NCBI GenBank assembly: GCA_910575695.1
Contig: CAJTGJ010000001.1
Span: 1-64,000, forward strand
Reading direction: 5' to 3'
DNA length: 64,000 nucleotides
Source of the DNA: Oscillospiraceae bacterium
GTDB lineage: Bacteria > Bacillota > Clostridia > Oscillospirales > Oscillospiraceae
Shown: positions 1 through 64,000 of the stretch, piece by piece
Numbering within the stretch: position 1 is the stretch's first letter
How the letters are laid out: the number at the start of each line of letters is the position of its first letter
Notes under the pieces: generated by a model
What the model was told of the DNA's origin: nothing
What the model saw: the letters and a program-made list of their open reading frames with translations, nothing else
Databases searched by the model: none
Position numbers and translations under genes: made by a program

Positions 1-1087
1 AGCTGGGCTTGTTTTTTGTGATTTGGCGGAACTGACGGTTCAAGCCCTCAATGATATTCGTCGTGTATATGATTTTCCGAATCTCGGGGGGATATGCGAA
101 AAAGGTGCTCAGAATATCCCAGTTTTCCTCCCAGCTTTTCACGCAGGAGGGGTACTGCTTTCCCCAGTTTTCTTTGAAGGTCATCAGGTTTTCCAGAGCC
201 TCATCCTCGGTGACAGCGGTATAGATCTTCTTCAGATCCGCCATCAGCGGCTTGATGTCTTTATAGCTGACAAAGCGGGTGGAGGAGCGGATCTGGTGGA
301 CGATGCACCGCTGTACCTGGCTGTGGGGATAAACAGCCCCAATAGCTTCCACAAAGCCCTTCAAACCGTCCACGCAGAACAGATAAACATCCAAAACTCC
401 CCTGCTTTTGAGGTCGTTCAGCACATTCAGCCAGAATTTGCTGCTCTCATGTTCGCCGATCCACACGCCCAGGATGTCCTTTGTGCCGTCCATGGTGATG
501 CCCAAAACCACATACGCCGCCTTGGTTTGGTACTGGTGATTTTCCTTCACCTTGTAGTGGATGGCGTCCAGAAATACGAACGGATACACTGTCTCCAGCG
601 GCCGGTTCTGCCACGCCGTGACCTCCGGCATGATCTTCTCGCTGATCCTGCTCACCAGCTCCGGCGAGATGTCCACATCGTACAGGCTCTTGATCTGCTC
701 CGAGATGTCACGCTGGCTCATCCCGCAGGCATACAGCCCCAGAATTTTCTCCTCCATGCCGTCCACATTCCGGCTGTATTTGCCAATAATCTGCGGTTCA
801 TATTCTCCATTCCGATCTCGTGGGACTTTCACATCTACCGCTCCAAGCTGGGTTTTCACGGCCTTTTTCGAGTATCCGTTTCGGTAATTTCTGGGCTTTT
901 TTTCGACGCCGGAATCCGACACCCGCTGACTTTTTTCGTACCCCAGTTCTGTGACCAGCTCGCTTTCCATCACCTGCTGCAAAACGTCCCGGAACATTTC
1001 CTTCATCGCATCCATGATTTCTGTCGTGCTGCTGAATTTCTGGCTGTCCACGTAGGCCTTCAGCATTTCCTTCGGTGTGCTTTCCAT
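1..1087 (-). CDS. IS256-family (mutator) transposase, C-terminus truncated by window edge
   Basis: DDE transposase that cuts and inserts its IS element. The minus-strand reading starts at the ATG at 1087 (MESTPKEMLKAYVDSQ) and stays open to base 1, giving about 362 residues of the usual 390-410. Family landmarks are visible: an FLDAIHYKVKE segment holding the first catalytic Asp, a VDGLKGF segment holding the second, and IIYTTNIIEGLNRQ near the end. The gene looks intact in the visible part and runs opposite to the ISL3 remnant beside it. It belongs to the flanking mobile DNA, not to the prophage. Confidence 0.85.
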   Translation of the reverse strand, partial: MESTPKEMLKAYVDSQKFSSTTEIMDAMKEMFRDVLQQVMESELVTELGYEKSQRVSDSGVEKKPRNYRNGYSKKAVKTQLGAVDVKVPRDRNGEYEPQIIGKYSRNVDGMEEKILGLYACGMSQRDISEQIKSLYDVDISPELVSRISEKIMPEVTAWQNRPLETVYPFVFLDAIHYKVKENHQYQTKAAYVVLGITMDGTKDILGVWIGEHESSKFWLNVLNDLKSRGVLDVYLFCVDGLKGFVEAIGAVYPHSQVQRCIVHQIRSSTRFVSYKDIKPLMADLKKIYTAVTEDEALENLMTFKENWGKQYPSCVKSWEENWDILSTFFAYPPEIRKIIYTTNIIEGLNRQFRQITKNKPS

Positions 1088-1184
1088 AAAAATACATCCT
1101 TTCAATCAAGTTTTTCCTTGCTCCGATTCTTGACTGAATGGATGCCTTTTATTCTCTTTTACACAAATTTTTCGGCGCTCTCGG
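1..1184 (-). mobile_element. IS256-family insertion sequence, left part outside window
   Basis: The minus strand carries a mutator-type transposase gene. Beyond its 5' side, at about 1150-1184, is an element-end-like segment that reads TTTGTGTAAAAG on the minus strand, as ends of this family often do. The inferred boundary near 1184 is where ISL3-like coding sequence resumes on the plus strand, so the element seems to have landed in an older transposase gene. The other end and the target duplication are not visible. Confidence 0.6.
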
Positions 1185-1515
1185 GAAAGAAGTTCTCTCC
1201 CAATTCTTTGAACGGCTGACACCGGAGCAGCGGGCCTCTATCCGTTATGCCTCAGCGGATGGGGCCAAATGGATCACATCCTGTGTCGAGGAATACTGCC
1301 CCCATGCACAGCGGTGCGCAGACCCGTTTCATGTGGTTTCCTGGGCCACAGACGCCCTGGATCAGGTGCGTCGGGAAGCCAGGTCTGAGGCTCGCCAGCA
1401 GGCCAAAACTCTGCCCAAGCGCAAGCCCGGTCGTCCGGCCAAGGGCGAGGCTGCTCCTGAAAAGAACCAGGCAAAATCAGTGAAGAATCTACGCTATGTC
1501 CTGCTGGCCCGGCAG
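1185..1515 (+). pseudogene. ISL3-family transposase remnant, both ends missing
   Basis: The plus-strand reading contains LTPEQRASIRYASADGA followed by CADPFHVVSWATDALDQVR, which is typical of the central DDE domain of ISL3 transposases. Only about 110 residues remain of a protein usually over 400 long. The 5' side is replaced by the IS256-like end near 1184. After about 1515 the frame runs into unrelated DNA, where the opposite strand carries the start of another gene. It is therefore a decayed fragment and not a working transposase. Confidence 0.7.
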
Positions 1516-1655
1516 AAAATCTCCCTGGGGGTGTACCACGTTGGTTCCACCGCAGGCCCTTCGGCCTCCGCCCAGGGATTGACGTATTCTTTCCGCACAG
1601 CTTCCACGCGGTCGTCGTACCAGGGGTAGGGCTGGGCAGTGGTTTGTTTGTCCAT
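1515..1655 (-). pseudogene. 5' fragment of an unknown minus-strand gene
   Basis: An ATG at 1655 preceded on the minus strand by AGGAGG at ideal spacing opens a reading MDKQTTAQPYPWYDDRV that keeps a plausible composition for about 46 residues, to TWYTPREIF. It then runs into the ISL3 remnant and stops at 1494. A good ribosome binding site with abrupt loss of coding character points to a gene cut by the ISL3 element. I do not recognise the family. Confidence 0.45.
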
Positions 1656-1701
1656 GATGTTCCTCCTCGCAGCAATCCTCATTGGACTTTTCATTTCACT
1701 C

Positions 1702-1751
1702 GGAGCCGCATGAGCGGCTCCACTAAAAGTCCGCTCCAGGCGGGAGCGGAC
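1702..1751. repeat. Two tandem perfect hairpins
   Basis: GGAGCCGC, loop ATGA, GCGGCTCC (1702-1721) is followed by GTCCGCTCC, 5-nt loop, GGAGCGGAC (1729-1751). Stems are 8 and 9 bp with no mismatch. They lie upstream of the broken minus-strand gene, in its presumed leader. There is no T-tract, so they are not simple terminators. They could be the end of a decayed mobile element or an RNA leader structure. Confidence 0.5.
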
Positions 1752-1798
1752 CTGGATGCCATAGCCTCTTTTCAAGTGTTGCCCCTTCTCGAAAAAAC

Positions 1799-1837
1799 GA
1801 AAAAAGGGCATAAAATGGCCGCAGCCATTTCATACCC
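1799..1837 (-). terminator. Rho-independent terminator, minus strand
   Basis: On the minus strand a 14-bp stem (GGGTATGAAATGGC with GCCATTTTATGCCC, two G-U pairs, 4-nt loop) is followed directly by a T-tract (A-tract at 1799-1805 on the plus strand). It lies about 120 nt past the stop codon of the RlmD-domain gene at 1959-2249 and is the likely end of that transcript. The stretch 1838-1958 between them holds one further hairpin (1923-1948) without a T-tract. Confidence 0.75.
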
Positions 1838-1958
1838 TTAAAAAATCTATTTGATCGTTGTAGGGGCGTTATTACACGGTGGCGGCCGGTTTATCAATGG
1901 GGCGGGGGGAGAAATTTCACAAGGGCCGCTCCCGGTTGGAAGCGGCCCCCGTAAAACG

Positions 1959-2249
1959 TCATTCTCTTTTTATGATGCCAAACCAAAGAAACGCCTCGCG
2001 GATGGCGGCTTCCTTGTCTGACCGCAGCTTCGGGCCGTCTTGTCCCTCCGCGCCGCCGGGGCCGTCCCTGGCAAGGCCGCAGAGCGCCTTGACCTGTGAT
2101 ATGGCGTGGTTGCTGACATGGAGGCCGTAACGCTCCTTGACCCACAACTGAATCTCTCTGTAGGTCGCGTGTTTTGTCTGTAAATATGTTCCGGCCTCAT
2201 AGTCGTCTATATCGACTATGAGGCCGAACACATTGCGGTACACTGACAA
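1959..2249 (-). CDS. RlmD/RumA C-terminal-domain-like protein, probably a 3' gene fragment
   Basis: The 96-residue reading (TTG start at 2249) contains DYEAGTYLQTKHATYREIQ followed by LWVKERYGLHVSNHAIS. From memory this resembles the extra helical domain that ends 23S rRNA (uracil-5-)-methyltransferases in many gut clostridia. No methyltransferase core is present and no convincing ribosome binding site precedes the TTG. The reading frame stays open upstream into the integrase sequence. The simplest view is that this is the 3' end of a host gene separated from its 5' part by prophage insertion at about 2250. A stand-alone small protein is possible. No function can be assigned to the fragment. 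Confidence 0.55.
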   Translation of the reverse strand: MSVYRNVFGLIVDIDDYEAGTYLQTKHATYREIQLWVKERYGLHVSNHAISQVKALCGLARDGPGGAEGQDGPKLRSDKEAAIREAFLWFGIIKRE

Positions 2250-2300
2250 CCTCGCTTTTGTTACGGTGTTCGTATACCTTTCGTTTGGTGGCCCGTAGGA
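2225..2300. other. Candidate phage attachment junction (attL)
   Basis: This is the short stretch where the apparent host gene fragment (ending at 2249) meets the stop codon of the serine integrase (2261). Large serine integrases commonly sit beside their attachment site. The core cannot be defined without the other junction, which is not in the window. The call rests only on gene position. Confidence 0.25.
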
Positions 2301-3817
2301 GAGTTTATAAGAACTCCCCCAAGGTCAGAACCACCTCCCTCTGCGGCCCCTTTCAGCGAGGACGTCAGCACATTCTTCTCGCCGCTGTAGTAGTAATGAA
2401 CCTCTATTTTATCGTCCCAAAGGTACACGGCTTTGACGAAAGTATCAAACAACCGCTTTTGATAGTCCTTGCTGGTCACATCACCCTCACGGAGCTGCTC
2501 CAACGTCCAGATGATGCGCTCCTTCTCCATGACTGTCTCCTCGCTGGCAGCTCTGGCGAGAGCAATAGACTTTTCCAATGTGGAGATATCCAGTTCCAAC
2601 TCCAGGAGTCGGTCCTTGGTCATTGCTGTGAAGATTCCCTGCTCGATGGCGTTCATGATATTCTTTGCGGCTTTCCGATCTGCGGCCAGCTCGGACTCCA
2701 TGGCGGCGATCTCCACCTCGCTGCTGGATTGGGCCAGGACTTCCATTGCGCTGTTTGCGATCCACTCTATCACTTCGTCCTGGAGGATGAACCGCTGCGT
2801 GAGCTCGGTGACGATCTGCTCGATGTAGTCCTTCCTGACGTTCTCCTTTTTGCAGGAGCCACCAGTGCGCCGGTCATTGCAGGTATAGTAGTAATGCTTA
2901 TCGCCTGTCTTGCTGGTGCCGGAGATCCCCACCATGAAGGACTTGCAATAGCCGCAGTGGAGCTTTCCCGTCAGCAGATAATCATTGTTCTCCCGGTGCC
3001 TCCCCCTGGGATTCTTCTTTGTCTCTAAGTGCTTTTGCATGGCGTAGAAAACCTCCTTTTCCAGAATGGGCGGTATGCCCTGTTCGTTGATATACCCAGA
3101 GTGCCGATAGACCCCAATGTAATTGTCGTTGGCAAGTAGGCGGTGAAAACTATTCTTATTCCAGAGCCCTTTCCTTTTGGTCTTTATGCCTCGACCGTTT
3201 AGGTCATTGGCGATGTCCACGAACGACTCGCCCTCCAGCACCCTTTTGTAAATCTCCCGGACGACGGCTGCCTCCGTTGGATCTATGGCGTACCGGCCAT
3301 CAGGCCCTCTTACATATCCCAACGGGATCGCACCGTTGACCTTGCAGTTTTCGGCGTTGTCCCTCATGCCCCGCCTGATGTCCTCGGCCATGTTTTCAGA
3401 GTAGAACTGATTGACGTTCATCATCGTGCGGAGGGCAAACCGGCCGGCCGCGGTGTTGCCAAACTCCTCTTTGGCATAAAGCGTTTCAATACCAAAGCGG
3501 CCCAGCTTATCCTCGTAACTGAGGGCGTTGAGCATATTCCGGGCGATGCGGTTCGACTTGTACGCCACCACCACAGTGAACTGCCGCTTCTCTGCGTCGC
3601 GCATCATCTTCTGGAACTGGGGCCGCTTGTCGGTCTTACCGGAGAGGGCCTTGTCAGAGTAGACCTGTATGATCTTGATGTGGTTGAGGGCGGCAAAGGC
3701 CATACACTCCTCGACCTGCTGCTCGATGCTTTCCTCTTTCTGATTGTGGGAGGAGTACCTGGCATATATGACGCCAATTCGCTCGGCGGCTTCTGGGTGT
3801 CCCTTCTTTCGAGGCAT
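2261..3817 (-). CDS. Large serine recombinase (prophage integrase)
   Basis: A 518-residue site-specific recombinase of the resolvase/invertase superfamily, expected to integrate and excise the prophage through a serine-DNA intermediate. The N-terminal domain (about residues 14-160) begins with GVIYARYSSHNQKEESIEQQ, where Ser22 is the likely nucleophile, and contains KSNRIARN. A recombinase domain follows (about 170-270, PLGYVRGPDGRYAIDP). A zinc ribbon has Cys pairs in LHCGYCKS and in YTCNDRRTGGSCKKE. The rest is a coiled-coil-rich C-terminus. Length is normal for the family. GGGGAGG precedes the ATG at 3817. It is transcribed away from the repressor and ends at the presumed attachment site. 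Confidence 0.92.
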   Translation of the reverse strand: MPRKKGHPEAAERIGVIYARYSSHNQKEESIEQQVEECMAFAALNHIKIIQVYSDKALSGKTDKRPQFQKMMRDAEKRQFTVVVAYKSNRIARNMLNALSYEDKLGRFGIETLYAKEEFGNTAAGRFALRTMMNVNQFYSENMAEDIRRGMRDNAENCKVNGAIPLGYVRGPDGRYAIDPTEAAVVREIYKRVLEGESFVDIANDLNGRGIKTKRKGLWNKNSFHRLLANDNYIGVYRHSGYINEQGIPPILEKEVFYAMQKHLETKKNPRGRHRENNDYLLTGKLHCGYCKSFMVGISGTSKTGDKHYYYTCNDRRTGGSCKKENVRKDYIEQIVTELTQRFILQDEVIEWIANSAMEVLAQSSSEVEIAAMESELAADRKAAKNIMNAIEQGIFTAMTKDRLLELELDISTLEKSIALARAASEETVMEKERIIWTLEQLREGDVTSKDYQKRLFDTFVKAVYLWDDKIEVHYYYSGEKNVLTSSLKGAAEGGGSDLGGVLINSPTGHQTKGIRTP

Positions 3818-3900
3818 TCGTTATCCTCCCCTCATTTGCGTTTTTAACAGATAAAACTGGGAATTTCTATGAAAATTGCAGGTCATTCCCATTTTTTCAG

Positions 3901-3929
3901 CAAGAATTTACGAATTGTTGTGCTATAAT
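3901..3929 (+). promoter_or_regulatory. Extended -10 promoter candidate for the small gene at 3980
   Basis: TGCTATAAT at 3921-3929 is a perfect -10 hexamer with an extended TGN motif. No good -35 is seen 17 nt upstream, as expected for extended -10 promoters. It lies 50 nt before the start of a 50-codon gene. It is AT-rich sequence in an otherwise GC-rich region. Confidence 0.5.
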
Positions 3930-3979
3930 TCATTATGCGCAAATACATACCTTGACGCCAGGGTGGAAAGGATCAACTC

Positions 3980-4132
3980 ATGTCGGATACAGAAGCTAAA
4001 ATCCTGGAGCTGATTCAGGGTTTGACCCTGGCGCGGCAAATGGATGTACTTAACCACGCCCTTGCGATGCTTGCAGCCAAGCAAGAAACGCCTCCTGCTC
4101 TTTCGGCGACATCTGGTGAACGCAATTCATAA
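3980..4132 (+). CDS. Small hypothetical protein, 50 aa
   Basis: The reading runs from the ATG at 3980 to the TAA at 4130 and is too short for standard gene calls. It is helical and leucine/alanine-rich (KILELIQGLTLARQ). A purine-rich GGAAAGG precedes the start and an extended -10 promoter lies upstream. Its last 83 nt overlap, tail to tail, the 3' end of the repressor gene on the other strand, so the two transcripts would be antisense to each other. I do not recognise a family. It may be a lysogeny-module small protein. Confidence 0.45.
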   Translation: MSDTEAKILELIQGLTLARQMDVLNHALAMLAAKQETPPALSATSGERNS

Positions 4133-4661
4133 TTTGCCTTTCTGTCTCGCTCAACCCGTCCCCAATTTCGGGGGCGGGTTTTTTTTTGCCCAATTTAAGC
4201 TGCGCACCTGCAGTCATGCCTTTGAAATTTTCTTTTACTGTAATTGCCCAGGCTCCGTCAGATCCTATTTCAGCCGATACAATCGCTTCATTTACAAACT
4301 TGATAAAAGAGGATAGCGATGCAGTTTCTGGCTCATCACTATTGATTTTCCAAATAGCGGACAAGAGTTTTGAATCAATGTGAGATTCATCAATAAATTT
4401 CTTTCGATTGGCGTTTATGTTTTCCCAGTCATTGAAAGGCTGAAGCCCCAGCAAAAAATCCGTTGGAACATCAAAGTATTTTGCTATTTTGGATAACAGT
4501 TCCCCTTTTGGCGCATTACCCGTGTTCTTCCAGGTTGTCACCGTGGCTCGATTAAAGCCAATTTCAGTAGCAGCTCTACTGGGTGAGATTTGCGCATTGT
4601 CACACAATTCGCAATACAGATGATAAAAAGTATACAAAGCCAACACCCCGATTTTAGACAT
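4050..4661 (-). CDS. CI-like phage repressor, XRE-family HTH
   Basis: A 203-residue transcriptional repressor, probably the lysogeny maintenance regulator. The N-terminal HTH (about residues 10-66) contains SPSRAATEIGFNRATVTTWK and ends in KYFDVPTDFLLG, a standard XRE pattern. The middle has no recognisable LexA-type peptidase. The C-terminal SETERQIMNCVHQMSPKEQE segment is common in clostridial phage repressors. I prefer the ATG at 4661; a TTG three codons upstream would also be in frame. It is divergent from the Cro-like gene at 4845, across a promoter with three operator-like sites. Confidence 0.85.
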   Translation of the reverse strand: MSKIGVLALYTFYHLYCELCDNAQISPSRAATEIGFNRATVTTWKNTGNAPKGELLSKIAKYFDVPTDFLLGLQPFNDWENINANRKKFIDESHIDSKLLSAIWKINSDEPETASLSSFIKFVNEAIVSAEIGSDGAWAITVKENFKGMTAGAQLKLGKKKPAPEIGDGLSETERQIMNCVHQMSPKEQEAFLAWLQASQGRG

Positions 4662-4695
4662 TATGCCCAATGTTTAGAAAAATAAGCGCAAAGGG

Positions 4696-4724
4696 TTGAC
4701 TTGTTTATAAGTCTAAGCTAAAAT
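4696..4724 (+). promoter_or_regulatory. Strong early promoter (PR-like)
   Basis: TTGACT (4696-4701), a 17-nt spacer and TAAAAT (4719-4724) form a near-consensus sigma-70 promoter reading rightward into the Cro-like gene and early region. An operator-like site overlaps the -35 and the spacer, so the divergent repressor would block it directly. Confidence 0.75.
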
Positions 4725-4806
4725 GCGTTTAAGCGTTGAGATTTATAAACAAGCAGACGCGGGTAGATTTTGAATGACAACAAAACTATATCACACTTGT
4801 TTATGA
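4700..4806. promoter_or_regulatory. Three repressor operator-like sites
   Basis: An 11-bp motif occurs three times between the divergent regulators: CTTGTTTATAA at 4700-4710, its exact reverse complement TTATAAACAAG at 4743-4753, and CTTGTTTATGA at 4796-4806. The first lies within a longer imperfect palindrome that extends to GACTT and AAGTC. One site covers the early promoter and two lie downstream of its -10, like the triple operators of lambdoid phages. Confidence 0.7.
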
Positions 4807-4844
4807 AAATCAACTCCCCTATTGAAAAGAAAGGAGGAATTTTT

Positions 4845-5039
4845 ATGCCGCAAGAGTGGACTGCGGATGTAGTAGCCCGGATGCACATGGCCAAAATTAC
4901 AATGAAGCGACTGGCTGCTGAATGTGGATACACCCCTGAGTACGTCAGTATGGTGCTGAATGGCCACCGAGACACCGAGACTGCCAAGGCAACCATTCTG
5001 TCCGCGCTTGATAGACTGGTTTCCGCTACCAGCGCATGA
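4845..5039 (+). CDS. Small HTH protein, Cro-like
   Basis: A 64-residue DNA-binding protein. The start at 4845 is chosen because AAAGGAGG precedes it at good spacing, although an in-frame ATG exists 75 nt upstream. The sequence MKRLAAECGYTPEYVSMVL fits an XRE-type helix-turn-helix with recognition helix near residues 27-40. It is the first gene of the rightward early operon, directly controlled by the operator cluster, so it is the likely antagonist of the repressor. Confidence 0.7.
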   Translation: MPQEWTADVVARMHMAKITMKRLAAECGYTPEYVSMVLNGHRDTETAKATILSALDRLVSATSA

Positions 5040-5146
5040 AAAAAGCCGCTCTATGCGGCAGAAAGGAGGGGCAAAGTACTGCAACGCAGGTACCAAAACG
5101 CCCTGCCAAGTGCAACGAACACCTGACAGGGCAAGCGACCCATTGA
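5036..5146 (+). CDS. Possible 36-aa small protein
   Basis: An ATG at 5036 overlaps the TGA of the Cro-like gene in the ATGA fashion used repeatedly in this operon, and reads MKKAALCGRKEGQSTATQV to a TGA at 5144. Support is only the translational coupling. Against it, the first part contains a GCCGC/GCGGC hairpin and the composition is not distinctive. It may be noncoding. Confidence 0.25.
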   Translation: MKKAALCGRKEGQSTATQVPKRPAKCNEHLTGQATH

Positions 5147-5223
5147 AGCCACAAAAAGGCCACAGTTGGATTATATCACATCCTCCTGTTGGCTGACAAG
5201 CACAAAAAGGAGGCGAACAAACG

Positions 5224-5412
5224 ATGGCAAAATCCCCCGTGCTGCGCATTGATATTGCGTCTATCCCGGACTTCCGACGTGAGGAGCTTGCGAAAGGGGC
5301 ACTGGCCCTGACTGAGCAAGTTTTTTCGATGCCGGGAGCAGAGGAACGCTACCAGGCTTGGCTCAAAGAGCGCAGAGCCAAACAGAAGAGGACAGCTCGG
5401 GCCGCCCGGTAA
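5224..5412 (+). CDS. Small conserved phage protein, 62 aa
   Basis: The ATG at 5224 follows AAAGGAGG. The sequence VLRIDIASIPDFRREELAKG then FSMPGAEERYQAWLKER matches in style a small protein often found early in clostridial prophages, with a charged, basic C-terminus (KQKRTARAAR). No enzymatic motif is present. It lies between the lysogeny switch and a conserved hypothetical gene. The function is unknown. Confidence 0.7.
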   Translation: MAKSPVLRIDIASIPDFRREELAKGALALTEQVFSMPGAEERYQAWLKERRAKQKRTARAAR

Positions 5413-5430
5413 TAGGAAAGGATTGATTCT

Positions 5431-6042
5431 ATGGGATGCGATATCCATGTGATGGTCGAGGCGCGCAAGCAGCCCCTTGGCCCTGATGGATGGTTCAATA
5501 TCGACAACTGGCAGCACAACCCCTACTTCGGCGATAAAGGGGAGCCGGTCATGACCATTAAGCCCATCTACACCCAAAGGAACTACGAACTGTTCGCTTT
5601 CCTGGCCGGCGTCAGGGACTATGGCGGCAACCCCAGCTTTGGCTTTGACCGAGGGTTCCCGGAAGATGCCTGCAAACACACCGCCGCCGAGTATACCCGG
5701 TGGGGCGAGGATGCCCACACCCCCGGCTATGCCACCCTCGCCGAACTGAAGGAAAAGGCTGGAACGGTGACCAAGGTCAACCGTCGGGGCTATGTCAAGA
5801 AAGAGCAGATTGCCCGGTTCAAGGAAACCGGCGAAACGCCGACCTCCTGGAGTCAGAGCGTATTTGGGCCCGGCTCGGAGAACTACGAGTGGATGGAGTG
5901 GCAGGACGAAGCTCACTGCTTTGATGACCTGCTGGACGCCCTGGAGGAACGCAAGCGCGATGTTTTCTGGATTTTCAATCCGGAGAAAGACGATGGCACC
6001 AACGATACCAACATCCGCATCGTCTTCTGGTTCGACAACTGA
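5431..6042 (+). CDS. Conserved phage hypothetical protein (MGCDIH family)
   Basis: A 203-residue protein starting MGCDIHVMVEAR, a signature of a phage protein family of unknown function seen in many tailed phages. Aromatic and acidic residues dominate (RNYELFAFLAGVRDYGG, DVFWIFNPEKDDG). There is no membrane segment or cysteine cluster. GGAAAGG precedes the start 18 nt after the previous gene. The conserved Asp-His pair at the N-terminus could bind metal, but that is speculation. Confidence 0.7.
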   Translation: MGCDIHVMVEARKQPLGPDGWFNIDNWQHNPYFGDKGEPVMTIKPIYTQRNYELFAFLAGVRDYGGNPSFGFDRGFPEDACKHTAAEYTRWGEDAHTPGYATLAELKEKAGTVTKVNRRGYVKKEQIARFKETGETPTSWSQSVFGPGSENYEWMEWQDEAHCFDDLLDALEERKRDVFWIFNPEKDDGTNDTNIRIVFWFDN

Positions 6043-6064
6043 ACAGCAGAAAGGAGTTCTACAT

Positions 6065-6298
6065 ATGAAACCGGAAAGGAGCCTTGCATCGGTGCTGCTT
6101 GAACTGGCCACCGTGCTCCTGGTGACAGCCCTCGCCTTTGCGTGGGGAATGCAGACCGCCCAGGCAGAGCGGGGCTACACGGCCATCGGCGGAGAGTACC
6201 TTTTCCTGCTCCTCCCCTTTATGTACTACCCTGGCAAGCGGACGATCCTGGATTGGGTCGCCGAGATCCGCGAGCTGTGGAGGGAGAGGCGTGTATGA
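6065..6298 (+). CDS. Small membrane protein, two transmembrane segments
   Basis: 77 residues. The ATG at 6065 follows AAAGGAG. A hydrophobic helix (about residues 8-27, VLLELATVLLVTALAFAWGM) and a second hydrophobic stretch (about 43-55, EYLFLLLPFMYYPG) predict two membrane passes, ending in a charged tail. Its stop overlaps the ATG of the next gene by 4 nt. No family is recognised. Superinfection immunity or exclusion would be typical roles for an early phage membrane protein, but nothing here proves it. Confidence 0.65.
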   Translation: MKPERSLASVLLELATVLLVTALAFAWGMQTAQAERGYTAIGGEYLFLLLPFMYYPGKRTILDWVAEIRELWRERRV

Positions 6299-6636
6299 GC
6301 GGAGCAAAGGAGTCCCTCACGATGGACGAGCTCATCACCGGCCTGGGTGACCTCCGAGCCACTGCCGACAGCAAGGGCAAAGGCGTCTGCCAAGCGGCGG
6401 TCAGCATCCTTTTCGCCCTTTCTGAGGAGGGTGCAAAAACCACGGAGGATGCCTTGGACATCCTCCACGACTACCGGCTCCAGGGCAAGCAGTACAAAGC
6501 CCTCCACAGCAAGCACGAAATCGCCGGAAAACCATTCTTGAAGGACGGCGTGTGGCACTGCCCGGACTGCAACCGCCGAGTGTCCCCCAACCACTCCTTC
6601 TGCCACCGCTGTGGGAAAAAGCTGAGGTGGAAGTAA
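6295..6636 (+). CDS. Zinc-ribbon protein, 113 aa
   Basis: The start is translationally coupled to the membrane protein gene (ATGA at 6295). The N-terminal half is helical (MDELITGLGDLRATADSKG). The C-terminus is a compact zinc ribbon, WHCPDCNRRVSP followed by SFCHRCGKKL, with a CxxC pair on each side. Similar ribbons appear in several small proteins of this phage (18611, 19658, 20434, 28779), suggesting a recurring module for nucleic-acid or protein binding. The function is unknown. Confidence 0.6.
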   Translation: MSGAKESLTMDELITGLGDLRATADSKGKGVCQAAVSILFALSEEGAKTTEDALDILHDYRLQGKQYKALHSKHEIAGKPFLKDGVWHCPDCNRRVSPNHSFCHRCGKKLRWK

Positions 6637-6724
6637 TAAAGTTCCGCCCCCGATGCCGCTAACATCAAGGACGGGAGGCAAAATCTAGGGTCGACATTTC
6701 AATATACAATGGAGGCAATGTCAA

Positions 6725-6925
6725 ATGGAATTGAAAATGAAACTCCGCAACGAAACCAAAAGCTGCTACCGTTTTGAGCGGCTGAGTGATCAGGGCGACC
6801 TGGTGACGATCTATCTGAAGAAGAAAGATGTCATTGATGCTGGGATTGATCCTCGCAAGGGGATTACCGTTACGATCCAGGAGGCGGAATGCGGTGAGCC
6901 GGGGACAGACCAATTTTCTGGATGA
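6725..6925 (+). CDS. Small conserved phage protein, 66 aa
   Basis: The ATG at 6725 has GGAGG upstream at 6712. The sequence MELKMKLRNETKSCYRFERL then DLVTIYLKKKDVIDAGIDP suggests a small beta-rich fold. It overlaps the start of the cytosine methyltransferase by 32 nt, so the two are probably translated together. The 88-nt gap before it shows nothing clear. No known domain is recognised. Confidence 0.6.
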   Translation: MELKMKLRNETKSCYRFERLSDQGDLVTIYLKKKDVIDAGIDPRKGITVTIQEAECGEPGTDQFSG

Positions 6926-8594
6926 AATCATCGTGGACAATTTCGCCGGCGGTGGCGGAGCCTCCACGGGGATCGAACTGGCCACGGGCCGGGTGGTAGA
7001 CATAGCCATAAACCACGACCCGGACGCCATCCTAATGCACCGGACCAACCACCCCCACACCATGCACTATCGGGCCAGCGTGTGGGACGTGGACCCGGTG
7101 GAGGTGTGCAGGGGCCGCCCGGTGGGACTGGCGTGGTTTTCCCCGGACTGTAAGCATTTCAGCAAAGCCAAGGGCGGAAAGCCCGTAGACAAGAATATAA
7201 GGGGCCTTGCATGGATCGTCCTGCGCTGGGCCGGGCTGGTTCGCCCCCGTGTGATCATTCTGGAGAACGTGGAGGAGTTCCAGACCTGGGGACCTGTGCG
7301 GAGGGGGCGGCCTGTGAAGTCAAAGACCGGGCAGACGTTCCGCCAGTGGCTGGGCCAGCTGGAGGCCCTGGGCTACACCGTGGAATGGCGGGAACTGGTG
7401 GCGGCGGACTATGGAGCGCCAACCACGCGGAAACGCTTTTTCCTGATTGCCCGCAGCGACGGGCGGCCCATTGTGTGGCCGGAACCAACCCACGCGTCGG
7501 CGGACAGCCCGGAGGCCAGGGAGGGAACCAAAAAGCCGTGGCGCAGCGCGGCGGAGATCATAGACTGGAACCTGCCCACGCCCTCCATTTTTGCAACAAA
7601 AGAGGAGATCCGGGAGCGGTACGGAGTCGCGGCGGTCCGTCCTCTGGCCAGGAATACCATGCGGCGGGTGGCCAGGGGCGTGGACAAATTCGTGATCCGG
7701 TCCGCCTCTCCGTTCCTGGTGATCGTCAACCATGCCGGGGAGTTCCGGGGGCAAGGGTTGGCGGAACCGCTCCAGACCATCACGGCAAAACATGGGTATG
7801 GCGTGGCTTCACCTGCCATGATCCAGTATCACACTGAGCAAACCGAGAGGGTACGGGGCCAGGGCGTGACTGACCCTATCATGACCATTGATGCCTCCAA
7901 CCGCTACGGGCTGGCGGCGACCACACTGACAAAGTATTACAGCGGGGATCATAACCAGGACGCGGCGGCCCCGCTGCATACGATAACAACGCGGGACCGG
8001 GAGGGCATAACGGTGGCCAATCTGTCCAAATTTTACGGCGGCGTGGTGGGTGCGGCAGCGTCCGATCCCCTCCCTACCGTGACAGCGGTGGACCACAACG
8101 CCCTCCAAACCGCCCACATGGTCAAAATGAAAGGCACCAACTTAGGAGGACAAGCCCAGGACCCGCTCCAGACAATCACCGCCGGCGGCGGACACCATGG
8201 CGTGGTGACAACCCGGATCGTAAAGGCGGGACTGGGAGTGGACCTGCAGAACTGGCCAAAAATACGGGCGACCCTGAATGAGTTCTGCGACTATCACCTG
8301 GAGGACACAGAGGTGATCCTGTTCTCCATCGGCGGGGTCTGGTATTTCATGGCAGACATTGGCCTGCGTATGCTGACGCCCCGCGAACTGTACCGGGCCA
8401 ACGGTTTCCCAGACGACTACAAAATAGATCGGGACTACACCGGCAGAGAGTACGGCAAAACCAAGCAGGTGGCCCGGTGTGGAAACGCGGTCCCGCCGCC
8501 CTTTGCCGCGGCCCTGGTGCGGGCAAACCTGCCAGAATGGTGCGGGGAGGAGATCACCACCATGGAGCAGTTGGAAAAGGCGGTGGCGGTATGA
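6894..8594 (+). CDS. DNA (cytosine-5) methyltransferase with repeated target-recognition region
   Basis: Transfers methyl from S-adenosylmethionine to C5 of cytosine; in a phage this usually protects DNA from host restriction. I chose the GTG at 6894 because AGGAGG lies 9 nt upstream; longer starts lack a site. The 566 residues hold motif I (VDNFAGGGGASTG, about 14-26), a variant motif IV (WFSPDCKHFSKAKGG, catalytic Cys86 in SPDC instead of PPCQ), motif VI (ILENVEEF, about 122-129), motif VIII (RKRFFLIA) and motif X (GNAVPPPFAAAL). Between VIII and X lie about five imperfect repeats around PLxTITA, an unusual recognition region. No restriction gene is adjacent, so it looks like an orphan. Confidence 0.9.
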   Translation: MSRGQTNFLDEIIVDNFAGGGGASTGIELATGRVVDIAINHDPDAILMHRTNHPHTMHYRASVWDVDPVEVCRGRPVGLAWFSPDCKHFSKAKGGKPVDKNIRGLAWIVLRWAGLVRPRVIILENVEEFQTWGPVRRGRPVKSKTGQTFRQWLGQLEALGYTVEWRELVAADYGAPTTRKRFFLIARSDGRPIVWPEPTHASADSPEAREGTKKPWRSAAEIIDWNLPTPSIFATKEEIRERYGVAAVRPLARNTMRRVARGVDKFVIRSASPFLVIVNHAGEFRGQGLAEPLQTITAKHGYGVASPAMIQYHTEQTERVRGQGVTDPIMTIDASNRYGLAATTLTKYYSGDHNQDAAAPLHTITTRDREGITVANLSKFYGGVVGAAASDPLPTVTAVDHNALQTAHMVKMKGTNLGGQAQDPLQTITAGGGHHGVVTTRIVKAGLGVDLQNWPKIRATLNEFCDYHLEDTEVILFSIGGVWYFMADIGLRMLTPRELYRANGFPDDYKIDRDYTGREYGKTKQVARCGNAVPPPFAAALVRANLPEWCGEEITTMEQLEKAVAV

Positions 8595-9043
8595 ACGACG
8601 TAAGGTTTTCGCGGCGGGACCCTGCCTGCTGCCCCGCCTACAAAGAGTATTACATTCAAGACCAATTGAGCGGAACGGATATTTATGGGCACGAAACCTA
8701 TCAATACGCACTTTTCCGAAAGTGTCCATTTCAGATGATTCGTAAGTTCCGAACCAGAAAGCAGGCATATGCCTACGTCAGTAATCTGACTGGCGTCGAC
8801 CAGTGGGACGTCAAATGGGGGAGCTGCAGAATTGTCGGGAATCCCCGCTACGACAATCTTTTTGGTGTCATACACGCTGGAAAAATGTACCGGATCAACC
8901 GGAGGGCGCGGACGGTTGAGATGGCACCACTTGACGATGAGCAGTTGTCTGGTTGGCACGATAAATACCATGAATGCGTCGCGGAGGCCAAGCGGATTAT
9001 AGGTGCCATAGATGATGACTCGCAGATGTCTCTTTTTGGATAA
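8591..9043 (+). CDS. Hypothetical phage protein, 150 aa
   Basis: The ATG at 8591 overlaps the stop of the methyltransferase by 4 nt, so the pair is coupled. The protein is basic and aromatic (CPFQMIRKFRTRKQAYAYVS, KMYRINRRARTVEMAPL) and ends in DDSQMSLFG, a tail that resembles DNA sliding-clamp-binding peptides (QMSLFG). That resemblance is suggestive only. No catalytic motif is visible. Coupling suggests a partner of the methyltransferase or of replication. The 118-nt gap after it holds only a good ribosome binding site for the next gene. Confidence 0.55.
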   Translation: MNDVRFSRRDPACCPAYKEYYIQDQLSGTDIYGHETYQYALFRKCPFQMIRKFRTRKQAYAYVSNLTGVDQWDVKWGSCRIVGNPRYDNLFGVIHAGKMYRINRRARTVEMAPLDDEQLSGWHDKYHECVAEAKRIIGAIDDDSQMSLFG

Positions 9044-9161
9044 ATACACTGAAGGCCGCGCTGGAGCAGATGGCCACATCCTGAGAGGTCTGCTTTGCTG
9101 ATTTAGTAATCGGCATTTACATAGCAGAGAACACAAAATCGCACGAAAGGAGGAGGACCGT

Positions 9162-9518
9162 ATGCAGCCTGAAATGCAAAAGTCGATCCTGCAGATGGCG
9201 CGAGGGGCCATTATGGAGCGGGCGGACTATGAGATGTCCCGTCTGCTGGCCAACATCCTGGACCCGAACACATCCGCCACCGCAAAGCGGAAACTGACGC
9301 TGACGCTGGAGCTGAAGCCGGACGATGACCGGCAGACCATCACCGTCAGCTGCACCGCAAAGCCCACGCTGGCCGCCACCAACCCCGTTGTCACGTCCCT
9401 GTATGTGGCCGACGAGGACAGTGTGGTGGAGATGGTGCCGCAGATCCCCGGCCAGACTGGAATGGACGGGAGTACGCAGGAAGCACCCCCGGTTCTGAAG
9501 ATCATCAAATTTGCTTAA
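9162..9518 (+). CDS. Phage 'replication terminator'-type conserved protein
   Basis: 118 residues with strong AGGAGGAGG ahead of the ATG. The central segment LANILDPNTSATAKRKLTLT then LELKPDDDRQTITVSCTAKP matches a family found next to recombination genes in clostridial phages and often labelled replication terminator protein. That label is not backed by function that I know of. It sits two genes ahead of the SMC-like ATPase and is followed closely by another early gene. No enzymatic residues are apparent. Confidence 0.6.
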   Translation: MQPEMQKSILQMARGAIMERADYEMSRLLANILDPNTSATAKRKLTLTLELKPDDDRQTITVSCTAKPTLAATNPVVTSLYVADEDSVVEMVPQIPGQTGMDGSTQEAPPVLKIIKFA

Positions 9519-9533
9519 GGAGGAAAGCCCATC

Positions 9534-10265
9534 ATGTTGAAAGAGTTCATTGAGCATATCCAGAGCACCACCAAGCCCCAGATTTTTGAGAAGGACGGCG
9601 CGACATTTGTTGTCTACGCCGAGGAGGCCCCGCATCAGCTCCGGCCCGACATCGACCACCCGGACATCCTGCCCCTCCACTCTCTGGACGCCCTTGTGAA
9701 TCTGGTCCGCACCGAGGCGTCCAAGGCGGAGACTCCGCTTTACATCACGATCCCCGACCACCTGACCGTCCGCTGCTTCGGCCAGCCCCAGCCCGATGCC
9801 CGGTTCTTCCGGCAGATGTACTACGAGGCCAAGGCCACCGACGTCCCCGGCTGGGGCGAGATGGTGCAGTTGGGTTTCGAAGAGGCCCAGATTGCTATGC
9901 GGACCCGCTTCCAGGAAACGACGGATACCATCTACGCTCTGAAGTTGCTGTCGGATATCTGCTGCGGAGCCAAGGTGGTCTACAACGACAACGGTATCGC
10001 CACCACTGTCACCACGCAGAAGGGCGTGGCGCTCCAGAGCAACGAGCAGATCCGGCCCATCATCACCCTGAAGCCCTACCGTACCTTCCAGGAGGTGGAG
10101 CAGCCGGAGAGCATCTTCCTCATTCGGGTCAACGAGCGGGGCATCACCTTCACCGAGGCCGACGGCGGGATGTGGAAGCTAAAAGCAAGGCAGACCGTCA
10201 AGGCGTTCCTGGAGGAACAGCTGGCCGAGGAGGTCGCCGGCAACGGCGTGTACATCGCCCTGTAA
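9534..10265 (+). CDS. Conserved phage protein of the early region, 243 aa
   Basis: AAGGAGG precedes the ATG 15 nt after the previous gene, so the two form a unit. The protein has a well-defined globular composition, with IFEKDGATFVVYAEEAPHQL near the start and LYITIPDHLTVRCFGQPQ in the middle. The general layout resembles phage proteins of the YfdQ/DUF2303 type. I rate that as weak and cannot name a function. Gene order next to recombination genes suggests DNA metabolism. Confidence 0.5.
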   Translation: MLKEFIEHIQSTTKPQIFEKDGATFVVYAEEAPHQLRPDIDHPDILPLHSLDALVNLVRTEASKAETPLYITIPDHLTVRCFGQPQPDARFFRQMYYEAKATDVPGWGEMVQLGFEEAQIAMRTRFQETTDTIYALKLLSDICCGAKVVYNDNGIATTVTTQKGVALQSNEQIRPIITLKPYRTFQEVEQPESIFLIRVNERGITFTEADGGMWKLKARQTVKAFLEEQLAEEVAGNGVYIAL

Positions 10266-10311
10266 GGAATACGGTGGCAAAGACCAAAGTACCCAACGTT
10301 GGGCGCAATTA

Positions 10312-10370
10312 TTTGTGTAGTTTATGGTCTGAATTAACTTGCTATTCCCTTTGAACAGAGTGATTAATGT
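10312..10370 (+). promoter_or_regulatory. Repeated promoter-like element, copy A
   Basis: First of six related elements in the window. TGTGTAGTTTAT precedes TTGCTA (10339-10344), a 17-nt spacer ending in AGAGT, then GATTAA (10362-10367). It stands ahead of the replication/recombination operon beginning at 10470. The conserved parts and spacer match copies B-F, which supports a shared promoter or activator site. Confidence 0.6.
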
Positions 10371-10379
10371 GATGCCAAA

Positions 10380-10411
10380 GGCCCGCCGGGTGGTAGCGCA
10401 CCCGACGGGCC
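10380..10411 (+). other. Long stable leader hairpin
   Basis: GGCCCG and CGGGTG pair with CACCCG and CGGGCC (one mismatch in the stem, 6-nt loop), immediately downstream of element copy A and 58 nt before the ATPase gene. The sequence after the stem is A-rich without a T-tract, so it is more likely a 5'-UTR structure than a terminator. A second small hairpin (CCTGC/GCAGG) follows near 10437-10452. Confidence 0.5.
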
Positions 10412-10469
10412 AAAGGGCAAAAAACAATTAAGAACACCTGCATTATAGCAGGACGGAAAGGAAAATGCA

Positions 10470-11900
10470 ATGAAAACCACAAAAATTGTCATCAAGAACC
10501 TGTTCGGCATCCGGGAGGCGGCCCTGGATGGGCGCTCGGTGGAGCTGGCCGGACCCAAGGGCAGCGGAAAGACTTCTGTGCTGGACGCCATCCGCTACGC
10601 CCTGACCAACCGCTCTGACCGCGACTACATCATCCACCAGGGCGCGGACGAGGGCGAGATCATCATTGAGACGGACACCGGGCTCTCCATCGACCGCAAG
10701 ACCCGGACGACCAAGGCAGACACAGTCAAGGTCAAGGACGGCAGTATGCTCCAGACTCGCCCGGCGGAGTTCCTCTCCGGCATCTTCACCCCCTTGCAGC
10801 TCAACCCCGTGGCCTTTACTCAGCTCAGCCGTCAAGAGAAGAACCGGGTCATCCTGTCGCTGATCGACTTCGCCTGGGACATGAACTGGATCAAGGAACA
10901 GTTTGGGGAGATCCCCCAGGGCGTGGACTACTCCAAGCACATCCTGGAGGTCCTCTCGGATATCCAGGCGGAGAGCGGCGTTTACTTCCAGTCCCGCCAG
11001 AACCTCAACCGGGACATCCGCAACAAGCAGGCGTTCATCGCCGACATCGCCAAGGACATCCCTCCCCACTATGACGCCGCCCGCTGGGAGGCGTACCCCA
11101 CCCGCGAGAAGTACCAGGAGCTGGAGCGCATCCGGGAGGCCAACAGCCGCATCGAGCGGGCAAAGGCATTCCGAGAGGGCTTTGAGGCTAAAAAGCGTGG
11201 CCTGGAGGCGGAGCGGGACATCCAACTCTCCGCCGTCGCGCAGGACATCTCCGCCCAGCGGGAGAGCATCACCGGCGACATCCAGCGGCTGGAGGCCCAG
11301 CTCGCCGCCGCGAGGGAGAAGCTGGACGGCCTTGCCCAGCGGCAGAAGGAGCGGGAGGAATTGGAGCACGCCCGCTTCCGTGAGGCCGTGGCGAAGCTGG
11401 AGCGGGACATGGGTGTAGCGGATCAGTACGCCGGGCAGGAGGTTCAGGATACCTCCGCGCTGTCCACCGAACTGGATGAGGCGGAGCAGATGCGCAGCCA
11501 CCTGAACGAGTACCGCCGGATGCGGGATATGCAAACGGAACTGGACGAGTTGACCGCAAAGTCCCAGGCACTGACCGACAAGATCGAACTGGCGCGGGAA
11601 CTCCCGGCGACGATCCTGGCTCAGGCTTCCATTCCTGTGGAGGGCCTGACGGTGAAGGACGGCGTGCCGCTGATCAACGGCCTGCCCATCAGCAACCTGA
11701 GTGACGGTGAGCTCCTTGAGCTCTGCGTGGACATCACGGTCAGCCGGCCGGGCCAGCTGGGCATCATCTTGGTGGACGGCGCCGAGCGGCTGGACAGCGT
11801 GAGCCGGGAACGGCTCTACGCCAAGTGCAAGGCCAAGGGCCTCCAGCTGATCGCCACCAGGGTAACGGATTCTGAAGAGATGGAGGTAATCGAGCTGTGA
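10470..11900 (+). CDS. SMC/RecF-like AAA ATPase of a phage recombination module
   Basis: A 476-residue ABC-type ATPase of the SbcC/RecF/AAA_23 group, which binds DNA and couples ATP hydrolysis to strand processing. Walker A is GPKGSGKTS (28-36). A central coiled coil spans about 200-370 (ERIREANSRIERAKAFREG). The signature is LSDGE (410-414) and Walker B is IILVDG (432-437), with Asp-Gly instead of the usual Asp-Glu. GGAAAGG precedes the ATG. It is the first gene of a tightly overlapping operon with a nuclease and a zinc-ribbon protein, so it probably partners the downstream PD-(D/E)XK nuclease. Promoter-like element copy A lies upstream. Confidence 0.8.
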   Translation: MKTTKIVIKNLFGIREAALDGRSVELAGPKGSGKTSVLDAIRYALTNRSDRDYIIHQGADEGEIIIETDTGLSIDRKTRTTKADTVKVKDGSMLQTRPAEFLSGIFTPLQLNPVAFTQLSRQEKNRVILSLIDFAWDMNWIKEQFGEIPQGVDYSKHILEVLSDIQAESGVYFQSRQNLNRDIRNKQAFIADIAKDIPPHYDAARWEAYPTREKYQELERIREANSRIERAKAFREGFEAKKRGLEAERDIQLSAVAQDISAQRESITGDIQRLEAQLAAAREKLDGLAQRQKEREELEHARFREAVAKLERDMGVADQYAGQEVQDTSALSTELDEAEQMRSHLNEYRRMRDMQTELDELTAKSQALTDKIELARELPATILAQASIPVEGLTVKDGVPLINGLPISNLSDGELLELCVDITVSRPGQLGIILVDGAERLDSVSRERLYAKCKAKGLQLIATRVTDSEEMEVIEL

Positions 11901-12496
11901 AGACGCATTGGAAAAAGGTAGTCTCCGATCCCAACTTTATCGGCGAGGGGGACTTCCAGGAGGGCGAGGAGAAGGTATTGACCATCGACCGGGTCAACGC
12001 CTCCGAAACTGTTCAGACCGCCGAGGGCAAGTCCAAGAAGGCGGTTGTCCACTGGAAGGAGCCGGGCAACAAGCCCATGATCCTGAATGTGGCCCGGTCC
12101 AAGAACATCGAGAAAGTAGCCGGGAGCGGCTACTTCGAGGACTGGCCGGGAGTGACAGTGCAACTGTACATCGAGCACGGAATTAAGGCTTTCGGAGAGG
12201 TGGTCTCCGCTGTGCGCGTCCGGCCCTATAAGCCCCGCCTCCAGCAGCGCCAGCCTGTCCCGCCCTGCACGGACTGCGGAAACCCGATCCAGCCCGCCAT
12301 GGGAAAGACGGTCGAGTGGCTGGCGGCCTACACCACAAAGAACTACGGTGTCCCGCTGTGTGCGGAGTGCGCCCAGAAGCGCAAAGATGCAGCGGCGGCA
12401 GAAGAGCCCCAAGAAAAAGAATCCGGAGAAAGCGAGGTAACCGAGCATGGCGGAGATGAACACCCTGCCGACGGTGACGGCGAAGAATTACTTTGA
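11897..12496 (+). CDS. Recombination-operon protein with C-terminal zinc ribbon
   Basis: The GTG start at 11897 overlaps the previous stop by 4 nt. The first 115 residues (MKTHWKKVVSDPNFIGEGDF; WPGVTVQLYIEHGIKAFGEV) match in style a conserved phage protein found with SMC-like ATPases and nucleases, possibly a single-strand-binding-like fold. A zinc ribbon follows (CTDCGNPI, then LCAECAQKRK), with an acidic, low-complexity tail of about 35 residues. The acidic tail fits a protein-interaction role, as in SSB proteins. It overlaps the nuclease gene by 50 nt. Confidence 0.55.
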   Translation: MKTHWKKVVSDPNFIGEGDFQEGEEKVLTIDRVNASETVQTAEGKSKKAVVHWKEPGNKPMILNVARSKNIEKVAGSGYFEDWPGVTVQLYIEHGIKAFGEVVSAVRVRPYKPRLQQRQPVPPCTDCGNPIQPAMGKTVEWLAAYTTKNYGVPLCAECAQKRKDAAAAEEPQEKESGESEVTEHGGDEHPADGDGEELL

Positions 12497-13313
12497 TCCT
12501 GATATTGAGATGGCCTATATGGGCTCTACCCAGGTCAAGAACTTCATGCGCTGCGAAGCGGCGGAACTGGCCAGGCTGAAAGGGGAATACCGATCCGCCG
12601 CGACCACGGCTATGCTGGTGGGTAGCTATGTGGACGCCCATTTTGAGGGGAGCCTTGACGTGTTCCAAGCCCAGCACCCGGAACTGTTCAAGCGGGACGG
12701 GACGCTGAAGGCGGAGTTCTCCCACGCCAACGACATCATCAGCCGCATGGAAGCGGACGAGTTGTACAGCCTTCTGATGTCCGGCCAGAAACAGGTCATC
12801 CGCACCGGCGAGATTGCCGGAGTGCCCTTTAAGGTCAAGATCGACAGCCTGCTGGATGGGAATACCTGTGCGGAAATCGTCCGGCGGTTCCCGGAAACGG
12901 CGTCGGTGATGGGGCTTTGCGATGGGGCCATCGTGGATCAGAAGGTCATGAGAGACCTGGAGGACGTCTGGGACGGCACGGAGCGGGCCTACGTTCCCTT
13001 CTGGAGGGCCTGGGGGTATGACGTTCAAGGCGCCATCTACCAGGCCGTTGAGGGGCATTTGTGGCCCTTCCTGTTGGCTGTCGGCACCAAAGAGGATGAG
13101 CCGGACCTGCAGGCACTTCACATCCGGGATGAAGTCCTGGCGCCCAAGCTGGCGGAGATCGAGGATGCCGTCCCCCGGTTCCAGGCTATCAAAGCGGGCC
13201 GGGAGGCTCCGCGCCGCTGTGAGCACTGCGCATACTGCCGCGCCACTCGAAAGCTGACCCGGATCATCGATGCCGAGGAACTGGAGGCTCCCTATGGGGA
13301 GGCAGAGGATTGA
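12447..13313 (+). CDS. PD-(D/E)XK nuclease, phage recombination (RecE/DUF3799-like)
   Basis: A 288-residue predicted exonuclease. MGSTQVKNFMRCEAAELARL is the typical entry helix of Cas4/RecE-like nucleases. The catalytic core is probably FKVKIDSLL with the acidic Asp, then CDGAIVDQKVM supplying the D-x-K. Three Cys near the C-terminus (RCEHCAYCRATRKL) may hold an iron-sulfur cluster or zinc, as in Cas4/AddB nucleases. It is embedded between the SMC-like partner genes and the primase-like gene. The likely role is resection of double-strand ends for phage recombination and replication. Confidence 0.7.
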   Translation: MAEMNTLPTVTAKNYFDPDIEMAYMGSTQVKNFMRCEAAELARLKGEYRSAATTAMLVGSYVDAHFEGSLDVFQAQHPELFKRDGTLKAEFSHANDIISRMEADELYSLLMSGQKQVIRTGEIAGVPFKVKIDSLLDGNTCAEIVRRFPETASVMGLCDGAIVDQKVMRDLEDVWDGTERAYVPFWRAWGYDVQGAIYQAVEGHLWPFLLAVGTKEDEPDLQALHIRDEVLAPKLAEIEDAVPRFQAIKAGREAPRRCEHCAYCRATRKLTRIIDAEELEAPYGEAED

Positions 13314-13924
13314 TTGATCTTGCTGATCAAGTCAAGAGCCTTGTAACGATCCAGGAGGTGGCGGAGCACTACGGTTTCCACCCAAACCGGGCCGGGTACA
13401 TATGCTGCCCATTCCACCATGAAAAGACCGCCAGTCTAAAACTCTACAGCGGTCAGCGCGGTTTTCACTGCTTTGGCTGCGGGGCGGGTGGCTCGGTGAT
13501 CGATTTTGTAATGAAAGTGTTTGACATCCCATTTCGTCAGGCGATTTTGCGAATCAATGCGGATTTTGCCTTGGGACTGACATGGGATAAGCCTGACCCG
13601 GCGGTGCGGTCTGCTGTCTTGGAGGCCCGCCGCCGGGAGGCCCGGCGGAAAGCGAAACTGGAACAGCTGGAAGAGAAACACCGGGAACTGGCTGCAGAAC
13701 ATTGTTACTGGTGGGAAGTGCTGAAATACTTTTCTCCTACCAGAGAAGAGTGGGAGGCTGGGTATATCCATCCACTCTATGTCGAAGCAACAAAAAAACA
13801 GCCGTATTTGGAATACCTGCTGGATGAACTGGAAGAAGAAATTGCGGAGGTGAAAGCGGACCGTGGAAGAAAAGGCTCTACAGCCGGAAAACACAGTACC
13901 GGTAGCCCCGGACAAACGGCCTGA
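13310..13924 (+). CDS. DnaG-type primase zinc-binding domain protein
   Basis: 204 residues from a TTG at 13310 that overlaps the previous stop. The N-terminus is a CHC2 zinc finger: CCPFHHEKTASLKLY then GFHCFGCGAGGSVIDFVM, closely matching the domain that reads template DNA in bacterial primases. No TOPRIM catalytic domain follows; the rest is helical and charged. It overlaps the DUF927 helicase gene by 62 nt. The two probably act together as a split primase-helicase, the finger for priming-site recognition. An accessory role without priming is the alternative. Confidence 0.75.
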   Translation: MIDLADQVKSLVTIQEVAEHYGFHPNRAGYICCPFHHEKTASLKLYSGQRGFHCFGCGAGGSVIDFVMKVFDIPFRQAILRINADFALGLTWDKPDPAVRSAVLEARRREARRKAKLEQLEEKHRELAAEHCYWWEVLKYFSPTREEWEAGYIHPLYVEATKKQPYLEYLLDELEEEIAEVKADRGRKGSTAGKHSTGSPGQTA

Positions 13925-15752
13925 CTTTTCTCTGACCGACTTCAAGGAGGGGCGGGTATTTGAATGGCTGACCGGTTTGAGATCTGGCTACCAGCAGGCC
14001 ATGGAGGAACAGGCGCTTGCAGACCTCGCCAAGGAACTCGGATTTAAAGGCTTTGCCAGGTGCCTGAGAGAGTACAGGAAAGAATTAAGAGCCGTCTCTT
14101 TGTCTGTCGTCCGAGACGATGGGGTCTCCGAGTTTTTCGACCAAACCCTTGAGTTGAATGTTGGGGAATGGACGGCGGACGAGAGCGGCATCTGGCGGTA
14201 TGCCCAAGGCGGTGGGATTACATATGCCTGCACCCACCCAATCATGCCGGTGGAAAAACTGGTTTCCATCGATACAGGTATGGTCAAGGTCAAGCTGTGG
14301 TACCGGCGCAGTTATTCAGACCGCCGGCCATGGTCAGAGATCGTAGTACCCATGAGCCGGATCTCCAAGGCTGCCGACATCGTAGCCCTGTCGGACTGTG
14401 GCATTTCAGTCACCAGCGGAGAACGGGCGCAGGCGTTGGTGGACTTCCTGCGGGATGCCATCGACAAAAATCAGGACATCATCCCGGAGGTCAAGGCGGT
14501 TTCCCGCATGGGCTGGAACGAGGAGGGGTTTTCCCCCTACGTGGGGGGCGTAGCCTTCGACAGCGCGGATAGTTTCCGCCCGATATATAAAGCCATAGGC
14601 CAGTCCGGAAGCCTCGACAATTGGCTTACAGAGGCCCTGGATGCCCGCTCTTACAGCCTGACTGCCCGCATTGTACTGGCGGCATCCTTCGCCTCCGTTC
14701 TGGTGGAGCCGCTTGGGTGCCTTCCGTTTTTCGTCCACCTGTGGAGTATGGACAGCGGCACCGGCAAGACCGTGGCGCAGATGCTGGGGGCGTCCGTGTG
14801 GGCGAACCCCACTGCAGGCGGCGCATATTTTCAAACCTTCAAGAGCACATCCGTGGGCGTGGAGCTTATGGCCGGCTTTCTGCACTCGCTCCCCCTGTTT
14901 CTGGACGAGCTGCAGCTTGCCAAGGACCGCCACGGGAGAGTCAATTTCAACGTGTACGAGTTGGCGGCAGGCACAGGAAAACTGCGGGGCAACAAATCCC
15001 TGGGCTTGGACTATACCCCCAAATGGGCCAACTGCTTTATAACCTCCGGGGAAACGCCATTGGTGGGGGAAACGGACGGTGCTGGCGCAGCCAACCGCGT
15101 GGTGGAGATTGAGTGCCGATATGGTGAGGCCGTCATTCGGGACGGACATCGCACTGCCAACGCTCTGAAACTCAACTATGGTCACGCCGGGAAGCTGTTC
15201 ATTGGGCGTTTGTGCGAGGATGGCGTGATAGACAGGGCGCGAGAGCTCTACGAAAAAAGCTATGCCGCTTGTACGCAAATCGACACTACGGAGAAACAGG
15301 CGATGGCAGCAGCGTTGATTATTACTGCGGATCAGCTTGCCACAGAATGGCTTTTTCACGACGGTCGTGCTCTGACTGCCGCTGAACTGGGCGAGTTTCT
15401 GAAGGAAAAGAACGAGGTCAGTACATCAGAACGCGGCTATGAGTATATGTGCGGCTGGGTGGCAACTCATGCGAACCAGTTCCGCGAAAGTGTGGAGCGT
15501 GGGGAGCACTACGGTGTCATTGATGGCGATATGGCCATTATCAACCGCACCGTTTGGAACAAGGCGTGTGAGGAGGCGGGGCTATCACCCAAGGCCCTGC
15601 TTGGGCATTTGAAGTCAAAAGGGATGATTATCACCGGCAGCAAAGGGTACACAAAAACGAAGCGGATTGATGGAGTGTCCGTTCATTGCGTTTGGATGCG
15701 CCTGCCGCCCGATGATGAAGAGCCAGAGGAATACGATGAACTTCCTCTGTAA
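13863..15752 (+). CDS. DUF927-family replicative helicase/primase-associated ATPase
   Basis: A 629-residue protein from a GTG at 13863 with GGAGG 15 nt upstream. The central P-loop reads WSMDSGTGKTVAQMLG (about residues 293-308), an acidic Walker B lies in LPLFLDELQLAKD, and an arginine-rich FITSGETPLVGE segment follows, as in DUF927 helicases of phages and plasmids. The N-terminal 230 residues are a beta-rich domain and the C-terminus a winged-helix-like region. It is translated from inside the primase-finger gene and directly followed by the iteron-rich stretch, so it is the best candidate for the phage replicative helicase acting there. Confidence 0.75.
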   Translation: MEEKALQPENTVPVAPDKRPDFSLTDFKEGRVFEWLTGLRSGYQQAMEEQALADLAKELGFKGFARCLREYRKELRAVSLSVVRDDGVSEFFDQTLELNVGEWTADESGIWRYAQGGGITYACTHPIMPVEKLVSIDTGMVKVKLWYRRSYSDRRPWSEIVVPMSRISKAADIVALSDCGISVTSGERAQALVDFLRDAIDKNQDIIPEVKAVSRMGWNEEGFSPYVGGVAFDSADSFRPIYKAIGQSGSLDNWLTEALDARSYSLTARIVLAASFASVLVEPLGCLPFFVHLWSMDSGTGKTVAQMLGASVWANPTAGGAYFQTFKSTSVGVELMAGFLHSLPLFLDELQLAKDRHGRVNFNVYELAAGTGKLRGNKSLGLDYTPKWANCFITSGETPLVGETDGAGAANRVVEIECRYGEAVIRDGHRTANALKLNYGHAGKLFIGRLCEDGVIDRARELYEKSYAACTQIDTTEKQAMAAALIITADQLATEWLFHDGRALTAAELGEFLKEKNEVSTSERGYEYMCGWVATHANQFRESVERGEHYGVIDGDMAIINRTVWNKACEEAGLSPKALLGHLKSKGMIITGSKGYTKTKRIDGVSVHCVWMRLPPDDEEPEEYDELPL

Positions 15753-16052
15753 GTGCGACTTTGCGCGACTCTGTTTTAAGGAATGTCGCACGTGAAGAAG
15801 TCGGCAGTTTCAAAGGTTTGCGGCACTTAGTGCGACTTGTGCGACTGTGCGACTTTCCCCCACACAAACCTTACGTGCGTGAAGAAAAAAGTTGTGTCCG
15901 CTCAAAAAAAGAAGTTCCTCCCCGCGCATAAGAAAATCGGGGGGGATTTTGGTGGCACGGTCGCACAAAGCGGCTGAAACCTTTGCGGCACAAGGATTTT
16001 TGGGCGTGCGACTTTTGTGCGGAGTTGAAAATGGAGGTAGCACAATCGCACC
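15753..16052. repeat. Iteron cluster, candidate replication origin
   Basis: The 315-nt gap between two helicase genes carries at least eight copies of a GTGCGACTT-like 9-mer. Direct copies begin at 15753, 15763 (GCGCGACTC), 15830, 15839 (GTGCGACTG), 15847 and 16006. Inverted copies (GTCGCAC) lie at 15785 and 15960, with a partial TCGCAC at 16046. Spacing of 8-10 bp inside clusters resembles initiator-binding iterons. An A-rich run (15880-15910) lies between clusters. No gene is seen in this stretch. Confidence 0.6.
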
Positions 16053-16067
16053 GAAAGGAGAACCAAC

Positions 16068-17594
16068 ATGGAATTAAGACCATATCAGCAAGATTGCATT
16101 TCCACCATCGAAACCCAGCCGCCCGGTTCCTATCTGGTGCAGATGGCCACGGGCCTCGGCAAGACGGTGACCTTCGCCAACCTGCCGCGACACGGGGAGC
16201 GGATGCTGATCCTGTCCCACCGGGAGGAGCTGGTGGAGCAGCCCCGGAAATACTTTGACTGCTCCTACGGCGTGGAACGGGCTGGGAGCCATGCCAACGG
16301 CGAGGAGGTGGTCAGTGCATCAGTGCAGAGCATGGTGCGTCGGCTGGAGCGGTTTGATCCCCAGGACTTCGGCCTGATCATCTGCGACGAAGCCCATCAC
16401 GCTGCCGCCAATACCTACCGGAAAATCTTTGAATACTTCCAGCCTCTGAAGCTGATCGGCTTTACCGCCACACCCAACCGGGGCGACAAGATCCGGCTCA
16501 GCGACGTGTTCCAGAAGATTATCTTCCAACGGGACCTTCGCTGGGGGATACAGAACAAATACCTGTGCGACATCCTGTGCAAGCGTGTGGACATCGGCTA
16601 TGACCTGCGGGCCGTCCACACCCGCAACGGTGACTATGCCCCCGGAGAACTGGATGAGGCCATGGAGGGAACAGCGGACGCCATTGCACAGACCTACCGA
16701 GAACACGCTGCCGGAGCCACGCTAATCTTCGCTGTCAGCGTCCACCAGGCGGAGGAAATCGCCGGACGCATCAAGGGGGCTGTGGTAGTGACCGGCGAAA
16801 CCAAGGACCGCGCCGCCATCATTGAAGCCTTCACTGCCGGGGAGATCCCCTGCATCGTCAACTGTATGGTGTTCACCGAGGGGACGGACATCCCCAGGGT
16901 GGAGACGGTCATCGTGGCCCGGCCTACTCAGTCGGAGAGCCTGTACGCCCAGATGGTGGGCCGCGGCCTGCGGCTATACCCCGGCAAGGAGCAGCTGGTT
17001 CTGATCGACTGCGTGGGCATTACCGGGAAGGCGTCCCTCTGTACGGCACCGAGCCTGCTGGGGCTGGACCTGAGCAATATCCCGGCACGGAAGGCCACGG
17101 AGATACAAGGGGACCTGTTCGACCTGCCCCTGAAGATCGCCGCCGCTGGCGACTGCCCGGAAAGCTGGATCAGGAACGTGGAGATCGTCGACCTCTGGGC
17201 CCAGGAGCAGAAGTACAACACCCACGACATCAACTTCTTCAAGATGCCGGACGGCGAAATGGTGGTATCCCTGACAGACGGCAAGAGCCTGACAATTCCC
17301 TGCCCCAATTCCCTCGGCCTTGTGCATATGTCGGACGGGTCCCAGGTTGGGATGCAGGAGGCCATTGACCGGGTGTACCTGGAACTTCTGAATGACTATG
17401 CGGACTGCCGCCAGCTGTGGGACCTGGAATCGGTCAGGCGGTGGGGCAAGGCTCCGGCCACGGACAAACAGGTCGCCATCATCCAGAGACGGTGTAAAGG
17501 CTTCGACACCGCTGGTCTGAGCAAGGGTGACGCCAGCCAGATTCTGAACCGGCTGTTTAACGCACCGAAAAAGAAAGGGCGGCAGAGCGCGTGA
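16068..17594 (+). CDS. SF2 DEAD/DEAH-box helicase
   Basis: A 508-residue superfamily 2 helicase with all core motifs: Q-like LRPYQQDCI at the start, motif I ATGLGKT (27-33), motif II DEAH (107-110), motif III TATPNR (133-138) and motif VI QMVGRGLR (295-302). Two RecA-like domains fill residues 1-330. The C-terminal 170 residues are unassigned and end in a basic tail. AAAGGAG precedes the ATG, directly downstream of the iteron region. The expected role is DNA unwinding or fork remodelling in phage replication. Confidence 0.88.
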   Translation: MELRPYQQDCISTIETQPPGSYLVQMATGLGKTVTFANLPRHGERMLILSHREELVEQPRKYFDCSYGVERAGSHANGEEVVSASVQSMVRRLERFDPQDFGLIICDEAHHAAANTYRKIFEYFQPLKLIGFTATPNRGDKIRLSDVFQKIIFQRDLRWGIQNKYLCDILCKRVDIGYDLRAVHTRNGDYAPGELDEAMEGTADAIAQTYREHAAGATLIFAVSVHQAEEIAGRIKGAVVVTGETKDRAAIIEAFTAGEIPCIVNCMVFTEGTDIPRVETVIVARPTQSESLYAQMVGRGLRLYPGKEQLVLIDCVGITGKASLCTAPSLLGLDLSNIPARKATEIQGDLFDLPLKIAAAGDCPESWIRNVEIVDLWAQEQKYNTHDINFFKMPDGEMVVSLTDGKSLTIPCPNSLGLVHMSDGSQVGMQEAIDRVYLELLNDYADCRQLWDLESVRRWGKAPATDKQVAIIQRRCKGFDTAGLSKGDASQILNRLFNAPKKKGRQSA

Positions 17595-17611
17595 AGCGGA
17601 GGTGACAAAAC

Positions 17612-17821
17612 ATGGCACGGAATAAATATCCTGGTCGCTGCTATTGCTGCGGAGAATGGATAGAACCTGGCTACGGCCACTTTGAGAAGGTCCGCAATCC
17701 GGTACCGGGGGAACCCAAGTGGCGTATCAAATGCGTCAAGTGCGCCAGCGGACGAGTGCTGACGGATAAAGACCCCGGTGTAATTTGGGCGCAAAAGGCT
17801 GTAAAGGAGGCGAGAACATGA
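17612..17821 (+). CDS. Small zinc-finger protein, 69 aa
   Basis: The ATG at 17612 follows GGAGGTG. Paired cysteines appear in GRCYCCGEWI and IKCVKCASGRV, forming a zinc ribbon over residues 9-48. The C-terminal part is basic. It overlaps the VRR-NUC gene by 4 nt (ATGA), so the two are co-translated. It may help the nuclease bind DNA, but that is inferred from context only. Confidence 0.6.
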   Translation: MARNKYPGRCYCCGEWIEPGYGHFEKVRNPVPGEPKWRIKCVKCASGRVLTDKDPGVIWAQKAVKEART

Positions 17822-18192
17822 CGGAGGCCCAGCACCAAGCGATGGTCATGAAGTGGTCTCAGCAGCCAGAAATCCGCTCCAGGTGGCCGGAGTTGGCCTT
17901 GCTCTACCACATCCCCAACGGCGGTACACGGGACGCTATAGAGGGCCGCCACCTGAAACAGCAGGGCGTCAAGCGAGGCGTTCCTGACCTGTGCCTGCCG
18001 GTTGCGCGGGAGAACTACCACGCCCTGTACATTGAGCTCAAAACCGATACCGGTCGGGCCACAACGGAGCAGAAATGGTGGGGCGAACATCTCAAATGCC
18101 AAGGGAATATGTGGCAGGTCTGTCACGGCTGGGAGGCGGCAGTGACTATGCTGGAATGGTATCTCTCCCTTTCTGATGAGGTGGTGACATGA
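17818..18192 (+). CDS. VRR-NUC domain nuclease
   Basis: 124 residues, start chosen at the ATG at 17818 with AAAGGAGG ahead. The PD-(D/E)XK core is clear: GVKRGVPDLCLPVA gives the Gly-x-Pro-Asp motif and ALYIELKTDTGR gives the E-x-K motif, in the single-domain VRR-NUC arrangement seen in phages. It probably acts on branched DNA or as a structure-specific nuclease. It sits after the SF2 helicase, as is common in phage replication modules, and overlaps the next gene by 4 nt. Confidence 0.85.
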   Translation: MTEAQHQAMVMKWSQQPEIRSRWPELALLYHIPNGGTRDAIEGRHLKQQGVKRGVPDLCLPVARENYHALYIELKTDTGRATTEQKWWGEHLKCQGNMWQVCHGWEAAVTMLEWYLSLSDEVVT

Positions 18193-18569
18193 GCACCCCG
18201 GATTACAGCTATGCCTTCCCCTGGGAACGAGAGGCAATGCAGGGGGCTGGGATGCCGGACGGGTTGTCCATGTATGACCAGATGGCTTACATATCCCTGC
18301 GGACGCTCTATCACGATTACCACGAAAAGCGGATGGATAGGGCAACGGCGTCAGCGGAAAAGCGCCGTATCTTCGGAGCCTGGGACAGGGCAAAGCGTAC
18401 AGCAGAGTTTGAGCGCAAGCTGGCGTTCTTCCATGCGCGGCTCTACAAAGACACCGAGATGGCCAAAACAGCGGTTAGGAAAGACCCCAGCCCGGAAAAT
18501 GCAATCAGGCTTTGCAACGTGCTGGATGGGCTGGAGAAGTACAGACCAGAGGAAACCGCACATAGTTAA
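18189..18569 (+). CDS. Conserved phage hypothetical protein, 126 aa
   Basis: Coupled to the nuclease by an ATGA overlap. The start PDYSYAFPWEREAMQGAGMP and the segment SMYDQMAYISLRTLYHDYHE recall a helical protein common beside VRR-NUC genes in clostridial phages. The second half is strongly basic and helical (KRRIFGAWDRAKRTAEFERK). No enzymatic motif is present. After its stop, a palindromic element (18575-18599) precedes the next gene. Confidence 0.6.
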   Translation: MSTPDYSYAFPWEREAMQGAGMPDGLSMYDQMAYISLRTLYHDYHEKRMDRATASAEKRRIFGAWDRAKRTAEFERKLAFFHARLYKDTEMAKTAVRKDPSPENAIRLCNVLDGLEKYRPEETAHS

Positions 18570-18574
18570 AGTCA

Positions 18575-18599
18575 ATTCCCAAACGTTTGTGAATTTGGA
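18575..18599. repeat. Palindromic repeat, copy 1
   Basis: ATTCCCAAACGTTTGTGAAT followed by TTGG, in the gap before the gene at 18611. Related copies lie at 22749-22768 and 60419-60439. The core AAACGTTT is palindromic. It contributes part of the ribosome-binding region of the next gene, so it could act at DNA or RNA level. Confidence 0.45.
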
Positions 18600-18610
18600 G
18601 GTTTTACAAA

Positions 18611-19228
18611 ATGACAGCGAAAGAATTAGCTGAAATGCTCTCCGGCCGTGAAACCGGAAATGAAACTACCCCGCGAGAGGGACTCAGCGCAAGAGATGCT
18701 GGTCTGGTCGTGGTGTATGGGTACTCCGATGACAACGTGGAGTTTCGCGGGGCCATCGACGAGGAGGTCGGGGCCTATGAGGGCACCACCATCTACCTCA
18801 CCAAGGATGGACTCCTGGAGGAACCTGCCTGCGGCATCGCCGAAAATATCGAATGCCCCTACTTTATCCAGGTGCGGGAAAAGGCCCAGACCATCAAGGC
18901 CGTGTGGCACGACGAGGGCGGTCCCTGCTGGACGTTCGAGACGGACATCCCGCACGAGACGTTCACCATCATGGAGGACGGCGAACCGTGGTGCATCGGG
19001 ATCGTGTTCAGCATGGCGGATGTAAGAGGGGAAGAGATGGAGGATCTGATTGAAAAGCATACACCTAAAAAGCCAGCAAAGGTCAATAGCAGCGGAGTGC
19101 GGTATACCAGCGAATACAGATGCCCGACATGCGGCGGTGCGTTCACTGGAACCGGGATAGCCGATTACTGCTATCATTGCGGGCAGCGGTTGGATTGGGA
19201 GTGTCAAATTGATGGAAAAGCACATTAA
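18611..19228 (+). CDS. Hypothetical protein with C-terminal zinc ribbon, 205 aa
   Basis: TTTGGAGG precedes the ATG. The body is acidic and appears beta-rich (GLVVVYGYSDDNVEFRGAID; GEPWCIGIVFSMADV). The end is a zinc ribbon, YRCPTCGGAFTG and DYCYHCGQRLDWE. The ribbon ending is shared with several proteins of this early block, and the rest matches nothing that I recognise. It overlaps the next gene by 17 nt. Confidence 0.55.
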   Translation: MTAKELAEMLSGRETGNETTPREGLSARDAGLVVVYGYSDDNVEFRGAIDEEVGAYEGTTIYLTKDGLLEEPACGIAENIECPYFIQVREKAQTIKAVWHDEGGPCWTFETDIPHETFTIMEDGEPWCIGIVFSMADVRGEEMEDLIEKHTPKKPAKVNSSGVRYTSEYRCPTCGGAFTGTGIADYCYHCGQRLDWECQIDGKAH

Positions 19229-19511
19229 AAGCCATTCCGAGACGGAAATTGTTAATGGATGTATCGCACTGATGCAAGAATTGGTGGGAGAATTCGAGGA
19301 TTACCTGGATTTCATGAATATCATTCCGGAGAGCGAAGAAGAACGTTTTGCAGTTAATTTTTCCTACTTCCATATTGTTCAGCGGCTGATGCTGTGGAAA
19401 ACAATGCACAGTGGCGGCACAAGCACGACAGAGAAATGCAGGGCGCTTGGTTTTGATCCCAGTGATATTGTGAGTTTCAAGGATGAGCGGGACAAGGAGG
19501 AAACGTCTTGA
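19212..19511 (+). CDS. Hypothetical helical protein, 99 aa
   Basis: The start is set at the ATG at 19212, inside the end of the previous gene, with GGGAG at 19197-19201. A TTG immediately before is possible. The protein is mostly helical and acidic (MQELVGEFEDYLDFMNIIPE). No cysteine cluster or membrane segment is seen. Its stop overlaps the TTG start of the next small gene. The function is unknown. Confidence 0.5.
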   Translation: MEKHIKSHSETEIVNGCIALMQELVGEFEDYLDFMNIIPESEEERFAVNFSYFHIVQRLMLWKTMHSGGTSTTEKCRALGFDPSDIVSFKDERDKEETS

Positions 19512-19639
19512 AATACTGCTGCAATGAATGCAAAAACAAAGACTGCCCAGTTAACTACAAAAACGCGCCCAAGGGAGAGCCGATTCAGTTCGCCGCCCTT
19601 TGCGGCTCAAAACAATGCACGGGCTACAAGCGTCCGTGA
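19508..19639 (+). CDS. Cysteine-rich mini-protein, 43 aa
   Basis: A TTG at 19508 with AAGGAGG at good spacing, overlapping the previous stop, opens a 43-codon gene ending at the TGA at 19637. The peptide begins MKYCCNECKNKDCPVNYKN and ends GSKQCTGYKRP, with six or more cysteines able to bind zinc. Coupled translation and the clear ribosome binding site support it. No family is recognised. Confidence 0.5.
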   Translation: MKYCCNECKNKDCPVNYKNAPKGEPIQFAALCGSKQCTGYKRP

Positions 19640-19657
19640 GGTGACGGAGGAATCATC

Positions 19658-20203
19658 ATGAGTTTTTCAATCGAACTGCCCCAAACCTACACATTTTCCA
19701 TTTGCATTGACCGGGGAGGCCACACCATTGTTGACACAACGGTCGAAGTGCCGGACACCAGAGAGGGAATCACCAAAGCAAAGAGAACTGTCCAGCGTCT
19801 GATGAACGAGTACACCCCGACTCCCAAGGCGCCGGAGCCGGCGGGACTGAATCCGGAGAGCCAGCCCCCCGCCGACCTGTTGCCGGCAGCGGAGACTGCA
19901 CCCACCCCGCCCCCGGAGAAAAAGCCGGAAGGGGCGCGGGGACTGCTTCGCCTCCACTGCCCGGAGTGCGGGAACACCTTCGGGACATTCCTGCGGGAGT
20001 ACCAGACCGAGATAGAGTGCAAATGCGGCCACCACATCGACCTCACGGGCCAACTTGGCCGGTACCACGCCACCTGTCCGTACTGCCAGCATGAGAGCTG
20101 GGGCAAGACCAACAGCGAGGAACCAGTGGTTGAAGTTCAGTGCAAGTGCAAAGAGATGATTCGGCTTCAGTGGGTACCGGAAGCCAGAGAATATCAGAAC
20201 TGA
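19658..20203 (+). CDS. Zinc-ribbon protein with proline-rich linker, 181 aa
   Basis: A short beta-rich N-terminal domain (TFSICIDRGGHTIVDTTVEV) is followed by a proline/alanine linker (about residues 53-88). At least two zinc ribbons follow: LHCPECGNTFGTF, IECKCGHHI and ATCPYCQHESWG, VQCKCKEMIRL. Multiple CxC and CxxC pairs imply two bound zincs. GTGACGGAGG precedes the start. A nucleic-acid-binding role is plausible, but no named family applies. Confidence 0.55.
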   Translation: MSFSIELPQTYTFSICIDRGGHTIVDTTVEVPDTREGITKAKRTVQRLMNEYTPTPKAPEPAGLNPESQPPADLLPAAETAPTPPPEKKPEGARGLLRLHCPECGNTFGTFLREYQTEIECKCGHHIDLTGQLGRYHATCPYCQHESWGKTNSEEPVVEVQCKCKEMIRLQWVPEAREYQN

Positions 20204-20227
20204 AGAAAGGCGAGGAGGTTGCCCAGA

Positions 20228-20446
20228 ATGCCTAAGAAATACATCGACAGCCGCGGTTGGAAGTACCAGGTCATGCCTGGCCTTGGTGAGAACACCTTTA
20301 AGGCCCGGTACCAGCGGCCGGAGAAACAGGGTGATGGCGGCTGGAAGGGTGTGGCCGCCGTCCCGTGGCGCGGAAGCCGTGAGGAAGCCCAGACCGACCT
20401 TGACCAGCTGGCCGAGAAGAAAGGGTGGGCGGAATGGAACGGTTGA
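20228..20446 (+). CDS. Small basic hypothetical protein, 72 aa
   Basis: The start is chosen at the ATG at 20228, since GAGGAGG lies about 10 nt upstream; an in-frame TTG nine bases earlier would sit on the ribosome binding site. The sequence SRGWKYQVMPGLGENTFKAR then WKGVAAVPWRGSREEAQTDL is aromatic and basic, resembling small phage proteins with integrase-N-terminal-like or AP2-like beta folds. It overlaps the next gene by 13 nt. Confidence 0.5.
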   Translation: MPKKYIDSRGWKYQVMPGLGENTFKARYQRPEKQGDGGWKGVAAVPWRGSREEAQTDLDQLAEKKGWAEWNG

Positions 20447-21066
20447 CAAGCAGAGAGCCGAGGATCGGCGGGATGCCGGGTGTGTGTTGCACCCATTTCG
20501 AAGGTGGAGACTGCCAAGCCATACAAGGGCATTGCGCTGATGGGTGTGCATGGGAAGAGGCCGCATGGGAACGCCTCGCTACCTATGAGGACACCGGGCT
20601 GGAGCCGGAGGAAATCAAGGTGCTTGTCCCGCTGGCCCAGGAGCGGACGTACATCGTCACCGAGATGTGTCCCCACTGTGAAAGTGAGGTCGAGATGCGG
20701 TGGGATACCGATAAGCTGGGCTTTAAGGCGTTCTGCCCCGTCTGCGGAGAGCGGCTCATGCTCTGCGATGAGTGCCGGCACACTGAGGAACCCTCTCCCT
20801 GTGATTACGGGGTGACCGGCGATGGGTGCTGGCGCAATCCGCCTAAATCTACGCTGATTGACATCCCCCTGACCCTGGAGGAGCTGCGGGAGATGGACGG
20901 GGAACCAGTGTGGGTATGCGAACCGAACGGAACAAATGGTGTGTGGGGACTCGTTGATCTGGAATATCAGATGGTTCGATTGCATGGCGGCGGGCTGGCT
21001 ATCTGGGAGAACAATGATAAATCTTGGCTGGCCTACCGCCGCAAGCCGGGGGAGGAATCCGGATGA
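20434..21066 (+). CDS. Phage zinc-ribbon protein (MERLT family), 210 aa
   Basis: The ATG at 20434 is used because MERLTSREPRIGG is the typical start of a phage protein family rich in cysteine. Cys pairs occur in GVCCTHFEGGDC, EMCPHCESEVEM, AFCPVCGERLMLCDECRH and CDYGVTGDGCW, consistent with several zinc knuckles. A WERLATYEDTGLEPEE segment in the middle is also characteristic. The function is unknown despite wide occurrence. It overlaps the ASCH gene by 4 nt. Confidence 0.6.
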   Translation: MERLTSREPRIGGMPGVCCTHFEGGDCQAIQGHCADGCAWEEAAWERLATYEDTGLEPEEIKVLVPLAQERTYIVTEMCPHCESEVEMRWDTDKLGFKAFCPVCGERLMLCDECRHTEEPSPCDYGVTGDGCWRNPPKSTLIDIPLTLEELREMDGEPVWVCEPNGTNGVWGLVDLEYQMVRLHGGGLAIWENNDKSWLAYRRKPGEESG

Positions 21067-21515
21067 AAGCTATCACCATCTGGCAGCCCTGGGCGTCCCT
21101 GTTGGCGTCCGGCCGGAAGAAGTACGAAACCCGCAGCTGGGCCACCTCCTATCGCGGCCCCATCGCTATCCATGCGGCTAAGCGGCCGGTGCGTCAGACT
21201 ATCGACGCGCTGGTCGCCGACCGGGGGGACGGGTGGACCACGCTGGACTACTTTGAGAGCCTGTTCATGCGGCCTGGGGAACTGGACCATCTGCCTACCG
21301 GGGTTGTTGTGGGGACGGCGCTCCTGACCCGCTGCAACCTCATCACAGAGGACTTTGTGGCGAAGCTCACGCCCATGGAGCTCGCCCTGGGGGATTTCAC
21401 CCTGGGGCGATATGCCTGGGAGTTTCACGGGAGAATTCCCCTTGACTCACCGATACCGGCAAAGGGGATGCAGGGACTTTGGGAGCTGAATCTGAAGGGG
21501 GAAATACTATGCTGA
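21063..21515 (+). CDS. ASCH/PUA-like domain protein
   Basis: 150 residues beginning MKAITIWQPWASLLASGRKK, which is the RNA-binding beta-barrel entry of ASCH domains, followed by YETRSWATSYRGPIAIHAA. The middle (GVVVGTALLTRCNLI) and the FTLGRYAWEF segment complete the fold. ASCH proteins in phages are thought to act on modified nucleotides or RNA; the exact substrate is unknown. It is coupled to neighbours on both sides by overlapping start and stop codons. Confidence 0.75.
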   Translation: MKAITIWQPWASLLASGRKKYETRSWATSYRGPIAIHAAKRPVRQTIDALVADRGDGWTTLDYFESLFMRPGELDHLPTGVVVGTALLTRCNLITEDFVAKLTPMELALGDFTLGRYAWEFHGRIPLDSPIPAKGMQGLWELNLKGEILC

Positions 21516-21826
21516 TTGTAAGCCAAAACAGGAAATGCCTGCTCAACATGGAGAGGGCGGGAACTGTTTTCCTTTCGTCCCTCTATGGAGGTCATGAGGA
21601 GGGGAAGCCTGTCAAGGTGCTGGCCTCCTTCCCTCTGGCCGAGGATGTCACCGAGAGCCTGGGGGAGTACGAGAGCGAGGCCAGGGCCATGGAGGTCCTG
21701 GGGGAAATCGCTGACGAGTACGGTAAGTATCTGGGGGCCGATGGCGGGCTCCTCGCGACGGCAAACTTCTACGCACCGCCATTCGCCTTTGCTCCGCCGA
21801 AGGTCTACAAGATGCCGTTGGAGTGA
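21509..21826 (+). CDS. Hypothetical phage protein, 105 aa
   Basis: The ATG at 21509 lies inside the end of the ASCH gene with GGGGGAA ahead. The start MLIVSQNRKCLLNMERAGTV and the segment EDVTESLGEYESEARAMEVL recall a small phage protein seen after ASCH or MERLT genes, possibly a beta-hairpin domain followed by a helix. No catalytic residues are visible. The function is unknown. Confidence 0.55.
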   Translation: MLIVSQNRKCLLNMERAGTVFLSSLYGGHEEGKPVKVLASFPLAEDVTESLGEYESEARAMEVLGEIADEYGKYLGADGGLLATANFYAPPFAFAPPKVYKMPLE

Positions 21827-21844
21827 GGGGGAGGGAGAAGATAG

Positions 21845-22081
21845 TTGAAAATCACGAGTTTTCAAGCTGCGAACTTCACCAGCTACGTTGGCGAGCGTTT
21901 CAGATTCCAGACGCTGGATGACAACGGGGAGCCTATGGGCCCCGTCCTGGCCGGCGAGGTCAAAAGGGTGTTCCGGCAAGGGCGGCAAATCTCCGTGGAG
22001 CTCTATATCCCGGACAAGCACTGTACCCACATTCACGAGGCAAAGCGAATCTACTACAAAGGGAGGACTGCGAATAAATGA
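21845..22081 (+). CDS. Small hypothetical phage protein, 78 aa
   Basis: TTG start at 21845 with AGGGGGAGG upstream. The beta-rich pattern MKITSFQAANFTSYVGERFR and VAGEVK-like RVFRQGRQISVELYIPD suggests a small barrel. It ends by overlapping the ATG of the HAD-like gene. No named family is recognised. Confidence 0.5.
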   Translation: MKITSFQAANFTSYVGERFRFQTLDDNGEPMGPVLAGEVKRVFRQGRQISVELYIPDKHCTHIHEAKRIYYKGRTANK

Positions 22082-22581
22082 GAAAAGCAATCGCAATCGA
22101 ATTTGACGGGTGCCTCTGCACCAACGCCTACCCGGAGATTGGGGAGCCGAACTGGCCCGTCATTAAAAGAGCCCAAGCGGAGCAGCGGGCCGGGGCGGGC
22201 CTGATCCTGTGGACCTGCCGGGAGGACCAGCTTCTTCTGGACGCCATCGCCGCCTGTGAGGGCTGGGGCCTGACCTTCGATGCCGTGAACGAGAGCCTCC
22301 CAGACTGGATTGAGGAATTCAAGACCCGCCCCCGGAAGGTTGGCGCTTCGGAGTATTGGGATGATAAGGCTGTACGAATGCCCGCCGCTCCACCGCCCAA
22401 CGAACGGCTGGATATGAACCAGATTTATGTGCTGGACGGAGAACCGGTGTGGTCGGACGGTATGTGGTATATCATCAATGGAAAAGACGGCTACTGCGTT
22501 GATAGATACGGAAAAAACAAAAGGATATCTGACCGTTGTTATCATGGAGCCTATCGCCGCAAGCCGGAGGAAAACGTATGA
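22078..22581 (+). CDS. HAD-superfamily-like protein
   Basis: 167 residues with motif I as IEFDGCLCTN (residues 7-16; the second Asp of the usual DxD is Cys-flanked and absent) and motif II as LILWTCRED, typical of small phage/plasmid HAD-like phosphatases. The later VNESLPDWIEE and WDDKAVRM segments fit motif IV. The missing second Asp makes full phosphatase activity uncertain. The C-terminal 50 residues (YVLDGEPVWSDGMWYIINGK) form an added beta domain that resembles the end of the gene at 20434. Coupled to both neighbours. Confidence 0.65.
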   Translation: MRKAIAIEFDGCLCTNAYPEIGEPNWPVIKRAQAEQRAGAGLILWTCREDQLLLDAIAACEGWGLTFDAVNESLPDWIEEFKTRPRKVGASEYWDDKAVRMPAAPPPNERLDMNQIYVLDGEPVWSDGMWYIINGKDGYCVDRYGKNKRISDRCYHGAYRRKPEENV

Positions 22582-22769
22582 GCAGAAGAAGCGGGAACAG
22601 CCGGGGCGGAATGCAGTCCGCCGGTGTGCATCCGTCCATCTACTGCCAGGTCTGCGAGAAACCTGCGGCCAGATATGAGCCAAGGGTCGGCTGGATGCAC
22701 TTCACGAAAACAGGTTCAGTTTGGCACAAAGAGAAACCAGACCAAAACCCCAAACGTCTGGGATTTTGA
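22578..22769 (+). CDS. Small zinc-knuckle protein, 63 aa
   Basis: Overlaps the HAD-like gene by 4 nt. A CxxC pair (IYCQVCEKPAARY) and two histidines downstream (MHFTKT, VWHKE) could form a CCHH zinc knuckle. The last codons overlie the second copy of the AAACGTCT palindrome. No family is recognised. Confidence 0.45.
   Translation: MSRRSGNSRGGMQSAGVHPSIYCQVCEKPAARYEPRVGWMHFTKTGSVWHKEKPDQNPKRLGF
22749..22768. repeat. Palindromic repeat, copy 2
   Basis: CCCAAACGTCTGGG followed by ATTTTG. The left and right arms pair with one mismatch around ACGT. It overlaps the last codons of the small zinc-knuckle gene. It matches copy 3 at 60419 closely in the part after the palindrome (GGGATTTTG). Confidence 0.45.
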
Positions 22770-22799
22770 AGTAATACATAACACGGAGGGGCTGGTGTC

Positions 22800-23198
22800 A
22801 TGACGCTGCAGGAACTATCGAAATACTATAAGCTACACGAGCGGTTGGAGCGGAACCGGGAAATGCTCTCCTCCCTGTACGCAGCGGCAGGGCCGGGGGC
22901 GCAGGTGATCACGGGGATGCCCCATGCGCCGGGAGTGTCGGACAAAGTGGGTGACTTGGCCATCGAGATCGGGGATCTGCAGAGCCGGATCGGCCATCTC
23001 GAATCGAAGTGTGCCGAGGAGAAGAAAAAGCTGGAGAAGTACATCGGTGCCATCAAAAACGACCAGACCCGTATGATTTTCCGCCTGCGGTTCATCCACT
23101 GCATGACCTGGCTCCAGGTGGCCGAGGCCATCGGCGGCCGGAACACAGCCAACAGCGTCAAGCTGATCTGCCATCGCTACCTGAACCCCAAAAGTTGA
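22800..23198 (+). CDS. Candidate late transcription regulator (RinA/ArpU/sigma-like)
   Basis: 132 residues. The first half is a long charged helix (SKYYKLHERLERNREMLSSL; HLESKCAEEKKKLEKYIGAI). The C-terminus is an HTH of the sigma-region-4 type: FRLRFIHCMTWLQVAEAIGG then RNTANSVKLICHRYL. This is the layout of DUF1492/RinA-type phage regulators that switch on packaging and structural genes. It is the last early gene, and its 3' end runs into four GAAAC repeats and a promoter, the expected target of such an activator. Confidence 0.7.
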   Translation: MTLQELSKYYKLHERLERNREMLSSLYAAAGPGAQVITGMPHAPGVSDKVGDLAIEIGDLQSRIGHLESKCAEEKKKLEKYIGAIKNDQTRMIFRLRFIHCMTWLQVAEAIGGRNTANSVKLICHRYLNPKS

Positions 23199-23251
23199 AA
23201 CGGCGTGAAACGCTGTGAAACTTGACGAAACGCGCCTCTCCGTGATATGGT
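23197..23251 (+). promoter_or_regulatory. Late promoter with four 10-bp-phased GAAAC repeats
   Basis: GAAAC begins at 23197, 23207, 23217 and 23227, exactly one helical turn apart, so all copies face one side of the DNA. The last copy begins at the final base of the -35 TTGACG (23222-23227), which is followed by an 18-nt spacer and TATGGT (23246-23251). The phased repeats are probably the binding array of the regulator encoded just upstream. Confidence 0.7.
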
Positions 23252-23278
23252 AGGCTTGCGAAAATCCTAAATCAGCCA

Positions 23279-23313
23279 GGCGGTCCTCCTCCGGGAGGGC
23301 CGCCATCCTTTTT
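23279..23313 (+). terminator. Rho-independent terminator 28 nt after the late promoter
   Basis: GGCGGTCCTCC pairs with GGGAGGGCCGCC (one G-T pair), followed by ATCC and five Ts. Being downstream of the promoter, it would stop late transcription early unless read through, so it may act as an attenuator or antitermination point. It may also simply insulate the early operon. Confidence 0.7.
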
Positions 23314-23426
23314 GAAGGGAGGTTTTTGGCTCCGCGCTTTCTCTCCTTTGCGCGTGGTCTTGCATCGGGTACGGCGACCGCCAGCGCCGTTACAGCGGTG
23401 ACAGACGACAAAAGGAGGTCTTCACG

Positions 23427-24674
23427 ATGGAAATTGTGAAGATGAAATTATCGGAACTGAATCCGGCGGAGTACAACCCCCGGAAGGCTCTCAAGCCGGG
23501 AGATCCGGCCTATGAAAAGCTGAAGGCGTCCATCCTCTCCTTCGGGAACGTGGAGCCCATCGTGTGGAACCGCAGCACCGGAAATGTTGTGGGCGGCCAC
23601 CAGCGGCTCCGCGTCCTGCTGGACTTGGGTGTGACGGAGAGCGAGGTCAGCGTGGTCGAACTGTCCGAGGTGGACGAAAGGCGGCTGAACATCGCCCTCA
23701 ACAAAATCACTGGCGAATGGGATGATGAAAAGCTGACGTCCCTGCTGGCCGAGCTCACTGCCGGCGGCGTGGATGTGTATCCCACAGGCTTTGACGAGCA
23801 GGAGCTTTCCTCCATGTTCGCAGACCTCACCAAAGCAACTGCGCACGATGACGGTTTTGACCTCACCACTGCCCTGGAGAAAGCCTCCTTCGTGAAACGG
23901 GGTGACGTCTGGACGGTGGGCAGGCATCGCCTCATGTGCGGCGACGCCACCTCCGCCGAGGACGTGGCCACGCTGATGGGCGAGAAGAAAGCCAACCTCA
24001 TCCTGACCGATCCCCCCTATGGTGTCTCCTTCAAGTCCTCGGATGGGCTGACCATCCAGAACGACTCCATCAAGGGGGATGACTTCTACAATTTCCTCCT
24101 CCAGTCCCTTACAAACATGGTCGCCCACCTGGAACCGGGAGGGGCGGCCTATGTTTTTCATGCGGACACGGAGGGCCTCAATTTCCGCCGGGCGTTCATC
24201 GATGCCGGCCTGCACCTGGCCGGGGTGTGTATCTGGGTGAAAAATTCCCTGGTGCTGGGCCGCAGCGACTACCAGTGGCAGCACGAGCCGGTCCTGTACG
24301 GGTTCCTTCAGAACGGCAAGCACCGCTGGTATTCCGACCGTAAGCAGACCACCATCTGGAACTACGATAAGCCCAAGCGGAACGAGAACCACCCCACATC
24401 AAAGCCACTGGACCTGCTCGGCTATCCGATTCAAAACTCCTCCCAGGAGAACGCTATCGTGCTGGACACCTTCGGCGGCTCTGGCTCCACCCTTATGGCC
24501 TGTGAGCAGCTGGGGCGGATTTGCTACACGATGGAACTGGATGAGAAGTACGCCTCCGTCATCCTCCGCCGCTATGCGGAGGGGGCCGGGGACGCCAGCG
24601 GCATCCATGTTCTTCGGGATGGGGAGCGCATCCCCTACGCGGATCTGGTCAAAGAGGTCAGTGCCGGTGGATAG
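23427..24674 (+). CDS. ParB-like nuclease domain fused to N6/N4 DNA methyltransferase
   Basis: 415 residues. The N-terminal ParB/Srx-like domain (about 1-120) shows LNPAEYNPRKAL and VVGGHQRLRVLLDLG. The methyltransferase domain has the catalytic LTDPPYGVSF motif (about residues 193-202) and the SAM-binding LDTFGGSGSTLMACEQLG near residue 350, in the order of beta-class enzymes. This fused type is frequent in phages and methylates adenine (or N4-cytosine) without a cognate restriction enzyme. AAAAGGAGG precedes the ATG. It overlaps the next methyltransferase by 8 nt and is the first gene downstream of the candidate late switch. Confidence 0.9.
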   Translation: MEIVKMKLSELNPAEYNPRKALKPGDPAYEKLKASILSFGNVEPIVWNRSTGNVVGGHQRLRVLLDLGVTESEVSVVELSEVDERRLNIALNKITGEWDDEKLTSLLAELTAGGVDVYPTGFDEQELSSMFADLTKATAHDDGFDLTTALEKASFVKRGDVWTVGRHRLMCGDATSAEDVATLMGEKKANLILTDPPYGVSFKSSDGLTIQNDSIKGDDFYNFLLQSLTNMVAHLEPGGAAYVFHADTEGLNFRRAFIDAGLHLAGVCIWVKNSLVLGRSDYQWQHEPVLYGFLQNGKHRWYSDRKQTTIWNYDKPKRNENHPTSKPLDLLGYPIQNSSQENAIVLDTFGGSGSTLMACEQLGRICYTMELDEKYASVILRRYAEGAGDASGIHVLRDGERIPYADLVKEVSAGG

Positions 24675-26253
24675 GTTAAAGCTGGGGAGCCTGTTCGATG
24701 GCTCCGGGGGTTTTCCCCTGGGCGGCCTGCTGGCTGGCGTTACCCCGGTGTGGGCCTCGGAGATCGAGCCGTTCCCGATCCGGGTGACTACAAAGCGGCT
24801 GCCGGGGATGCGGCATCTGGGGGACGTGTCCTCCATCAACGGCGCAGAGATCGAGCCGGTGGACATCATCACCTTCGGCTCGCCCTGCACCGACATGAGC
24901 ATCGCCGGCAAGCGGGCCGGTCTGGAGGGGGCGCAATCCTCCCTTTTCTACCAGGCCATCCGCATCATCAAGGAAATGAGGTGTGCAACCAATGGAAGAT
25001 ACCCGCGCTGGGTCTGCTGGGAGAACGTTGTCGGGGCCTTCAGTTCAAACAAAGGCTTCGACTTCAAGGCGGTCCTCGATGCGGTCATCGGCATCGCAGA
25101 GCCGGGGGCCTCGGTGCCTATGCCTGAGAAAAACCGATGGCCCTACGCCGACGTTTACATGGGAGACCGATGGAGCGTTGCGTACAGAGTTTTTGATGCG
25201 CAATTCTGGGGAGTCCCCCAGCGAAGACGCCGCTGTTACCTTGTCGGAGATCTTACAGGCCGATGCGCCGGACGGGTATTGTTTGAGTCCGAGGGCCTGT
25301 CGGGGTATTCTGCGGCGGGCTTCCGCGCGTGGCAAAGAGCTGCCCGCTATCCTTCGGCTGGCACTGGAGCTGCAGGCGGGATCTGCCTGAATGACCAGGG
25401 CGGGAGCCGCATGGACATCTCGGAGGAGGTGGCCAGCACCCTCCGGGCGGAGAGCCACGGCCACCCGCCCTGTGTGATGGCGGCAGGCTTCTGCACGGAG
25501 CATTCCGCCGCAAGCCGATCTATCGGCTATGGCGAGGAGTGCTCCCCAACGCTCCGGGCCGGGGTAGTCCCCGCCGCTGTGTATGAGAACCATAGCCAGG
25601 ACACCAGATATACCGGCCCCTTGGACACGGCCCCCACGGTCAGCTCCACCTACGGTACCGGGGGCAACAATCAGCCCTTTGTGGTGGACCTGCGGACATA
25701 CGATGTCCGCTTCACATCGGAGGGCACCAAAAACGCCCGCCAGAACGTCTATGAGACAGACACCGCCAGAACTATCGACACCGGGGGCAATCCCCCGGAC
25801 TCCAACCAGGGCGGGGTGGCGGTGGTGGCTGACCCTGCGGCCTACGCCATGACTATGTGCGGATTCCCCCAGGTCAGCAAGGAGCAGGCCCCCACGCTGC
25901 TGGCGCGGGATTTCAAAGACCCGACAGCAGTCAATCGGGGATACACCGTGAGAAGGCTCACCCCCACAGAGTGCGCCAAGTTACAGGGGTTCCCGGACTG
26001 GTGGTGCGCCGGCCTGGAGACCCCGGAGCCGACAGAGGAGGACATCACCTTCTGGTCGGAGGTCTGGGAGGCCCACCGCAGGATCATAGGGACGGCCACT
26101 AAGCCCAAGACAAGGAACCAGATCGTCAGCTGGCTGCAGTCTCCGCATTCGGATTCCGCCGAGTACAAAATGTGGGGAAACGGGGTCGCGCTGCCCAACG
26201 TGTTCTTTGTCCTCGCCGGCATTGTGTGGTCTACACAAGAGTGGCCAGGATAA
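24667..26253 (+). CDS. Second DNA (cytosine-5) methyltransferase
   Basis: 528 residues from the GTG at 24667 (a GTG at 24661 is also possible), chosen to place GSLFDGSGGFPLGG, motif I, near the N-terminus. Motif IV is TFGSPCTDMSIAGKR with catalytic Cys74, motif VI is CWENVVGAF and motif VIII is QRRRRCYLVGD. The target-recognition region again has loose repeats (PTLRAG, TVSSTYGTGG, TIDTGGNPPD, PTLLARDF). Motif X is present as WGNGVALPNVFFVLAG. It is coupled to the ParB-methyltransferase gene. Together with the gene at 6894 the phage encodes three methyltransferases, probably for evading several restriction systems. Confidence 0.88.
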   Translation: MDRLKLGSLFDGSGGFPLGGLLAGVTPVWASEIEPFPIRVTTKRLPGMRHLGDVSSINGAEIEPVDIITFGSPCTDMSIAGKRAGLEGAQSSLFYQAIRIIKEMRCATNGRYPRWVCWENVVGAFSSNKGFDFKAVLDAVIGIAEPGASVPMPEKNRWPYADVYMGDRWSVAYRVFDAQFWGVPQRRRRCYLVGDLTGRCAGRVLFESEGLSGYSAAGFRAWQRAARYPSAGTGAAGGICLNDQGGSRMDISEEVASTLRAESHGHPPCVMAAGFCTEHSAASRSIGYGEECSPTLRAGVVPAAVYENHSQDTRYTGPLDTAPTVSSTYGTGGNNQPFVVDLRTYDVRFTSEGTKNARQNVYETDTARTIDTGGNPPDSNQGGVAVVADPAAYAMTMCGFPQVSKEQAPTLLARDFKDPTAVNRGYTVRRLTPTECAKLQGFPDWWCAGLETPEPTEEDITFWSEVWEAHRRIIGTATKPKTRNQIVSWLQSPHSDSAEYKMWGNGVALPNVFFVLAGIVWSTQEWPG

Positions 26254-26312
26254 TTTGTGATAGTCAGGCTGAGAAATGACTTGCTATTTGTGACCTACAG
26301 AGTGATATATGT
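26254..26312 (+). promoter_or_regulatory. Repeated promoter-like element, copy B
   Basis: TTGCTA at 26281-26286, 17-nt spacer ending AGAGT, then GATATA at 26304-26309. GAGAAATGA upstream matches copies D and E. It is the divergent member of the set and precedes the accessory gene at 26342. Confidence 0.55.
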
Positions 26313-26341
26313 AGCCAACAAAAGCAAGGAGGCAGACAGCC

Positions 26342-27151
26342 ATGACAATCAAATACAACCGCACCGGGGCCGACCGCAAGTCTCTGGTCGACGCCATCGC
26401 CAGCATCACCGGGGCCGAGGCCAAGTACCTGGGTGCCCCCAGCTTCGCCTACCAGGTGGACTACTTCACCATCGACCGCAACGGCGCCATCACCTTCGAC
26501 GACCGGGCCGACAGTGGGGAGGTCGAGAACCTCGTTGAGCGGTTGGCCAGCATGGGCTTTGAGGCCGAGCCGGTCGAGCGGGAGGCCGACACCGAGGCGG
26601 AGCGACCCGCAGCGCACGATGGGCTCACCATTCAGATGCCCGCGGACGGCTTCACCCCGGAGGCCCTCAACAACCTCCACAGCCTTATCGCCGCAAAGGG
26701 GCGGCTGATCCGCAAGGCTCTGGGGCTTGACCTCCTGCCAGTCCAGGTGGAGGCCGACACGGTTTCCTTCCCCTGGTTCAGAGGCGAGGCCACCGGCGAG
26801 GAGGTCAAAGCATACACGCACCTGATCACTGCCCTCTGCGACATGGCCCGGAACCAAAAGCGCATCATTGCCAGGGATAAGGACACCGACAATGACAAAT
26901 ATGCATTTCGGTGTTTTCTCCTCCGCCTGGGATTCATCGGGGCCGAGTACAAGGAGGAGCGGAAAATCCTGCTCCGCAATCTCACCGGCAATGGCGCATT
27001 CAAGTCTGGCCAGCGCAGCACCGAGGCCATCCAGCCGGAACCGCCCAACGCAGCCGCACGGGTGGAGGTTCAGGGTGACCCAGCTCTGGCCGAGGCCCTG
27101 GCCGATGCGGCGCTGATTGAGCAGGTCAACGCCTCCTTTGACGCACAATAA
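26342..27151 (+). CDS. Conserved mobile-element accessory protein ('virulence protein'-type), 269 aa
   Basis: GGAGG precedes the ATG. The sequence starts MTIKYNRTGADRKSLVDAIA, followed by YQVDYFTIDRNGAITFDDRA and FRCFLLRLGFIGAEYKEERK. This matches, from memory, a family found on many Firmicutes mobile elements that is often labelled virulence-related without evidence. A conserved N-terminal alpha/beta domain is joined by an acidic linker (about 75-95) to a helical C-terminal domain. The LRLGFIG segment recurs in the next gene (LLRLGFIGEEF), so the two C-terminal domains are related. The role is unknown. Confidence 0.6.
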   Translation: MTIKYNRTGADRKSLVDAIASITGAEAKYLGAPSFAYQVDYFTIDRNGAITFDDRADSGEVENLVERLASMGFEAEPVEREADTEAERPAAHDGLTIQMPADGFTPEALNNLHSLIAAKGRLIRKALGLDLLPVQVEADTVSFPWFRGEATGEEVKAYTHLITALCDMARNQKRIIARDKDTDNDKYAFRCFLLRLGFIGAEYKEERKILLRNLTGNGAFKSGQRSTEAIQPEPPNAAARVEVQGDPALAEALADAALIEQVNASFDAQ

Positions 27152-27175
27152 AATACACAACACCTGCCCCACATC

Positions 27176-27250
27176 ATTGTGTACTTTATGGCTCGAATTA
27201 GCTTGCTATTATCTCCGTTTAGAGTGATTAATACACTACCGAAAGGGAAA
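27176..27250 (+). promoter_or_regulatory. Repeated promoter-like element, copy C
   Basis: TTGCTA at 27203-27208, 17-nt spacer, GATTAA at 27226-27231, with upstream TGTGTACTTTATG and downstream ACTACCGAAAGGGAAAACAC leading to the CGGAGG ribosome binding site of the amidoligase gene. The downstream part is shared almost exactly with copies D and F. TGCTATTAT could alternatively act as an extended -10. Confidence 0.65.
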
Positions 27251-27274
27251 ACACAACAAACGGAGGACAACACA

Positions 27275-28225
27275 ATGAACGAGAAGCTGATGAACCAGGT
27301 CGCCGAGATGAAGAAGCAGACCATCGGGGTTGAGGTCGAGATGAACAACATCGAGCGGAGCAAGGCCGCCAAGCTGGCCGCCGAGTTCTTCGGCACCCGC
27401 CGCTACCAGAACACCGCCACCCGCAACGGTTACATGACCTGGTCCGCCTGGGACGCCCAGGGCCGCGAGTGGAAGTTCCAGAAGGACGTCAGCATCCACG
27501 GGCCGGACAGCGAAAAGTGCGAGATGGTCACTCCGATCCTGACCTACGCCGACATGGACCTCCTCCAAGGGTTGGTCAGGCACCTGCGCAAGGCCGGGGC
27601 CAAGAGCGACGCCACCAGGGGCTGCGGAGTCCACATCCACATCGGAGCCAAGGGCCACACCCCGCAGAGCCTGCGGAACCTGGCCAACATCATGGCCAGC
27701 CATGAACGCCTCCTGGCGGACGCCCTCAACCTCGACCGGGGCCGGATGAGCCACTACTGCAAAACGGTGAACCCCGCCTTTCTGGACAAGCTGAACCGGC
27801 AAAAGCCCACCACAATGGCCGACCTTGCCGAGGTTTGGTACACCTGCAACAGCAGGAGCTACGAGAGCCGCAGCGCCCACTACAACGAGAGCCGCTACCA
27901 TATGCTCAACCTCCACGCCACCTTCACCAAGGGCACGATTGAGTTCCGCCTTTTCCAATTCGACGCCCCCGCGAATGGCAAGAAAAATGGCCTCCACGCT
28001 GGACAGCTGAAAAGCTACATCCAGCTTTGCCTGGCCCTCAGCCAGATGGCCAAGAGCCTCAAGAGCGCCAGCCCCAAGCCCCAGCAGACCGACAACCCCA
28101 AGTACGCCATGAGGACTTGGCTCCTCCGGCTGGGGTTCATCGGAGAGGAATTTGCCACCGCCCGCGACCTCCTGACCCGCCGCCTCGCCGGGAACGCAGC
28201 CTTCCGCAACGGAAGGGCCGCCTGA
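27275..28225 (+). CDS. Amidoligase-family enzyme (predicted peptide/amide ligase)
   Basis: A 316-residue enzyme of the glutamine-synthetase-fold amidoligase family, predicted to join a carboxylate to an amine with ATP. The start is the ATG at 27275 after CGGAGG; an upstream ATG in the same frame lies in the promoter element. Family motifs are in order: IGVEVEMNN (17-25, metal-binding Glu), FQKDVSIHGPDSEKCEMVTP (68-87), CGVHIHIGAKGHT (117-129) and GTIEFRLFQFD (220-230). The helical C-terminus resembles that of the gene before it. A gamma-glutamylcyclotransferase and a zinc-ribbon gene follow on the same strand, a grouping known from comparative studies of amidoligases and predicted to make and remove small tags or peptides. 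Confidence 0.8.
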   Translation: MNEKLMNQVAEMKKQTIGVEVEMNNIERSKAAKLAAEFFGTRRYQNTATRNGYMTWSAWDAQGREWKFQKDVSIHGPDSEKCEMVTPILTYADMDLLQGLVRHLRKAGAKSDATRGCGVHIHIGAKGHTPQSLRNLANIMASHERLLADALNLDRGRMSHYCKTVNPAFLDKLNRQKPTTMADLAEVWYTCNSRSYESRSAHYNESRYHMLNLHATFTKGTIEFRLFQFDAPANGKKNGLHAGQLKSYIQLCLALSQMAKSLKSASPKPQQTDNPKYAMRTWLLRLGFIGEEFATARDLLTRRLAGNAAFRNGRAA

Positions 28226-28246
28226 CCCGACCACCCCGTCCAAGCC

Positions 28247-28279
28247 CCACCTAACCCGCCACAAGCGGGCTTCAGGTGG
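28247..28279 (+). other. Two-part hairpin between amidoligase and cyclotransferase genes
   Basis: CCACCT pairs with AGGTGG, and inside it CCCGC pairs with GCGGG around CACAA. There is no T-tract after it, so it is probably an intercistronic RNA structure that may tune or stabilise the two parts of the cassette. Confidence 0.4.
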
Positions 28280-28314
28280 TAGAAGGGATACCCTTCGGAA
28301 AGGACGGATCGGAA

Positions 28315-28797
28315 ATGGCGAAAAGGTTTTACATTGCCTACGGCAGCAACCTCAACCTCCCGCAGATGCGGGGCCGCTGCCCTGGGGCGACTGTTGTCGG
28401 CACCGCAGTCATCGAGGACTACCGCCTGCTGTTCAAGGGGAGCAAGACCGGCTCCTACCTCACCATCGAACCATGGGAGGGCGGCAGGGTGCCGGTGGCG
28501 GTGTGGGAGGTCACGGCGGCGGATGAGCGCAGCCTCGACCGCTATGAGGGCTACCCCGTGTTCTACCACAAGGTGGGGATGGAACTGGATGTGACGCTGG
28601 CCGGCTCCGGCGAGGTGCGCACCCTGGAGGGCTTTGCCTACGTCATGTACGCGGACAGGCCCCTCGGAACCCCCAGCAATTCCTACTTCATCACCTGCAC
28701 CCAAGGGTATCGGAGCTTTGGCTTTGACCCGCGCATCCTGCTGGATGCATACGCGGATAGTAAAGGGGAGGAGATTCTATGCACAGCAAAACAGTGA
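28315..28797 (+). CDS. Gamma-glutamylcyclotransferase (AIG2-like)
   Basis: 160 residues. The start is set at the ATG at 28315, which puts the family motif FYIAYGSNLNLPQM at residues 5-18; GGAAAGG precedes it. The GSNL loop binds the gamma-glutamyl group, and the later SLDRYEGYPVFYHK segment supplies the conserved Glu. Members convert gamma-glutamyl amines into 5-oxoproline and a free amine. Beside an amidoligase it is the natural reversing or processing enzyme. It overlaps the zinc-ribbon gene by 19 nt. Confidence 0.85.
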   Translation: MAKRFYIAYGSNLNLPQMRGRCPGATVVGTAVIEDYRLLFKGSKTGSYLTIEPWEGGRVPVAVWEVTAADERSLDRYEGYPVFYHKVGMELDVTLAGSGEVRTLEGFAYVMYADRPLGTPSNSYFITCTQGYRSFGFDPRILLDAYADSKGEEILCTAKQ

Positions 28798-28973
28798 GTG
28801 GGCGCGTCTGCCCCAGGTGTGGGCGGACGTACACCGAACGCCCGGCCATGGCCAGGGACAACAGCGGCCCCATCTGCCCCGACTGTGGGACGCGGGAGGC
28901 GCTGGAGAGCATCGGTGTGGGTGCGGATGAGCAGGAGCGCATCCTCGACACCATCCATCGGCACCAGATGTAA
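28779..28973 (+). CDS. Zinc-ribbon protein of the amidoligase cassette, 64 aa
   Basis: Overlaps the cyclotransferase gene with GGGGAGG ahead of the ATG. The core is GRVCPRCGRTYTERPAM and GPICPDCGTREALESIG, two CxxC pairs. From memory it is a conserved small protein that is common on gut Firmicutes mobile elements. The tail is helical (GADEQERILDTIHRH). It ends the cassette, just before a terminator-like hairpin. A substrate- or partner-binding role is possible but not shown. Confidence 0.65.
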   Translation: MHSKTVSGRVCPRCGRTYTERPAMARDNSGPICPDCGTREALESIGVGADEQERILDTIHRHQM

Positions 28974-28989
28974 ACATAACCGGCGAGAC

Positions 28990-29019
28990 GGCGGGCGGCT
29001 CCGATTTGGGCCGCCCGCC
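28990..29019 (+). terminator. Perfect 10-bp hairpin after the amidoligase cassette
   Basis: GGCGGGCGGC, 10-nt loop, GCCGCCCGCC, followed by TGTTTGTG and, 12 nt further, a run of six Ts. The stem is strong but the T-tract is not adjacent, so termination is probably partial. It separates accessory genes from the packaging and structural genes. Confidence 0.6.
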
Positions 29020-29056
29020 TGTTTGTGCTGCTATTTTTTCAGAAAGGGCGATTAAG

Positions 29057-29374
29057 TTGCCGAGAAACGGAACGATTGAAGAAACCCCCGGCTATTGCAA
29101 GGCGGAAGACCTGGCGAGCCTGTTCGCCCTGTCCAGTCAGAGCATCAGCCAGCTCACCAAGGATGGTGTGCTGAAGAAAAGGGACACCCCCGCCGGGAAA
29201 CGCTATAACGTGGTGGAGTCCACCCGGACCTATGTGCAGTACCTTCGGGACAAGGCGGCAGGCCGTAACGATGCCCTGGAGCGGGAGGCGCTGGAGGCCG
29301 AGGTGCGCATCAAGAAGGCCAAGGCGGATATCGCTGAACAAGAGGCCAAGGAATTCCAGGGATGGCCAGTCTGA
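29057..29374 (+). CDS. Phage DNA-packaging protein, terminase small subunit-like
   Basis: 105 residues from a TTG at 29057 with GAAAGGG ahead. The segment CKAEDLASLFALSSQSISQL then TKDGVLKKRDTPAGKRYNV is the winged-helix fold of Nu1/MerR-type DNA-packaging subunits, followed by a long helix (EREALEAEVRIKKAKADIAE) for oligomerisation. The family is typical of terminase small subunits that mark phage DNA for packaging. The next two genes continue the packaging module. Confidence 0.7.
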   Translation: MPRNGTIEETPGYCKAEDLASLFALSSQSISQLTKDGVLKKRDTPAGKRYNVVESTRTYVQYLRDKAAGRNDALEREALEAEVRIKKAKADIAEQEAKEFQGWPV

Positions 29375-29426
29375 TGGAATGCCAGCTATATGGCGCGAAG
29401 GGGGCGTATAGGGGGAAGGTGGTGGT

Positions 29427-29954
29427 ATGGCAAATGAGAAAAATCTAATACCGTTTACCAGCGGCCAAAGCCATGATGAAGCCGTGAAAAACGGCAAGAA
29501 GGGCGGCGTGGCGTCCGGGGCAGCCAGACGGCGAAGAAAGACCATGCGGCAGACGTTGAATGCTCTGCTGAGCGCCGGCCTGGACGTCAGTGAGCAGGAG
29601 TTCGTGGAGAAGGTCACGCCGCGGCTGCAGGCGCTCGGCATTGATGTGGAGGACGCCACCTATCAGGATGTGATGCTGGCCGGTATTCTGATGAAAGCGA
29701 TCCGGGGCGACGTCCGGGCCGCCGAGTTTATTCGGGATACCGGCGGTGACAGCCCCCATCTGGAACTGAAGAAGCAGGAGCTGAAACTGCGGAAAGAAGA
29801 ACTTCGGCTCAGGCGGGAGCAGGAGGCCAAAAAGGCAGAGGATGAGAAGCCATCTGCGGTTGAAACCGCCCCGCGTCAAATCGACTTAAGCAAGGTCACC
29901 GATGAGGAACTGGAGGCCCTTGATGAGATCACGGGAAAACTTTTTGCTGAATGA
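29427..29954 (+). CDS. Second small packaging-module protein, 175 aa
   Basis: The start follows GGGGGAAGGTGG. The N-terminus carries GQSHDEAVKNGKKGGVASG and then a basic RRRRKTM run, a motif common in phage proteins next to large terminases. The middle is helical and the C-terminus is charged coiled coil (ELKKQELKLRKEELRLRREQ). It overlaps the large terminase start by 32 nt. It may be a further small terminase subunit or a DNA-recognition partner. Confidence 0.6.
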   Translation: MANEKNLIPFTSGQSHDEAVKNGKKGGVASGAARRRRKTMRQTLNALLSAGLDVSEQEFVEKVTPRLQALGIDVEDATYQDVMLAGILMKAIRGDVRAAEFIRDTGGDSPHLELKKQELKLRKEELRLRREQEAKKAEDEKPSAVETAPRQIDLSKVTDEELEALDEITGKLFAE

Positions 29955-31404
29955 CCTCCGGGGCCTGGAACAGCTGCGAAGGGAGCTTGTCTGCGAAAAG
30001 GCGCGGCGGTCGATAGCGGAATTCTGTCTGTTCACCGACGACCGCTACCAGATGAACTGGCACCACCGCCTGCTGTGCGAATACCTGGACGCATTCACCC
30101 GGAAGGAGATACGGCGGCTCATGGTGTTCATGCCGCCCCGGCATGGGAAAAGCGAACTGGTCAGCCGGAAGCTGCCGGCGTACATCTTCGGGCGCAACCC
30201 GGACGCAAACATCATCGCCACCTCTTACAGTGCAGACCTCGCCCAGCGGATGAACAGGGACGTCCAGAGGATCATGGACGGCCGGCTGTACCTCGAACTG
30301 TTCCCGGATACCCGCCTGTACGGAAAGAGCATCGGCTCGTCAACCGGCCACGCCCTGCGGAACTCCGACATATTTGAGATAGTCGGACACCGGGGCAGCT
30401 ACCGCGGGGCCGGCGTGGGCGGCGGTATCACCGGCATGGGCGGCGACTACATCATCATCGACGATCCCATCAAGAACCGGGAGGAAGCGAACAGCTCCAC
30501 ATACCGGGACAAGCTGTGGGAATGGTACACCTCCACGCTCTACACCCGGCAGGAAAAGGACGGCTCCATCCTGGTCACCCTGACCCGCTGGCACGAGGAT
30601 GACCTGGCGGGGCGGCTTCTGGACGCGGCAAAGAAAGACCCGGACGCGGACCAATGGGAGATACTTCTGCTCCCGGCGGCGGCAGAGGCTGAACGCCACC
30701 CCAGAGACCCCCGCCAGGAGGGTGATGCTCTCTGGATGGAAAAATACCCGACCTCGGAACTGCGGAAGATCCGGGCTACTATCGGCATATACGACTGGAG
30801 CGCCATGTACCAGCAGAGACCTCAGCCGGCTGGAGGCACGATCTTCAAGCGGGAATGGATGAACCAGACCTACCGGGAACTCCCGGCGGGGGCCACGCTG
30901 ATCCAGTCCTGGGACTTGCCCTTCAAGAACAGCGAGGCCAGCGCCAAGTGTGCGGGGATCGTCATGGCGCGGAAGGGCGCGCAGCTGTTTTTTGTGGACG
31001 TGGTAAACGACAAAATGGGCTTCACCACCAGCGTCACAGCCATAAGGAACCTGACGGCGAAACACCCGAGGGCAAGGGCAAAAGTGGTGGAGGACAAGGC
31101 CAACGGCCCCGCCATCATAGACTACCTGGGCAAGACGATACCCGGCATGGTTCCTTTCAACCCAAAGGGCAGCAAGGAGGACCGGGCCTTGTCGGTGGCC
31201 CCGTACTTCGAGGCGGGGAACGTCCTATTCCCTGAGTTCGCCCCATGGAAAGCAGACCTGATAGACGATCTCCTGCGGTTCCCCGGAACGACCTACAAGG
31301 ACACCGTGGACGCGACCGTCCAGGCTATTCTGTATCTGATGAGCAAGCCCACCTCCAGCATTGGTGGGGATGACCTGAGCAAAGAAAGCTACTGGCATAG
31401 ATAA
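29923..31404 (+). CDS. Terminase large subunit
   Basis: A 493-residue packaging motor and nuclease. The ATG at 29923 is favoured because GGAGG lies 6 nt upstream; an ATG at 29902 is also in frame. The ATPase domain has Walker A MPPRHGKSELV (about 70-80) and Walker B DYIIIDDP (about 175-182), with a C-motif in ILVTLTRW. The C-terminal nuclease has acidic residues in IQSWDLPFKN, VVEDKANGPAIID and DTVDATVQAI. Length and motif order fit Mu/T4-like large terminases. Upstream small subunits and the downstream portal complete the packaging module. Confidence 0.93.
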   Translation: MRSRENFLLNDLRGLEQLRRELVCEKARRSIAEFCLFTDDRYQMNWHHRLLCEYLDAFTRKEIRRLMVFMPPRHGKSELVSRKLPAYIFGRNPDANIIATSYSADLAQRMNRDVQRIMDGRLYLELFPDTRLYGKSIGSSTGHALRNSDIFEIVGHRGSYRGAGVGGGITGMGGDYIIIDDPIKNREEANSSTYRDKLWEWYTSTLYTRQEKDGSILVTLTRWHEDDLAGRLLDAAKKDPDADQWEILLLPAAAEAERHPRDPRQEGDALWMEKYPTSELRKIRATIGIYDWSAMYQQRPQPAGGTIFKREWMNQTYRELPAGATLIQSWDLPFKNSEASAKCAGIVMARKGAQLFFVDVVNDKMGFTTSVTAIRNLTAKHPRARAKVVEDKANGPAIIDYLGKTIPGMVPFNPKGSKEDRALSVAPYFEAGNVLFPEFAPWKADLIDDLLRFPGTTYKDTVDATVQAILYLMSKPTSSIGGDDLSKESYWHR

Positions 31405-31428
31405 CGCGGAAAGGAGGCGGCGCAGAGC

Positions 31429-32817
31429 GTGGACAAGTTCAGAGAGTATGGCAAGACCGGCCTGTACCGTTTCAACACAGGCTGGATATATGAGGAATTC
31501 CTGCGGGAACTGCAGGGACGCAGGGGCGTGGAAGTCTACAAGGAGATGTCCGAAAACGACGATATTATCGGTGCCATCCTGTTCGCCACCGAAATGCTGA
31601 TGCGTCAAAGCGACTGGAGCATCCAGGAGGCTGGTACCACGCAGCGGGACCTGAACGCGGCGGAGTTCGTGCGCACGTGCATGGATGATATGGAGGAAAC
31701 CTGGAGCGAGTTTATTTCCGAGGTGCTGTCGTTCCTCCCCTACGGCTGGAGCTACCACGAAATCGTCTACAAGCGGCGCATGGGGAACACCAGGAACCCG
31801 GAGACCCGCAGCAAGTACGACGATGGCCTCATAGGCTGGCGCAAGCTGCCGATCCGCTCCCAGGACACGCTCTGGGAATGGAAGTACGATGAGCGCGACA
31901 ACCTGACCGGGCTGGTGCAGTGCGCCCCGCCCCTGTACGACCAGGTATTCATTCCGCTGGAAAAGGCCCTGCACTTCAAAACCAGGAGCCGGAAAAGCAA
32001 CCCGGAGGGACGGAGCATCCTGCGCAACAGCTACCGGGACTGGTATTTCAAGCGCCGGATACAGGAGATCGAGGGCATCGGCATCGAGCGCGACCTCGCC
32101 GGCCTGCCTGTTCTGATCGCCCCGGACGGTGTGGACATCTGGAGCGATGAATGCAAGGCGGAGCTGGCGAAAGCGGAGGCCATCGTGCGCAGCGTCCGCA
32201 GGGACGAGCGGGAGGGCATCGTCCTGGGCAACGGCTGGCAGTTCACCCTCACCTCCACCGGGGGGCGGCGGCAGTTCGATACCAACCAGATCATAGAGCG
32301 GTACGACACCCGCATGGCCATGACCGTGCTGGCGGACTTCGTGCTGCTGGGCCACCAGAACGTGGGCAGTTTTGCCCTTTCCAGCGACAAGACTGAGCTG
32401 TTCAGCGTGGCGCTGGGGGCTTTCCTCGACCTGATCTGCGAGGTGTTCAACAAACAGGCCATCCCCCGGCTGATCGATATCAACGGGGAGCATTTTGCCG
32501 GGATAACCGGCTACCCGACCCTGATCCACGGGGATATAGAGACGCAGAACCTCGGCGAACTGGGGCAGTTCGTATCTCAGATGGTCGGCATTGGCGCCAT
32601 CACCCCGGACAGTAGCATGGAGGCACATCTGCGCATGGCGGCGAACCTGCCGGAGATGGACCCGGAAACCACCTACGCGGCCACAGAGAGGCCCACAGAG
32701 CCGCCTCAAGGCCAGGAGGGGGAAGAACACGGCAAGGACCCGAAGCGGCCTGAGACAGCCGCAGGAGGCGGCGAGAAGGGCGATGACGGGGCCATGGAGC
32801 CGGAGGGCGGGGAATGA
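31429..32817 (+). CDS. Portal protein (DUF935-like)
   Basis: A 462-residue protein from a GTG at 31429 with AAAGGAGG upstream. The order after the large terminase, and segments such as YEEFLRELQGRRGVEVYKEM, ENDDIIGAILFATEMLM and LPYGWSYHEIVYKRR, fit the DUF935 portal family of Mu-like phages. The portal forms the dodecameric vertex ring through which DNA passes. The last 50 residues are Pro/Glu/Gly-rich and probably flexible. It overlaps the minor head gene by 4 nt. Confidence 0.82.
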   Translation: MDKFREYGKTGLYRFNTGWIYEEFLRELQGRRGVEVYKEMSENDDIIGAILFATEMLMRQSDWSIQEAGTTQRDLNAAEFVRTCMDDMEETWSEFISEVLSFLPYGWSYHEIVYKRRMGNTRNPETRSKYDDGLIGWRKLPIRSQDTLWEWKYDERDNLTGLVQCAPPLYDQVFIPLEKALHFKTRSRKSNPEGRSILRNSYRDWYFKRRIQEIEGIGIERDLAGLPVLIAPDGVDIWSDECKAELAKAEAIVRSVRRDEREGIVLGNGWQFTLTSTGGRRQFDTNQIIERYDTRMAMTVLADFVLLGHQNVGSFALSSDKTELFSVALGAFLDLICEVFNKQAIPRLIDINGEHFAGITGYPTLIHGDIETQNLGELGQFVSQMVGIGAITPDSSMEAHLRMAANLPEMDPETTYAATERPTEPPQGQEGEEHGKDPKRPETAAGGGEKGDDGAMEPEGGE

Positions 32818-33755
32818 TACGCTTCACAAAGGCAAAGGCCACTCCGCCAAGGCCGAAGAGACCGAGCGGCGGGAAAAAGGCCACGCTGGATAAGTTAAGG
32901 GCCTTTCTGTCCCAGGCGGAGCCGGATGTCGTAGAAATCCTGATGTCCGGCTTCAGCACACAGCAGAACACGGTGACCTATAAGGAACTCCGGGAAGCCT
33001 ACCTCGCTGGTGGTATCTCCCAACAGCAGTTTGAGAAATGGCAGGAGGACTACACGAAGCTGATCACCGTCACACTCTCCCCCCGGTGGAAAGCGGCGGC
33101 AGCGGCGGCGGCACAGGAAGTGAGGGCGAAATACCCGTACTTCCTTTACGATCCGGACACCAGCGCCGGGATGTCTTTTCTCAGGCAGCACGGCGCGGAA
33201 CTGGTGACCAACATTGTGCAGGAACAGAGGGACGCCTTGAACGCGATCATTCAGCACGTCAGCGGATACACCAATATCACCCCGGACGAAGCGGCCCGCA
33301 TCATACGACCCTGTGTTGGCCTGACAAAGCCGCAGGCCCTGGCGAACGTCCGATACCGGGAGGCTGTGAAGCAGGCGTACATCAAGGCCCACCCGCACGG
33401 GAAGCCGGAAACGGCAGAGAAGCGGGCGGCGGACGCTGCGGCCCGTTATGCGGCGCGCCAGCACCGATATAGGGCGCAGAACATCGCCCGCACAGAGCTT
33501 GCCTTTGCCTACAACGCCGGTGCCTACGGCGCGACCAAGGATGCCCAGGCGCAAGGCTATGTTGGGGACTGCGCAAAGGTCTGGCTCACCGCTTACGATG
33601 AGCGCGTCTGCCCGATCTGCTCAGCGATGGACGATGAGCGCCGCAACATGGATGAGGCGTTCAGCAACGGGAAACTGCTTCCGCCCGGGCACCCATCCTG
33701 CCGCTGTGCTGTGGCCTATGAGGAAATCGAGAACACCAACCTGGCCCCAGGATAG
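32814..33755 (+). CDS. Minor head / head morphogenesis protein (Mu F-like)
   Basis: A 313-residue protein coupled to the portal gene. The C-terminal 100 residues carry the family landmark ARTELAFAYNAGAYGATKDA, then WLTAYDERVCPICSAMDDE and PPGHPSCRCAVAYEE, with conserved Cys and His that may bind metal. The N-terminal part is a helical portal-associated region (SGFSTQQNTVTYKELREAYL). These proteins bind the portal inside the procapsid. A terminator hairpin follows its stop. Confidence 0.85.
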   Translation: MIRFTKAKATPPRPKRPSGGKKATLDKLRAFLSQAEPDVVEILMSGFSTQQNTVTYKELREAYLAGGISQQQFEKWQEDYTKLITVTLSPRWKAAAAAAAQEVRAKYPYFLYDPDTSAGMSFLRQHGAELVTNIVQEQRDALNAIIQHVSGYTNITPDEAARIIRPCVGLTKPQALANVRYREAVKQAYIKAHPHGKPETAEKRAADAAARYAARQHRYRAQNIARTELAFAYNAGAYGATKDAQAQGYVGDCAKVWLTAYDERVCPICSAMDDERRNMDEAFSNGKLLPPGHPSCRCAVAYEEIENTNLAPG

Positions 33756-33800
33756 GGCGGCAGGATAGCGGAACGCGCCCGCTTGGACAACATCGGTCAG

Positions 33801-33828
33801 CCGTCACTCGAAAGAGCGGCGGTTTTTT
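33801..33828 (+). terminator. Terminator within the head operon
   Basis: CCGTCACTC, GAAA tetraloop, GAGCGGCGG (one mismatch, one G-T pair), followed by six Ts at 33823-33828. It sits between minor head and protease genes in the middle of the late operon, so it probably sets relative expression by partial termination or is overcome by antitermination. Confidence 0.65.
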
Positions 33829-33854
33829 ACTGCCCGGCAAAGGAGGTGAGAGCT

Positions 33855-34307
33855 ATGAGCGCACAGACGTTTAACCAGATCACCAAGGCGCGACCGGAGC
33901 AGCTGCACAAGCTGACGGTCATGAAGTCGGACGATGAGCGGCGGCTTGTGTTCGGTTGGGCCAACGTGGCCGTCCGTGTGGACGGGGAGCAGATCGTGGA
34001 CTGGCAGGAGGACATCATTGACATTGAGGAGCTGGAGAAGGCCGCCTACGAGTACGTGGCGGAGTTCGGGACTGCCGGAGAGATGCACCAGCGCGGCGGT
34101 GTCGGGCATGTGATCGAGAGCGTCGTGTTCACGAAGGAAAAGGCGGAGGCGCTGGGGATTCCCCCAGACATCCTGCCGGAGGGCTGGTGGATAGGCTTCC
34201 AGATCACAGACGATGAGGTCTGGGATAAGGTAAAAAGCGGCGAATACCCGATGTTCAGCATCGAGGGCAAGGCCGTAAGGGAGCCAGTGGAAGGAGGTGA
34301 CAACTGA
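33855..34307 (+). CDS. XkdF-like capsid maturation protease
   Basis: 150 residues. The start is the ATG at 33855 after AAAGGAGG; upstream readings lack a site. The sequence VFGWANVAVRVDGEQIVDWQ then MHQRGGVGHVIESVVFTKEK and WWIGFQITDDEVWDKV matches the XkdF putative serine protease family, with His82 and the ESVVF strand as likely active-site region. It overlaps the scaffold gene by 1 nt, the usual protease-scaffold order. Expected to process head proteins during maturation. Confidence 0.75.
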   Translation: MSAQTFNQITKARPEQLHKLTVMKSDDERRLVFGWANVAVRVDGEQIVDWQEDIIDIEELEKAAYEYVAEFGTAGEMHQRGGVGHVIESVVFTKEKAEALGIPPDILPEGWWIGFQITDDEVWDKVKSGEYPMFSIEGKAVREPVEGGDN

Positions 34308-35545
34308 TGAAAACTAAGCTGAAGAACCTGTCCGTTACCAGCGTAGACCTCGTAGACCGGGGCGCGAACCCGGACGCGCACGTCCGCCTGTTCAAGCGCA
34401 AGGAGGCAGAGCCGGAGCGGGACCCGGACGCCAGCCTGTTCCAGAAGTTCATGGCGTGGTTGGCTAAGGGTTTCCAGGACGCGACCACGCCGGGCGGCGA
34501 GGAGGCCGCTGCTGGGGAAAACCCGGAGGGGACCGTGGAAAAGGAGGCGCAGACGTTCTCGGACAACATCACCAGGGAGCAGCTCAGAGAGGTTACCAAT
34601 GAGATGTTCGACAATTGCTATGCCCTTTCCGACAGCTTCTGCTCCATTATCTGCGACAAGGATATGGACACAGACGCGAAAGAGGCCATGATGCTGAAAA
34701 GCCTGGACGAATTCGCGCAGGCCGTCCGCGGCGCCGCATCGCAGTGGGCAAAGGGGCAGAAAGCCTCCGAGCCGGGAGAGCAGGACGGCATCCAGAAATC
34801 CGCAGCGCAGCAGGGCGCGCTGGCAAAGCTGCTGGGGCAGTATGGCCTCGGCGGAGAGCTGGCGCAAACAACACATGAGCCGAAAGGCGAAAAGGAGGAA
34901 ACAGACACCATGAAGATCGACAAGAGCAAGATGACCCAGGAGGAACAGGCCACCCTCGCCGAGTTTGAGAAGAAGTACGGCATCGCGGAACCCGCCGAGG
35001 GCGGCGGCACCCCTCCCGCTGATCCCGCCCCCGCTGGCGGCGTGGAGAAGCACGCGGAGTCCCCTGCGGCGCCGGAGCAGCCCGCCGTCCCCGCTGGCGG
35101 CGCTCTCCACCCGGACGTGGCGAAGGCCCTCTCCGACTTCGAGGCCATGAAGAAGCAGCAGACCGCTGAAATCGAGGCTTTGAAAAAGAGCCTGGAGGTG
35201 GAGCGACTGACGGCGCTGGCAAAGAAGTATGAGGTGCTGGGGAAGAAGGCCCCGGAGCTGGCCGAAAAGCTGTACGCGCTGAAGAAGGCGGGCGGCACGG
35301 TCTACGATGACTATGTGGCCCTGCTGGATGAGAGCGTGGCCGCAGTGACCAAGGGCGGGCTGTTCGGCGAAATCGGCAGCTCCCGCCAGGGGAGCGCCGG
35401 CACCGAGCAGACCATCGGTATCAAGGCGGCGGAGCTGGCCAAGTCCGCCCAGGGCGGCATGACCTCCACCGACGCCATCATCAAGGCGTTCGAGGAAAAC
35501 CCCGAACTGGCGGCGCAGTACGAAGCCGAATACTTCGGCAGATAA
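34307..35545 (+). CDS. Scaffold/protease-extension protein with nested scaffold gene
   Basis: 412 residues, ATG at 34307 overlapping the protease stop. The first 25 residues (NLSVTSVDLVDRGANPDAHV) are the extension normally found in XkdF proteins, so protease and extension appear split over two genes. A coiled, charged, Ala/Pro-rich region follows and the C-terminal third is scaffold-like (EIEALKKSLEVERLTALAKK). A strong internal ribosome binding site at 34891 precedes an in-frame ATG at 34910. Scaffolds guide capsid assembly and are then removed. Confidence 0.7.
   Translation: MKTKLKNLSVTSVDLVDRGANPDAHVRLFKRKEAEPERDPDASLFQKFMAWLAKGFQDATTPGGEEAAAGENPEGTVEKEAQTFSDNITREQLREVTNEMFDNCYALSDSFCSIICDKDMDTDAKEAMMLKSLDEFAQAVRGAASQWAKGQKASEPGEQDGIQKSAAQQGALAKLLGQYGLGGELAQTTHEPKGEKEETDTMKIDKSKMTQEEQATLAEFEKKYGIAEPAEGGGTPPADPAPAGGVEKHAESPAAPEQPAVPAGGALHPDVAKALSDFEAMKKQQTAEIEALKKSLEVERLTALAKKYEVLGKKAPELAEKLYALKKAGGTVYDDYVALLDESVAAVTKGGLFGEIGSSRQGSAGTEQTIGIKAAELAKSAQGGMTSTDAIIKAFEENPELAAQYEAEYFGR
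34910..35545 (+). CDS. Nested in-frame scaffold protein (internal start)
   Basis: AAAAGGAGG at 34890-34898, 11 nt before an ATG, lies inside the gene above and in the same frame. It would yield a 211-residue product beginning MKIDKSKMTQEEQATLAEF, holding the Pro-rich linker and the coiled-coil scaffold domain. The ribosome binding site is as good as those of real gene starts in this operon, and nested protease/scaffold pairs (lambda C/Nu3, Mu I/Z) are well known. Expected role: free scaffold core. Confidence 0.6.
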   Translation: MKIDKSKMTQEEQATLAEFEKKYGIAEPAEGGGTPPADPAPAGGVEKHAESPAAPEQPAVPAGGALHPDVAKALSDFEAMKKQQTAEIEALKKSLEVERLTALAKKYEVLGKKAPELAEKLYALKKAGGTVYDDYVALLDESVAAVTKGGLFGEIGSSRQGSAGTEQTIGIKAAELAKSAQGGMTSTDAIIKAFEENPELAAQYEAEYFGR

Positions 35546-35558
35546 GGAGGAGCGGGAA

Positions 35559-35975
35559 ATGAACGGCAAGCAGTATCTCAATGCGTTTATCAACAACACC
35601 GCCACCATCCGGGACGTTCTGGCGGCTGACGTGCAGGACGCGCCCCACAAGGTGCTGGCGTACAACACGGACGGCAAGCTGGCCCTCCCCGCCGCCGACG
35701 GTGACCCCGTCATCGGCATTATCCTCAGTGACGCACCCGCCAACGACAGCGGCGTGACCCCCTCCGGCGCGGAGGTCGATGTGCTGATCCGGCATATCGG
35801 GCTGGCGGAGGCTGGTGCGGCGGTGGCGAAGGGCGACTTCCTGACCGCGGCCACGAACGGCACCGTCCGCAAGGCGGCGGCAGGGGAGTACATTCTCGGC
35901 ATCGCCATGACGGCGGCAACTGCGGCCGGGGAACTGACCCAGGTGTACATCACCCACGGCGGCTACGCGAAATAA
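35559..35975 (+). CDS. Capsid decoration protein (DUF2190-like)
   Basis: 138 residues with AAGGAGG ahead. The beta-rich sequence HKVLAYNTDGKLALPAADGD then VIGIILSDAPAND and LIRHIGLAEAGAAVAKGDFL is typical of small head-decoration or cement proteins encoded just before the major capsid gene. It would bind the outside of the expanded head. Confidence 0.75.
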   Translation: MNGKQYLNAFINNTATIRDVLAADVQDAPHKVLAYNTDGKLALPAADGDPVIGIILSDAPANDSGVTPSGAEVDVLIRHIGLAEAGAAVAKGDFLTAATNGTVRKAAAGEYILGIAMTAATAAGELTQVYITHGGYAK

Positions 35976-35994
35976 CGAAAAGGAGGACTAAACA

Positions 35995-37038
35995 ATGCCT
36001 ATGACCACACAGGAACTGGCGGCTTCCATCCAGAAGGGGATTTTCAAGCCGCATATCTACCTCACCAACGTGTGCCTGTCCTATTTCCAGAACATGGGCG
36101 GCTTCGTTGCCCGCAAGGTGTTCCCCATCGTTCCCGTCCCCACGTCCTCGGCCCACTACTACGAGTTCGACAAGGGCGACCTGGCGCGGGATAACATGGC
36201 CCGGAAGCCGGAGTTTGGCCACGTCTCCCCTGGCATCTACGGCAAGCGGGACAAGTTCTACCACTGCGAGGTCGACCAGGTCATCACCGGGGTGGATCAG
36301 ATTTCCACGCTGGACTTCCAGCGCACCAACGCCCCCGCAGTCATCGACCCCCGGCGCAGCAAGGTGCGTTGGGTGGCCGAACAGATGAACATCCACCTTG
36401 ACCGCATCTGGGCCGGGAAGTACTTCAACCCCCAAAGCTGGACGCACGTCTACACGGGCGTGAACACCGGCACCCCCGGCGCGGATCAGTTCTACTGCTT
36501 CGACAACGCCAACAGCGACCCCGTGACCTTCTTCAGCCAGATTCGGAACAGGATGCTCCTGGCGGGCCTGCGCAAGCCGAACAAGATGGTGCTGGGGGCC
36601 AACGTATACATCGCCCTGACGGTGAACCCCTCCATCCTGGAGCGCATCAAGTACCAAGGCAGCGAGGCCAACCCCGCCAACGTGACCCCCAACGTCCTCG
36701 CCCAGCTGTTCGGGCTGGATGAGATCGTCATCGCGGAGAGCGTATATAACGCCGCGCCCTACGGAGCGCCGGACGATATGCGCTTCATCTGTAACCCGGA
36801 CGATGCCCTGCTGACCTACACCACCGCCAGCCCCAGCATCGATGAGCCCTCCGCGGGCTACACCTTCACCTGGGATATGCTGGGCAACGGGCAGTACACC
36901 AGCGTCCAGCAGTACCCCGGCGAGGCCGCGACCCATACGGAATTCATCGAGGGGCTGCTCTGCACCGACCCCGAAATCACGTCCACCGACCTGGGTGTGT
37001 TTTTGAAGGGAGCGGTCAGCGACAGCTTCACCGCGTAA
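35995..37038 (+). CDS. Major capsid protein
   Basis: 347 residues with AAAGGAGG upstream. The segments FKPHIYLTNVCLSYFQNMGG, EFDKGDLARDNMARKPEFGH and KMVLGANVYIALTVNPSILE are in the order and spacing of Mu/HK97-fold capsid proteins, and its place after protease, scaffold and decoration genes is standard. There is no obvious cleavage site near the N-terminus. It should form the hexamers and pentamers of the icosahedral head. Confidence 0.85.
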   Translation: MPMTTQELAASIQKGIFKPHIYLTNVCLSYFQNMGGFVARKVFPIVPVPTSSAHYYEFDKGDLARDNMARKPEFGHVSPGIYGKRDKFYHCEVDQVITGVDQISTLDFQRTNAPAVIDPRRSKVRWVAEQMNIHLDRIWAGKYFNPQSWTHVYTGVNTGTPGADQFYCFDNANSDPVTFFSQIRNRMLLAGLRKPNKMVLGANVYIALTVNPSILERIKYQGSEANPANVTPNVLAQLFGLDEIVIAESVYNAAPYGAPDDMRFICNPDDALLTYTTASPSIDEPSAGYTFTWDMLGNGQYTSVQQYPGEAATHTEFIEGLLCTDPEITSTDLGVFLKGAVSDSFTA

Positions 37039-37053
37039 AGGAGGAACCAGACT

Positions 37054-37527
37054 ATGGCGTACATTGCGAACAAACCCGTGCGCTTCGACCGCGACTATAA
37101 GGTCGGAGAGGTCATCCCGGACACGGTCATCTCTTCCGGCATGACCCGCAAGCTGATGGAGATGGGCAGAATCCTCCACGTAGATCTTCCGGCCCCCGGC
37201 GGCAATGCGGAGGATTCCCCCTCTCCCGCGCCGGAGGACACGCAGGGCGGCGCAGGGGGCGAGGGTGGTACGATCACCCCGAAGGATGCAGACCCCCCCG
37301 CAGAGGGCGCAGAGAGCGCCCCTGGCGGCGATTCCGGCACGGGTGAGGCAACCACCCGGCTGGACGGCGAAAACCCGCAGGACGGGGCTGGGAGCGGCGC
37401 AGAGGGCGGCCTGACAGTCGAGGACTTGATTGCAGGAACTGTCGGAGAATTCGTCTGCGATACCTGCGGCAGGGCTTTCCAGACACAGCAAGGTCTCGCC
37501 GCACATACCCGGTCGCATAAGGACTGA
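37054..37527 (+). CDS. Head protein with disordered linker and C2H2 zinc finger
   Basis: 157 residues with AAAGGAGG ahead. Residues 1-48 form a small domain (RFDRDYKVGEVIPDTVISSG). Residues 49-115 are a Gly/Pro/Glu-rich low-complexity linker. The last 25 residues read VCDTCGRAFQTQQGLAAHTR then SHKD, a classical C-x2-C-x12-H-x3-H zinc finger. Such fingers are common in eukaryotes and rare in phage head proteins. A beta-strand N-domain after the capsid gene suggests a head-completion or head-associated DNA-binding protein. Confidence 0.65.
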   Translation: MAYIANKPVRFDRDYKVGEVIPDTVISSGMTRKLMEMGRILHVDLPAPGGNAEDSPSPAPEDTQGGAGGEGGTITPKDADPPAEGAESAPGGDSGTGEATTRLDGENPQDGAGSGAEGGLTVEDLIAGTVGEFVCDTCGRAFQTQQGLAAHTRSHKD

Positions 37528-37538
37528 GGGACACGACC

Positions 37539-37988
37539 ATGACCTACAGCTACGACCCAACACAGATCCGTGCCAGGGGCAAAGACCAGATGCGCTTTGA
37601 ACTTGGGGACACACAGACCGATGGCGGGGCGGACACCTGTGCGCTGGCCGATGAGGAATACGAGGCCGTGCTTGCAGGTCTGAAAGCGGGCAAGAAGGCG
37701 TGGCTGTGCGCCAAGCTGGCCGTCCTGGAGGCAATCCTGTTCAAGATGAGCTACCAGGTGGACACCCGCATAGACGTCCTGCAATACGGCTTCGGAGACC
37801 GGGCGGAGCGGTGGCAGAAGATGTATGACGCTTTGAAGAAGCAGATACTCGCCACCGCCTCCATCCCGACCCTCGCCCCGTCTATCACCGAAACGCCCCC
37901 ATACTTCCACAAGGGGATGGAGGAAAACCCGAGAGCCTGTCACGGCGCGGGCGGCCCTCCGTCCCCTTTCCGCAAAATGACCACATAG
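37539..37988 (+). CDS. Head-tail connector protein
   Basis: 149 residues with a weak GAGGGAC site. The first half (SYDPTQIRARGKDQMRFELG; DEEYEAVLAGLKAGKKAWLC) is the helical connector fold (gp6/DUF1320-like) found after capsid genes. The last 40 residues are proline-rich and poorly conserved. It probably forms the first ring beneath the portal. Confidence 0.6.
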   Translation: MTYSYDPTQIRARGKDQMRFELGDTQTDGGADTCALADEEYEAVLAGLKAGKKAWLCAKLAVLEAILFKMSYQVDTRIDVLQYGFGDRAERWQKMYDALKKQILATASIPTLAPSITETPPYFHKGMEENPRACHGAGGPPSPFRKMTT

Positions 37989-37999
37989 GGGGGCGGAAA

Positions 38000-38356
38000 A
38001 TGTTCTCAGGGGCAATCCACATGATGCCGGGACAGGAGTTTCGCACATTCACGGTCTACCGGGACGGAGAGCACAAAACCGCCAGCGGCAGAGTTATCTC
38101 AAACGGCGCGGAACCCATCGGGGAAATCCGCGCCGTTCTCGCTGCGGCAAAGCCGGAGGAAACCCTGCGCTGGCGGCAGCTTGAACACCCCGTGTCCCAT
38201 AAGATCATCCAGCAGGGAACGGCGGCGTTTGAGATAAAGCCCGGAGATTCCCTGATGCATGGCGAGCGGAGATACATCATCCAGACGGCCCCATACAACC
38301 CTGGAGGGCTGAACCACTGGACGATCTACTACTGCGATGAAAGGAGCGACATCTGA
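38000..38356 (+). CDS. Head closure protein
   Basis: 118 residues. A small beta barrel is suggested by GQEFRTFTVYRDGEHKTASG and QGTAAFEIKPGDSLMHGERR, like SPP1 gp16 or XkdH stoppers. It overlaps the next gene's ATG by 1 nt. The position after the connector gene supports the call; sequence alone does not prove it. Confidence 0.55.
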   Translation: MFSGAIHMMPGQEFRTFTVYRDGEHKTASGRVISNGAEPIGEIRAVLAAAKPEETLRWRQLEHPVSHKIIQQGTAAFEIKPGDSLMHGERRYIIQTAPYNPGGLNHWTIYYCDERSDI

Positions 38357-38838
38357 TGCCCACAAGCCAGCAGAGCACCGGCAGGGCCTGGGGCAATGCC
38401 TCCCAGGTCATCGGCAAGACGGTGGCCGCCACGCTCAAGGGCGTGCAGAAGGAGGTCGCGCAGCGGACATACCGTGCAAGCAACGAATTGCGTAGCGCCT
38501 CCCTCCGCGTCCTGCGGGGGCAGCGGTCCGGGAAGAAGTACCGGGTGCCGAATACGAGCAGGTCCTACACGGCGTCCGCACCAGGGGAGCCGCCCGCCGT
38601 GCGCACAGGCGCGTTTCGCCTTTCTTGGGGCGCGCACGTCCACGTGGAAAAGAAGGACACACGTTTCCGGGCGGTGGCCGCCATTGAGAGCAGGGAGCGG
38701 GCCGGCGGTCGGCTGCTTGGCGAGATGCTGGAGAACGGGACCGGCAGGATGAAGCCGCGCCCGTACAAGCAGGCTGTCATTAACATGGCGCTGCCGAAGG
38801 TAAAGGCAATCTACAAAAAGCCCTATAAGGGCGGTTAG
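38356..38838 (+). CDS. HK97 gp10-like tail completion protein
   Basis: 160 residues, basic. The segment ASNELRSASLRVLRGQRSGK then SRSYTASAPGEPPAVRTGAF is the hallmark of gp10/XkdI-type proteins, followed by GRLLGEMLENGTGRMKPRPY. It probably links head and tail or caps the tail tube. Coupled to the head-closure gene. Confidence 0.7.
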   Translation: MPTSQQSTGRAWGNASQVIGKTVAATLKGVQKEVAQRTYRASNELRSASLRVLRGQRSGKKYRVPNTSRSYTASAPGEPPAVRTGAFRLSWGAHVHVEKKDTRFRAVAAIESRERAGGRLLGEMLENGTGRMKPRPYKQAVINMALPKVKAIYKKPYKGG

Positions 38839-38849
38839 GAGGACAGGCG

Positions 38850-39143
38850 ATGGCGCTTATCATGAACGCGACCCATCAGGAGTTCGACCTTGCGCAGGTC
38901 GGGCGCGGAGACTGCATCCGCGTCAAGCGGGCTGGGGATACCACGGCCAGAAACGGCTTCATCACCGAGGCTACGGCAACCAGGCTGCGGATTTTGTACT
39001 GCAACACGCAGAACAACGCCAGCAGCTACCTCGACATCACCGCGGCCGACGTGGCCATCGGTGTGTGGGAAATCTACTGGACGCGGGACTTCCAGACGGT
39101 CAACTATGAGTGCAACGCCCCGCAGACCGGGGACGGGGCATGA
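38850..39143 (+). CDS. Small head-tail joining or tail protein, 97 aa
   Basis: GGAGGAC precedes the ATG. A small beta-rich protein (RVKRAGDTTARNGFITEATA; LRILYCNTQNNASSYLDITA) in the region where neck proteins are encoded. No named family is recognised. It overlaps the next gene by 4 nt. Confidence 0.55.
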   Translation: MALIMNATHQEFDLAQVGRGDCIRVKRAGDTTARNGFITEATATRLRILYCNTQNNASSYLDITAADVAIGVWEIYWTRDFQTVNYECNAPQTGDGA

Positions 39144-40087
39144 GCGGCGGGCTTCGCCAGCTCCTGCTCCAGCAGATAACCGGGGACGAACAGATGGGCG
39201 GGATGCTGGCGCGTTACAACGAGGCTCCCGCCGTTTTCTACCAGAAAGCCCCCAGCGACAGCCGCCCCGGTTGGGGCAGTCCCAGATACCCCCGGATGGA
39301 CTTCAACGTGGATATGCGCCACGACCCGGAGCGCAAGACCGAGGGGACGCTGACGGTCAACATCTGGTGTACCAGCGAATGCCCGGCAGTAGGGGGCCTC
39401 GACCCGGACAGAGCCATCGAACAGAGGCTTCTGGAGCTGGTGTCCGGGGTGTTCTACACAGACGGGAACCGGGAGACTTTCTGCGCGGAGTGGGAGCGGT
39501 CGGACGAATTTCTGTACGAGAGCGGGGAAAAAAGCAACAACACGCCCCCGGAGGTATACGGGCTGACCGTGACCTTTTCCATTATGGCGTTCCCGGAGCA
39601 GATCACGACCACCCCGGACCCGATACAGGGGCTGAACGCATGGACGAAGCGGTACTTCCCAAAGATGACCGCTATCGCCTATGACGATACGCCGCCCGTG
39701 TGGAAGCCTACGGACGATAACCCGGCCATCTACTGGCGCTTCACAGGTACATCCAGCACGAACCGCCAAAGCTACGCCGTCACCTGGTACACCGGGACGT
39801 TTGCGGCGCACATCATCGCGGAGAGCGTACCGGAGCGCAACAAATGGACAAAGGCCATCATCGAGCGGGCGCAGCTTGACGGGGAGGTCATTCTGGCCGA
39901 TACCAGCCCGATGTTTATCAACCGGATAGCCTTGCGGCACGGCGCAGACCCCCTGCGGGACGGACAGCTGGAACTGACCGGGCAATACGGCGCGCTTCGG
40001 GTGGAGGATGCCCAGATGCGGCTGCTCCACCCATACGGCAATTTGGCGAACAGCCAGGAATCACAAAAAGCGAAAAAGGAGGGTTAA
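39140..40087 (+). CDS. Tail terminator-like structural protein, 315 aa
   Basis: The ATG at 39140 overlaps the previous stop. The sequence begins MSGGLRQLLLQQITGDEQMG and has a beta-rich core (GTLTVNIWCTSECPAVGGLD; VTFSIMAFPEQITTTPDPIQ). It lies immediately ahead of the sheath, where tail terminator or connector genes (XkdJ-like) are encoded, but is longer than usual, perhaps with an added domain after residue 170. The function is inferred from position. Confidence 0.5.
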   Translation: MSGGLRQLLLQQITGDEQMGGMLARYNEAPAVFYQKAPSDSRPGWGSPRYPRMDFNVDMRHDPERKTEGTLTVNIWCTSECPAVGGLDPDRAIEQRLLELVSGVFYTDGNRETFCAEWERSDEFLYESGEKSNNTPPEVYGLTVTFSIMAFPEQITTTPDPIQGLNAWTKRYFPKMTAIAYDDTPPVWKPTDDNPAIYWRFTGTSSTNRQSYAVTWYTGTFAAHIIAESVPERNKWTKAIIERAQLDGEVILADTSPMFINRIALRHGADPLRDGQLELTGQYGALRVEDAQMRLLHPYGNLANSQESQKAKKEG

Positions 40088-40091
40088 CCCA

Positions 40092-40259
40092 ATGGAGGCA
40101 ACCTACAAAGCGACAGAGCTGGCGGCGCAGTCCCGCCCCCTGTTCGGTACGACCCCGGAGGTAGTCAGCGTGGCGCTCCGGGAGGCGGGCAAAAAGGCCG
40201 CCACCGTGACGGAGGCGAAGGCCATCGTTGCGGCGTTTTTGGAGAGGGAGGTTAAGTAA
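40092..40259 (+). CDS. Small protein before the tail sheath, 55 aa
   Basis: AAAAAGGAGG precedes the ATG at 40092. The reading MEATYKATELAAQSRPLFGT ends LEREVK and its TAA abuts the sheath ATG with no gap, so translation is coupled. It resembles small XkdJ-region proteins without a known role. Confidence 0.6.
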   Translation: MEATYKATELAAQSRPLFGTTPEVVSVALREAGKKAATVTEAKAIVAAFLEREVK

Positions 40260-41684
40260 ATGGCTTCGTTTTTCATCATCGGCGAGAAAAAGACCCGCCC
40301 CGGCGTGTATCTCCGCTATGAGAACTGGGGCAAGCCGCCCGTTGCCGGAGTAGATGACGGCAAGTGCGCGGCGGTGTTCCGCTCCAACTGGGGGCCGCTG
40401 GGACAGGCGCTGGTCCTGGAACAGTACGAGGACATCGCCAAGAAGTACGGTGATGGCGGGGAGAACGGCACCACCGCCGTCCCGCTGGAGCAGTTCAAGG
40501 GCGGCGCACGGCTGGTTTACGCCCTGCGCCTCGGTACGGGCGGCACTCCCGGCTCGTACACCATTGCGGACACCGCGGGAGAGAGCGTTATCCAGATGAC
40601 GCTGAAATACCCCGGCAGCCGCAAACTGGCCGTCACCATCCGGCCCACGCTGGCAGACCCGAATACCAGCGAACTGCTGATCGTTGAGGGTACGGAACAG
40701 CTGGAGAAGCTGACCTTCTCCAATACTGAGAACAGCGTAGACGCGCTCATGGAAGCGTTTGGCACGAAGGGGAGCGACTATTTCACGCTGACCAAGGTGA
40801 AGGACAGCGAGGAAAAGCTGGCCAGCGTAGACCAGGCTGAAATCACGGGTGGCACAGACCCCACCGTGAATAACGGCGCGTACAGCAAAGCCTATGAGAC
40901 CCTGGAGGCGTACCGCTGGAACGTGCTGTCCATCGACACCGAGGACACAGCTGTCCAGGCGCTCATGCAGTTGTTCCTAAACCGCATCTACCAGGGCGGC
41001 AAGTTCACCATGGGCGTGATCGGAGAACCGACCACCGTGGACTTCGAGACCCGGCTACAGCACGCCAGCGCCTACAACGACTACCAGATCGTCTATGTGG
41101 GTAACGGCTTCACGGACATCAGCGGCAACGTCTACGAGGGCTGGAGGGCCGCGGCCCGCATCGCCGGCCTGATCGCCGGCACCCCCAGCAACGAGAGCAT
41201 CACCCGCGCGGCCATCACCGGCGCGGTGGAGTGTACGGAACTGCTGACAAACAACCAGCACGAGCGGGCCATCAAGGCGGGCGCTTTGATGTTCAGCGTT
41301 TCGGCGGCAAACACCGTCTGGGTGGAGCAGGGCATCAACACGCTGGTGCTCCCCACGGCGAAGGAGGATGAGGGCTGGAAGAAGATCAAGCGTGTCAAGG
41401 TGCGCTTTGAGCTGTTCCAGCGCCTCAATGACACCGTGGAGCCGCTCATCGGGCGCATCAACAACGACCCGGACGGGCGCATGACCGTGGTGCAGGTCTC
41501 CAACGGCGTGTGCCAGACGATGGTGGCGGAGCGCAAGCTGCTGGCCGGGGCGCACGTGGAGAACGACTCGGACAACAAGCCCGAGGGGGACAGCGCGTGG
41601 TTCGTGGTCTACGCGGACGATATCGACGCGCTGGAGAAGATGTACTACACCTTCAAGTTCCGGTTTGCACCGGAGGAAGATTAA
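40260..41684 (+). CDS. Tail sheath protein (XkdK-like)
   Basis: 474 residues; GGGAGG precedes the ATG. The opening TRPGVYLRYENWGKPPVAGV and the C-terminal RVKVRFELFQRLNDTVEPLI and ALEKMYYTFKFRF are standard for contractile sheath proteins of the PBSX type. Its presence proves a contractile (myovirus-type) tail. It polymerises around the tube and contracts on infection. Confidence 0.9.
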   Translation: MASFFIIGEKKTRPGVYLRYENWGKPPVAGVDDGKCAAVFRSNWGPLGQALVLEQYEDIAKKYGDGGENGTTAVPLEQFKGGARLVYALRLGTGGTPGSYTIADTAGESVIQMTLKYPGSRKLAVTIRPTLADPNTSELLIVEGTEQLEKLTFSNTENSVDALMEAFGTKGSDYFTLTKVKDSEEKLASVDQAEITGGTDPTVNNGAYSKAYETLEAYRWNVLSIDTEDTAVQALMQLFLNRIYQGGKFTMGVIGEPTTVDFETRLQHASAYNDYQIVYVGNGFTDISGNVYEGWRAAARIAGLIAGTPSNESITRAAITGAVECTELLTNNQHERAIKAGALMFSVSAANTVWVEQGINTLVLPTAKEDEGWKKIKRVKVRFELFQRLNDTVEPLIGRINNDPDGRMTVVQVSNGVCQTMVAERKLLAGAHVENDSDNKPEGDSAWFVVYADDIDALEKMYYTFKFRFAPEED

Positions 41685-41706
41685 GCGGTAAAGGAGGAAC
41701 CAACAC

Positions 41707-42201
41707 ATGGATGGTTTGAACGACCAGAGTTTGCTTGACGTTCGCAAGCTGATTACCGGCAAGGACGGGCGGCTCTTTGTCACCACCAAAAAGGGGACGA
41801 ACCTGTTCCTCGCGGAGGTAGACACGTTCCAGGCGCAGCTCTCCCCGGCAAACACCGACTACCAGCCCGTGGGCAGCGCCCTGGTCTATGCGGTAAACAC
41901 CGGCTACAGCGTCACGCTGACGCTGACCGAGGCCGTGGTGCGGGACGACGTGATGCTGACCGAGCTGATCGCGGACCTGCAGAACGGCTATTTCCCGTCC
42001 TTCGACTTCCAGGGGAAGATGCGCCGCAGGGACGGGCAGGCGGAGCGCGTGGTGTACCGCAACTGTATCCCGGACGGAACGATCGACCTGCAGAACCTCA
42101 ATCCCGGTGAGATCATCAAGAGAGCATGGAGTTTCCGGGTGAACGCCACCCCGGAGATTTTGGAGAACTTCACTGAGGCCGAATGGGTCCCGGTCGAGTA
42201 A
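41707..42201 (+). CDS. Tail tube protein (XkdM-like)
   Basis: 164 residues, with AAAGGAGG upstream. The beta-rich RKLITGKDGRLFVTTKKGTN then VDTFQAQLSPANTDYQPVGS and ALVYAVNTGYSVTLTLTEAV are typical of PBSX tube proteins. It lies next to the sheath, as always. Forms the inner tube hexamer stack. Confidence 0.88.
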   Translation: MDGLNDQSLLDVRKLITGKDGRLFVTTKKGTNLFLAEVDTFQAQLSPANTDYQPVGSALVYAVNTGYSVTLTLTEAVVRDDVMLTELIADLQNGYFPSFDFQGKMRRRDGQAERVVYRNCIPDGTIDLQNLNPGEIIKRAWSFRVNATPEILENFTEAEWVPVE

Positions 42202-42219
42202 TACAAGGAGGAATAGACA

Positions 42220-42735
42220 ATGAACAAAAACACAATGCCCGAGCTGTTCGATGAACAGCCCGATGGGATGGAGCAGCCCACGCAGGAGCAGATCCTGATG
42301 AGCGAGAGCGAACTGCTCCGGGGCCTCATTGAGGCCGGCAACGAGAAAGACAGCGAAGCGTCCTATGAGCGCATCCAGATCAAGCGCGGCGGCAAACTGA
42401 AATTCGAGTTCCGCATCCGGCCGATTTCCGAGGAGGAGAGCCTCGCCTGCCACGACCACGCCACCAAGTTCGCTCCCCGGAAGCGGGGCCAGCCCAAGCG
42501 GGAGATCGAGACCAATATGTCCAAGTTCCGCTCCTGGCTCATTTACACGGCCACCGTAGATGAGGACAGGGCCAAGCTGTGGGACAACAAGCAGGCCCAG
42601 CAGGCGTTCAACGTACTCCAGGGCGTTGATGTGATCGACTGCGTCCTCCTCTCCGGGGAGAAAGACCGCATCATTGACAGGATCAACGAGATCAGCGGGT
42701 ACGATGACGAGGCGGACGAAACCGCAAAAAACTGA
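42220..42735 (+). CDS. Tail assembly chaperone, short form (XkdN-like)
   Basis: 171 residues with AAGGAGG upstream. The helical acidic sequence EQILMSESELLRGLIEAGNE and the segment LKFEFRIRPISEEESLACHD match XkdN. The gene ends DETAKN with the codons GCA AAA AAC TGA, so the last six bases plus one form the slippery heptamer A-AAA-AAC. Most ribosomes stop here. The protein wraps the tape measure during tail assembly. Confidence 0.85.
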   Translation: MNKNTMPELFDEQPDGMEQPTQEQILMSESELLRGLIEAGNEKDSEASYERIQIKRGGKLKFEFRIRPISEEESLACHDHATKFAPRKRGQPKREIETNMSKFRSWLIYTATVDEDRAKLWDNKQAQQAFNVLQGVDVIDCVLLSGEKDRIIDRINEISGYDDEADETAKN

Positions 42736-42929
42736 TAAAGGCACGGGGACGGACGTACCTCATGCTCCGGGTGATAGAGCGTTTCCCCCAGATAGGCGGG
42801 ATTGCCGGATACATGGCCCTGCCACTGGGGGAAAAGGCTCTGTATGAGCAATACACCCTGGACGCTATCCAGGCGGAGGCGCAGACCCCCGTGCTGAAAA
42901 TTGACGCGATGGGAGGCGGCAAGCGTTGA
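42220..42929 (+). CDS. Tail assembly chaperone, -1 frameshift form
   Basis: Slippage by -1 on A-AAA-AAC at 42726-42732 continues from CTG ATA AAG for 65 further codons to the TGA at 42927. The extension reads LIKARGRTYLMLRVIERFPQ and ends TPVLKIDAMGGGKR, giving about 236 residues. The layout (G and GT forms before the tape measure) is conserved across tailed phages. The extension would contact the tape measure, whose TTG start overlaps its stop. Confidence 0.8.
42726..42732 (+). other. Programmed -1 ribosomal frameshift site
   Basis: The heptamer A-AAA-AAC is in the exact X-XXY-YYZ phase relative to the upstream frame and is followed directly by the zero-frame TGA. This is one of the most efficient slippery sequences known in bacteria. 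No strong downstream stem was identified by eye. Confidence 0.82.
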
Positions 42930-45900
42930 ACGATGCCGTTACCGTCATTGACATAGTAGCCCAGGTCACGGACGAAACCGCCAGCGGAGCGCGGAGCGCG
43001 GAAGCGAACGTAAGCAAGCTGGAACGTTCCATGATGAACCTTCAGAAGCAAATTATGGGTATGAAGGGCAAGAGCAAGCTGGAGGTCGCGGCCACGCTGA
43101 AGGACATGGCCAGCAAGGGCATTCAGAATGTGGCGAACGCCGGGAAGAAGATCGCCGGGAAGGTCTGGACGGTAACGCTGAAAGCGGTCGATCTTGTCAC
43201 CGCCCCTTTCAGGAAGGTTTTGGGGCTGATAGCGAACCCCATCGCCGGTGCGGCGGCATTCGCCGGAGTATCCCTGGGCGTGGCGGACACCATCAACACG
43301 TTTAAGGACTTCGAGCAGGGCATGGCGAACGTCAGGGCCATATCCGGCGCGACCGGGGAAGAATTTGACGAACTGACAGCTACGGCAAAGAGACTGGGCG
43401 AGACCACGATGTTCTCTGCGGCGCAGGCGGCGGAGGCCATGGAAAACCTCGCCATGGCGGGCTGGAAAAGCAAGGACATCGTGGCCGGTATGCCCGGTCT
43501 GCTTGACCTGGCTGCAGCCGGAAGCGTAGACCTCGCCACGGCGGCGGACGTTACATCCTCCGCGCTGGCGCAGTTCAGCCTGGACGCAAGCGAGAGCACA
43601 CGGGTGGCCGACGTTCTGGCCGCTACAGCTACCAACAGCAAGACGGACATCGCCGGACTTGGAGAAAGCCTAAAGATGGCCGGTACACAGGCGGGCGCTC
43701 TTGGGTACAGCATTGAGGACACCGCTCTGGCGCTCGGTCTGATGGGCAACGCCGGTGTGGACGCCTCCAGCGCCGGCACCGCCCTCCGCTCCACCCTCGC
43801 CCGGATGAGCAAGCAGGAGGGCATGACGGCGGAGGAAAGCAACGCCATGGCCCTGGCCATGAAGAAGGTCGGCGTGTCCCTGACGGACAGCCAGGGCAGA
43901 ACCAAGTCGCTGATGACCGTCATGAAGGAGCTGCGGGCGGGATTCCAGGGGATGACCGAAACAGAAAAAGCCGCTACAGCAGCAAACCTCGCCGGAATGT
44001 ACGCGCAGAGCGGTCTGCTGGCAATCGTAAACGCCTCCGATGAAAAATTCAACGAACTGGCGGCGGCAATCGAGAACTCAAGCGGCGCGGCAGCCGAGAT
44101 GGCGGGTATCAAGATGGACACCCTGCAGGGCTCCCTATACTATCTGCAGAGCGCCGCAGAGGGCGTGAAGATCGCCATCGGAGAGAAACTGCAGCCATAT
44201 GTCAAGGGACTGGTGGATTGGGTAACGGCGCATATGCCGGACATCCAGAACGCGGTTGGATCGGCGGTGGACTTCGTACTCGGCAAGATAGACGATATAA
44301 CCGCCTCCATCAAGGACATGACAAACAGCCCGGAGTGGGCAAACGCAGAAACCCTGTGGGACAAAATCAAAATCGCCTGGGACAAGCTGATAGCGGAGCC
44401 TTTTGACGCCTGGTGGAACAGCACCGGCAAAGCATGGATCGCTGAAAAGGCGAACAGCATCGGAGAAGGGCTTGGAACGGCGCTGAAGACCGGCATCCTC
44501 GCCCTTCTGGGCGTAGATATAGGCGGTGCGGTCACGGACGGCGTGGACATCGGGAAATCGTTCGCGGACGGCTTCATGGAGGGATTTGACGGCTCGAAGG
44601 TCGGAGAAGCCCTCGCCAAAGCCATCAAGGACGGGCTGAAAAGCCTGGTCCTGGACGCGGCGACCCTGCTCCCCGGCGGGAAGGAAGCAAGCGGCACAAG
44701 CGGCCTGTCGGCGGCTGTGCTGGGCTATGGCGCGTACAAGACCGCCAAGACAGGCTACAACTTCTACAAGGGTGGGAAAGCCCTTGTGAACGGCGCAAAG
44801 GCCGTGGGAAGTGCCATCGGGAACGTCACCGGGATATCCGATGGCTTCAACATCTTCAGAGCCGCCCAGGGCGGCGGGAGCGCGGCCCAGAGCGCACTGG
44901 CCATGGCGCAGAACGGCGCACTCGGGCGCGGGATGCAGTTTGGTGCAAAGGCGGCTGGCGGCATGTCCAAGGCGGGGAAGTTCTTCTCCAAAGCGGCTGT
45001 TCCGCTGGCGGCAGTCGGAAGCGTCATTGAGATGGGCGTAGATGCATACCACGGCGTGGGCAAGGCGAAGGAGTGGACAGGCTCGGACAGCACCGGCGCA
45101 AGGGTGGCCTCCGGCATAGGAGCGGCCCTCGGCGGCACCGGGGACGGCATCCTCGGAGAGGAAAGCGTTGGGAAAAAGGCCCTTAACATCGGCGGCGGGG
45201 CGCTCAAGGGTGCAGGTATCGGCGCGGCGGTGGGCAGCATCCTCCCCGGCGTGGGAACGGCCATCGGTGCGGCGGTTGGTGGCGGCATAGGAGCAATCGG
45301 CGCGGCCATCGGCGGCTCGAACATTGCCAAGGCCCTGTCCTCCGCCGGCGCGGCGGTGGGCGGCTTCTTCACCAAGACTGTGCCGGAGAAGTTCGGCGAA
45401 TTTGCGGAGGGTGCAAAGAGCTTCTTCACCGAGACCGTCCCCCAGGCGTTGAGCAGTGCCGGGAGCGCGGTCAAGGGCTTTTTTACCGAGACGGTGCCGG
45501 CGAAGTTCGGGGAGTTGGTAGATGGCGTAGGCGGCTTCTTTACAGAGACTGTCCCATACGCCATCGGCTACGCCGCGGGCAAGGTGCAGCTGTTCTTCAC
45601 CGAGACCGTGCCGCAGAAATTCGATGAACTGGTGCAGGGGGTAACGACCTTCTTTACCGAGACTGTGCCGGCGGCAATCGAGACGGCGGGCGCGGCCATT
45701 GGGAACTTCTTCACCGTAACCGTGCCAACGTTCTTCGGGAATCTCTGGGACGGGGCGGTGGGCTTCTTCACAGAAACCGTCCCGGCAGCCATAGAAACGG
45801 TAGGGAGCGCAGTGACGAACTTCTTCACGGTGAGCGTTCCCGAATTTTTCGCCGGCCTGTGGGAAGGGATCACGGGCTTCTTCACCGAGACTGTGCCGGA

Positions 45901-46603
45901 GGCACTGGAGACCGTGGGGACGGCTCTGAAGACCTTCTTCACCGAAACCATACCGCAGAAAATGCAGGAGGTATGGGACGGTGTGGTCAACTTCTTCACC
46001 GAATCTATCCCGAACGCAATCAGCAGCATCGGAGAGACCATTGGCAGCTTCTTTACTAACGTGAAGGATAAAATCGCTGGCTTCTTCGGCGGCATCTGGG
46101 ACAGCATCACAGGCAACGCCAGTGCCGGTTATGAGGCTGCTACCGCCACACCGCACGCAGAGGGCGGCATCATGACCCGCCCGCACCTCGGCCTTGTGGC
46201 GGAGGACGGCGCGGAAGCCATCATCCCGCTGTCCGGGAACCGCAGGCAGCGCGGACTCGACCTGTGGGAGCGCACCGGGCAAATGCTCGGCGTAAAGCCA
46301 TACGCAGAGGGCGGCATCGTTGGAGGCAACACACCGGAACCGGCAGAAGCGCCGACACCGGTCGTAGGGGGCAATGCTCCCGCTGCGTCCAGCGCGGGCG
46401 GCAATGGCAGCGTGGCCGTCCCGGTCACCATCCAGAGCCTGACGTTTGAGATCAAGGTGGATGGCGGAAACGCCCAGAACCCGCAGGAGCTGGCGGCGGC
46501 CATACGCGAACACGTCCGGGGAATGACGGACGATATCGCCTACCAGCTGGCGGTGGCCATGCAGCAGGTCTACTCCAATACACCGAAGGAAGGGTGGCGG
46601 TAA
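42926..46603 (+). CDS. Tail tape measure protein with 19-residue repeats
   Basis: 1225 residues, setting tail length. The TTG at 42926 overlaps the frameshift-form stop and GGGAGG precedes it. The N-terminal part is helical; a TP901-type core (TFKDFEQGMANVRAISGATG; FDELTATAKRLGETTMFSAA) spans about 130-330. Hydrophobic Gly/Ala-rich stretches (about 590-810) suit membrane penetration. Twelve tandem FFTxTVP repeats of 19 residues follow (814-1041), then PHAEGGIMTRPHLGLVAEDG, a common tape-measure ending. Length predicts a tail of roughly 180 nm by the usual 1.5 A per residue rule, which is an estimate. Confidence 0.9.
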   Translation: MNDAVTVIDIVAQVTDETASGARSAEANVSKLERSMMNLQKQIMGMKGKSKLEVAATLKDMASKGIQNVANAGKKIAGKVWTVTLKAVDLVTAPFRKVLGLIANPIAGAAAFAGVSLGVADTINTFKDFEQGMANVRAISGATGEEFDELTATAKRLGETTMFSAAQAAEAMENLAMAGWKSKDIVAGMPGLLDLAAAGSVDLATAADVTSSALAQFSLDASESTRVADVLAATATNSKTDIAGLGESLKMAGTQAGALGYSIEDTALALGLMGNAGVDASSAGTALRSTLARMSKQEGMTAEESNAMALAMKKVGVSLTDSQGRTKSLMTVMKELRAGFQGMTETEKAATAANLAGMYAQSGLLAIVNASDEKFNELAAAIENSSGAAAEMAGIKMDTLQGSLYYLQSAAEGVKIAIGEKLQPYVKGLVDWVTAHMPDIQNAVGSAVDFVLGKIDDITASIKDMTNSPEWANAETLWDKIKIAWDKLIAEPFDAWWNSTGKAWIAEKANSIGEGLGTALKTGILALLGVDIGGAVTDGVDIGKSFADGFMEGFDGSKVGEALAKAIKDGLKSLVLDAATLLPGGKEASGTSGLSAAVLGYGAYKTAKTGYNFYKGGKALVNGAKAVGSAIGNVTGISDGFNIFRAAQGGGSAAQSALAMAQNGALGRGMQFGAKAAGGMSKAGKFFSKAAVPLAAVGSVIEMGVDAYHGVGKAKEWTGSDSTGARVASGIGAALGGTGDGILGEESVGKKALNIGGGALKGAGIGAAVGSILPGVGTAIGAAVGGGIGAIGAAIGGSNIAKALSSAGAAVGGFFTKTVPEKFGEFAEGAKSFFTETVPQALSSAGSAVKGFFTETVPAKFGELVDGVGGFFTETVPYAIGYAAGKVQLFFTETVPQKFDELVQGVTTFFTETVPAAIETAGAAIGNFFTVTVPTFFGNLWDGAVGFFTETVPAAIETVGSAVTNFFTVSVPEFFAGLWEGITGFFTETVPEALETVGTALKTFFTETIPQKMQEVWDGVVNFFTESIPNAISSIGETIGSFFTNVKDKIAGFFGGIWDSITGNASAGYEAATATPHAEGGIMTRPHLGLVAEDGAEAIIPLSGNRRQRGLDLWERTGQMLGVKPYAEGGIVGGNTPEPAEAPTPVVGGNAPAASSAGGNGSVAVPVTIQSLTFEIKVDGGNAQNPQELAAAIREHVRGMTDDIAYQLAVAMQQVYSNTPKEGWR
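45365..46048 (+). repeat. Twelve tandem 57-bp repeats in the tape measure gene
   Basis: Each unit encodes 19 residues starting FFTETVP (variants FFTKTVP, FFTVTVP, FFTESIP). A thirteenth partial unit (FFTNVKDK) follows. Loosely, two unit types can be seen: KFxEL-type (for example EKFGEFAEGAKS) and AIxxxGxAV-type (AAIETAGAAIGN). The spacing is exact with no indels. Confidence 0.9.
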
Positions 46604-46607
46604 GCGC

Positions 46608-47273
46608 ATGGATATTTACCTGACAAATCTGACGAACAGCGACCGTCTGCGCTTTCCCATGCTTCCGACCGAGATTAGCATCAAGATAGCGAACCAGTTC
46701 GCAAATTACACCATACTGAGCATCGGGGAGGTGCGGCTTCCAAGCGGCACCTCCCTTGACAGTATCAGCTGGAACGGCATCCTGCCGGGGCAGAAGCGTG
46801 TGGGCGCGGGGGCACCTTTTATTTTTGACTGGCAGGACCCGAAGGCGATCTACCGCTGGATCGAGCAGCTGAAGACGCAGTACGGAAAGCCGGTCAAGGC
46901 GCGGCTCCTGATCACCGAAAGCCCCATCAACTGCGATGTATACCTGTCCAGCTTCACGGGGACGCCTACGGGCGGTTACGGGGACATCAATTATTCCATC
47001 ACGCTCATACAGGCAAAGGACATCAAGATCAGCACGTCCGGGAACCAGGCGAAGCAGGATCGCCAGCCCACCACGGCGGCGGCTCCCGCAAGGCCGTCCC
47101 CGCCTGCGGCAAAGACCTACACGGTGAAAAAGGGGGACAGCCTGTGGAAGATCGCCCAGAGCTTCTACGGCAAAGGGAGCGACTACAACAAAATCTTCCA
47201 GGCGAACGGCAGCGTAATCGGGAGCAACCCGAATCTCATTTACCCCGGACAGGTGCTGACGATCCCAGGCTGA
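46608..47273 (+). CDS. LysM-containing tail protein (XkdP-like)
   Basis: 221 residues. The N-terminal 140 residues are a tail domain (TEISIKIANQFANYTILSIG; ITESPINCDVYLSSFTGTPT). A proline/alanine linker precedes a C-terminal LysM domain, KTYTVKKGDSLWKIAQSFYG then NPNLIYPGQVLTIPG. LysM binds peptidoglycan glycans, so the tail tip could grip the wall. The order after the tape measure matches PBSX xkdP. Confidence 0.87.
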   Translation: MDIYLTNLTNSDRLRFPMLPTEISIKIANQFANYTILSIGEVRLPSGTSLDSISWNGILPGQKRVGAGAPFIFDWQDPKAIYRWIEQLKTQYGKPVKARLLITESPINCDVYLSSFTGTPTGGYGDINYSITLIQAKDIKISTSGNQAKQDRQPTTAAAPARPSPPAAKTYTVKKGDSLWKIAQSFYGKGSDYNKIFQANGSVIGSNPNLIYPGQVLTIPG

Positions 47274-47292
47274 CGAAAGGAGGGCGGGGCAG

Positions 47293-48285
47293 GTGGACGT
47301 TGCCCTGGTTGAGTACGATGTAGAACTGATCACCGAGGGCGGCGTCATATACGACCTGGACAACGCCCTTATTTCGCTGGCCTGGGAGGAGCAGGAGGGC
47401 CAGCTGGCGCAAAAGGCCGTGGTCACGGTGGTCAATATCAAGACCGGCTCCGGCTACTTGATGTCCCTGGCAAAGCTGAACTGTATGATACGGATTTACG
47501 CCCATTGGGGCGCGGGGCGGCAGAAGATGTTCGAGGGAAGCATCTGGGAGTGGAGCTATACCAGTGCCCAGACCAAGGAACTCACCCTGACCGTCTATGA
47601 CCCCATGATCCGCTTGCAGCAGTGTAAGGACATCAAGTATTTTTCCCCCGGTATGACGACCCCAGCCATGCTGGGGAGCATCTGCGGGGATTGGGGCGTT
47701 CCGCTGGCCTACAAATGGGACCAGCAGATCACTCACGAAAAAAAGGTGTTCAATGGGGAGGCTGTGAGCGACATCATAACCAAGCTGCTGGAGGAAGTGC
47801 GCCAGCAGACGGGGGAGCGTTACGTTGCCCTGTACAAGGACGGCGCGCTGACCGTCTCCGCCTACGGAACCAACTCGGATGTGTATGTTTTCGATACGCT
47901 GAACACCATAAGCACCTCCGACAAGCTGTCCATGAGCAGCCTCGTGACGCGGGTGAAGATCATCGGCAAAGAGGATAACCAGGACCGGTCGAGCGTGGAG
48001 GCGGTCGTGGACGGCGATATGCGCTTCGGAATTCTGCAGGAAGTCATCAAGCGGGACAACGACAAGAGCATCGGCGCCGCAAAGGCGGAGGCGCAGGCCA
48101 CGCTGAAGGAGCGGGGGCAGCCGGAGGAAAGCATCATGCTCAACAGCCCGGACCTGCCCTTCCTTCGCAAAGGCGACGCCGTAGAGGTGGCGGCCGGAAA
48201 CCTGATTGGAAAATTCCATGTCCTCGGCGTATCCCACAACGCTACGCAGAGGCAGATGACTATGACGCTGAGAAGGGCAGGGTGA
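47293..48285 (+). CDS. Baseplate hub protein (XkdQ-like)
   Basis: 330 residues from a GTG at 47293 with AAAGGAGG upstream. Segments such as GSIWEWSYTSAQTKELTLTV, KQCKDIKYFSPG-like motifs and LPFLRKGDAVEVAAG fit the gpD/gp44-type hub family. It forms the trimeric base beneath the tube. It overlaps the next gene by 4 nt. Confidence 0.82.
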   Translation: MDVALVEYDVELITEGGVIYDLDNALISLAWEEQEGQLAQKAVVTVVNIKTGSGYLMSLAKLNCMIRIYAHWGAGRQKMFEGSIWEWSYTSAQTKELTLTVYDPMIRLQQCKDIKYFSPGMTTPAMLGSICGDWGVPLAYKWDQQITHEKKVFNGEAVSDIITKLLEEVRQQTGERYVALYKDGALTVSAYGTNSDVYVFDTLNTISTSDKLSMSSLVTRVKIIGKEDNQDRSSVEAVVDGDMRFGILQEVIKRDNDKSIGAAKAEAQATLKERGQPEESIMLNSPDLPFLRKGDAVEVAAGNLIGKFHVLGVSHNATQRQMTMTLRRAG

Positions 48286-48815
48286 TACACACAATGGAAA
48301 GCACAATGGGAAACGAGGGGATCAACAAGCTGGCCGCCGTATTCCAGAACCGGATGCACGGCATGACGGACAAGCCGGAGGTCTTGGATTTCGGCGTGAT
48401 ACAGGAGGATATGAGCCTCCTGACCAACCGATTCCCCCGCCCTATCCCGCAAACCGACTACATGGTCTGCCGCCAGCTCACTCTGGGGCCGACCCACAAC
48501 ATCCTGGCAAAAACGCAGGATATCGGGATGCCGCACAGCGGCTCCCACATCCATAACACGCACGGCCTCACCTGCACCCACCACGGCGGGACGCAGCAGG
48601 GCACCACAGGAGAGGCCACCGGACCGGCGCCGGACCCGCCCATCCCCTCCCAGCGCACTGCGGGCGGGGACAGTTCGGACGGAATGCACCAGCACCACGT
48701 TCTGATCCCGGAGAAAATGCGGCAGATCAAGCCGGGGGATCGGGTGCTGGTGGCCTGGGTGGGGGACGATGCCTGTGTGGTAGACATCGTCCTGCCGGCG
48801 ACTGAGGTGGTCTGA
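48282..48815 (+). CDS. Baseplate protein (DUF2577/XkdR-like)
   Basis: 177 residues from the GTG at 48282 (an ATG at 48294 is the alternative). DYMVCRQLTLGPTHNILAKT and KMRQIKPGDRVLVAWVGDDA are typical for XkdR, a small OB-like spike-region protein. The middle holds a His-rich stretch (SGSHIHNTHGLTCTHHGGTQ) that could bind metal, as in some spike proteins. Coupled on both sides. Confidence 0.78.
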   Translation: MIHTMESTMGNEGINKLAAVFQNRMHGMTDKPEVLDFGVIQEDMSLLTNRFPRPIPQTDYMVCRQLTLGPTHNILAKTQDIGMPHSGSHIHNTHGLTCTHHGGTQQGTTGEATGPAPDPPIPSQRTAGGDSSDGMHQHHVLIPEKMRQIKPGDRVLVAWVGDDACVVDIVLPATEVV

Positions 48816-49276
48816 TGGCGGAGAACAAAATCAGCCTGTTCCCTGTTTTTGACGTACCCGCCACGCTGGCGGAGGACATTGAGAACGAGGAACGCTATGC
48901 TCCGGCACCGCTCTGGGACGTTGAACGGGGGGACTTTGTAACGGACGGGGCGAATCGGACGCTCTATGGCAGCGGCTATGACGCTTGGGTGCTCTGGTGT
49001 ACCAAATCCATTCTGACGCAGAGGTGGGCGCATGCTTCCTACAGCGGCGATACCGGCATCGAGGCTGAGCAGGCATTCAGAGAATCAGACCGCAAGGCGG
49101 CGGAAAGTGCCTTCGAGCGCACCATCACCGAGGCCCTGCTGGCGGACCCCATGGGGCGCACGGTACAGGTCCGGGACTTCACCTTCCGGTGGGAGGCGGA
49201 CAGCCTGTGGATCGAGTGCGCCGTTTTTGGCCGGGACGGAAATACGGCAAGCATCAAAGCAAGGCTGGACATCTGA
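48815..49276 (+). CDS. Baseplate protein (DUF2634/XkdS-like)
   Basis: 153 residues; the ATG overlaps the previous stop by 1 nt. The sequence ERGDFVTDGANRTLYGSGYD then AWVLWCTKSILTQRWAHASY is the standard opening of XkdS/gp25-like wedge proteins. It connects wedge and hub. Confidence 0.85.
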   Translation: MAENKISLFPVFDVPATLAEDIENEERYAPAPLWDVERGDFVTDGANRTLYGSGYDAWVLWCTKSILTQRWAHASYSGDTGIEAEQAFRESDRKAAESAFERTITEALLADPMGRTVQVRDFTFRWEADSLWIECAVFGRDGNTASIKARLDI

Positions 49277-49295
49277 CCGGGGGAGGTGAAAGAAG

Positions 49296-50531
49296 ATGCC
49301 AGACGAATACGCATACCCATACGACGCCCCTGAGTTCCTGCGGAGGCAGAGCGCAGAGGAAATACACCGCAGAATGCTCGACAGCCTCCCGCAGGGGATA
49401 GACAAGAGCGAGGGCAATATCCCGTGGGACTTCACCAGGCCGCCGGCACTGGAAAAGGCGGAGATGGTAGAGTTCACGCTGAACGAGACCGTCAAGCTGA
49501 TGTTCCCGCAGTGGTCTTACGGGAAATGGCTCGACCTGCACGGGGAAAAGGTGAACTGTATCCGCAGGGCGGCGAACCGGGCGAGTGGAGCACTGTCCGT
49601 GACCGGTACCAAGGGAACGGTCATTCCGGTCGGCTATCAGTTTGCCACACCAGCGGAACTGACCTCCAGCGTACTGTTTGAAGCCATCGAGAGTGTGAGT
49701 CTGGACGGTGAGCCGGACAGCAAGGGACAGGTGACGCGCCAGGTGCCAATTCGGGCGCTGGATGGTGGGCTAACGGGCAACGTTGCGGAGGACGCCGTCA
49801 AGCTGATGGTAAAGCCGATGAGCGGCATAGCTTACGTCACGAACCCGGAAGCGATCACAGGCGGTGCGGAGGCGGAGAGCGATGCGGACTACCTGATCCG
49901 CATACTGGACGCAATGCGCAACGGCTCATCCATGACGGGCTGCGTGGCAGACTACATCCGCTGGGGCAAGGAAGTCCCGGCAGTGGGACAAGTCATCGTT
50001 GACCCGGAGTGGCCAGATCCCGGCCTCCCCGAACAGTTCCACTACTTGGACCGCTTGGGGCGGGAAAGGTGCGCGGGGGCGGTGCGGCTCATCATCGTGG
50101 ACAGCAGCGGCCTCCCGGCGAACAAGCAGATTCTGGACGCGGTATATATTCACATCGCCGGGGACGGCCCGGAGGACATAAAACGGCTGATGCCAATCGG
50201 AGCGCACCTGACTGTTATTGCCCCGGAGGGCTTGACCGTCAACATCGCGGCAGAGGTTCAGTTGGAGGAAGGCGCAGACGTCGAGGCCGTAAAGGAGCGG
50301 TTCAGAAAGAACCTCGCCGGATACTGGCTGACCGTAGGGCAGGAGGCTGTTGACGACGAGATCGGCCATCTGGGCTACATCCGCTGGGTACAGGTCGGAG
50401 CAGTTCTGGCAAAGACCCTGGGCGTCATCGACTACACTGGCCTGACAGTAAACGGCGGCACGGTCAATATCCCGGTGGAACACGTGCAGTATCCGGTAAC
50501 GGGGGAGGTGGAGTTGATTGTCCAAGCCTGA
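49296..50531 (+). CDS. Baseplate J-like protein (XkdT-like)
   Basis: 411 residues, with GGGGGAGG upstream. It has the J-family order: MLDSLPQGIDKSEGNIPWDF, YGKWLDLHGEKVNCIRRAAN, RASGALSVTGTKGTVIPVGY, then ESDADYLIRILDAMRNGSS. It builds the baseplate rim. It overlaps the next gene by 14 nt. Confidence 0.9.
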   Translation: MPDEYAYPYDAPEFLRRQSAEEIHRRMLDSLPQGIDKSEGNIPWDFTRPPALEKAEMVEFTLNETVKLMFPQWSYGKWLDLHGEKVNCIRRAANRASGALSVTGTKGTVIPVGYQFATPAELTSSVLFEAIESVSLDGEPDSKGQVTRQVPIRALDGGLTGNVAEDAVKLMVKPMSGIAYVTNPEAITGGAEAESDADYLIRILDAMRNGSSMTGCVADYIRWGKEVPAVGQVIVDPEWPDPGLPEQFHYLDRLGRERCAGAVRLIIVDSSGLPANKQILDAVYIHIAGDGPEDIKRLMPIGAHLTVIAPEGLTVNIAAEVQLEEGADVEAVKERFRKNLAGYWLTVGQEAVDDEIGHLGYIRWVQVGAVLAKTLGVIDYTGLTVNGGTVNIPVEHVQYPVTGEVELIVQA

Positions 50532-51681
50532 GCTTGACATCATCCGCAGCCAGTCGGCGGAGGCGTTCCTGCGCTCGGTCACTAAAGGCTTTTATGATCA
50601 ATCCTATACTGCCCTGTGGATGTATGAGGTCATTGGGCGGGAATGGGACGAACTGCGCGAGTGGTCGGAGGGAATGCGCACCGAGATACACCCGCAGACC
50701 TGCACCTGGAGCATCCCCGTCTGGGAGTGGGTGTACGGGTTTGAGCCGGACGAGAGCCTGACGCTGGAGGATCGGCGGCGGCGTGTCCTGTCAAAGGTGT
50801 TCGGCGTCAAACCCATCAACCCGGAGTCCATACGCAGGGGCGTCTCTGCGGTGGCGGGGATGGATGCCAAGGTTACCGACCTTACAAATCCATACGGATT
50901 CGGGATCACCCTCCTGCCGGACATCGAGACCACCCCGGACGAGGCCATCCTGGCAGCCATCCAGGACGGGAAAATCACGCGGTACGTCCGGGAGGTAAAA
51001 CCCGCCCACCTCCGAGTGGATATAGACATCATCGTGCGCGTGAACGCAAAGCCCGCTATCGCCAGGGCGGGGGCCGGTACGCCGGGCCTGTGGGAGACCG
51101 TCCGCACCCCCCTGGAACTGCCTGTCCCCCTGATCAAGCCCACGGCGGGCGTCCGTGCAGCCGTCACAACGGGCCTGCGGGAAAGCGCGGCGGTCAGAGT
51201 GGAATTGCCCACTCCCGTTGTCCGCCCCACAGCAAGCGTCCGTGTGGGCGCTGTAACGGGCCTGTGGGAGAGCATGGCGGCCAGGGTGGAATTACCCACC
51301 CCCATCATCAAACCCACGGCAACGGCCCGCACAGGAGCCGCAGCGGCGCTCTACGAGGCGTTCACGGCAGGGGTGGATCTGTCCGCGCCTGCCATTCGGA
51401 GGCTGGCCAGCGCACGGCTGGGAACCACGGTGAGCCTGCTGGATGAGTTCGAGGTGCGGCTCGTGCTGCCGGACGGAGTGCCGGCGAGGAGTGGGGCAAG
51501 GCTCCGGGCGGTCGTGGTCAGCACATGGCAGGAGTGCTATGTGACCCAGGCCGTTCCCCTCATGGACAAGGTGTTAACTGCCACTGCGCAGGCCCACGCA
51601 AAAGGCGTGGTGGCGTCAACGCAAGAAACAGCGAAGACCCATATCAATTTACAGGAGGTAGACTATGGCGGAACAGAGTAA
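50518..51681 (+). CDS. Baseplate wedge protein (XkdU-like) with extra tandem repeats
   Basis: 387 residues from a TTG at 50518 with GGGGGAGG upstream. Residues 1-185 match XkdU: SQSAEAFLRSVTKGFYDQSY, EWSEGMRTEIHPQTCTWSIP and TLEDRRRRVLSKVFG. From about 200 to 345 there are five 29-residue repeats (ELPTPVVRPTASVR, then GLWES) not expected in this family. They may form a beta-rod that links wedge and fibre. It overlaps the fibre gene by 17 nt. Confidence 0.78.
   Translation: MSKPELDIIRSQSAEAFLRSVTKGFYDQSYTALWMYEVIGREWDELREWSEGMRTEIHPQTCTWSIPVWEWVYGFEPDESLTLEDRRRRVLSKVFGVKPINPESIRRGVSAVAGMDAKVTDLTNPYGFGITLLPDIETTPDEAILAAIQDGKITRYVREVKPAHLRVDIDIIVRVNAKPAIARAGAGTPGLWETVRTPLELPVPLIKPTAGVRAAVTTGLRESAAVRVELPTPVVRPTASVRVGAVTGLWESMAARVELPTPIIKPTATARTGAAAALYEAFTAGVDLSAPAIRRLASARLGTTVSLLDEFEVRLVLPDGVPARSGARLRAVVVSTWQECYVTQAVPLMDKVLTATAQAHAKGVVASTQETAKTHINLQEVDYGGTE
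51115..51552 (+). repeat. Five tandem 87-bp repeats in the XkdU-like gene
   Basis: Units start E/D/V-L-P and repeat every 29 residues (last unit 30). The first three are closest; the last two have drifted. A related GTPGLWETVRTP segment just before suggests a degenerate sixth unit. The regular period suggests internal duplication. Confidence 0.82.
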
Positions 51682-54436
51682 AACCACGCGCTGGTCTAAA
51701 ACGGCGGTGACGGATGCCGGTACCAGCCTGCTGACCGAGTTTGCGGCGGGGCGGCTCCTGACCATCACCAGCGCATTCGGCTCCGTCAGCGACCCTGGGG
51801 GGAACCTGGTGGAGCTGACGGAGCTGCCTGATGGCCGGGAGCACCCGCTGACCATCGAGAGCGTCACCCGGACGGATGAGAATGTGACCGTGTGCATCCA
51901 GGTAACGAGCATCGGGAACCCGGAGCCGTACAAGCTGGAGCAGATTGGCATCTTCGCCGCCGCCGGGGACGCCAACGGCATGGAGGGCCATGTGGGCGGC
52001 GAAAAGCTGCTGATGGTCATCGAGGACACGGAGGATGAGCGCGGCGGCAAGGGCGTGACCGTGCCGGCGGAGACCGACCAGCTCTACACCTTCAAGCTGT
52101 ATGCCGTGCTGACGGTGACCAATAAGGAGCGGCTGGAGATCAGCGTGTCCAGCGCGGGTATCGCCACGATGGGCGCCATCGAGGACGCGATGAAGGCCCA
52201 CATGGAAGACCCCAACGCACACCCCGCGCTGGCCGGTGGGACCGTTGAGGCCCACAACACCGACCCGGAGGCCCACCCCGGCCTGACCGCTCGGATGCTG
52301 GCCACGGAGCTGGCTCTGAACGGGAGCGAGACGATCCTCGCCCCGGAGGGCGACCCCACCACCGAGACGGTGGGCAGGAAGGGCCAGCACTACATCAACA
52401 TGGACACCGGCACGGAGTGGGAGTGCGCCGGCGTGAAGGACGGCGAGTACATCTGGGGGCTGGTGGACTACGCCAGTGAAAACTACAAGTCCATGCGGGA
52501 TGTTCTGAGCGAAGCGGCTTCCACCGCGGCCCAGGCCAAGGAGGTGGCCGATGGCGCCGCAAAGGCTATCGCCGCCGTTCAGAACACCATCTCCGTGATC
52601 CCCTCTCAGTCCGGCAGCCTGACCTACAACGGCGGCACCCAGATTCCCAGCTGGAACAATCTGGCCCTGGAGATGATGGACATCACCTACGGGGAGGGCA
52701 GGGTTCCAGCGGCTGAGTTCCAAGGCGAGACGGATGCCGGGACTTACAAAGCCTACGTCACGCCCAAGGAAAAATACACCTGGGGCGACAAGTCCGCCGA
52801 GGAAAAGGAGATTCCCTGGAGCATCCAGCGGGCCACCATCACCACCGCCCCCAGCGTGAGCGGCTCCCTGAGCTACACCGGGGAGGCCCAGGCCCCCACT
52901 TGGCTGAACCATAACCCGGAGCAGCTGACAAAGGCGGAGACGGCACAGACGGACGCTGGGCAGTATTCCTCCTCCTTCACGCCCACCAAGAACTATCAGT
53001 GGAGCGGCGGCGATACCTCGGCCCGAGTGATCCCCTGGTCTATCGCCAAGGCCGCAAACACCTTCAGCATCGCCCCCAGCGCGGCCCAGGAACTGGATGT
53101 GGGCGACACGGTGGTGATCCAGGTGACGTCCAACAGCGACGCTGTCATCACGGCGGAGTCCAGCAACACGTCCTTTGCCACGGTGTCTGTAGACGCGAGC
53201 GCCAAGACCGTGACCATCCGAGGCGTCGGTCAGGGGACGGCGGTCATCTCTATCAACAGCAAGGGCAGCACCAACTATGCCGACGCCGGTACTACCCTCA
53301 ATGTGGATGTGAGCCGGAAGACGCCCACCTTCTCCCTTAGTCCTTCGGGTGCTCAGTCTTTGAACATTGGCGGTAGCAAGCAGATCGCAGTGACTACCAA
53401 CAGCGACGGGGCTGTGTCCGCCAGCTCCAGCGCCCCCGGCGTAGCCACGGCAGCGGCCAGCGGGAAGAACGTGACCATCTCCGGCGCATCCGCCGGCAGC
53501 GCGGTGATCACCATCTCTGTGCCGCAGACCACGAAATACAATGCGGCCAGTGCCACGGTGAGCGTCAGTGTGGTCAAGCCCACAGTGTCCAATTCTTCCT
53601 GGGATGACATCAAGGCCATTTCTGACGCGGGAACAGCAGCCAGCTACTTCGCCCCCGGCGACACCAAGAGCCTCACCCTCAACGGCACGGTGGGGACGCT
53701 TGCGCTGAATAATCTGCAGGTGGACGCCTTCATCCTGGGCATCAACCACAACGCCTCCAGGGAGGGCAGCAACCGCATCCATTGGGCCATCGGGAAGATC
53801 GACGGGACCCTCATTGCCCTGTGTGACAGCTACTACAACAGCGGTTATACGGACGGCAAGAAAGCGTTCAACATGAACCACTGGGGGAATCTCAACTACG
53901 GCGGCTGGAAGGGGTGCGACCTCCGCTATGACATCCTGGGCAGCACCAATAAGGCCCCCAGCGGCTACGGGAGCCAGGTTCAGACAAACCGTACCGGGTA
54001 TGACCCGGCCAACTACGACATCGTGAACAGTCCGGTGGCCAACACGCTCATGGCGGCTCTGCCGAAGGACGTCCGCAAGGTGATGAAGACTGTCACCAAG
54101 TACACGGATAACAAGGGCAATGCCAACAATAACAACTCGTCTGCGGTGACCTCCTCGGTTGATTACATCTTCCTCCTGTCGGAATTTGAGGTGTATGCGG
54201 CGAAGACCTACGCCAACGACTATGAGAAGAACTACCAGGTGCAGTACGACTACTTCAAAGCAGGTAACAGCAAGCAGGTGTTTAAACACGACGCACGTCC
54301 CGCAGCTGTGTGGGGCCCTCTCCGCTCCCCTAATTGCAATAGCAGCAATACCTTCTCGGCGCTGGGCTCCGGCGGCTCTGTCCGCCATTGCAATGCAAAC
54401 TATTGCGGGGGGCTGCTGGCCGGCTTTTCTACCTAA
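51665..54436 (+). CDS. Tail fibre / receptor-binding protein diversified by the DGR
   Basis: 923 residues. The N-terminal 160 residues are a tail-collar fibre domain (AGRLLTITSAFGSVSDPGGN; QLYTFKLYAVLTVTNKERLE). A His-rich linker, then MBG-like domains (SGSLTYNGGTQIPSWNN; SGSLSYTGEAQAPTW) and bacterial Ig-like domains (AVITAESSNTSFATVSVDAS; AVSASSSAPGVATAAASGKN) form a shaft. The C-terminal 280 residues are a DUF6273/C-type-lectin-like domain ending in AVWGPLRSPN and CGGLLAGFST. The last 44 codons coincide with the variable repeat, so residues at exposed lectin-loop positions are rewritten by retrohoming. GGAGG overlaps the upstream gene. It should bind the bacterial surface. Confidence 0.88.
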   Translation: MAEQSKTTRWSKTAVTDAGTSLLTEFAAGRLLTITSAFGSVSDPGGNLVELTELPDGREHPLTIESVTRTDENVTVCIQVTSIGNPEPYKLEQIGIFAAAGDANGMEGHVGGEKLLMVIEDTEDERGGKGVTVPAETDQLYTFKLYAVLTVTNKERLEISVSSAGIATMGAIEDAMKAHMEDPNAHPALAGGTVEAHNTDPEAHPGLTARMLATELALNGSETILAPEGDPTTETVGRKGQHYINMDTGTEWECAGVKDGEYIWGLVDYASENYKSMRDVLSEAASTAAQAKEVADGAAKAIAAVQNTISVIPSQSGSLTYNGGTQIPSWNNLALEMMDITYGEGRVPAAEFQGETDAGTYKAYVTPKEKYTWGDKSAEEKEIPWSIQRATITTAPSVSGSLSYTGEAQAPTWLNHNPEQLTKAETAQTDAGQYSSSFTPTKNYQWSGGDTSARVIPWSIAKAANTFSIAPSAAQELDVGDTVVIQVTSNSDAVITAESSNTSFATVSVDASAKTVTIRGVGQGTAVISINSKGSTNYADAGTTLNVDVSRKTPTFSLSPSGAQSLNIGGSKQIAVTTNSDGAVSASSSAPGVATAAASGKNVTISGASAGSAVITISVPQTTKYNAASATVSVSVVKPTVSNSSWDDIKAISDAGTAASYFAPGDTKSLTLNGTVGTLALNNLQVDAFILGINHNASREGSNRIHWAIGKIDGTLIALCDSYYNSGYTDGKKAFNMNHWGNLNYGGWKGCDLRYDILGSTNKAPSGYGSQVQTNRTGYDPANYDIVNSPVANTLMAALPKDVRKVMKTVTKYTDNKGNANNNNSSAVTSSVDYIFLLSEFEVYAAKTYANDYEKNYQVQYDYFKAGNSKQVFKHDARPAAVWGPLRSPNCNSSNTFSALGSGGSVRHCNANYCGGLLAGFST
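54298..54428 (+). repeat. DGR variable repeat (VR)
   Basis: 131 bp at the end of the fibre gene, aligned without gaps to the template repeat at 55146-55276. Nine internal differences (five A to G, three A to C, one A to T, read from TR to VR) all lie at template adenines in AAC, AAT or TAC codons. The tenth is C for A at 54424, in the initiation region at the 3' end. Codons change from N-Y-N-N-N-N-N to N-C-N-S-S-N-T and from N-N-Y-N-A-N-N to R-H-C-N-A-N-Y. Confidence 0.95.
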
Positions 54437-54463
54437 TCCTCCGCAGAGTATCCCGCCCCTATC

Positions 54464-54544
54464 CCGCCCCCGGAAGGGGGCGGCCCACTGGGGCCGACAA
54501 AAACCGGCCCGAAGGGCCGGAACATGGAGGGCGCGTAAGCGCCC
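54464..54544 (+). other. Hairpin cluster downstream of VR, with terminator
   Basis: Four stem-loops in 81 bp: CCGCCCCC-GGAA-GGGGGCGG (54464-54483), CGGCCC-ACTG-GGGCCG (54481-54496), CCGGCCC-GAA-GGGCCGG (54504-54520) and GGGCGC-GTAA-GCGCCC (54529-54544), then GACGCGA and five Ts. The first has the GRNA-type tetraloop and 8-bp stem of the DNA hairpin that promotes retrohoming in known DGRs. The last can also end transcription of the fibre gene. Confidence 0.75.
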
Positions 54545-54570
54545 GACGCGATTTTTGAAATTTTGCCCCT

Positions 54571-54598
54571 TTGCTATTTTGTGCTTTTGTGTTATACT
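54571..54598 (+). promoter_or_regulatory. Promoter candidate for avd-TR-RT
   Basis: TTGCTA (54571-54576), a 16-nt spacer and TATACT (54593-54598), 35 nt before the avd start and just after the terminator-like hairpins. It would allow the DGR to be expressed in the lysogen, independently of the late operon. Confidence 0.5.
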
Positions 54599-54632
54599 GG
54601 CCCATATCCAGAATGGCGAAAGAGGTAGAATT

Positions 54633-55115
54633 ATGTCGGTACTCGCTAACAAGCGCATTGTCAGCAAAGCGGAGTTTGTCAACACGGCAAATCAAATATA
54701 TGTGGAGACGTTAAGCTTTCTGACAAGAATGTCCGCACGATATTCTCGGTTGCTGGCAGAGCCGGTGGCGAAGCTTGCGGGGGAGATTGTTGACCATTCC
54801 GAAAAGGCTAACAGCATCTTTCCCATGGATGGAAAGCGGGTTGTGGTGCCTCAGCGCGCACGACTGCGCAGGGCGCATTTATTGGAGGCCATGGCCTCAC
54901 TCAAAGCACTGGATGTGCGACTGACTCATTGCTACCTGGTCATGAATCAGAACCCGGAAGGCTGTTTTACTACGGCGAACGGGAAAACAGTCAGTTCAAA
55001 GGAGGCGATAGAAAAGCTTGATAAAATGTCTCAGAGTTTGGGGGATCTTATCGACCATGAGGATAATCTCCTAAAGGGCCAAATTGACAGCATTGAGAAA
55101 ATGCTAAAATCCTGA
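54633..55115 (+). CDS. avd: DGR accessory protein Avd-like (four-helix bundle)
   Basis: 160 residues with AAAGAGGT upstream. The start MSVLANKRIVSKAEFVNTAN and the helical RYSRLLAEPVAKLAGEIVDH and LLEAMASLKALDVRLTHCYL fit the Avd/bAvd group: small basic helical proteins that form pentameric barrels and bind the reverse transcriptase and template RNA. It stands between VR and TR, as in many Firmicutes DGRs. It is more AT-rich than the late genes, a sign of separate origin. Confidence 0.8.
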   Translation: MSVLANKRIVSKAEFVNTANQIYVETLSFLTRMSARYSRLLAEPVAKLAGEIVDHSEKANSIFPMDGKRVVVPQRARLRRAHLLEAMASLKALDVRLTHCYLVMNQNPEGCFTTANGKTVSSKEAIEKLDKMSQSLGDLIDHEDNLLKGQIDSIEKMLKS

Positions 55116-55145
55116 CTGCGCGTTGGGTGTACTTCTGATAATTTA

Positions 55146-55276
55146 TCCCGCAGCTGTGTGGGGCCCTCTCCGCTCCCCTAATTACAATAACAACAATAAC
55201 TTCTCGGCGCTGGGCTCCGGCGGCTCTGTCAACAATTACAATGCAAACAATTGCGGGGGGCTGCTGGCCGGATTTT
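55146..55276 (+). ncRNA. DGR template repeat (TR)
   Basis: 131 bp, identical in length to VR, with ten adenine differences. It encodes the template part of an RNA that would extend into the following 225 nt (55277-55501), a stretch with no gene of its own. Asn- and Tyr-type codons (AAC, AAT, TAC) are concentrated at the variable positions, as expected for adenine-specific mutagenesis that avoids stop codons at those sites. Confidence 0.92.
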
Positions 55277-55501
55277 ACGTAAATACGCGGTCAAATGGAG
55301 TAGCGAAAGCGAAAGACGACCGACGTAAAAGGAGAGGTACTTCCCTGGGTAGCCAATCCCTAAAACTTCCCTCTGATGTCCTTACACGGACGCTTCTTGC
55401 ATGGCGGGAGAACGTGCCAGCTCCCGTTTCATGTGTATTAGGACAACGCAGATTTAGACGGCACCCTACAAGACAACTGTACAGGGGGAGAATACTTTTT
55501 T

Positions 55502-56680
55502 ATGAACAGTCAGGAACGCCGGGAAGCCCGGTACCAGCGCCGCAAAGCCAAGCGGCAGAAAAAGCGTGAGGAGCGGTGCGCCGCCCTCGGCCCTCTGAGC
55601 GAGGTGTTCAGCTATCGGAAAATGTTCTTTTATGGGCGGAAGTGCTGCAACGGCGTCCGCTGGAAGCAGAGCACCCAGAACTTCGAGTTACACCTCTTTT
55701 CCGGCACCGCCCGCCGGCGGCGGGAAGTCCTGGAGGGGAGATGGAAACCGAAGAAATGTGTCCACTTTACGCTGTGTGAACGGGGCAAGGTGCGGCCCAT
55801 TGACGCGCCCCACATCACCGACCGGCAGATCCACAAGACCCTCTGCAATGAGGTGCTGGTTCCTCTGTACACCCCCAGCATGATCCACGACAACGGGGCC
55901 AGCCAGATCGGGAAGGGGCTGCACTGGCATTTCAAGCGGCTCAAGCAGCACCTGGCGTGGCACTTCCGGCGCTATGGCCGGGAGGGGGCTGTCCTCCAAA
56001 TCGATTTGAAGGGCTACTTCCCCAATGCGCCCCACGCCCTGATTTACCAACGTCACCAGCAGCTGATCACCGACCCGGTTCTCCGGGAACTGGCGGACAA
56101 GATTATTCGGTTCTCTCCCTGCCCCACACCGGGGAAGGGAATGCCGCTGGGCGTGGAGCCGAGCCAGCAGGAGATGGTGGCACTGCCAAGCGACATCGAC
56201 AACTGGATCAAGTGCCAGGCCGGGGTCGAATATGAGTGCCATTTCATGGATGATTTTCTGATGACCTTCCCTACCATTGAGGAGGCCAAACGGGCAGGCC
56301 ATGAGATCGTGCGGCGGTTTGAGGCCCGCGGTATCCGGGTGAACCGGCGCAAATGCAAGGTCACCCCGCTCACAAAGCCCTTCCGTTTCTGCAAGGCCCG
56401 GTTCACCCTGACGGAGACCGGGAAGATAAAAATAAACGGGAGCCGGGACGGAATCAAACGCGCCCGCAGAAAGCTAAAGCTTTTTCACCGGGAGTTCAAG
56501 GCTGGCAAGCGGGAGTTCAAGGACATCGAGCAGTACATGGAGTGCCAGAGCGCCTACTACCGCTGTTTCGATGACCATGGGCGCCTGCTCCGCCTGCGGC
56601 GGCTCTACCACGCTATCTTTTTTGGAGGTGCAAAATGTTCAGGATCACCAACACCAGAGATGGGAAAAGCCTCGGCATGA
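55502..56680 (+). CDS. DGR reverse transcriptase
   Basis: 392 residues of the DGR class, making adenine-mutated cDNA from the TR RNA. A basic N-terminus (EARYQRRKAKRQKKREERC) is followed by the RT core: VLQIDLKGYFPNA (first catalytic Asp168), PLGVEPSQQE (216-225; the G-x-x-x-S-Q motif of DGR RTs) and CHFMDDFLM (FMDD at 248-251, in place of the usual YMDD). The thumb ends near residue 380. GGGGGAG precedes the ATG. An in-frame TAG lies 21 codons upstream and the codons between (DNADLDGTLQDNCTGGEYFF) look protein-like, so the true N-terminus could be unusual. It overlaps the next gene by 46 nt. Confidence 0.9.
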   Translation: MNSQERREARYQRRKAKRQKKREERCAALGPLSEVFSYRKMFFYGRKCCNGVRWKQSTQNFELHLFSGTARRRREVLEGRWKPKKCVHFTLCERGKVRPIDAPHITDRQIHKTLCNEVLVPLYTPSMIHDNGASQIGKGLHWHFKRLKQHLAWHFRRYGREGAVLQIDLKGYFPNAPHALIYQRHQQLITDPVLRELADKIIRFSPCPTPGKGMPLGVEPSQQEMVALPSDIDNWIKCQAGVEYECHFMDDFLMTFPTIEEAKRAGHEIVRRFEARGIRVNRRKCKVTPLTKPFRFCKARFTLTETGKIKINGSRDGIKRARRKLKLFHREFKAGKREFKDIEQYMECQSAYYRCFDDHGRLLRLRRLYHAIFFGGAKCSGSPTPEMGKASA

Positions 56681-56970
56681 CCGAGGCCCCCACCTACATC
56701 AAGCAGGCCGAAAACGGCTGCTACGTTTTGTGCCCGGAGCCGGAGGCTTCGGGCATCGCTATTTCCGGGGTTCCCTACCGCCTGCTGGGCCGGGAGGCCC
56801 CGGAGGGCATGGGGAAACTGGATGCCGTCATGCTGGAGGAAACGGACGCCGGCCCGATGGTCGCTGCGGCCCATGACCTTTCGGCAGACATTGACGGCCT
56901 GACCGTAGACCACGAATACCGCATCACCTTGCTGGAGCTTGGTGTTGCGGCAGATAGTGAGACTGTTTGA
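56635..56970 (+). CDS. Small tail-region protein, 111 aa
   Basis: GGAGG precedes the ATG within the end of the RT gene. A beta-rich sequence (ITNTRDGKSLGMTEAPTYIK; GISGVPYRLL-like segment) resembles XkdW-type or fibre-associated proteins, without close recognition. It separates the DGR from the XkdX gene and continues the tail operon. Confidence 0.55.
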   Translation: MFRITNTRDGKSLGMTEAPTYIKQAENGCYVLCPEPEASGIAISGVPYRLLGREAPEGMGKLDAVMLEETDAGPMVAAAHDLSADIDGLTVDHEYRITLLELGVAADSETV

Positions 56971-56987
56971 GAGGGGAGGTGTAGAAG

Positions 56988-57152
56988 ATGCTGTATCGGA
57001 CCCTTAAGCGCATGATCGAGCGCGGCCAGATCGAAGGTATGGAGGAGAAGCTGGACATCTTCCTGGCGTCCAGCAAGATCACGGCGGAGGAGTATACCGA
57101 GCTGATGGGTATGCTGCCCAGCAAGGCCCCCGGCGAGACCACGGAGGAGTAA
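56988..57152 (+). CDS. XkdX-like small tail protein, 54 aa
   Basis: The ATG at 56988 follows GAGGGGAGG and the gene ends at the TAA at 57150. It reads LYRTLKRMIERGQIEGMEEK then LDIFLASSKITAEEYTELMG, the characteristic XkdX pattern of a short helix-turn-helix protein near the fibre genes of PBSX-like phages. Its role in the tail is not known. Confidence 0.75.
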   Translation: MLYRTLKRMIERGQIEGMEEKLDIFLASSKITAEEYTELMGMLPSKAPGETTEE

Positions 57153-57155
57153 GCC

Positions 57156-57602
57156 ATGGAGCAGATCATTCACAAGAGGTACGTCGCTCGAAGGCGGGCG
57201 CGGTTCAAAGGCTGCAACGGCCAGCAGGTCAATATTCCATACGGTTCCATCCTGGAAGCCCAGGATGGTTTTTTGTTGTGGAAAGGCCAGCCCCTGTGTG
57301 TGGATACCAGCCAGAACGCTCACGAGTTCTTCAGCCAGGACGATGACGGCCAGGGCCGGGAGCGCGGCCAGCTGGTGGCTGCCATCCTCGTCCGGCTGGA
57401 GACACCGCCCAACGCCGGAGAGAAGTGCCGGGCGGAACTGCAGGCCCGGTGGGATAAGGTGTGGGCCGACCCCCTGTGCCAGAAATACAAGCGGCCGGAA
57501 CACGAGGACTTCTGGATCTGGAACCACGACTTCTATGATGCGCCGGTGGAGGACCTCTGGCACATCGCCGCCCTGGTGGGGACGGTAGTCAAACGACAGT
57601 AA
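57156..57602 (+). CDS. Hypothetical protein, 148 aa
   Basis: The ATG at 57156 follows the XkdX stop closely with GGAGG inside its last codons. A basic N-terminus (HKRYVARRRARFKGCNGQQV), a NIPYGSILEAQDGF segment and an acidic middle (SQDDDGQGRERG). No family recognised. The WxWNHDFYDAP end is aromatic. Its place between tail and lysis genes is typical of accessory genes. Confidence 0.5.
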   Translation: MEQIIHKRYVARRRARFKGCNGQQVNIPYGSILEAQDGFLLWKGQPLCVDTSQNAHEFFSQDDDGQGRERGQLVAAILVRLETPPNAGEKCRAELQARWDKVWADPLCQKYKRPEHEDFWIWNHDFYDAPVEDLWHIAALVGTVVKRQ

Positions 57603-57658
57603 GCCAATGGGAGGACGGGATACCGTCCTCCCAAATTTATCTTTGGGGGAATGTGTAA

Positions 57659-57949
57659 ATGGAAGTGACAATCAGCGCGGATATGCTCATCGAGCTGGCC
57701 GCGCTGCTGACCGCCCTGGGGGTGATCGGTGGCGTTGCCTTATGGTGCCACAGGTTTGTACTGCGGAACAAGAGGCAGGACGAGGCTATCGCGGCAATCC
57801 GCAACGAACAGACCCTTATCTGCTATGGGGTGCTTGCCTGCCTCAAGGGTCTTAAGGAGAAAGGGTGCAACGGCCCTGTAACTGCCGCCTTGGATAAGCT
57901 GGAGAAGCATCTGAACCAGGCGGCCCATGATGTTGAAGATACAGACTGA
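57659..57949 (+). CDS. Small membrane protein of the lysis region, 96 aa
   Basis: A single hydrophobic helix (about residues 10-31, LIELAALLTALGVIGGVALW) is followed by a charged coiled coil (RNKRQDEAIAAIRNEQTLIC), the pattern of phage branched-holin or hemolysin-XhlA-type accessory proteins. It lies just ahead of another membrane protein and the endolysin. A holin-accessory role is inferred. Confidence 0.6.
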   Translation: MEVTISADMLIELAALLTALGVIGGVALWCHRFVLRNKRQDEAIAAIRNEQTLICYGVLACLKGLKEKGCNGPVTAALDKLEKHLNQAAHDVEDTD

Positions 57950-58009
57950 ACTGCGAAAGGATGATGCGCAACGGACATCTTAAGGTCGATTTTAATCGCC
58001 GCTGCCGCT

Positions 58010-58393
58010 TTGATTGTGGGGGCTGCCCTGGGTATCGTGTTCAGTGCGGCCACTATCCGGCATCTACGGAAACGGGTGAAGGAACTGCGGACAGGAAAGC
58101 CCCGGCCCAATGTCCTGCAGTCGGTAACAAGGTTTCTGTTCGCTACCACCCAAATATTTGCGCTGGGTTGGGTGTCGGTGTCCTACGTCATCGCCGTTTA
58201 TTCCACCGTCAAGCTATATCAGCCGTTCCCGGTAGTGGAGCTCTCCCAGCAGGCCATTACCACCATTTTGGGAGTGAACGCGCTGAAGGTGCTGGAGAAC
58301 ATCTTCGAGCACAACGAGGGGATGGTATTCGGCAGAAGCAGGCAGGAAGATAAACCGCCCAATGAGGGCGGGGAAGAAGGAGGAGTCGGATAA
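58010..58393 (+). CDS. Membrane protein of the lysis region, start uncertain
   Basis: From a TTG at 58010 the reading gives 127 residues with hydrophobic helices near residues 1-17 (IVGAALGIVFSAATI), 45-65 (FLFATTQIFALGWVSVSYVI) and around 75-95. The same frame is open and hydrophobic further upstream (RSILIAAAALIVGAALG) to a TGA at 57962, without an ATG, GTG or TTG before 58010. The AAAGG at 57956 would fit an unusual start such as ACG at 57971. The true start may be rare or a frame error may exist here. It may act as a holin. Confidence 0.55.
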   Translation: MIVGAALGIVFSAATIRHLRKRVKELRTGKPRPNVLQSVTRFLFATTQIFALGWVSVSYVIAVYSTVKLYQPFPVVELSQQAITTILGVNALKVLENIFEHNEGMVFGRSRQEDKPPNEGGEEGGVG

Positions 58394-58396
58394 GCG

Positions 58397-59716
58397 ATGA
58401 ATACTGAAGAAAGAATCTGGAGCTTTCTGAAGGCCCAGGGGCTCACCGACGCTGGCGCCGCCGGCCTGATGGGGAACCTCTACGCAGAGTCTGGCCTGCG
58501 GCCCAACAACCTCCAGAACAGCTACGAGGGGAAGCTGGGCATGGCCGATGCCGAGTACACCGAGAGGGTGGACAGCGGCAGCTACACCAACTTCGCCCAT
58601 GATTGCGCCGGGTATGGACTGGCACAGTGGACGTACCACACCCGCAAGGCTAACCTACATAAATTCGCCAAAGATGCAGGTAAGAGCATCGGCGACCTGG
58701 AGATGCAGCTCGGCTTTTTGATGAAGGAGCTGTCCACCAGCTACAAGACGGTTCTGGCCACGCTGAAGACCGCCACCAGTGTCCGGGCCGCCTCCGATGC
58801 CGTCCTGCTCCAGTTCGAACGCCCGGCGGATCAGAGCGAGGCCGTGAAGGCCAAGCGGGCCGGGTACGGCCAGAAGTATTTCGACAAGTACGCACAGAAA
58901 GGAAGTGTCAACACCATGGGATTTTCCAACAGCCCTTTGGCCACGGTCAAGCTGATTTCTCCCAATAAGACCGTCGGCCGGAACCACGCCATCGACACCA
59001 TCACCATTCACTGCTTTGTCGGCCAGGTGACCGCCAAGCGGGGGTGCGAGGTGTTCCAGCCCAGCAGCAAGGGGGCCTCCTGCAACTACGTTGTAGGGTA
59101 CGATGGCTCCATCGGCCTGTGTGTCGAGGAGAAGGACCGCTCTTGGTGTACGGGCGGCTACAAGAAGGTGAACGGGATCTCTGGCTCCTCCAACGACTAC
59201 CAGGCTGTTACCATTGAGGTGGCCTGTGAGGCCAAGCACCCCTACGCCATCACCGAGAAGGCCATGGCCGCGCTGATCGAGCTGTGTACCGACATCTGCC
59301 GGCGCAACGGCATCAAGAAACTGCTGTGGTCCGGTGACAAGAACCTGGTGGGCAACCCCGCCAAGCAGAACCTCACGGTTCACCGCTGGTTCGCCAACAA
59401 GGCGTGCCCCGGCGACTACATCTACCAGCGGCTCGGCGACATCGCCGCGAAGGTGAACGCCAAGCTGGGGGCCACCGGCGCGGCCCCGGTACAGCCCTCC
59501 GCTCCCGTGAGCAGTGTTCCCTATAAGGTCCGCATCACCGCCACCGATCTGCGCATCCGCAAGGGTCCCGGCACCAACACCGCCATCGTCCAGAACGCCA
59601 TCACCCCCGGCGTCTACACCATCGTCAGCGAGGCCACCGGCCAGGGTGCCACACTCTGGGGCAAGCTGAAGTCCGGCAAGGGCTGGGTGTCGCTGGACTT
59701 CTGCAAGAAAATTTGA
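58397..59716 (+). CDS. Modular endolysin: tail-lysozyme, amidase and SH3 domains
   Basis: 439 residues. The N-terminal domain (1-165) is a phage tail-lysozyme/glycosidase with Glu31 in LYAESGL as the likely acid. A linker leads to an N-acetylmuramoyl-L-alanine amidase of the amidase-2 type (about 185-350), with zinc ligands His205 in TITIHCF and His329, Cys337 in TVHRWFANKACPG. An SH3b cell-wall-binding domain closes the protein (about 375-439, DLRIRKGPGTNTAIVQ). Two catalytic domains would cut glycan and stem peptide. The ATG follows GGAGGAG and 13 nt separate it from the holin. Confidence 0.9.
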   Translation: MNTEERIWSFLKAQGLTDAGAAGLMGNLYAESGLRPNNLQNSYEGKLGMADAEYTERVDSGSYTNFAHDCAGYGLAQWTYHTRKANLHKFAKDAGKSIGDLEMQLGFLMKELSTSYKTVLATLKTATSVRAASDAVLLQFERPADQSEAVKAKRAGYGQKYFDKYAQKGSVNTMGFSNSPLATVKLISPNKTVGRNHAIDTITIHCFVGQVTAKRGCEVFQPSSKGASCNYVVGYDGSIGLCVEEKDRSWCTGGYKKVNGISGSSNDYQAVTIEVACEAKHPYAITEKAMAALIELCTDICRRNGIKKLLWSGDKNLVGNPAKQNLTVHRWFANKACPGDYIYQRLGDIAAKVNAKLGATGAAPVQPSAPVSSVPYKVRITATDLRIRKGPGTNTAIVQNAITPGVYTIVSEATGQGATLWGKLKSGKGWVSLDFCKKI

Positions 59717-59729
59717 GGAGGAAAACATC

Positions 59730-60302
59730 ATGAACGAATTCCTGTCCACTCTGTTGCAGGCCGTCATCATCGCGGCCGTCCCCATCTGCGCTGGTGCCGC
59801 CGTCCAGGGCGTCCGGGCCGCCGTCCAGTACCTTGCCTCCAAGTCGGAGAGCGAGATCGCCAAGAAGTATCTGACGGACGTGGCCGACGCCATCAGCACA
59901 GCCGTCACCTACACCAGCCAGACCTATGTGGATGCGTTGAAGAACAGCGGCAAGTTCACCAAGGAGAACCAGGAGGAGGCTCTCAAGAAAGCGGTGGAGC
60001 AGGCTGAGAAGCTGCTGACCGCCGAGGCCCGCAGTTTCCTGGAGAAAGCCTACGGAGATCTGAACGCCTATCTGGTCAGTAAGATTGAGGCCGAGGTCCG
60101 GGTACAGAAGCAGCAGGGTAACACCATCACGCTGGGCGAGCCGTTCACCGCCGAGCTGAAGGAGCCCCCCGACATGACCACCGTGGCTGCCGCCACCGCC
60201 GCGGCGACCGCTGCCGCCGTGGTTCAGAGAGCTATCCCCCTGACAGCCCCCACCGGCACCCCTGACAGCCCCCAGGAGGGCGGGGTGGCCCCGGTGGTAT
60301 AA
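59730..60302 (+). CDS. LLH-family phage holin
   Basis: 190 residues with GAGGAGG upstream. An N-terminal transmembrane helix (about 5-27, LSTLLQAVIIAAVPICAGAA) precedes a long helical domain (DVADAISTAVTYTSQTYVDA, ALKKAVEQAEKLLTAEARSF) and an Ala-rich stretch at about 152-170, typical of the phage-LLH holin family. It opens the membrane so that the endolysin reaches the wall. It is the last gene of the late operon. Confidence 0.8.
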   Translation: MNEFLSTLLQAVIIAAVPICAGAAVQGVRAAVQYLASKSESEIAKKYLTDVADAISTAVTYTSQTYVDALKNSGKFTKENQEEALKKAVEQAEKLLTAEARSFLEKAYGDLNAYLVSKIEAEVRVQKQQGNTITLGEPFTAELKEPPDMTTVAAATAAATAAAVVQRAIPLTAPTGTPDSPQEGGVAPVV

Positions 60303-60364
60303 ATTCACGTCATCGCCGCTCCCCCTCGCCTGGGGGCCGGGAAACGGCGAACGTGACCGCAGTA

Positions 60365-60404
60365 AAGCCCCCTTGCAGGTTTCGGCCTGCGAGGGGGCTT
60401 TTTT
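60365..60404 (+). terminator. Strong terminator of the late operon
   Basis: AAGCCCCCTTGCAGG pairs with CCTGCGAGGGGGCTT (one mismatch, 6-nt loop) and ends in six Ts. It sits 62 nt after the holin stop. The structure is longer and better than any other terminator in the window. Confidence 0.9.
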
Positions 60405-60418
60405 GTTTGCGGCAAATT

Positions 60419-60439
60419 CCCAGACGTTTGGGATTTTGG
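60419..60439. repeat. Palindromic repeat, copy 3
   Basis: CCCAGACGTTTGGG then ATTTTGG, directly after the late terminator. It is the reverse complement of copy 2 in its 14-bp core, yet both copies continue with GGGATTTTG, so the flank is part of the repeat. Confidence 0.45.
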
Positions 60440-60511
60440 GCCAGTTCCTTTTTCCGCAGTGGACGGCCACAGCTCACGGGTGCGGCCCGCTTGCCATGAT
60501 GTTGTACGAGA

Positions 60512-60533
60512 GCAAGCCCCCTCTGGGGCTTGG
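60512..60533 (-). terminator. Hairpin after the minus-strand gene at 60553
   Basis: CCAAGCCCC, 4-nt loop, GGGGCTTGC on the minus strand (9-bp stem with one end mismatch), about 20 nt after the stop codon. The T-tract is poor (TCTCGT), so termination may be moderate. Confidence 0.45.
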
Positions 60534-60552
60534 CTTTCGGCTGGGGGCTGGC

Positions 60553-60891
60553 TTACCGCCCGGTGCGGCATTCCCACTCGAACTCGGCGTAGGCTTCGTA
60601 GTCGTCCCGGAACCTTTCGTCGTTGTCGATGGGCTCGTAGTCGTAGTCGATTCCAAGGAGTTCCTCAAAGGTGGTGCCCTCCTCGGTGGCGGCTTCCTTG
60701 GCGAAGTCCTCGGCATTTTCCTTGACCCAGGCTTTGAACTCGGAATCCGTCATGTCCTCGTTCTCGACCTCCACTTCGTACTCCCATTCGGCATCAGCCC
60801 AGGTGATGGTCGCTTTGGAAATCCGCTCCTCTGAGTTCCAGTCGCTCTTGGCTGCCCGTGCTCTTCTCAATGCCTGTGCGTAGCTAATCAT
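60553..60891 (-). CDS. Accessory hypothetical protein, acidic, 112 aa
   Basis: The start is the ATG at 60891 after CGGAGG; upstream in-frame codons lie in the promoter element. The sequence MISYAQALRRARAAKSDWNS then WADAEWEYEVEVENEDMTDS is acidic and aromatic in its C-terminal two-thirds (DYDYEPIDNDERFRDDYEAY). The composition resembles DNA-mimic or anti-restriction proteins, but this is only composition. Promoter-like element copy D lies 24 nt upstream. The function is unknown. Confidence 0.6.
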   Translation of the reverse strand: MISYAQALRRARAAKSDWNSEERISKATITWADAEWEYEVEVENEDMTDSEFKAWVKENAEDFAKEAATEEGTTFEELLGIDYDYEPIDNDERFRDDYEAYAEFEWECRTGR

Positions 60892-60914
60892 CTTTTTTTC
60901 CTCCGTTTTTGTGG

Positions 60915-60992
60915 TTTTCCCTTTCGGTAGTGTATTAATCACTCTAAACGGAGATAATAGCAAGTCATTTCTGAGAATAAACTACACAAAGA
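60915..60992 (-). promoter_or_regulatory. Repeated promoter-like element, copy D
   Basis: On the minus strand, TGTGTAGTTTATTCTCAGAA, then TTGCTA (60963-60958), 17-nt spacer, GATTAA (60940-60935), then ACTACCGAAAGGGAAAACCA and the CGGAGG of the gene at 60891. It agrees with copy E almost base for base up to the start region. Confidence 0.65.
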
Positions 60993-61078
60993 CGGGGGAG
61001 GGAAACTGTGTAGATTTACAGTGCCAAAAGCCGGGCGCAACGGCACCCGGCTCCCCAGAGGGGCGGCTGTGTTCCACC

Positions 61079-61651
61079 TTAATGCAGGCGGTAGACCTTG
61101 TTTCTGTACTTGACGGCGTAGGTGCCGCTGTACTTGCTGACCGTGACGTCGGCCTCGCAGATGCGCTTGACATTGAATTCCCGGCGGATGATGCGCTTGG
61201 CAATCTCCATGGCCTTGGCGGTGATGTCCTCGGTCTTGCTGTCCTGGTGCTTGGCAATGTACCGCTGGAACCGCAGCTGCTGGGCGGCGGTTGCTTCTTC
61301 CTGCGTTCCGTAGAACTTCCCGTGGTGGCGATCCGCCCCGATCTCATAGAAGCGTTCCCGGCTGATGATGTCGAGTCTATTGTTCCAGAGGGTGCAGTAG
61401 TCGCTCTCGCAGTTCGGGATGACCTCGCTGTCCGCCCGGCCCACGATGATCTCCAGGCCCTCGATGGAAAGCTTGCCCCATTCGTGGAAGGTTTCGACCA
61501 GGATGCGGATGACCTCGGTGCCGTTGGTGAGGTCGATGTGCGCATAGTCGCCCTGGCTGCCGCCCATGGTGCGGGTGTTGATGGTGTACCCATTAGCCAG
61601 GTACTCGGCGATGATGGCGGTGTACTTCTTGTTGATGTCAGCGTATTTCAT
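61079..61651 (-). CDS. Conserved mobile-element accessory protein, 190 aa
   Basis: The start is the ATG at 61651 after AGAAAGG; the first residues MKYADINKKYTAIIAEYLAN and the segment GYTINTRTMGGSQGDYAHID match a family widely spread on gut Firmicutes elements. The middle has LTNGTEVIRILVETFHEWGK and the C-terminus DVTVSKYSGTYAVKYRNKVY. It probably has a two-domain alpha/beta fold. No catalytic motif is known to me. Promoter-like element copy E lies 48 nt upstream. Confidence 0.62.
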   Translation of the reverse strand: MKYADINKKYTAIIAEYLANGYTINTRTMGGSQGDYAHIDLTNGTEVIRILVETFHEWGKLSIEGLEIIVGRADSEVIPNCESDYCTLWNNRLDIISRERFYEIGADRHHGKFYGTQEEATAAQQLRFQRYIAKHQDSKTEDITAKAMEIAKRIIRREFNVKRICEADVTVSKYSGTYAVKYRNKVYRLH

Positions 61652-61698
61652 TTCAAAATCCTTTCTGCCCATAGCCTCTGGGGTGGGCACTTCGTTTG

Positions 61699-61770
61699 CC
61701 TTTCGGTAGTGTATTAATCACTCTGAACCAAGATAATAGCAAGTCATTTTTGAGAATAAACTACACAATT
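61699..61770 (-). promoter_or_regulatory. Repeated promoter-like element, copy E
   Basis: Minus-strand TGTGTAGTTTATTCTCAAAA, TTGCTA (61742-61737), 17-nt spacer, GATTAA (61719-61714), then ACTACCGAAAGG. It drives the gene at 61651 and lies back to back with copy F. Confidence 0.65.
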
Positions 61771-61784
61771 TCAAACGGTCATGT

Positions 61785-61862
61785 TTGTGTAGATTTCGCC
61801 CCAGAATGCACTTGCTATTTCCTTTGTTCAGAGCGAATATGTGTGTATCGAAAGGGAAAACA
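61785..61862 (+). promoter_or_regulatory. Repeated promoter-like element, copy F
   Basis: Plus-strand TTTGTGTAGATTT, TTGCTA (61812-61817), 17-nt spacer ending AGAGC, GAATAT (61835-61840), then TATCGAAAGGGAAAACA leading to the CGGAGG of the gene at 61883. Less conserved than C-E in its upstream part. Confidence 0.6.
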
Positions 61863-61882
61863 GACAAACGGAGGACAGCAGC

Positions 61883-62062
61883 ATGAAAATGAAATTCTAC
61901 CTCAACGGCAAGAAAACCACCCGCAAGGCCGTCCAGGAGCAGCTTGGAGCGGATCGGCTGGCCCGGATGCTGAAGGAGGCCAAGGAAACCTTCATGGCTG
62001 ACCCGCTGACCCAGAACGATTTCTTCATTGGGAACGGGATGCTGACCATCGCCTTTGAATGA
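61883..62062 (+). CDS. Small accessory protein, 59 aa
   Basis: The ATG at 61883 follows CGGAGG. The peptide MKMKFYLNGKKTTRKAVQEQ then LGADRLARMLKEAKETFMAD is basic and helical. It resembles in layout the small proteins that accompany the 61651-type family on mobile elements. Its own promoter element (copy F) supports real expression. The function is unknown. Confidence 0.6.
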   Translation: MKMKFYLNGKKTTRKAVQEQLGADRLARMLKEAKETFMADPLTQNDFFIGNGMLTIAFE

Positions 62063-62351
62063 GCCAGCGAGACCGGGGGGCAGGGCCGTAAGGCCCTGTT
62101 TGCCGTTTGCGGCCCCCTGTGGCGCGTTCTCCGGGTGGGCGGGTGTTTACCCCTCCACCGCCGCAGGGCCCCGCTGTGGCCGGCGGCAGGGTGTGGTGTG
62201 GCCGTTTCCTGTTCCGTTTTCAAGGTGCGTATGTAAAAGGGGCGGCGGTTGACTCCCCCTGTGCCGATGGGTATACCCATGAGCGCCCGCCCCACTACGG
62301 GGGCGGCTGGACTTGCACCAGCGGCGGCGAATGCCGTCGGCCTTGCGGGCG
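62063..62351. other. Gap without a recognised gene
   Basis: 289 bp between convergent genes. It holds a hairpin CAGGGCC-GTAA-GGCCCTG at 62081-62098, 19 nt after the plus-strand stop and followed by TT, probably a weak terminator. GC-rich readings in several frames lack ribosome binding sites. Nothing else is supported. Confidence 0.5.
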
Positions 62352-62489
62352 TTAGTTTTCTTCCTGCTCCGCTGGTTCGTAAGTATCGCAGCCAGCTACG
62401 GAAATGTTTACGGCCTCCCCACCGTAAGAGCAATGACCGTCAAGCCAGAACTCACAATCGGAACGGATGCATTTAATTTCAAGCATCAT
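62352..62489 (-). CDS. DUF1540-like cysteine mini-protein, 45 aa
   Basis: Start at the tandem ATG pair at 62489, after AGAAAGG. The peptide IKCIRSDCEFWLDGHC then ISVAGCDTYEP has the spaced-cysteine pattern of DUF1540 proteins, common small zinc- or disulfide-containing proteins in clostridia. It is part of the minus-strand accessory operon that begins at 63377. Confidence 0.6.
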   Translation of the reverse strand: MMLEIKCIRSDCEFWLDGHCSYGGEAVNISVAGCDTYEPAEQEEN

Positions 62490-62533
62490 ACTTTTTCCTT
62501 TCTGCCCTCGTGACCTCCGGGGCGGGCCGTTTG

Positions 62534-63136
62534 TTAATCCCAGAAGGGGCGGATCTGACCGTTCCAGGCTTCCCACTGCCAGGCGCCACGCCCGACGTTG
62601 AAGCGGATGTAGTGGTAGTCGGTGGCGCAGTAGATCGGGCGGCGGTCGATCTTCTTCCCGGTCCGGCGGAGCTGGTGGTGCCGGTTGACCTCGTACTCGT
62701 CGATCTCATGCAGAATCGTGACCTTGCTGCGGTCAAAGCCGAACTCGCTGCAAACCCAATCCAGGGCCTCGGCGTCGGTCATGTAACGCGCTGCGCCGCC
62801 GGGGACGCTCTCGGCCAGGTCGGTGTACTGCTCCTGAGTGACGTTGTGGGTATCCTCGTAGGGCTTCCACTCCTGCTCCCGCTCCAACTCCTTCTTCAGG
62901 CGCTCGATCTCGACGTCGCGGCGGGTGAGCTCGGTGGCCTGGTCACGCTGTGCTTTGAGGGTGGCCATGTTGACCTCGCGCTGAATGCGCTCGGCCATCC
63001 CGTCGGCGTTCTTCTTGTAAGCCTTGCAGAAGGCGTCCTTGTCGCCATCAAAGTCCATGTAGGCCCGCTCAATGGCCTCGTACTGTACCAGCGTGGGATA
63101 AAAGCCGGTGCGCTTCTCAAATTCCTCGATCATCAT
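62534..63136 (-). CDS. Conserved accessory protein with coiled coil, 200 aa
   Basis: The start at 63136 follows AAGGAGG. The N-terminal part MMIEEFEKRTGFYPTLVQYE then IERAYMDFDGDKDAFCKAYK is typical of a family found on Firmicutes mobile elements. The middle is coiled coil (REVNMATLKAQRDQATELTR; EIERLKKELEREQEW), and the end an alpha/beta domain (VNRHHQLRRTGKKIDRRPIY; ATDYHYIRFNVGRGAWQWE). The function is unknown. It is read in one unit with the small genes on either side. Confidence 0.6.
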   Translation of the reverse strand: MMIEEFEKRTGFYPTLVQYEAIERAYMDFDGDKDAFCKAYKKNADGMAERIQREVNMATLKAQRDQATELTRRDVEIERLKKELEREQEWKPYEDTHNVTQEQYTDLAESVPGGAARYMTDAEALDWVCSEFGFDRSKVTILHEIDEYEVNRHHQLRRTGKKIDRRPIYCATDYHYIRFNVGRGAWQWEAWNGQIRPFWD

Positions 63137-63224
63137 AATCGATTGCCTCCTTGATTTTTTTGCCTTACTCTGTTATCATGGAGGCGGGCCGGGGTAAGGC
63201 TCCCGGCACCGCCCATTTGGGTTT

Positions 63225-63265
63225 GGGTAGCGGTTCTCTTGGTAGGGGGTCCGCTACCCGTTTTT
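63225..63265 (+). terminator. Long hairpin with T-tract
   Basis: GGGTAGCGG and CCGCTACCC form a perfect 9-bp stem with a 17-nt loop, followed by G and five Ts on the plus strand. It overlaps the stop of the minus-strand gene at 63264. On the minus strand there is no T-tract, so it mainly ends rightward transcription. Confidence 0.55.
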
Positions 63266-63377
63266 ATTCACCCATGATCCGCTTGACGCTCTCGCGGAGT
63301 TCTTCGAGCGTTTCGCACTTGGCGATGAGCTCCAGCACCGCACGGAGCAGGGCCATCGTGGTGTTCATCTCGTCCAT
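63264..63377 (-). CDS. Small helical protein, 37 aa
   Basis: The ATG at 63377 follows AGAAAGGAAG at good spacing and the gene ends at the TAA at 63264. The peptide MDEMNTTMALLRAVLELIAK then CETLEELRESVKRIMGE is one or two amphipathic helices. It is the first gene on the leftward transcript from the divergent promoter. No family is known. Confidence 0.5.
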   Translation of the reverse strand: MDEMNTTMALLRAVLELIAKCETLEELRESVKRIMGE

Positions 63378-63427
63378 TTCCTCACTTCCTTTCTTAAGGG
63401 GCTGGCCGCCCCTGCCTTACAATCCTT

Positions 63428-63456
63428 ATATTACACTAATTCGTGTCGTTTGTCAA
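63428..63456 (-). promoter_or_regulatory. Leftward promoter of the right-end control region
   Basis: Minus-strand TTGACA (63456-63451), 17-nt spacer, TAATAT (63433-63428). The spacer contains a 14-bp operator-like palindrome. It reads into the small gene at 63377 and the accessory operon. Confidence 0.75.
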
Positions 63457-63520
63457 TACCTATTTTACATTTTTTCGTGGATTTTGAAAAAAACTTTTGA
63501 CAAGTGACATGAATTGGTGT
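63433..63520. promoter_or_regulatory. Paired 14-bp operators
   Basis: ACACTAATTCGTGT (63433-63446) and ACATGAATTGGTGT (63507-63520) share the palindromic consensus ACAY-K-AATT-S-GTGT. Each lies in the same place, the spacer of one of two divergent promoters. They are likely bound by the HTH protein encoded at 63545. Confidence 0.7.
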
Positions 63521-63525
63521 ATAGT
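63497..63525 (+). promoter_or_regulatory. Rightward promoter of the right-end control region
   Basis: TTGACA (63497-63502), 17-nt spacer, TATAGT (63520-63525), near consensus. The ATG of the HTH gene is 20 nt downstream, with TAGGAGGTG between. Confidence 0.82.
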
Positions 63526-63544
63526 AGTCGTAGGAGGTGACGCC

Positions 63545-63760
63545 ATGGACATTACGGTGGCCGAAAAGATACGGCTGATTATGAAGCGTCAGAATAAAAC
63601 GATGGGGGACATCGCCGAAGCCTCTGGGCAGACCCGGCAGAACCTATCCAATAAAATGACGCGGGGAAACTTCACCGAGAAGGATATTCTGGCCTTGGCG
63701 GGGGCTTTGGGCTGCCAAGTTGAGATCCGATTCACACTCCCTGACGGAACCGAGATTTGA
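63545..63760 (+). CDS. XRE-family HTH regulator, 71 aa
   Basis: The ATG at 63545 follows TAGGAGG. The sequence AEKIRLIMKRQNKTMGDIAE then ASGQTRQNLSNKMTRGNFTE is a clear HTH with recognition helix near residues 30-40, followed by LALAGALGCQVEIRFTLPDG, a typical dimerisation end. It is a single-domain repressor that probably binds the two operators and represses both promoters, including its own. Separate from the CI-like repressor at 4050. Confidence 0.8.
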   Translation: MDITVAEKIRLIMKRQNKTMGDIAEASGQTRQNLSNKMTRGNFTEKDILALAGALGCQVEIRFTLPDGTEI

Positions 63761-63771
63761 GGAGGCCGACG

Positions 63772-64000
63772 ATGAGCTACTTTTCTACCCCGGACAGCTA
63801 TGAAAGGGTGTACCTTTCCTTTGACCCCATGCACTGCCTTATGCAGGAGCGGAATATCACCGACCTTCAGCTGGCTAAGAAAGTGGGCGTGAAGGTGGAC
63901 GTGATCCGGAACACCTACAAGTATCAGGACACAGTGACCCTCTCCACGATTCGCAGCATCTGCGAGGCCCTTGACTGCGGCCCCGGAGATCTGATGACCG
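63772..64000 (+). CDS. HTH protein (Cro/C1-type), cut by window end
   Basis: The ATG at 63772 follows GAGGAGG, 11 nt after the previous gene. The visible 76 codons contain HCLMQERNITDLQLAKKVGV then DTVTLSTIRSICEALDCGPG, an HTH of the Cro/C1 type. No stop is reached. It forms a two-gene regulatory unit with the HTH gene before it. Confidence 0.7.
   Translation, partial: MSYFSTPDSYERVYLSFDPMHCLMQERNITDLQLAKKVGVKVDVIRNTYKYQDTVTLSTIRSICEALDCGPGDLMT

What the first reader, a model, noticed from the sequence alone, without database searches (positions are those of the whole stretch)
54298..56680. Complete diversity-generating retroelement in the tail module
A 131-bp VR at the 3' end of the fibre gene and a 131-bp TR 848 bp downstream align without gaps. 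All ten differences fall on template adenines (nine internal, one at the 3' initiation region). An Avd-like gene, the TR and an FMDD-type reverse transcriptase with the DGR-specific GVEPSQ motif follow. The two clusters of changed codons lie in loops of the lectin-like end of the fibre. This phage should be able to switch receptor specificity.
Basis: partly seen in the sequence, partly recalled or inferred. Interest (0 to 1): 0.9.

Follow-up and report, generated by a model that had tools for sequence, protein, structure and literature searches.

The report
Tail-fibre mutation machine and its RNA
This stretch of phage DNA holds the full set of parts of a diversity-generating retroelement, which likely rewrites the tip of a tail fibre by error-prone copying of a template, and the structured RNA beside that template, catalogued as "RT-2", is predicted to start the copying by pairing with the template's end.

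Summary
VR 54298-54428 and TR 55146-55276 align over 131 nt without gaps; all 10 differences sit on TR adenines (p 2.9e-8). An Avd-like gene and a DGR-clade reverse transcriptase follow. It is a diversity-generating retroelement (DGR) of the Faecalibacterium phage Taranis/Roos/Pioen type, a kind already in print.

Added here: (1) the TR-RT gap is Rfam RT-2 RNA (172.5 bits). Searched by that RNA alone, 24 of 24 other hits over cut-off lead into a reverse transcriptase and 22 of 24 follow an adenine-specific repeat pair, so RT-2 is very likely DGR spacer RNA. (2) The TR 3' end pairs with RT-2 just before GGAG, with covariation (69 two-sided changes; shuffles average 17, at most 37): the likely priming helix. 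(3) The tenth difference is a fixed TR-A/VR-C mark (24 of 26 pairs). (4) A hairpin follows VR in 26 of 26. (5) The Avd-like protein is predicted to fold like bAvd. (6) Three contigs with the identical TR differ pairwise at 12-18 VR sites but 0-1 elsewhere. Activity and receptor switching in this phage are untested.

The parts
51665..54436 (+). Tail-fibre gene, the DGR target (923 aa): N-terminal tail-fibre part, C-terminal DUF6273 domain holding the VR
   Evidence: phrog_27381 tail fibre at 10-190, phrog_37900 at 567-922; PF19789 DUF6273 at 795-900, 28.7 bits over cut-off 23.5; model of residues 639-923 at pLDDT 95.2
54298..54428 (+). Variable repeat (VR)
   Evidence: 131 nt, 10 differences from TR, all at TR adenines
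54424..54424 (+). Fixed mark: C in VR where TR has A (55272)
   Evidence: A/C in 24 of 26 pairs and in 20 of 24 RNA-found pairs by an automatic rule
54464..54483 (+). Hairpin after VR: 8-bp GC stem, loop GGAA
   Evidence: a stem of 7 bp or more with 4-nt loop within 80 nt of VR in 26 of 26 pairs, starting +33 to +39; 114 of 5200 random 80-nt stretches; 1 of 15 after TR; DNA fold z -2.06, 4 of 200 shuffles as good
54633..55115 (+). Avd-like gene (160 aa)
55146..55276 (+). Template repeat (TR)
   Evidence: identical over 126 nt in L003, L004 and L026
55273..55280 (+). 5' strand of the TR-spacer helix, TTTTACGT
   Evidence: complement of 55323-55330; covariation
55286..55509 (+). RT-2 RNA (RF03077), very likely the DGR spacer / priming RNA
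   Evidence: 172.5 bits, cut-off 40, whole model 1-222
55323..55334 (+). 3' strand of the helix ACGTAAAA followed by GGAG; the predicted primer adenine lies here
   Evidence: the primer site itself is inferred from BPP-1
55502..56680 (+). DGR-type reverse transcriptase (392 aa, LGVEPSQ, FMDD)
   Evidence: PF00078 47.3 bits; phrog_1423 251 bits; tree

Best explanation
A tailed phage carries the full set of parts of a diversity-generating retroelement, whose reverse transcriptase, helped by an Avd-like protein, likely copies the 131-base template with errors at adenines into the end of a tail-fibre gene, and whose RT-2 RNA, between template and enzyme gene, likely primes that copying by pairing with the template's 3' end. 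Shown from sequence: the VR/TR pair and its adenine specificity here and in relatives, the RT's place among DGR RTs, the RT-2 RNA, the covarying TR-end helix, the VR hairpin, the fixed A/C mark, and VR variation between contigs that are otherwise almost identical. Predicted by model: the folds of the Avd-like protein and of the fibre's C-domain. Inferred from BPP-1: priming from a spacer adenine at or just after the helix, cDNA that starts 5' of the fixed mark so that the mark is never copied into VR, and homing helped by the hairpin. Not shown: activity of this copy, and that the fibre tip binds the host receptor.
For: 10 of 10 differences at TR-A; 266 of 631 A sites against 7 of 2047 others in 22 distinct pairs and 367 of 778 against 6 of 1995 in 24 pairs found by RNA search. 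RT with known DGR RTs. RT-2 RNA in 32 of 33 RT-found loci scanned and, searched by the RNA alone, an RT in 24 of 24 and a repeat pair in 22 of 24 loci over cut-off. TR-end helix: own partners 6.83 of 8 against 5.50 swapped, best of 2000 swaps 5.90; 69 two-sided changes against 17 in shuffles, at most 37. Hairpin 26 of 26. Avd fold and a sequence chain to Shimadzu Avd. VR hypervariable between otherwise near-identical contigs. Related phages Roos and Pioen show read variation at VR (PMC11792537, passages).
Against: No activity data for this copy. The RT has FMDD where most rows of the tree have YMDD. Single-sequence folding does not find the TR-spacer helix in its best structure, and the RNA is not more stable than shuffles (z -0.45). 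Pair 2 of the helix is C-A in 7 of 32 combinations. One search used combinations anchored by eye, with L046, L048, L049 and L071 left out; one search was automatic, with 3 loci unanchored and L044, L049 and L040 mis-anchored. 12 of 26 hairpin loops do not fit the published GRNA loop. Avd by hhalign: nothing with BPP-1 (probability 0.8%) and weak with Shimadzu (7%). L020: only 7 of 18 differences at TR-A.
Confidence: 0.88

Rival explanations
1. The element is a DGR that no longer works; VR was last rewritten in an ancestor.
For: FMDD in place of YMDD; only 9 of 26 template adenines before the mark differ, fewer than in most relatives; no reads were examined.
Against: All parts are open and intact; FMDD is also in L028, 92% identical, whose VR differs at 19 TR-A sites; contigs with the identical TR have three different VRs.
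Confidence: 0.08
2. RT-2 RNA is not the priming RNA but a separate regulator, for example a leader of the RT gene.
For: It ends at the RT start codon (55509 against 55502); Rfam lists it as sRNA.
Against: It follows TR closely, pairs with the TR end with covariation, and holds the place of the BPP-1 spacer, which primes and binds bRT-Avd (PMC12875486, passages) and which Rfam has as Phage_DGR. A leader role could coexist.
Confidence: 0.08
3. VR and TR are an ordinary duplication that has drifted.
For: Two similar copies 848 bases apart.
Against: 10 of 10 differences at A of one copy, p 2.9e-8; the same bias across relatives.
Confidence: 0.01
4. The DGR works, but the diversified domain does not bind the host receptor; it binds something else, such as mucus or another partner.
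Against: The gene sits right after baseplate genes and has a tail-fibre N-terminus.
Confidence: 0.2

Closest known systems
DGR of Faecalibacterium phages FP_Taranis, Roos and Pioen
   Same: Same gene order, RT 67-68% identical, DUF6273 target, RT-2 RNA in Taranis (175.1 bits), the GGATTTT.. / AAAAGGAG helix in all three. VR read variation is reported for Roos and Pioen.
   Different: Different phage and fibre body. Cornuault 2018 found Avd only in Mushu and Lagaffe (PMC5883640, passages); in the Taranis record the gene in the Avd-like place, 5074-5532 of L040, is a hypothetical protein.
Bordetella phage BPP-1 DGR
   Same: VR, Avd, TR, spacer RNA and RT in this order; a TR-end/spacer helix TR123-129/Sp48-54 with Sp56 an adenine; hairpin after VR (PMC3240598, passages); Avd fold.
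   Different: RT 21.6% identical; its spacer matches another Rfam family, RF03022; five IMH/IMH* differences against one here; target Mtd instead of DUF6273.
Roseburia phage Shimadzu DGR
   Same: RT-2 RNA (144.9 bits); an annotated Avd linked to the window's by a sequence chain.
   Different: RT 35.6% identical.
Rfam RF03077 RT-2 and RF03022 Phage_DGR
   Same: The window's spacer is a full RT-2 match; RF03022 is Rfam's DGR RNA, found at the same place in BPP-1.
   Different: RT-2 carries no DGR label in the cmscan output, and its model starts after TR, so it lacks the TR-spacer helix.
Tentaclins and nd4/nd12 target-2 proteins
   Same: DUF6273-type domain with the VR; published models resemble C-type lectins (PMC10743442, passages).
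   Different: Here the VR ends a 923-aa fibre; tentaclins have an N-terminal VR domain followed by Ig domains.

Membership tests
Diversity-generating retroelement | TR/VR pair that differs at template adenines | tested here: met
   10 of 10
Diversity-generating retroelement | RT of the DGR group, [IVL]GxxxSQ instead of QGxxxSP (motif recalled) | tested here: met
   LGVEPSQ; 3 of 3 group II rows have QGxxxSP; tree
Diversity-generating retroelement | Avd or other accessory protein | tested here: met
   [not shown]
Diversity-generating retroelement | IMH/IMH* difference at the 3' end | tested here: met
   one fixed A/C site, 24 of 26 pairs
Diversity-generating retroelement | hairpin downstream of VR, GC stem of 7-10 bp, 4-nt loop | tested here: met
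   8 bp, GGAA, from +36, two bases beyond the published 4-34 bp range
Diversity-generating retroelement | mutagenic retrohoming activity | not testable with these tools
   only indirect: VR variation between near-identical contigs
Rfam RF03077 RT-2 | score over the gathering cut-off | tested here: met
   172.5 against 40 bits
Rfam RF03022 Phage_DGR (BPP-1 spacer RNA) | score over the gathering cut-off | tested here: not met
   no row at E <= 10 for 54000-55700, while BPP-1 gives 104.7 bits
Group II intron RT/maturase | NCBIfam TIGR04416 cut-off; intron RNA | tested here: not met
   57.2 of 300 bits; no intron RNA family in the window at the gathering cut-off
DUF6273 (PF19789) | score over the gathering cut-off | tested here: met
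   28.7 against 23.5 bits
C-type lectin fold | structural match of the VR domain to C-type lectins | tested here: inconclusive
   [not shown]

The most novel reading that the evidence does not exclude
Rfam's RT-2 RNA is the priming RNA of a whole clade of DGRs, and one rule joins them with BPP-1: the last bases of the template pair with a spacer segment, this helix presents the primer adenine, and the fixed A/C mark at its edge records where copying starts. A DGR can then be found, and its primer site predicted, from the RNA alone.
Probability: 0.8. Interest if true: 0.6.

Novelty: new member of a known kind. Interest (0 to 1): 0.42.

Why it matters
As an element it is one more gut-phage-type DGR. 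Its worth is the RNA. It gives a likely function to a family that Rfam calls only RT-2 RNA, adds a covariation-backed helix that joins template and spacer and lies outside the Rfam model, and names a small region (55323-55334) where the cDNA primer should lie. That makes the priming rule testable outside Bordetella. It also suggests that phages of the Taranis type, for which no Avd was reported, have a diverged one.

Tried and rejected
Rejected: drifted duplication; group II intron or defence RT (TIGR04416 57.2 of 300 bits, Drt3a 24.6 of 200 bits); a second VR in this genome (only TR and one VR match; a scan of the window that allows any base at A found nothing else within 20 mismatches of 70).

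Led nowhere: single-sequence RNA folding; hhalign of the Avd profile against BPP-1 and Shimadzu Avd (shallow alignment, Neff 1.6); phmmer of the Avd-like protein against the PDB (one unrelated row at E 1); Foldseek for Avd, no match at E <= 0.001, before the VIA second look. Not run: a wider search for RT-2 outside this phylum, a structure of the RT or of a complex.

Papers. Seen as passages: PMC5883640, PMC12875486, PMC8867640 (it says that a trailing RNA of about 200 bp in the Bordetella system is predicted to be structured and to interact with RT and accessory protein), PMC3240598, PMC8144416, PMC10743442, PMC11792537, PMC8143477 (it cites Weinberg 2017 for DUF genes, not for the RT), PMC11701678, PMC7657543, PMC6642488. 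PMC8637638 was searched without a hit (46). Not held, so not seen: Weinberg 2017 on 224 structured RNAs (15, 94), and the BPP-1 biochemistry and cryo-EM papers (91-93). I therefore cannot say what Weinberg 2017 says of RT-2. That BPP-1 cDNA is primed at spacer A56 is recalled; PMC12875486 says only that an internal spacer adenine primes. In the held library I found no paper that joins RF03077 or 'RT-2 RNA' to DGRs, by the searches, nor a report of the TR-spacer helix; that is absence from those searches, not from print.

Not listed in the VIA second look at the fibre domain, which is no exclusion: Mtd and other DGR variable proteins.

Counts to read with care. L054 is probably the same contig as L030 (equal contig length), so the RT-found and RNA-found sets overlap. 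L014 has only a cut RT-2 match. L015, L023 and L024 were not scanned for RNA. My note gives 23 and 10 RNA-found loci; a recount gives 24 over and 9 under the cut-off. Blast E-values are for a set of nine proteins.
Full report
What is there. Around them run a baseplate J gene (49296-50531), a Mu gp48-like tail gene (50518-51681), the fibre (51665-54436), the Avd-like ORF (54633-55115), TR, RT (55502-56680) and an endolysin (58397-59716). Upstream lie terminase, portal, major head and tail sheath genes, so the phage likely has a contractile tail. The window is the first 64 kb of a 356-kb contig of a 5.06-Mb bacterial assembly, so it is likely a prophage; its ends and integrase were not sought. 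Named carriers of relatives include Flintibacter muris, Pseudoflavonifractor and Colidextribacter.

The repeats behave as a DGR should. Relatives were found by the RT: 24 viral and 12 genome contigs. Of these 36 loci plus the window, 26 hold a VR/TR pair. Of the other 11, L038 is a group II intron and the rest are cut short around the VR or TR. In 22 distinct pairs 266 of 631 TR-adenine sites differ in VR (113 to G, 77 to C, 76 to T) against 7 of 2047 other sites. Set aside before that count: L009 and L010 as copies, L032 for an indel, and L020, in which only 7 of 18 differences are at TR-A. Pairs found through the RNA alone give the same picture: 367 of 778 against 6 of 1995 in 24 pairs.

VR varies in nature in close kin. 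L003, L004 and L026 carry the window's TR letter for letter over 126 nt, an identical Avd-like protein, and RTs 98-99% identical, L026 over 146 residues only. Compared pairwise they differ at 18, 12 and 18 of 126 VR sites (15, 11 and 15 at TR-A sites) and at 0, 1 and 1 of 2321, 2085 and 2085 other sites, with no TR difference. L013, L025 and L031 show 15-17 VR differences, all at TR-A sites, and 0-1 elsewhere; L031's TR differs from the other two at 6 sites. Other pairs compared there (L017/L019, L033/L037, L032/L033, L022/L030) also differ at 51-381 sites elsewhere, so they say little. The related phages Roos and Pioen show read-level variation peaks at their VR (PMC11792537, passages).

The RNA. 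The gap between TR and RT matches Rfam RF03077, RT-2 RNA, over its whole length at 172.5 bits. Of 33 RT-found loci scanned, 32 have it, all but the group II intron L038. To break the circle I searched genomes for the RNA alone: 391 of the class, 300 of the family, 398 of the phylum, partly the same genomes; 14 control genomes had none. Besides the window's own, 24 loci exceed the cut-off. All 24 have an RT just downstream. In 22 a VR/TR pair with adenine-biased differences ends within 76 nt upstream; in the other two, L061 and L066, only 306 and 521 nt of upstream sequence are held. Of 9 weaker hits, 8 have an RT (not L071) and 2 (L048, L049) a pair. Among named phages Taranis (175.1 bits) and Shimadzu (144.9) have RT-2; Toutatis is under the cut-off at 21.9; BPP-1 matches RF03022 Phage_DGR (104.7); VP58.5 matches RT-14 weakly (37.4 of 48.1); Brigit, ANMV-1 and the Fischerella plasmid show no row at E <= 1, Fontainebleau only unrelated families. 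In the RT tree 18 of the 19 rows of one clade (100/99) have RT-2 over the cut-off, the odd one being Fontainebleau, its first branch; one row outside the clade, L066 in the Toutatis group, also exceeds it, at 44.5 bits.

The template-spacer helix. The TR 3' end after GGA (55273-55280) is the exact complement of eight spacer bases that end right before GGAG (55323-55330). It recurs with changed letters on both sides. Over 40 distinct loci, taken automatically from 68 with 3 unanchored and the rest repeats, the own partner scores 6.83 of 8 on average against 5.50 (sd 0.11) for swapped partners, best of 2000 swaps 5.90. In 32 distinct combinations anchored by eye, 88.3% of cells pair against 67.6% in shuffles (best 72.3%) and 43-52% when slid; two-sided changes number 69 against 17 on average, at most 37. 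Pair 2 is C-A in 7 of 32. The 7 combinations from the most divergent loci pair at 87.5%, with 3 two-sided changes among themselves. These controls do not remove relatedness, but the letters change between loci whose RTs share as little as 22-37% with the window's. BPP-1 has the like: TR123-129 with Sp48-54, and Sp56, an adenine, two bases past it, which I recall as the cDNA primer. It is one of four 7-bp runs that the same search finds near the BPP-1 TR end, so its choice leans on that recall. The five non-mutagenic BPP-1 differences lie at TR120 and 124-128, beside or in this helix. The Rfam model starts after TR and lacks this helix. Single-sequence folding does not propose it.

The mark. 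At 54424/55272 VR has C and TR has A in 24 of 26 pairs; the exceptions are L017, whose TR reads C, and L032, misaligned by its indel. In RNA-found loci an automatic rule gives A/C in 20 of 24; L046 is also A/C by eye, L065 is C/C, L048 and L049 are unclear. A site that stays fixed and different in both copies is not being rewritten. The simplest reading is that cDNA begins 5' of it.

Standing. The kind, the target family and activity in close relatives are in print. Within the limits told under Tried and rejected, I did not find in print the identity of RT-2, the covarying helix, or an Avd fold for this group.

Noticed in passing
window 62270-62353 (-); L020 11007-11086 (-); L028 12569-12653 (-); L017, L018, L019: A twister-sister ribozyme lies on the minus strand about 5-7 kb after the RT in the window, L020 and L028; in L017, L018 and L019 hammerhead II ribozymes (3, 2 and 1) sit on the same strand about 4.6-5.9 kb after the RT, as if one ribozyme class replaced another.
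   Followed up: no
L017 5639-5762; L031 5630-5758: Template repeats that seem to have been overwritten by variable sequence: L017's TR has 18 A against 33 in L019 and carries the VR-type C mark; L031 (an isolate) differs from L013 and L025 at 6 TR sites and shares several changes with its own VR. An assembly mix-up is possible for L017.
   Followed up: partly
L048 370-436 and 913-980; L049 375-441 and 911-978: Two variable repeats upstream of one template in divergent DGRs found through weak RT-2 matches.
   Followed up: no
window 53555 onwards against L003: The DGR cassette is nearly identical to that of L003 (Avd 100%, TR identical), but the fibre aligns only from 53555 on and drops away upstream, as if fibre bodies were swapped over a constant cassette.
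   Followed up: partly
L004 and L026 VR: Four VR changes at template T sites (three in L004, one in L026), in or next to mutated AAT codons: rare non-adenine changes.
   Followed up: no
[not shown]
   Followed up: no
window 6828-8594 and 24502-26253: Two large ORFs match DNA methyltransferase families.
   Followed up: no
L027 1; L005 1-33: Metagenome contigs break inside TR (L027 starts at window 55177) or just after VR (L005 aligns from window 54541), as expected if VR variation and the repeat disturb assembly.
   Followed up: no
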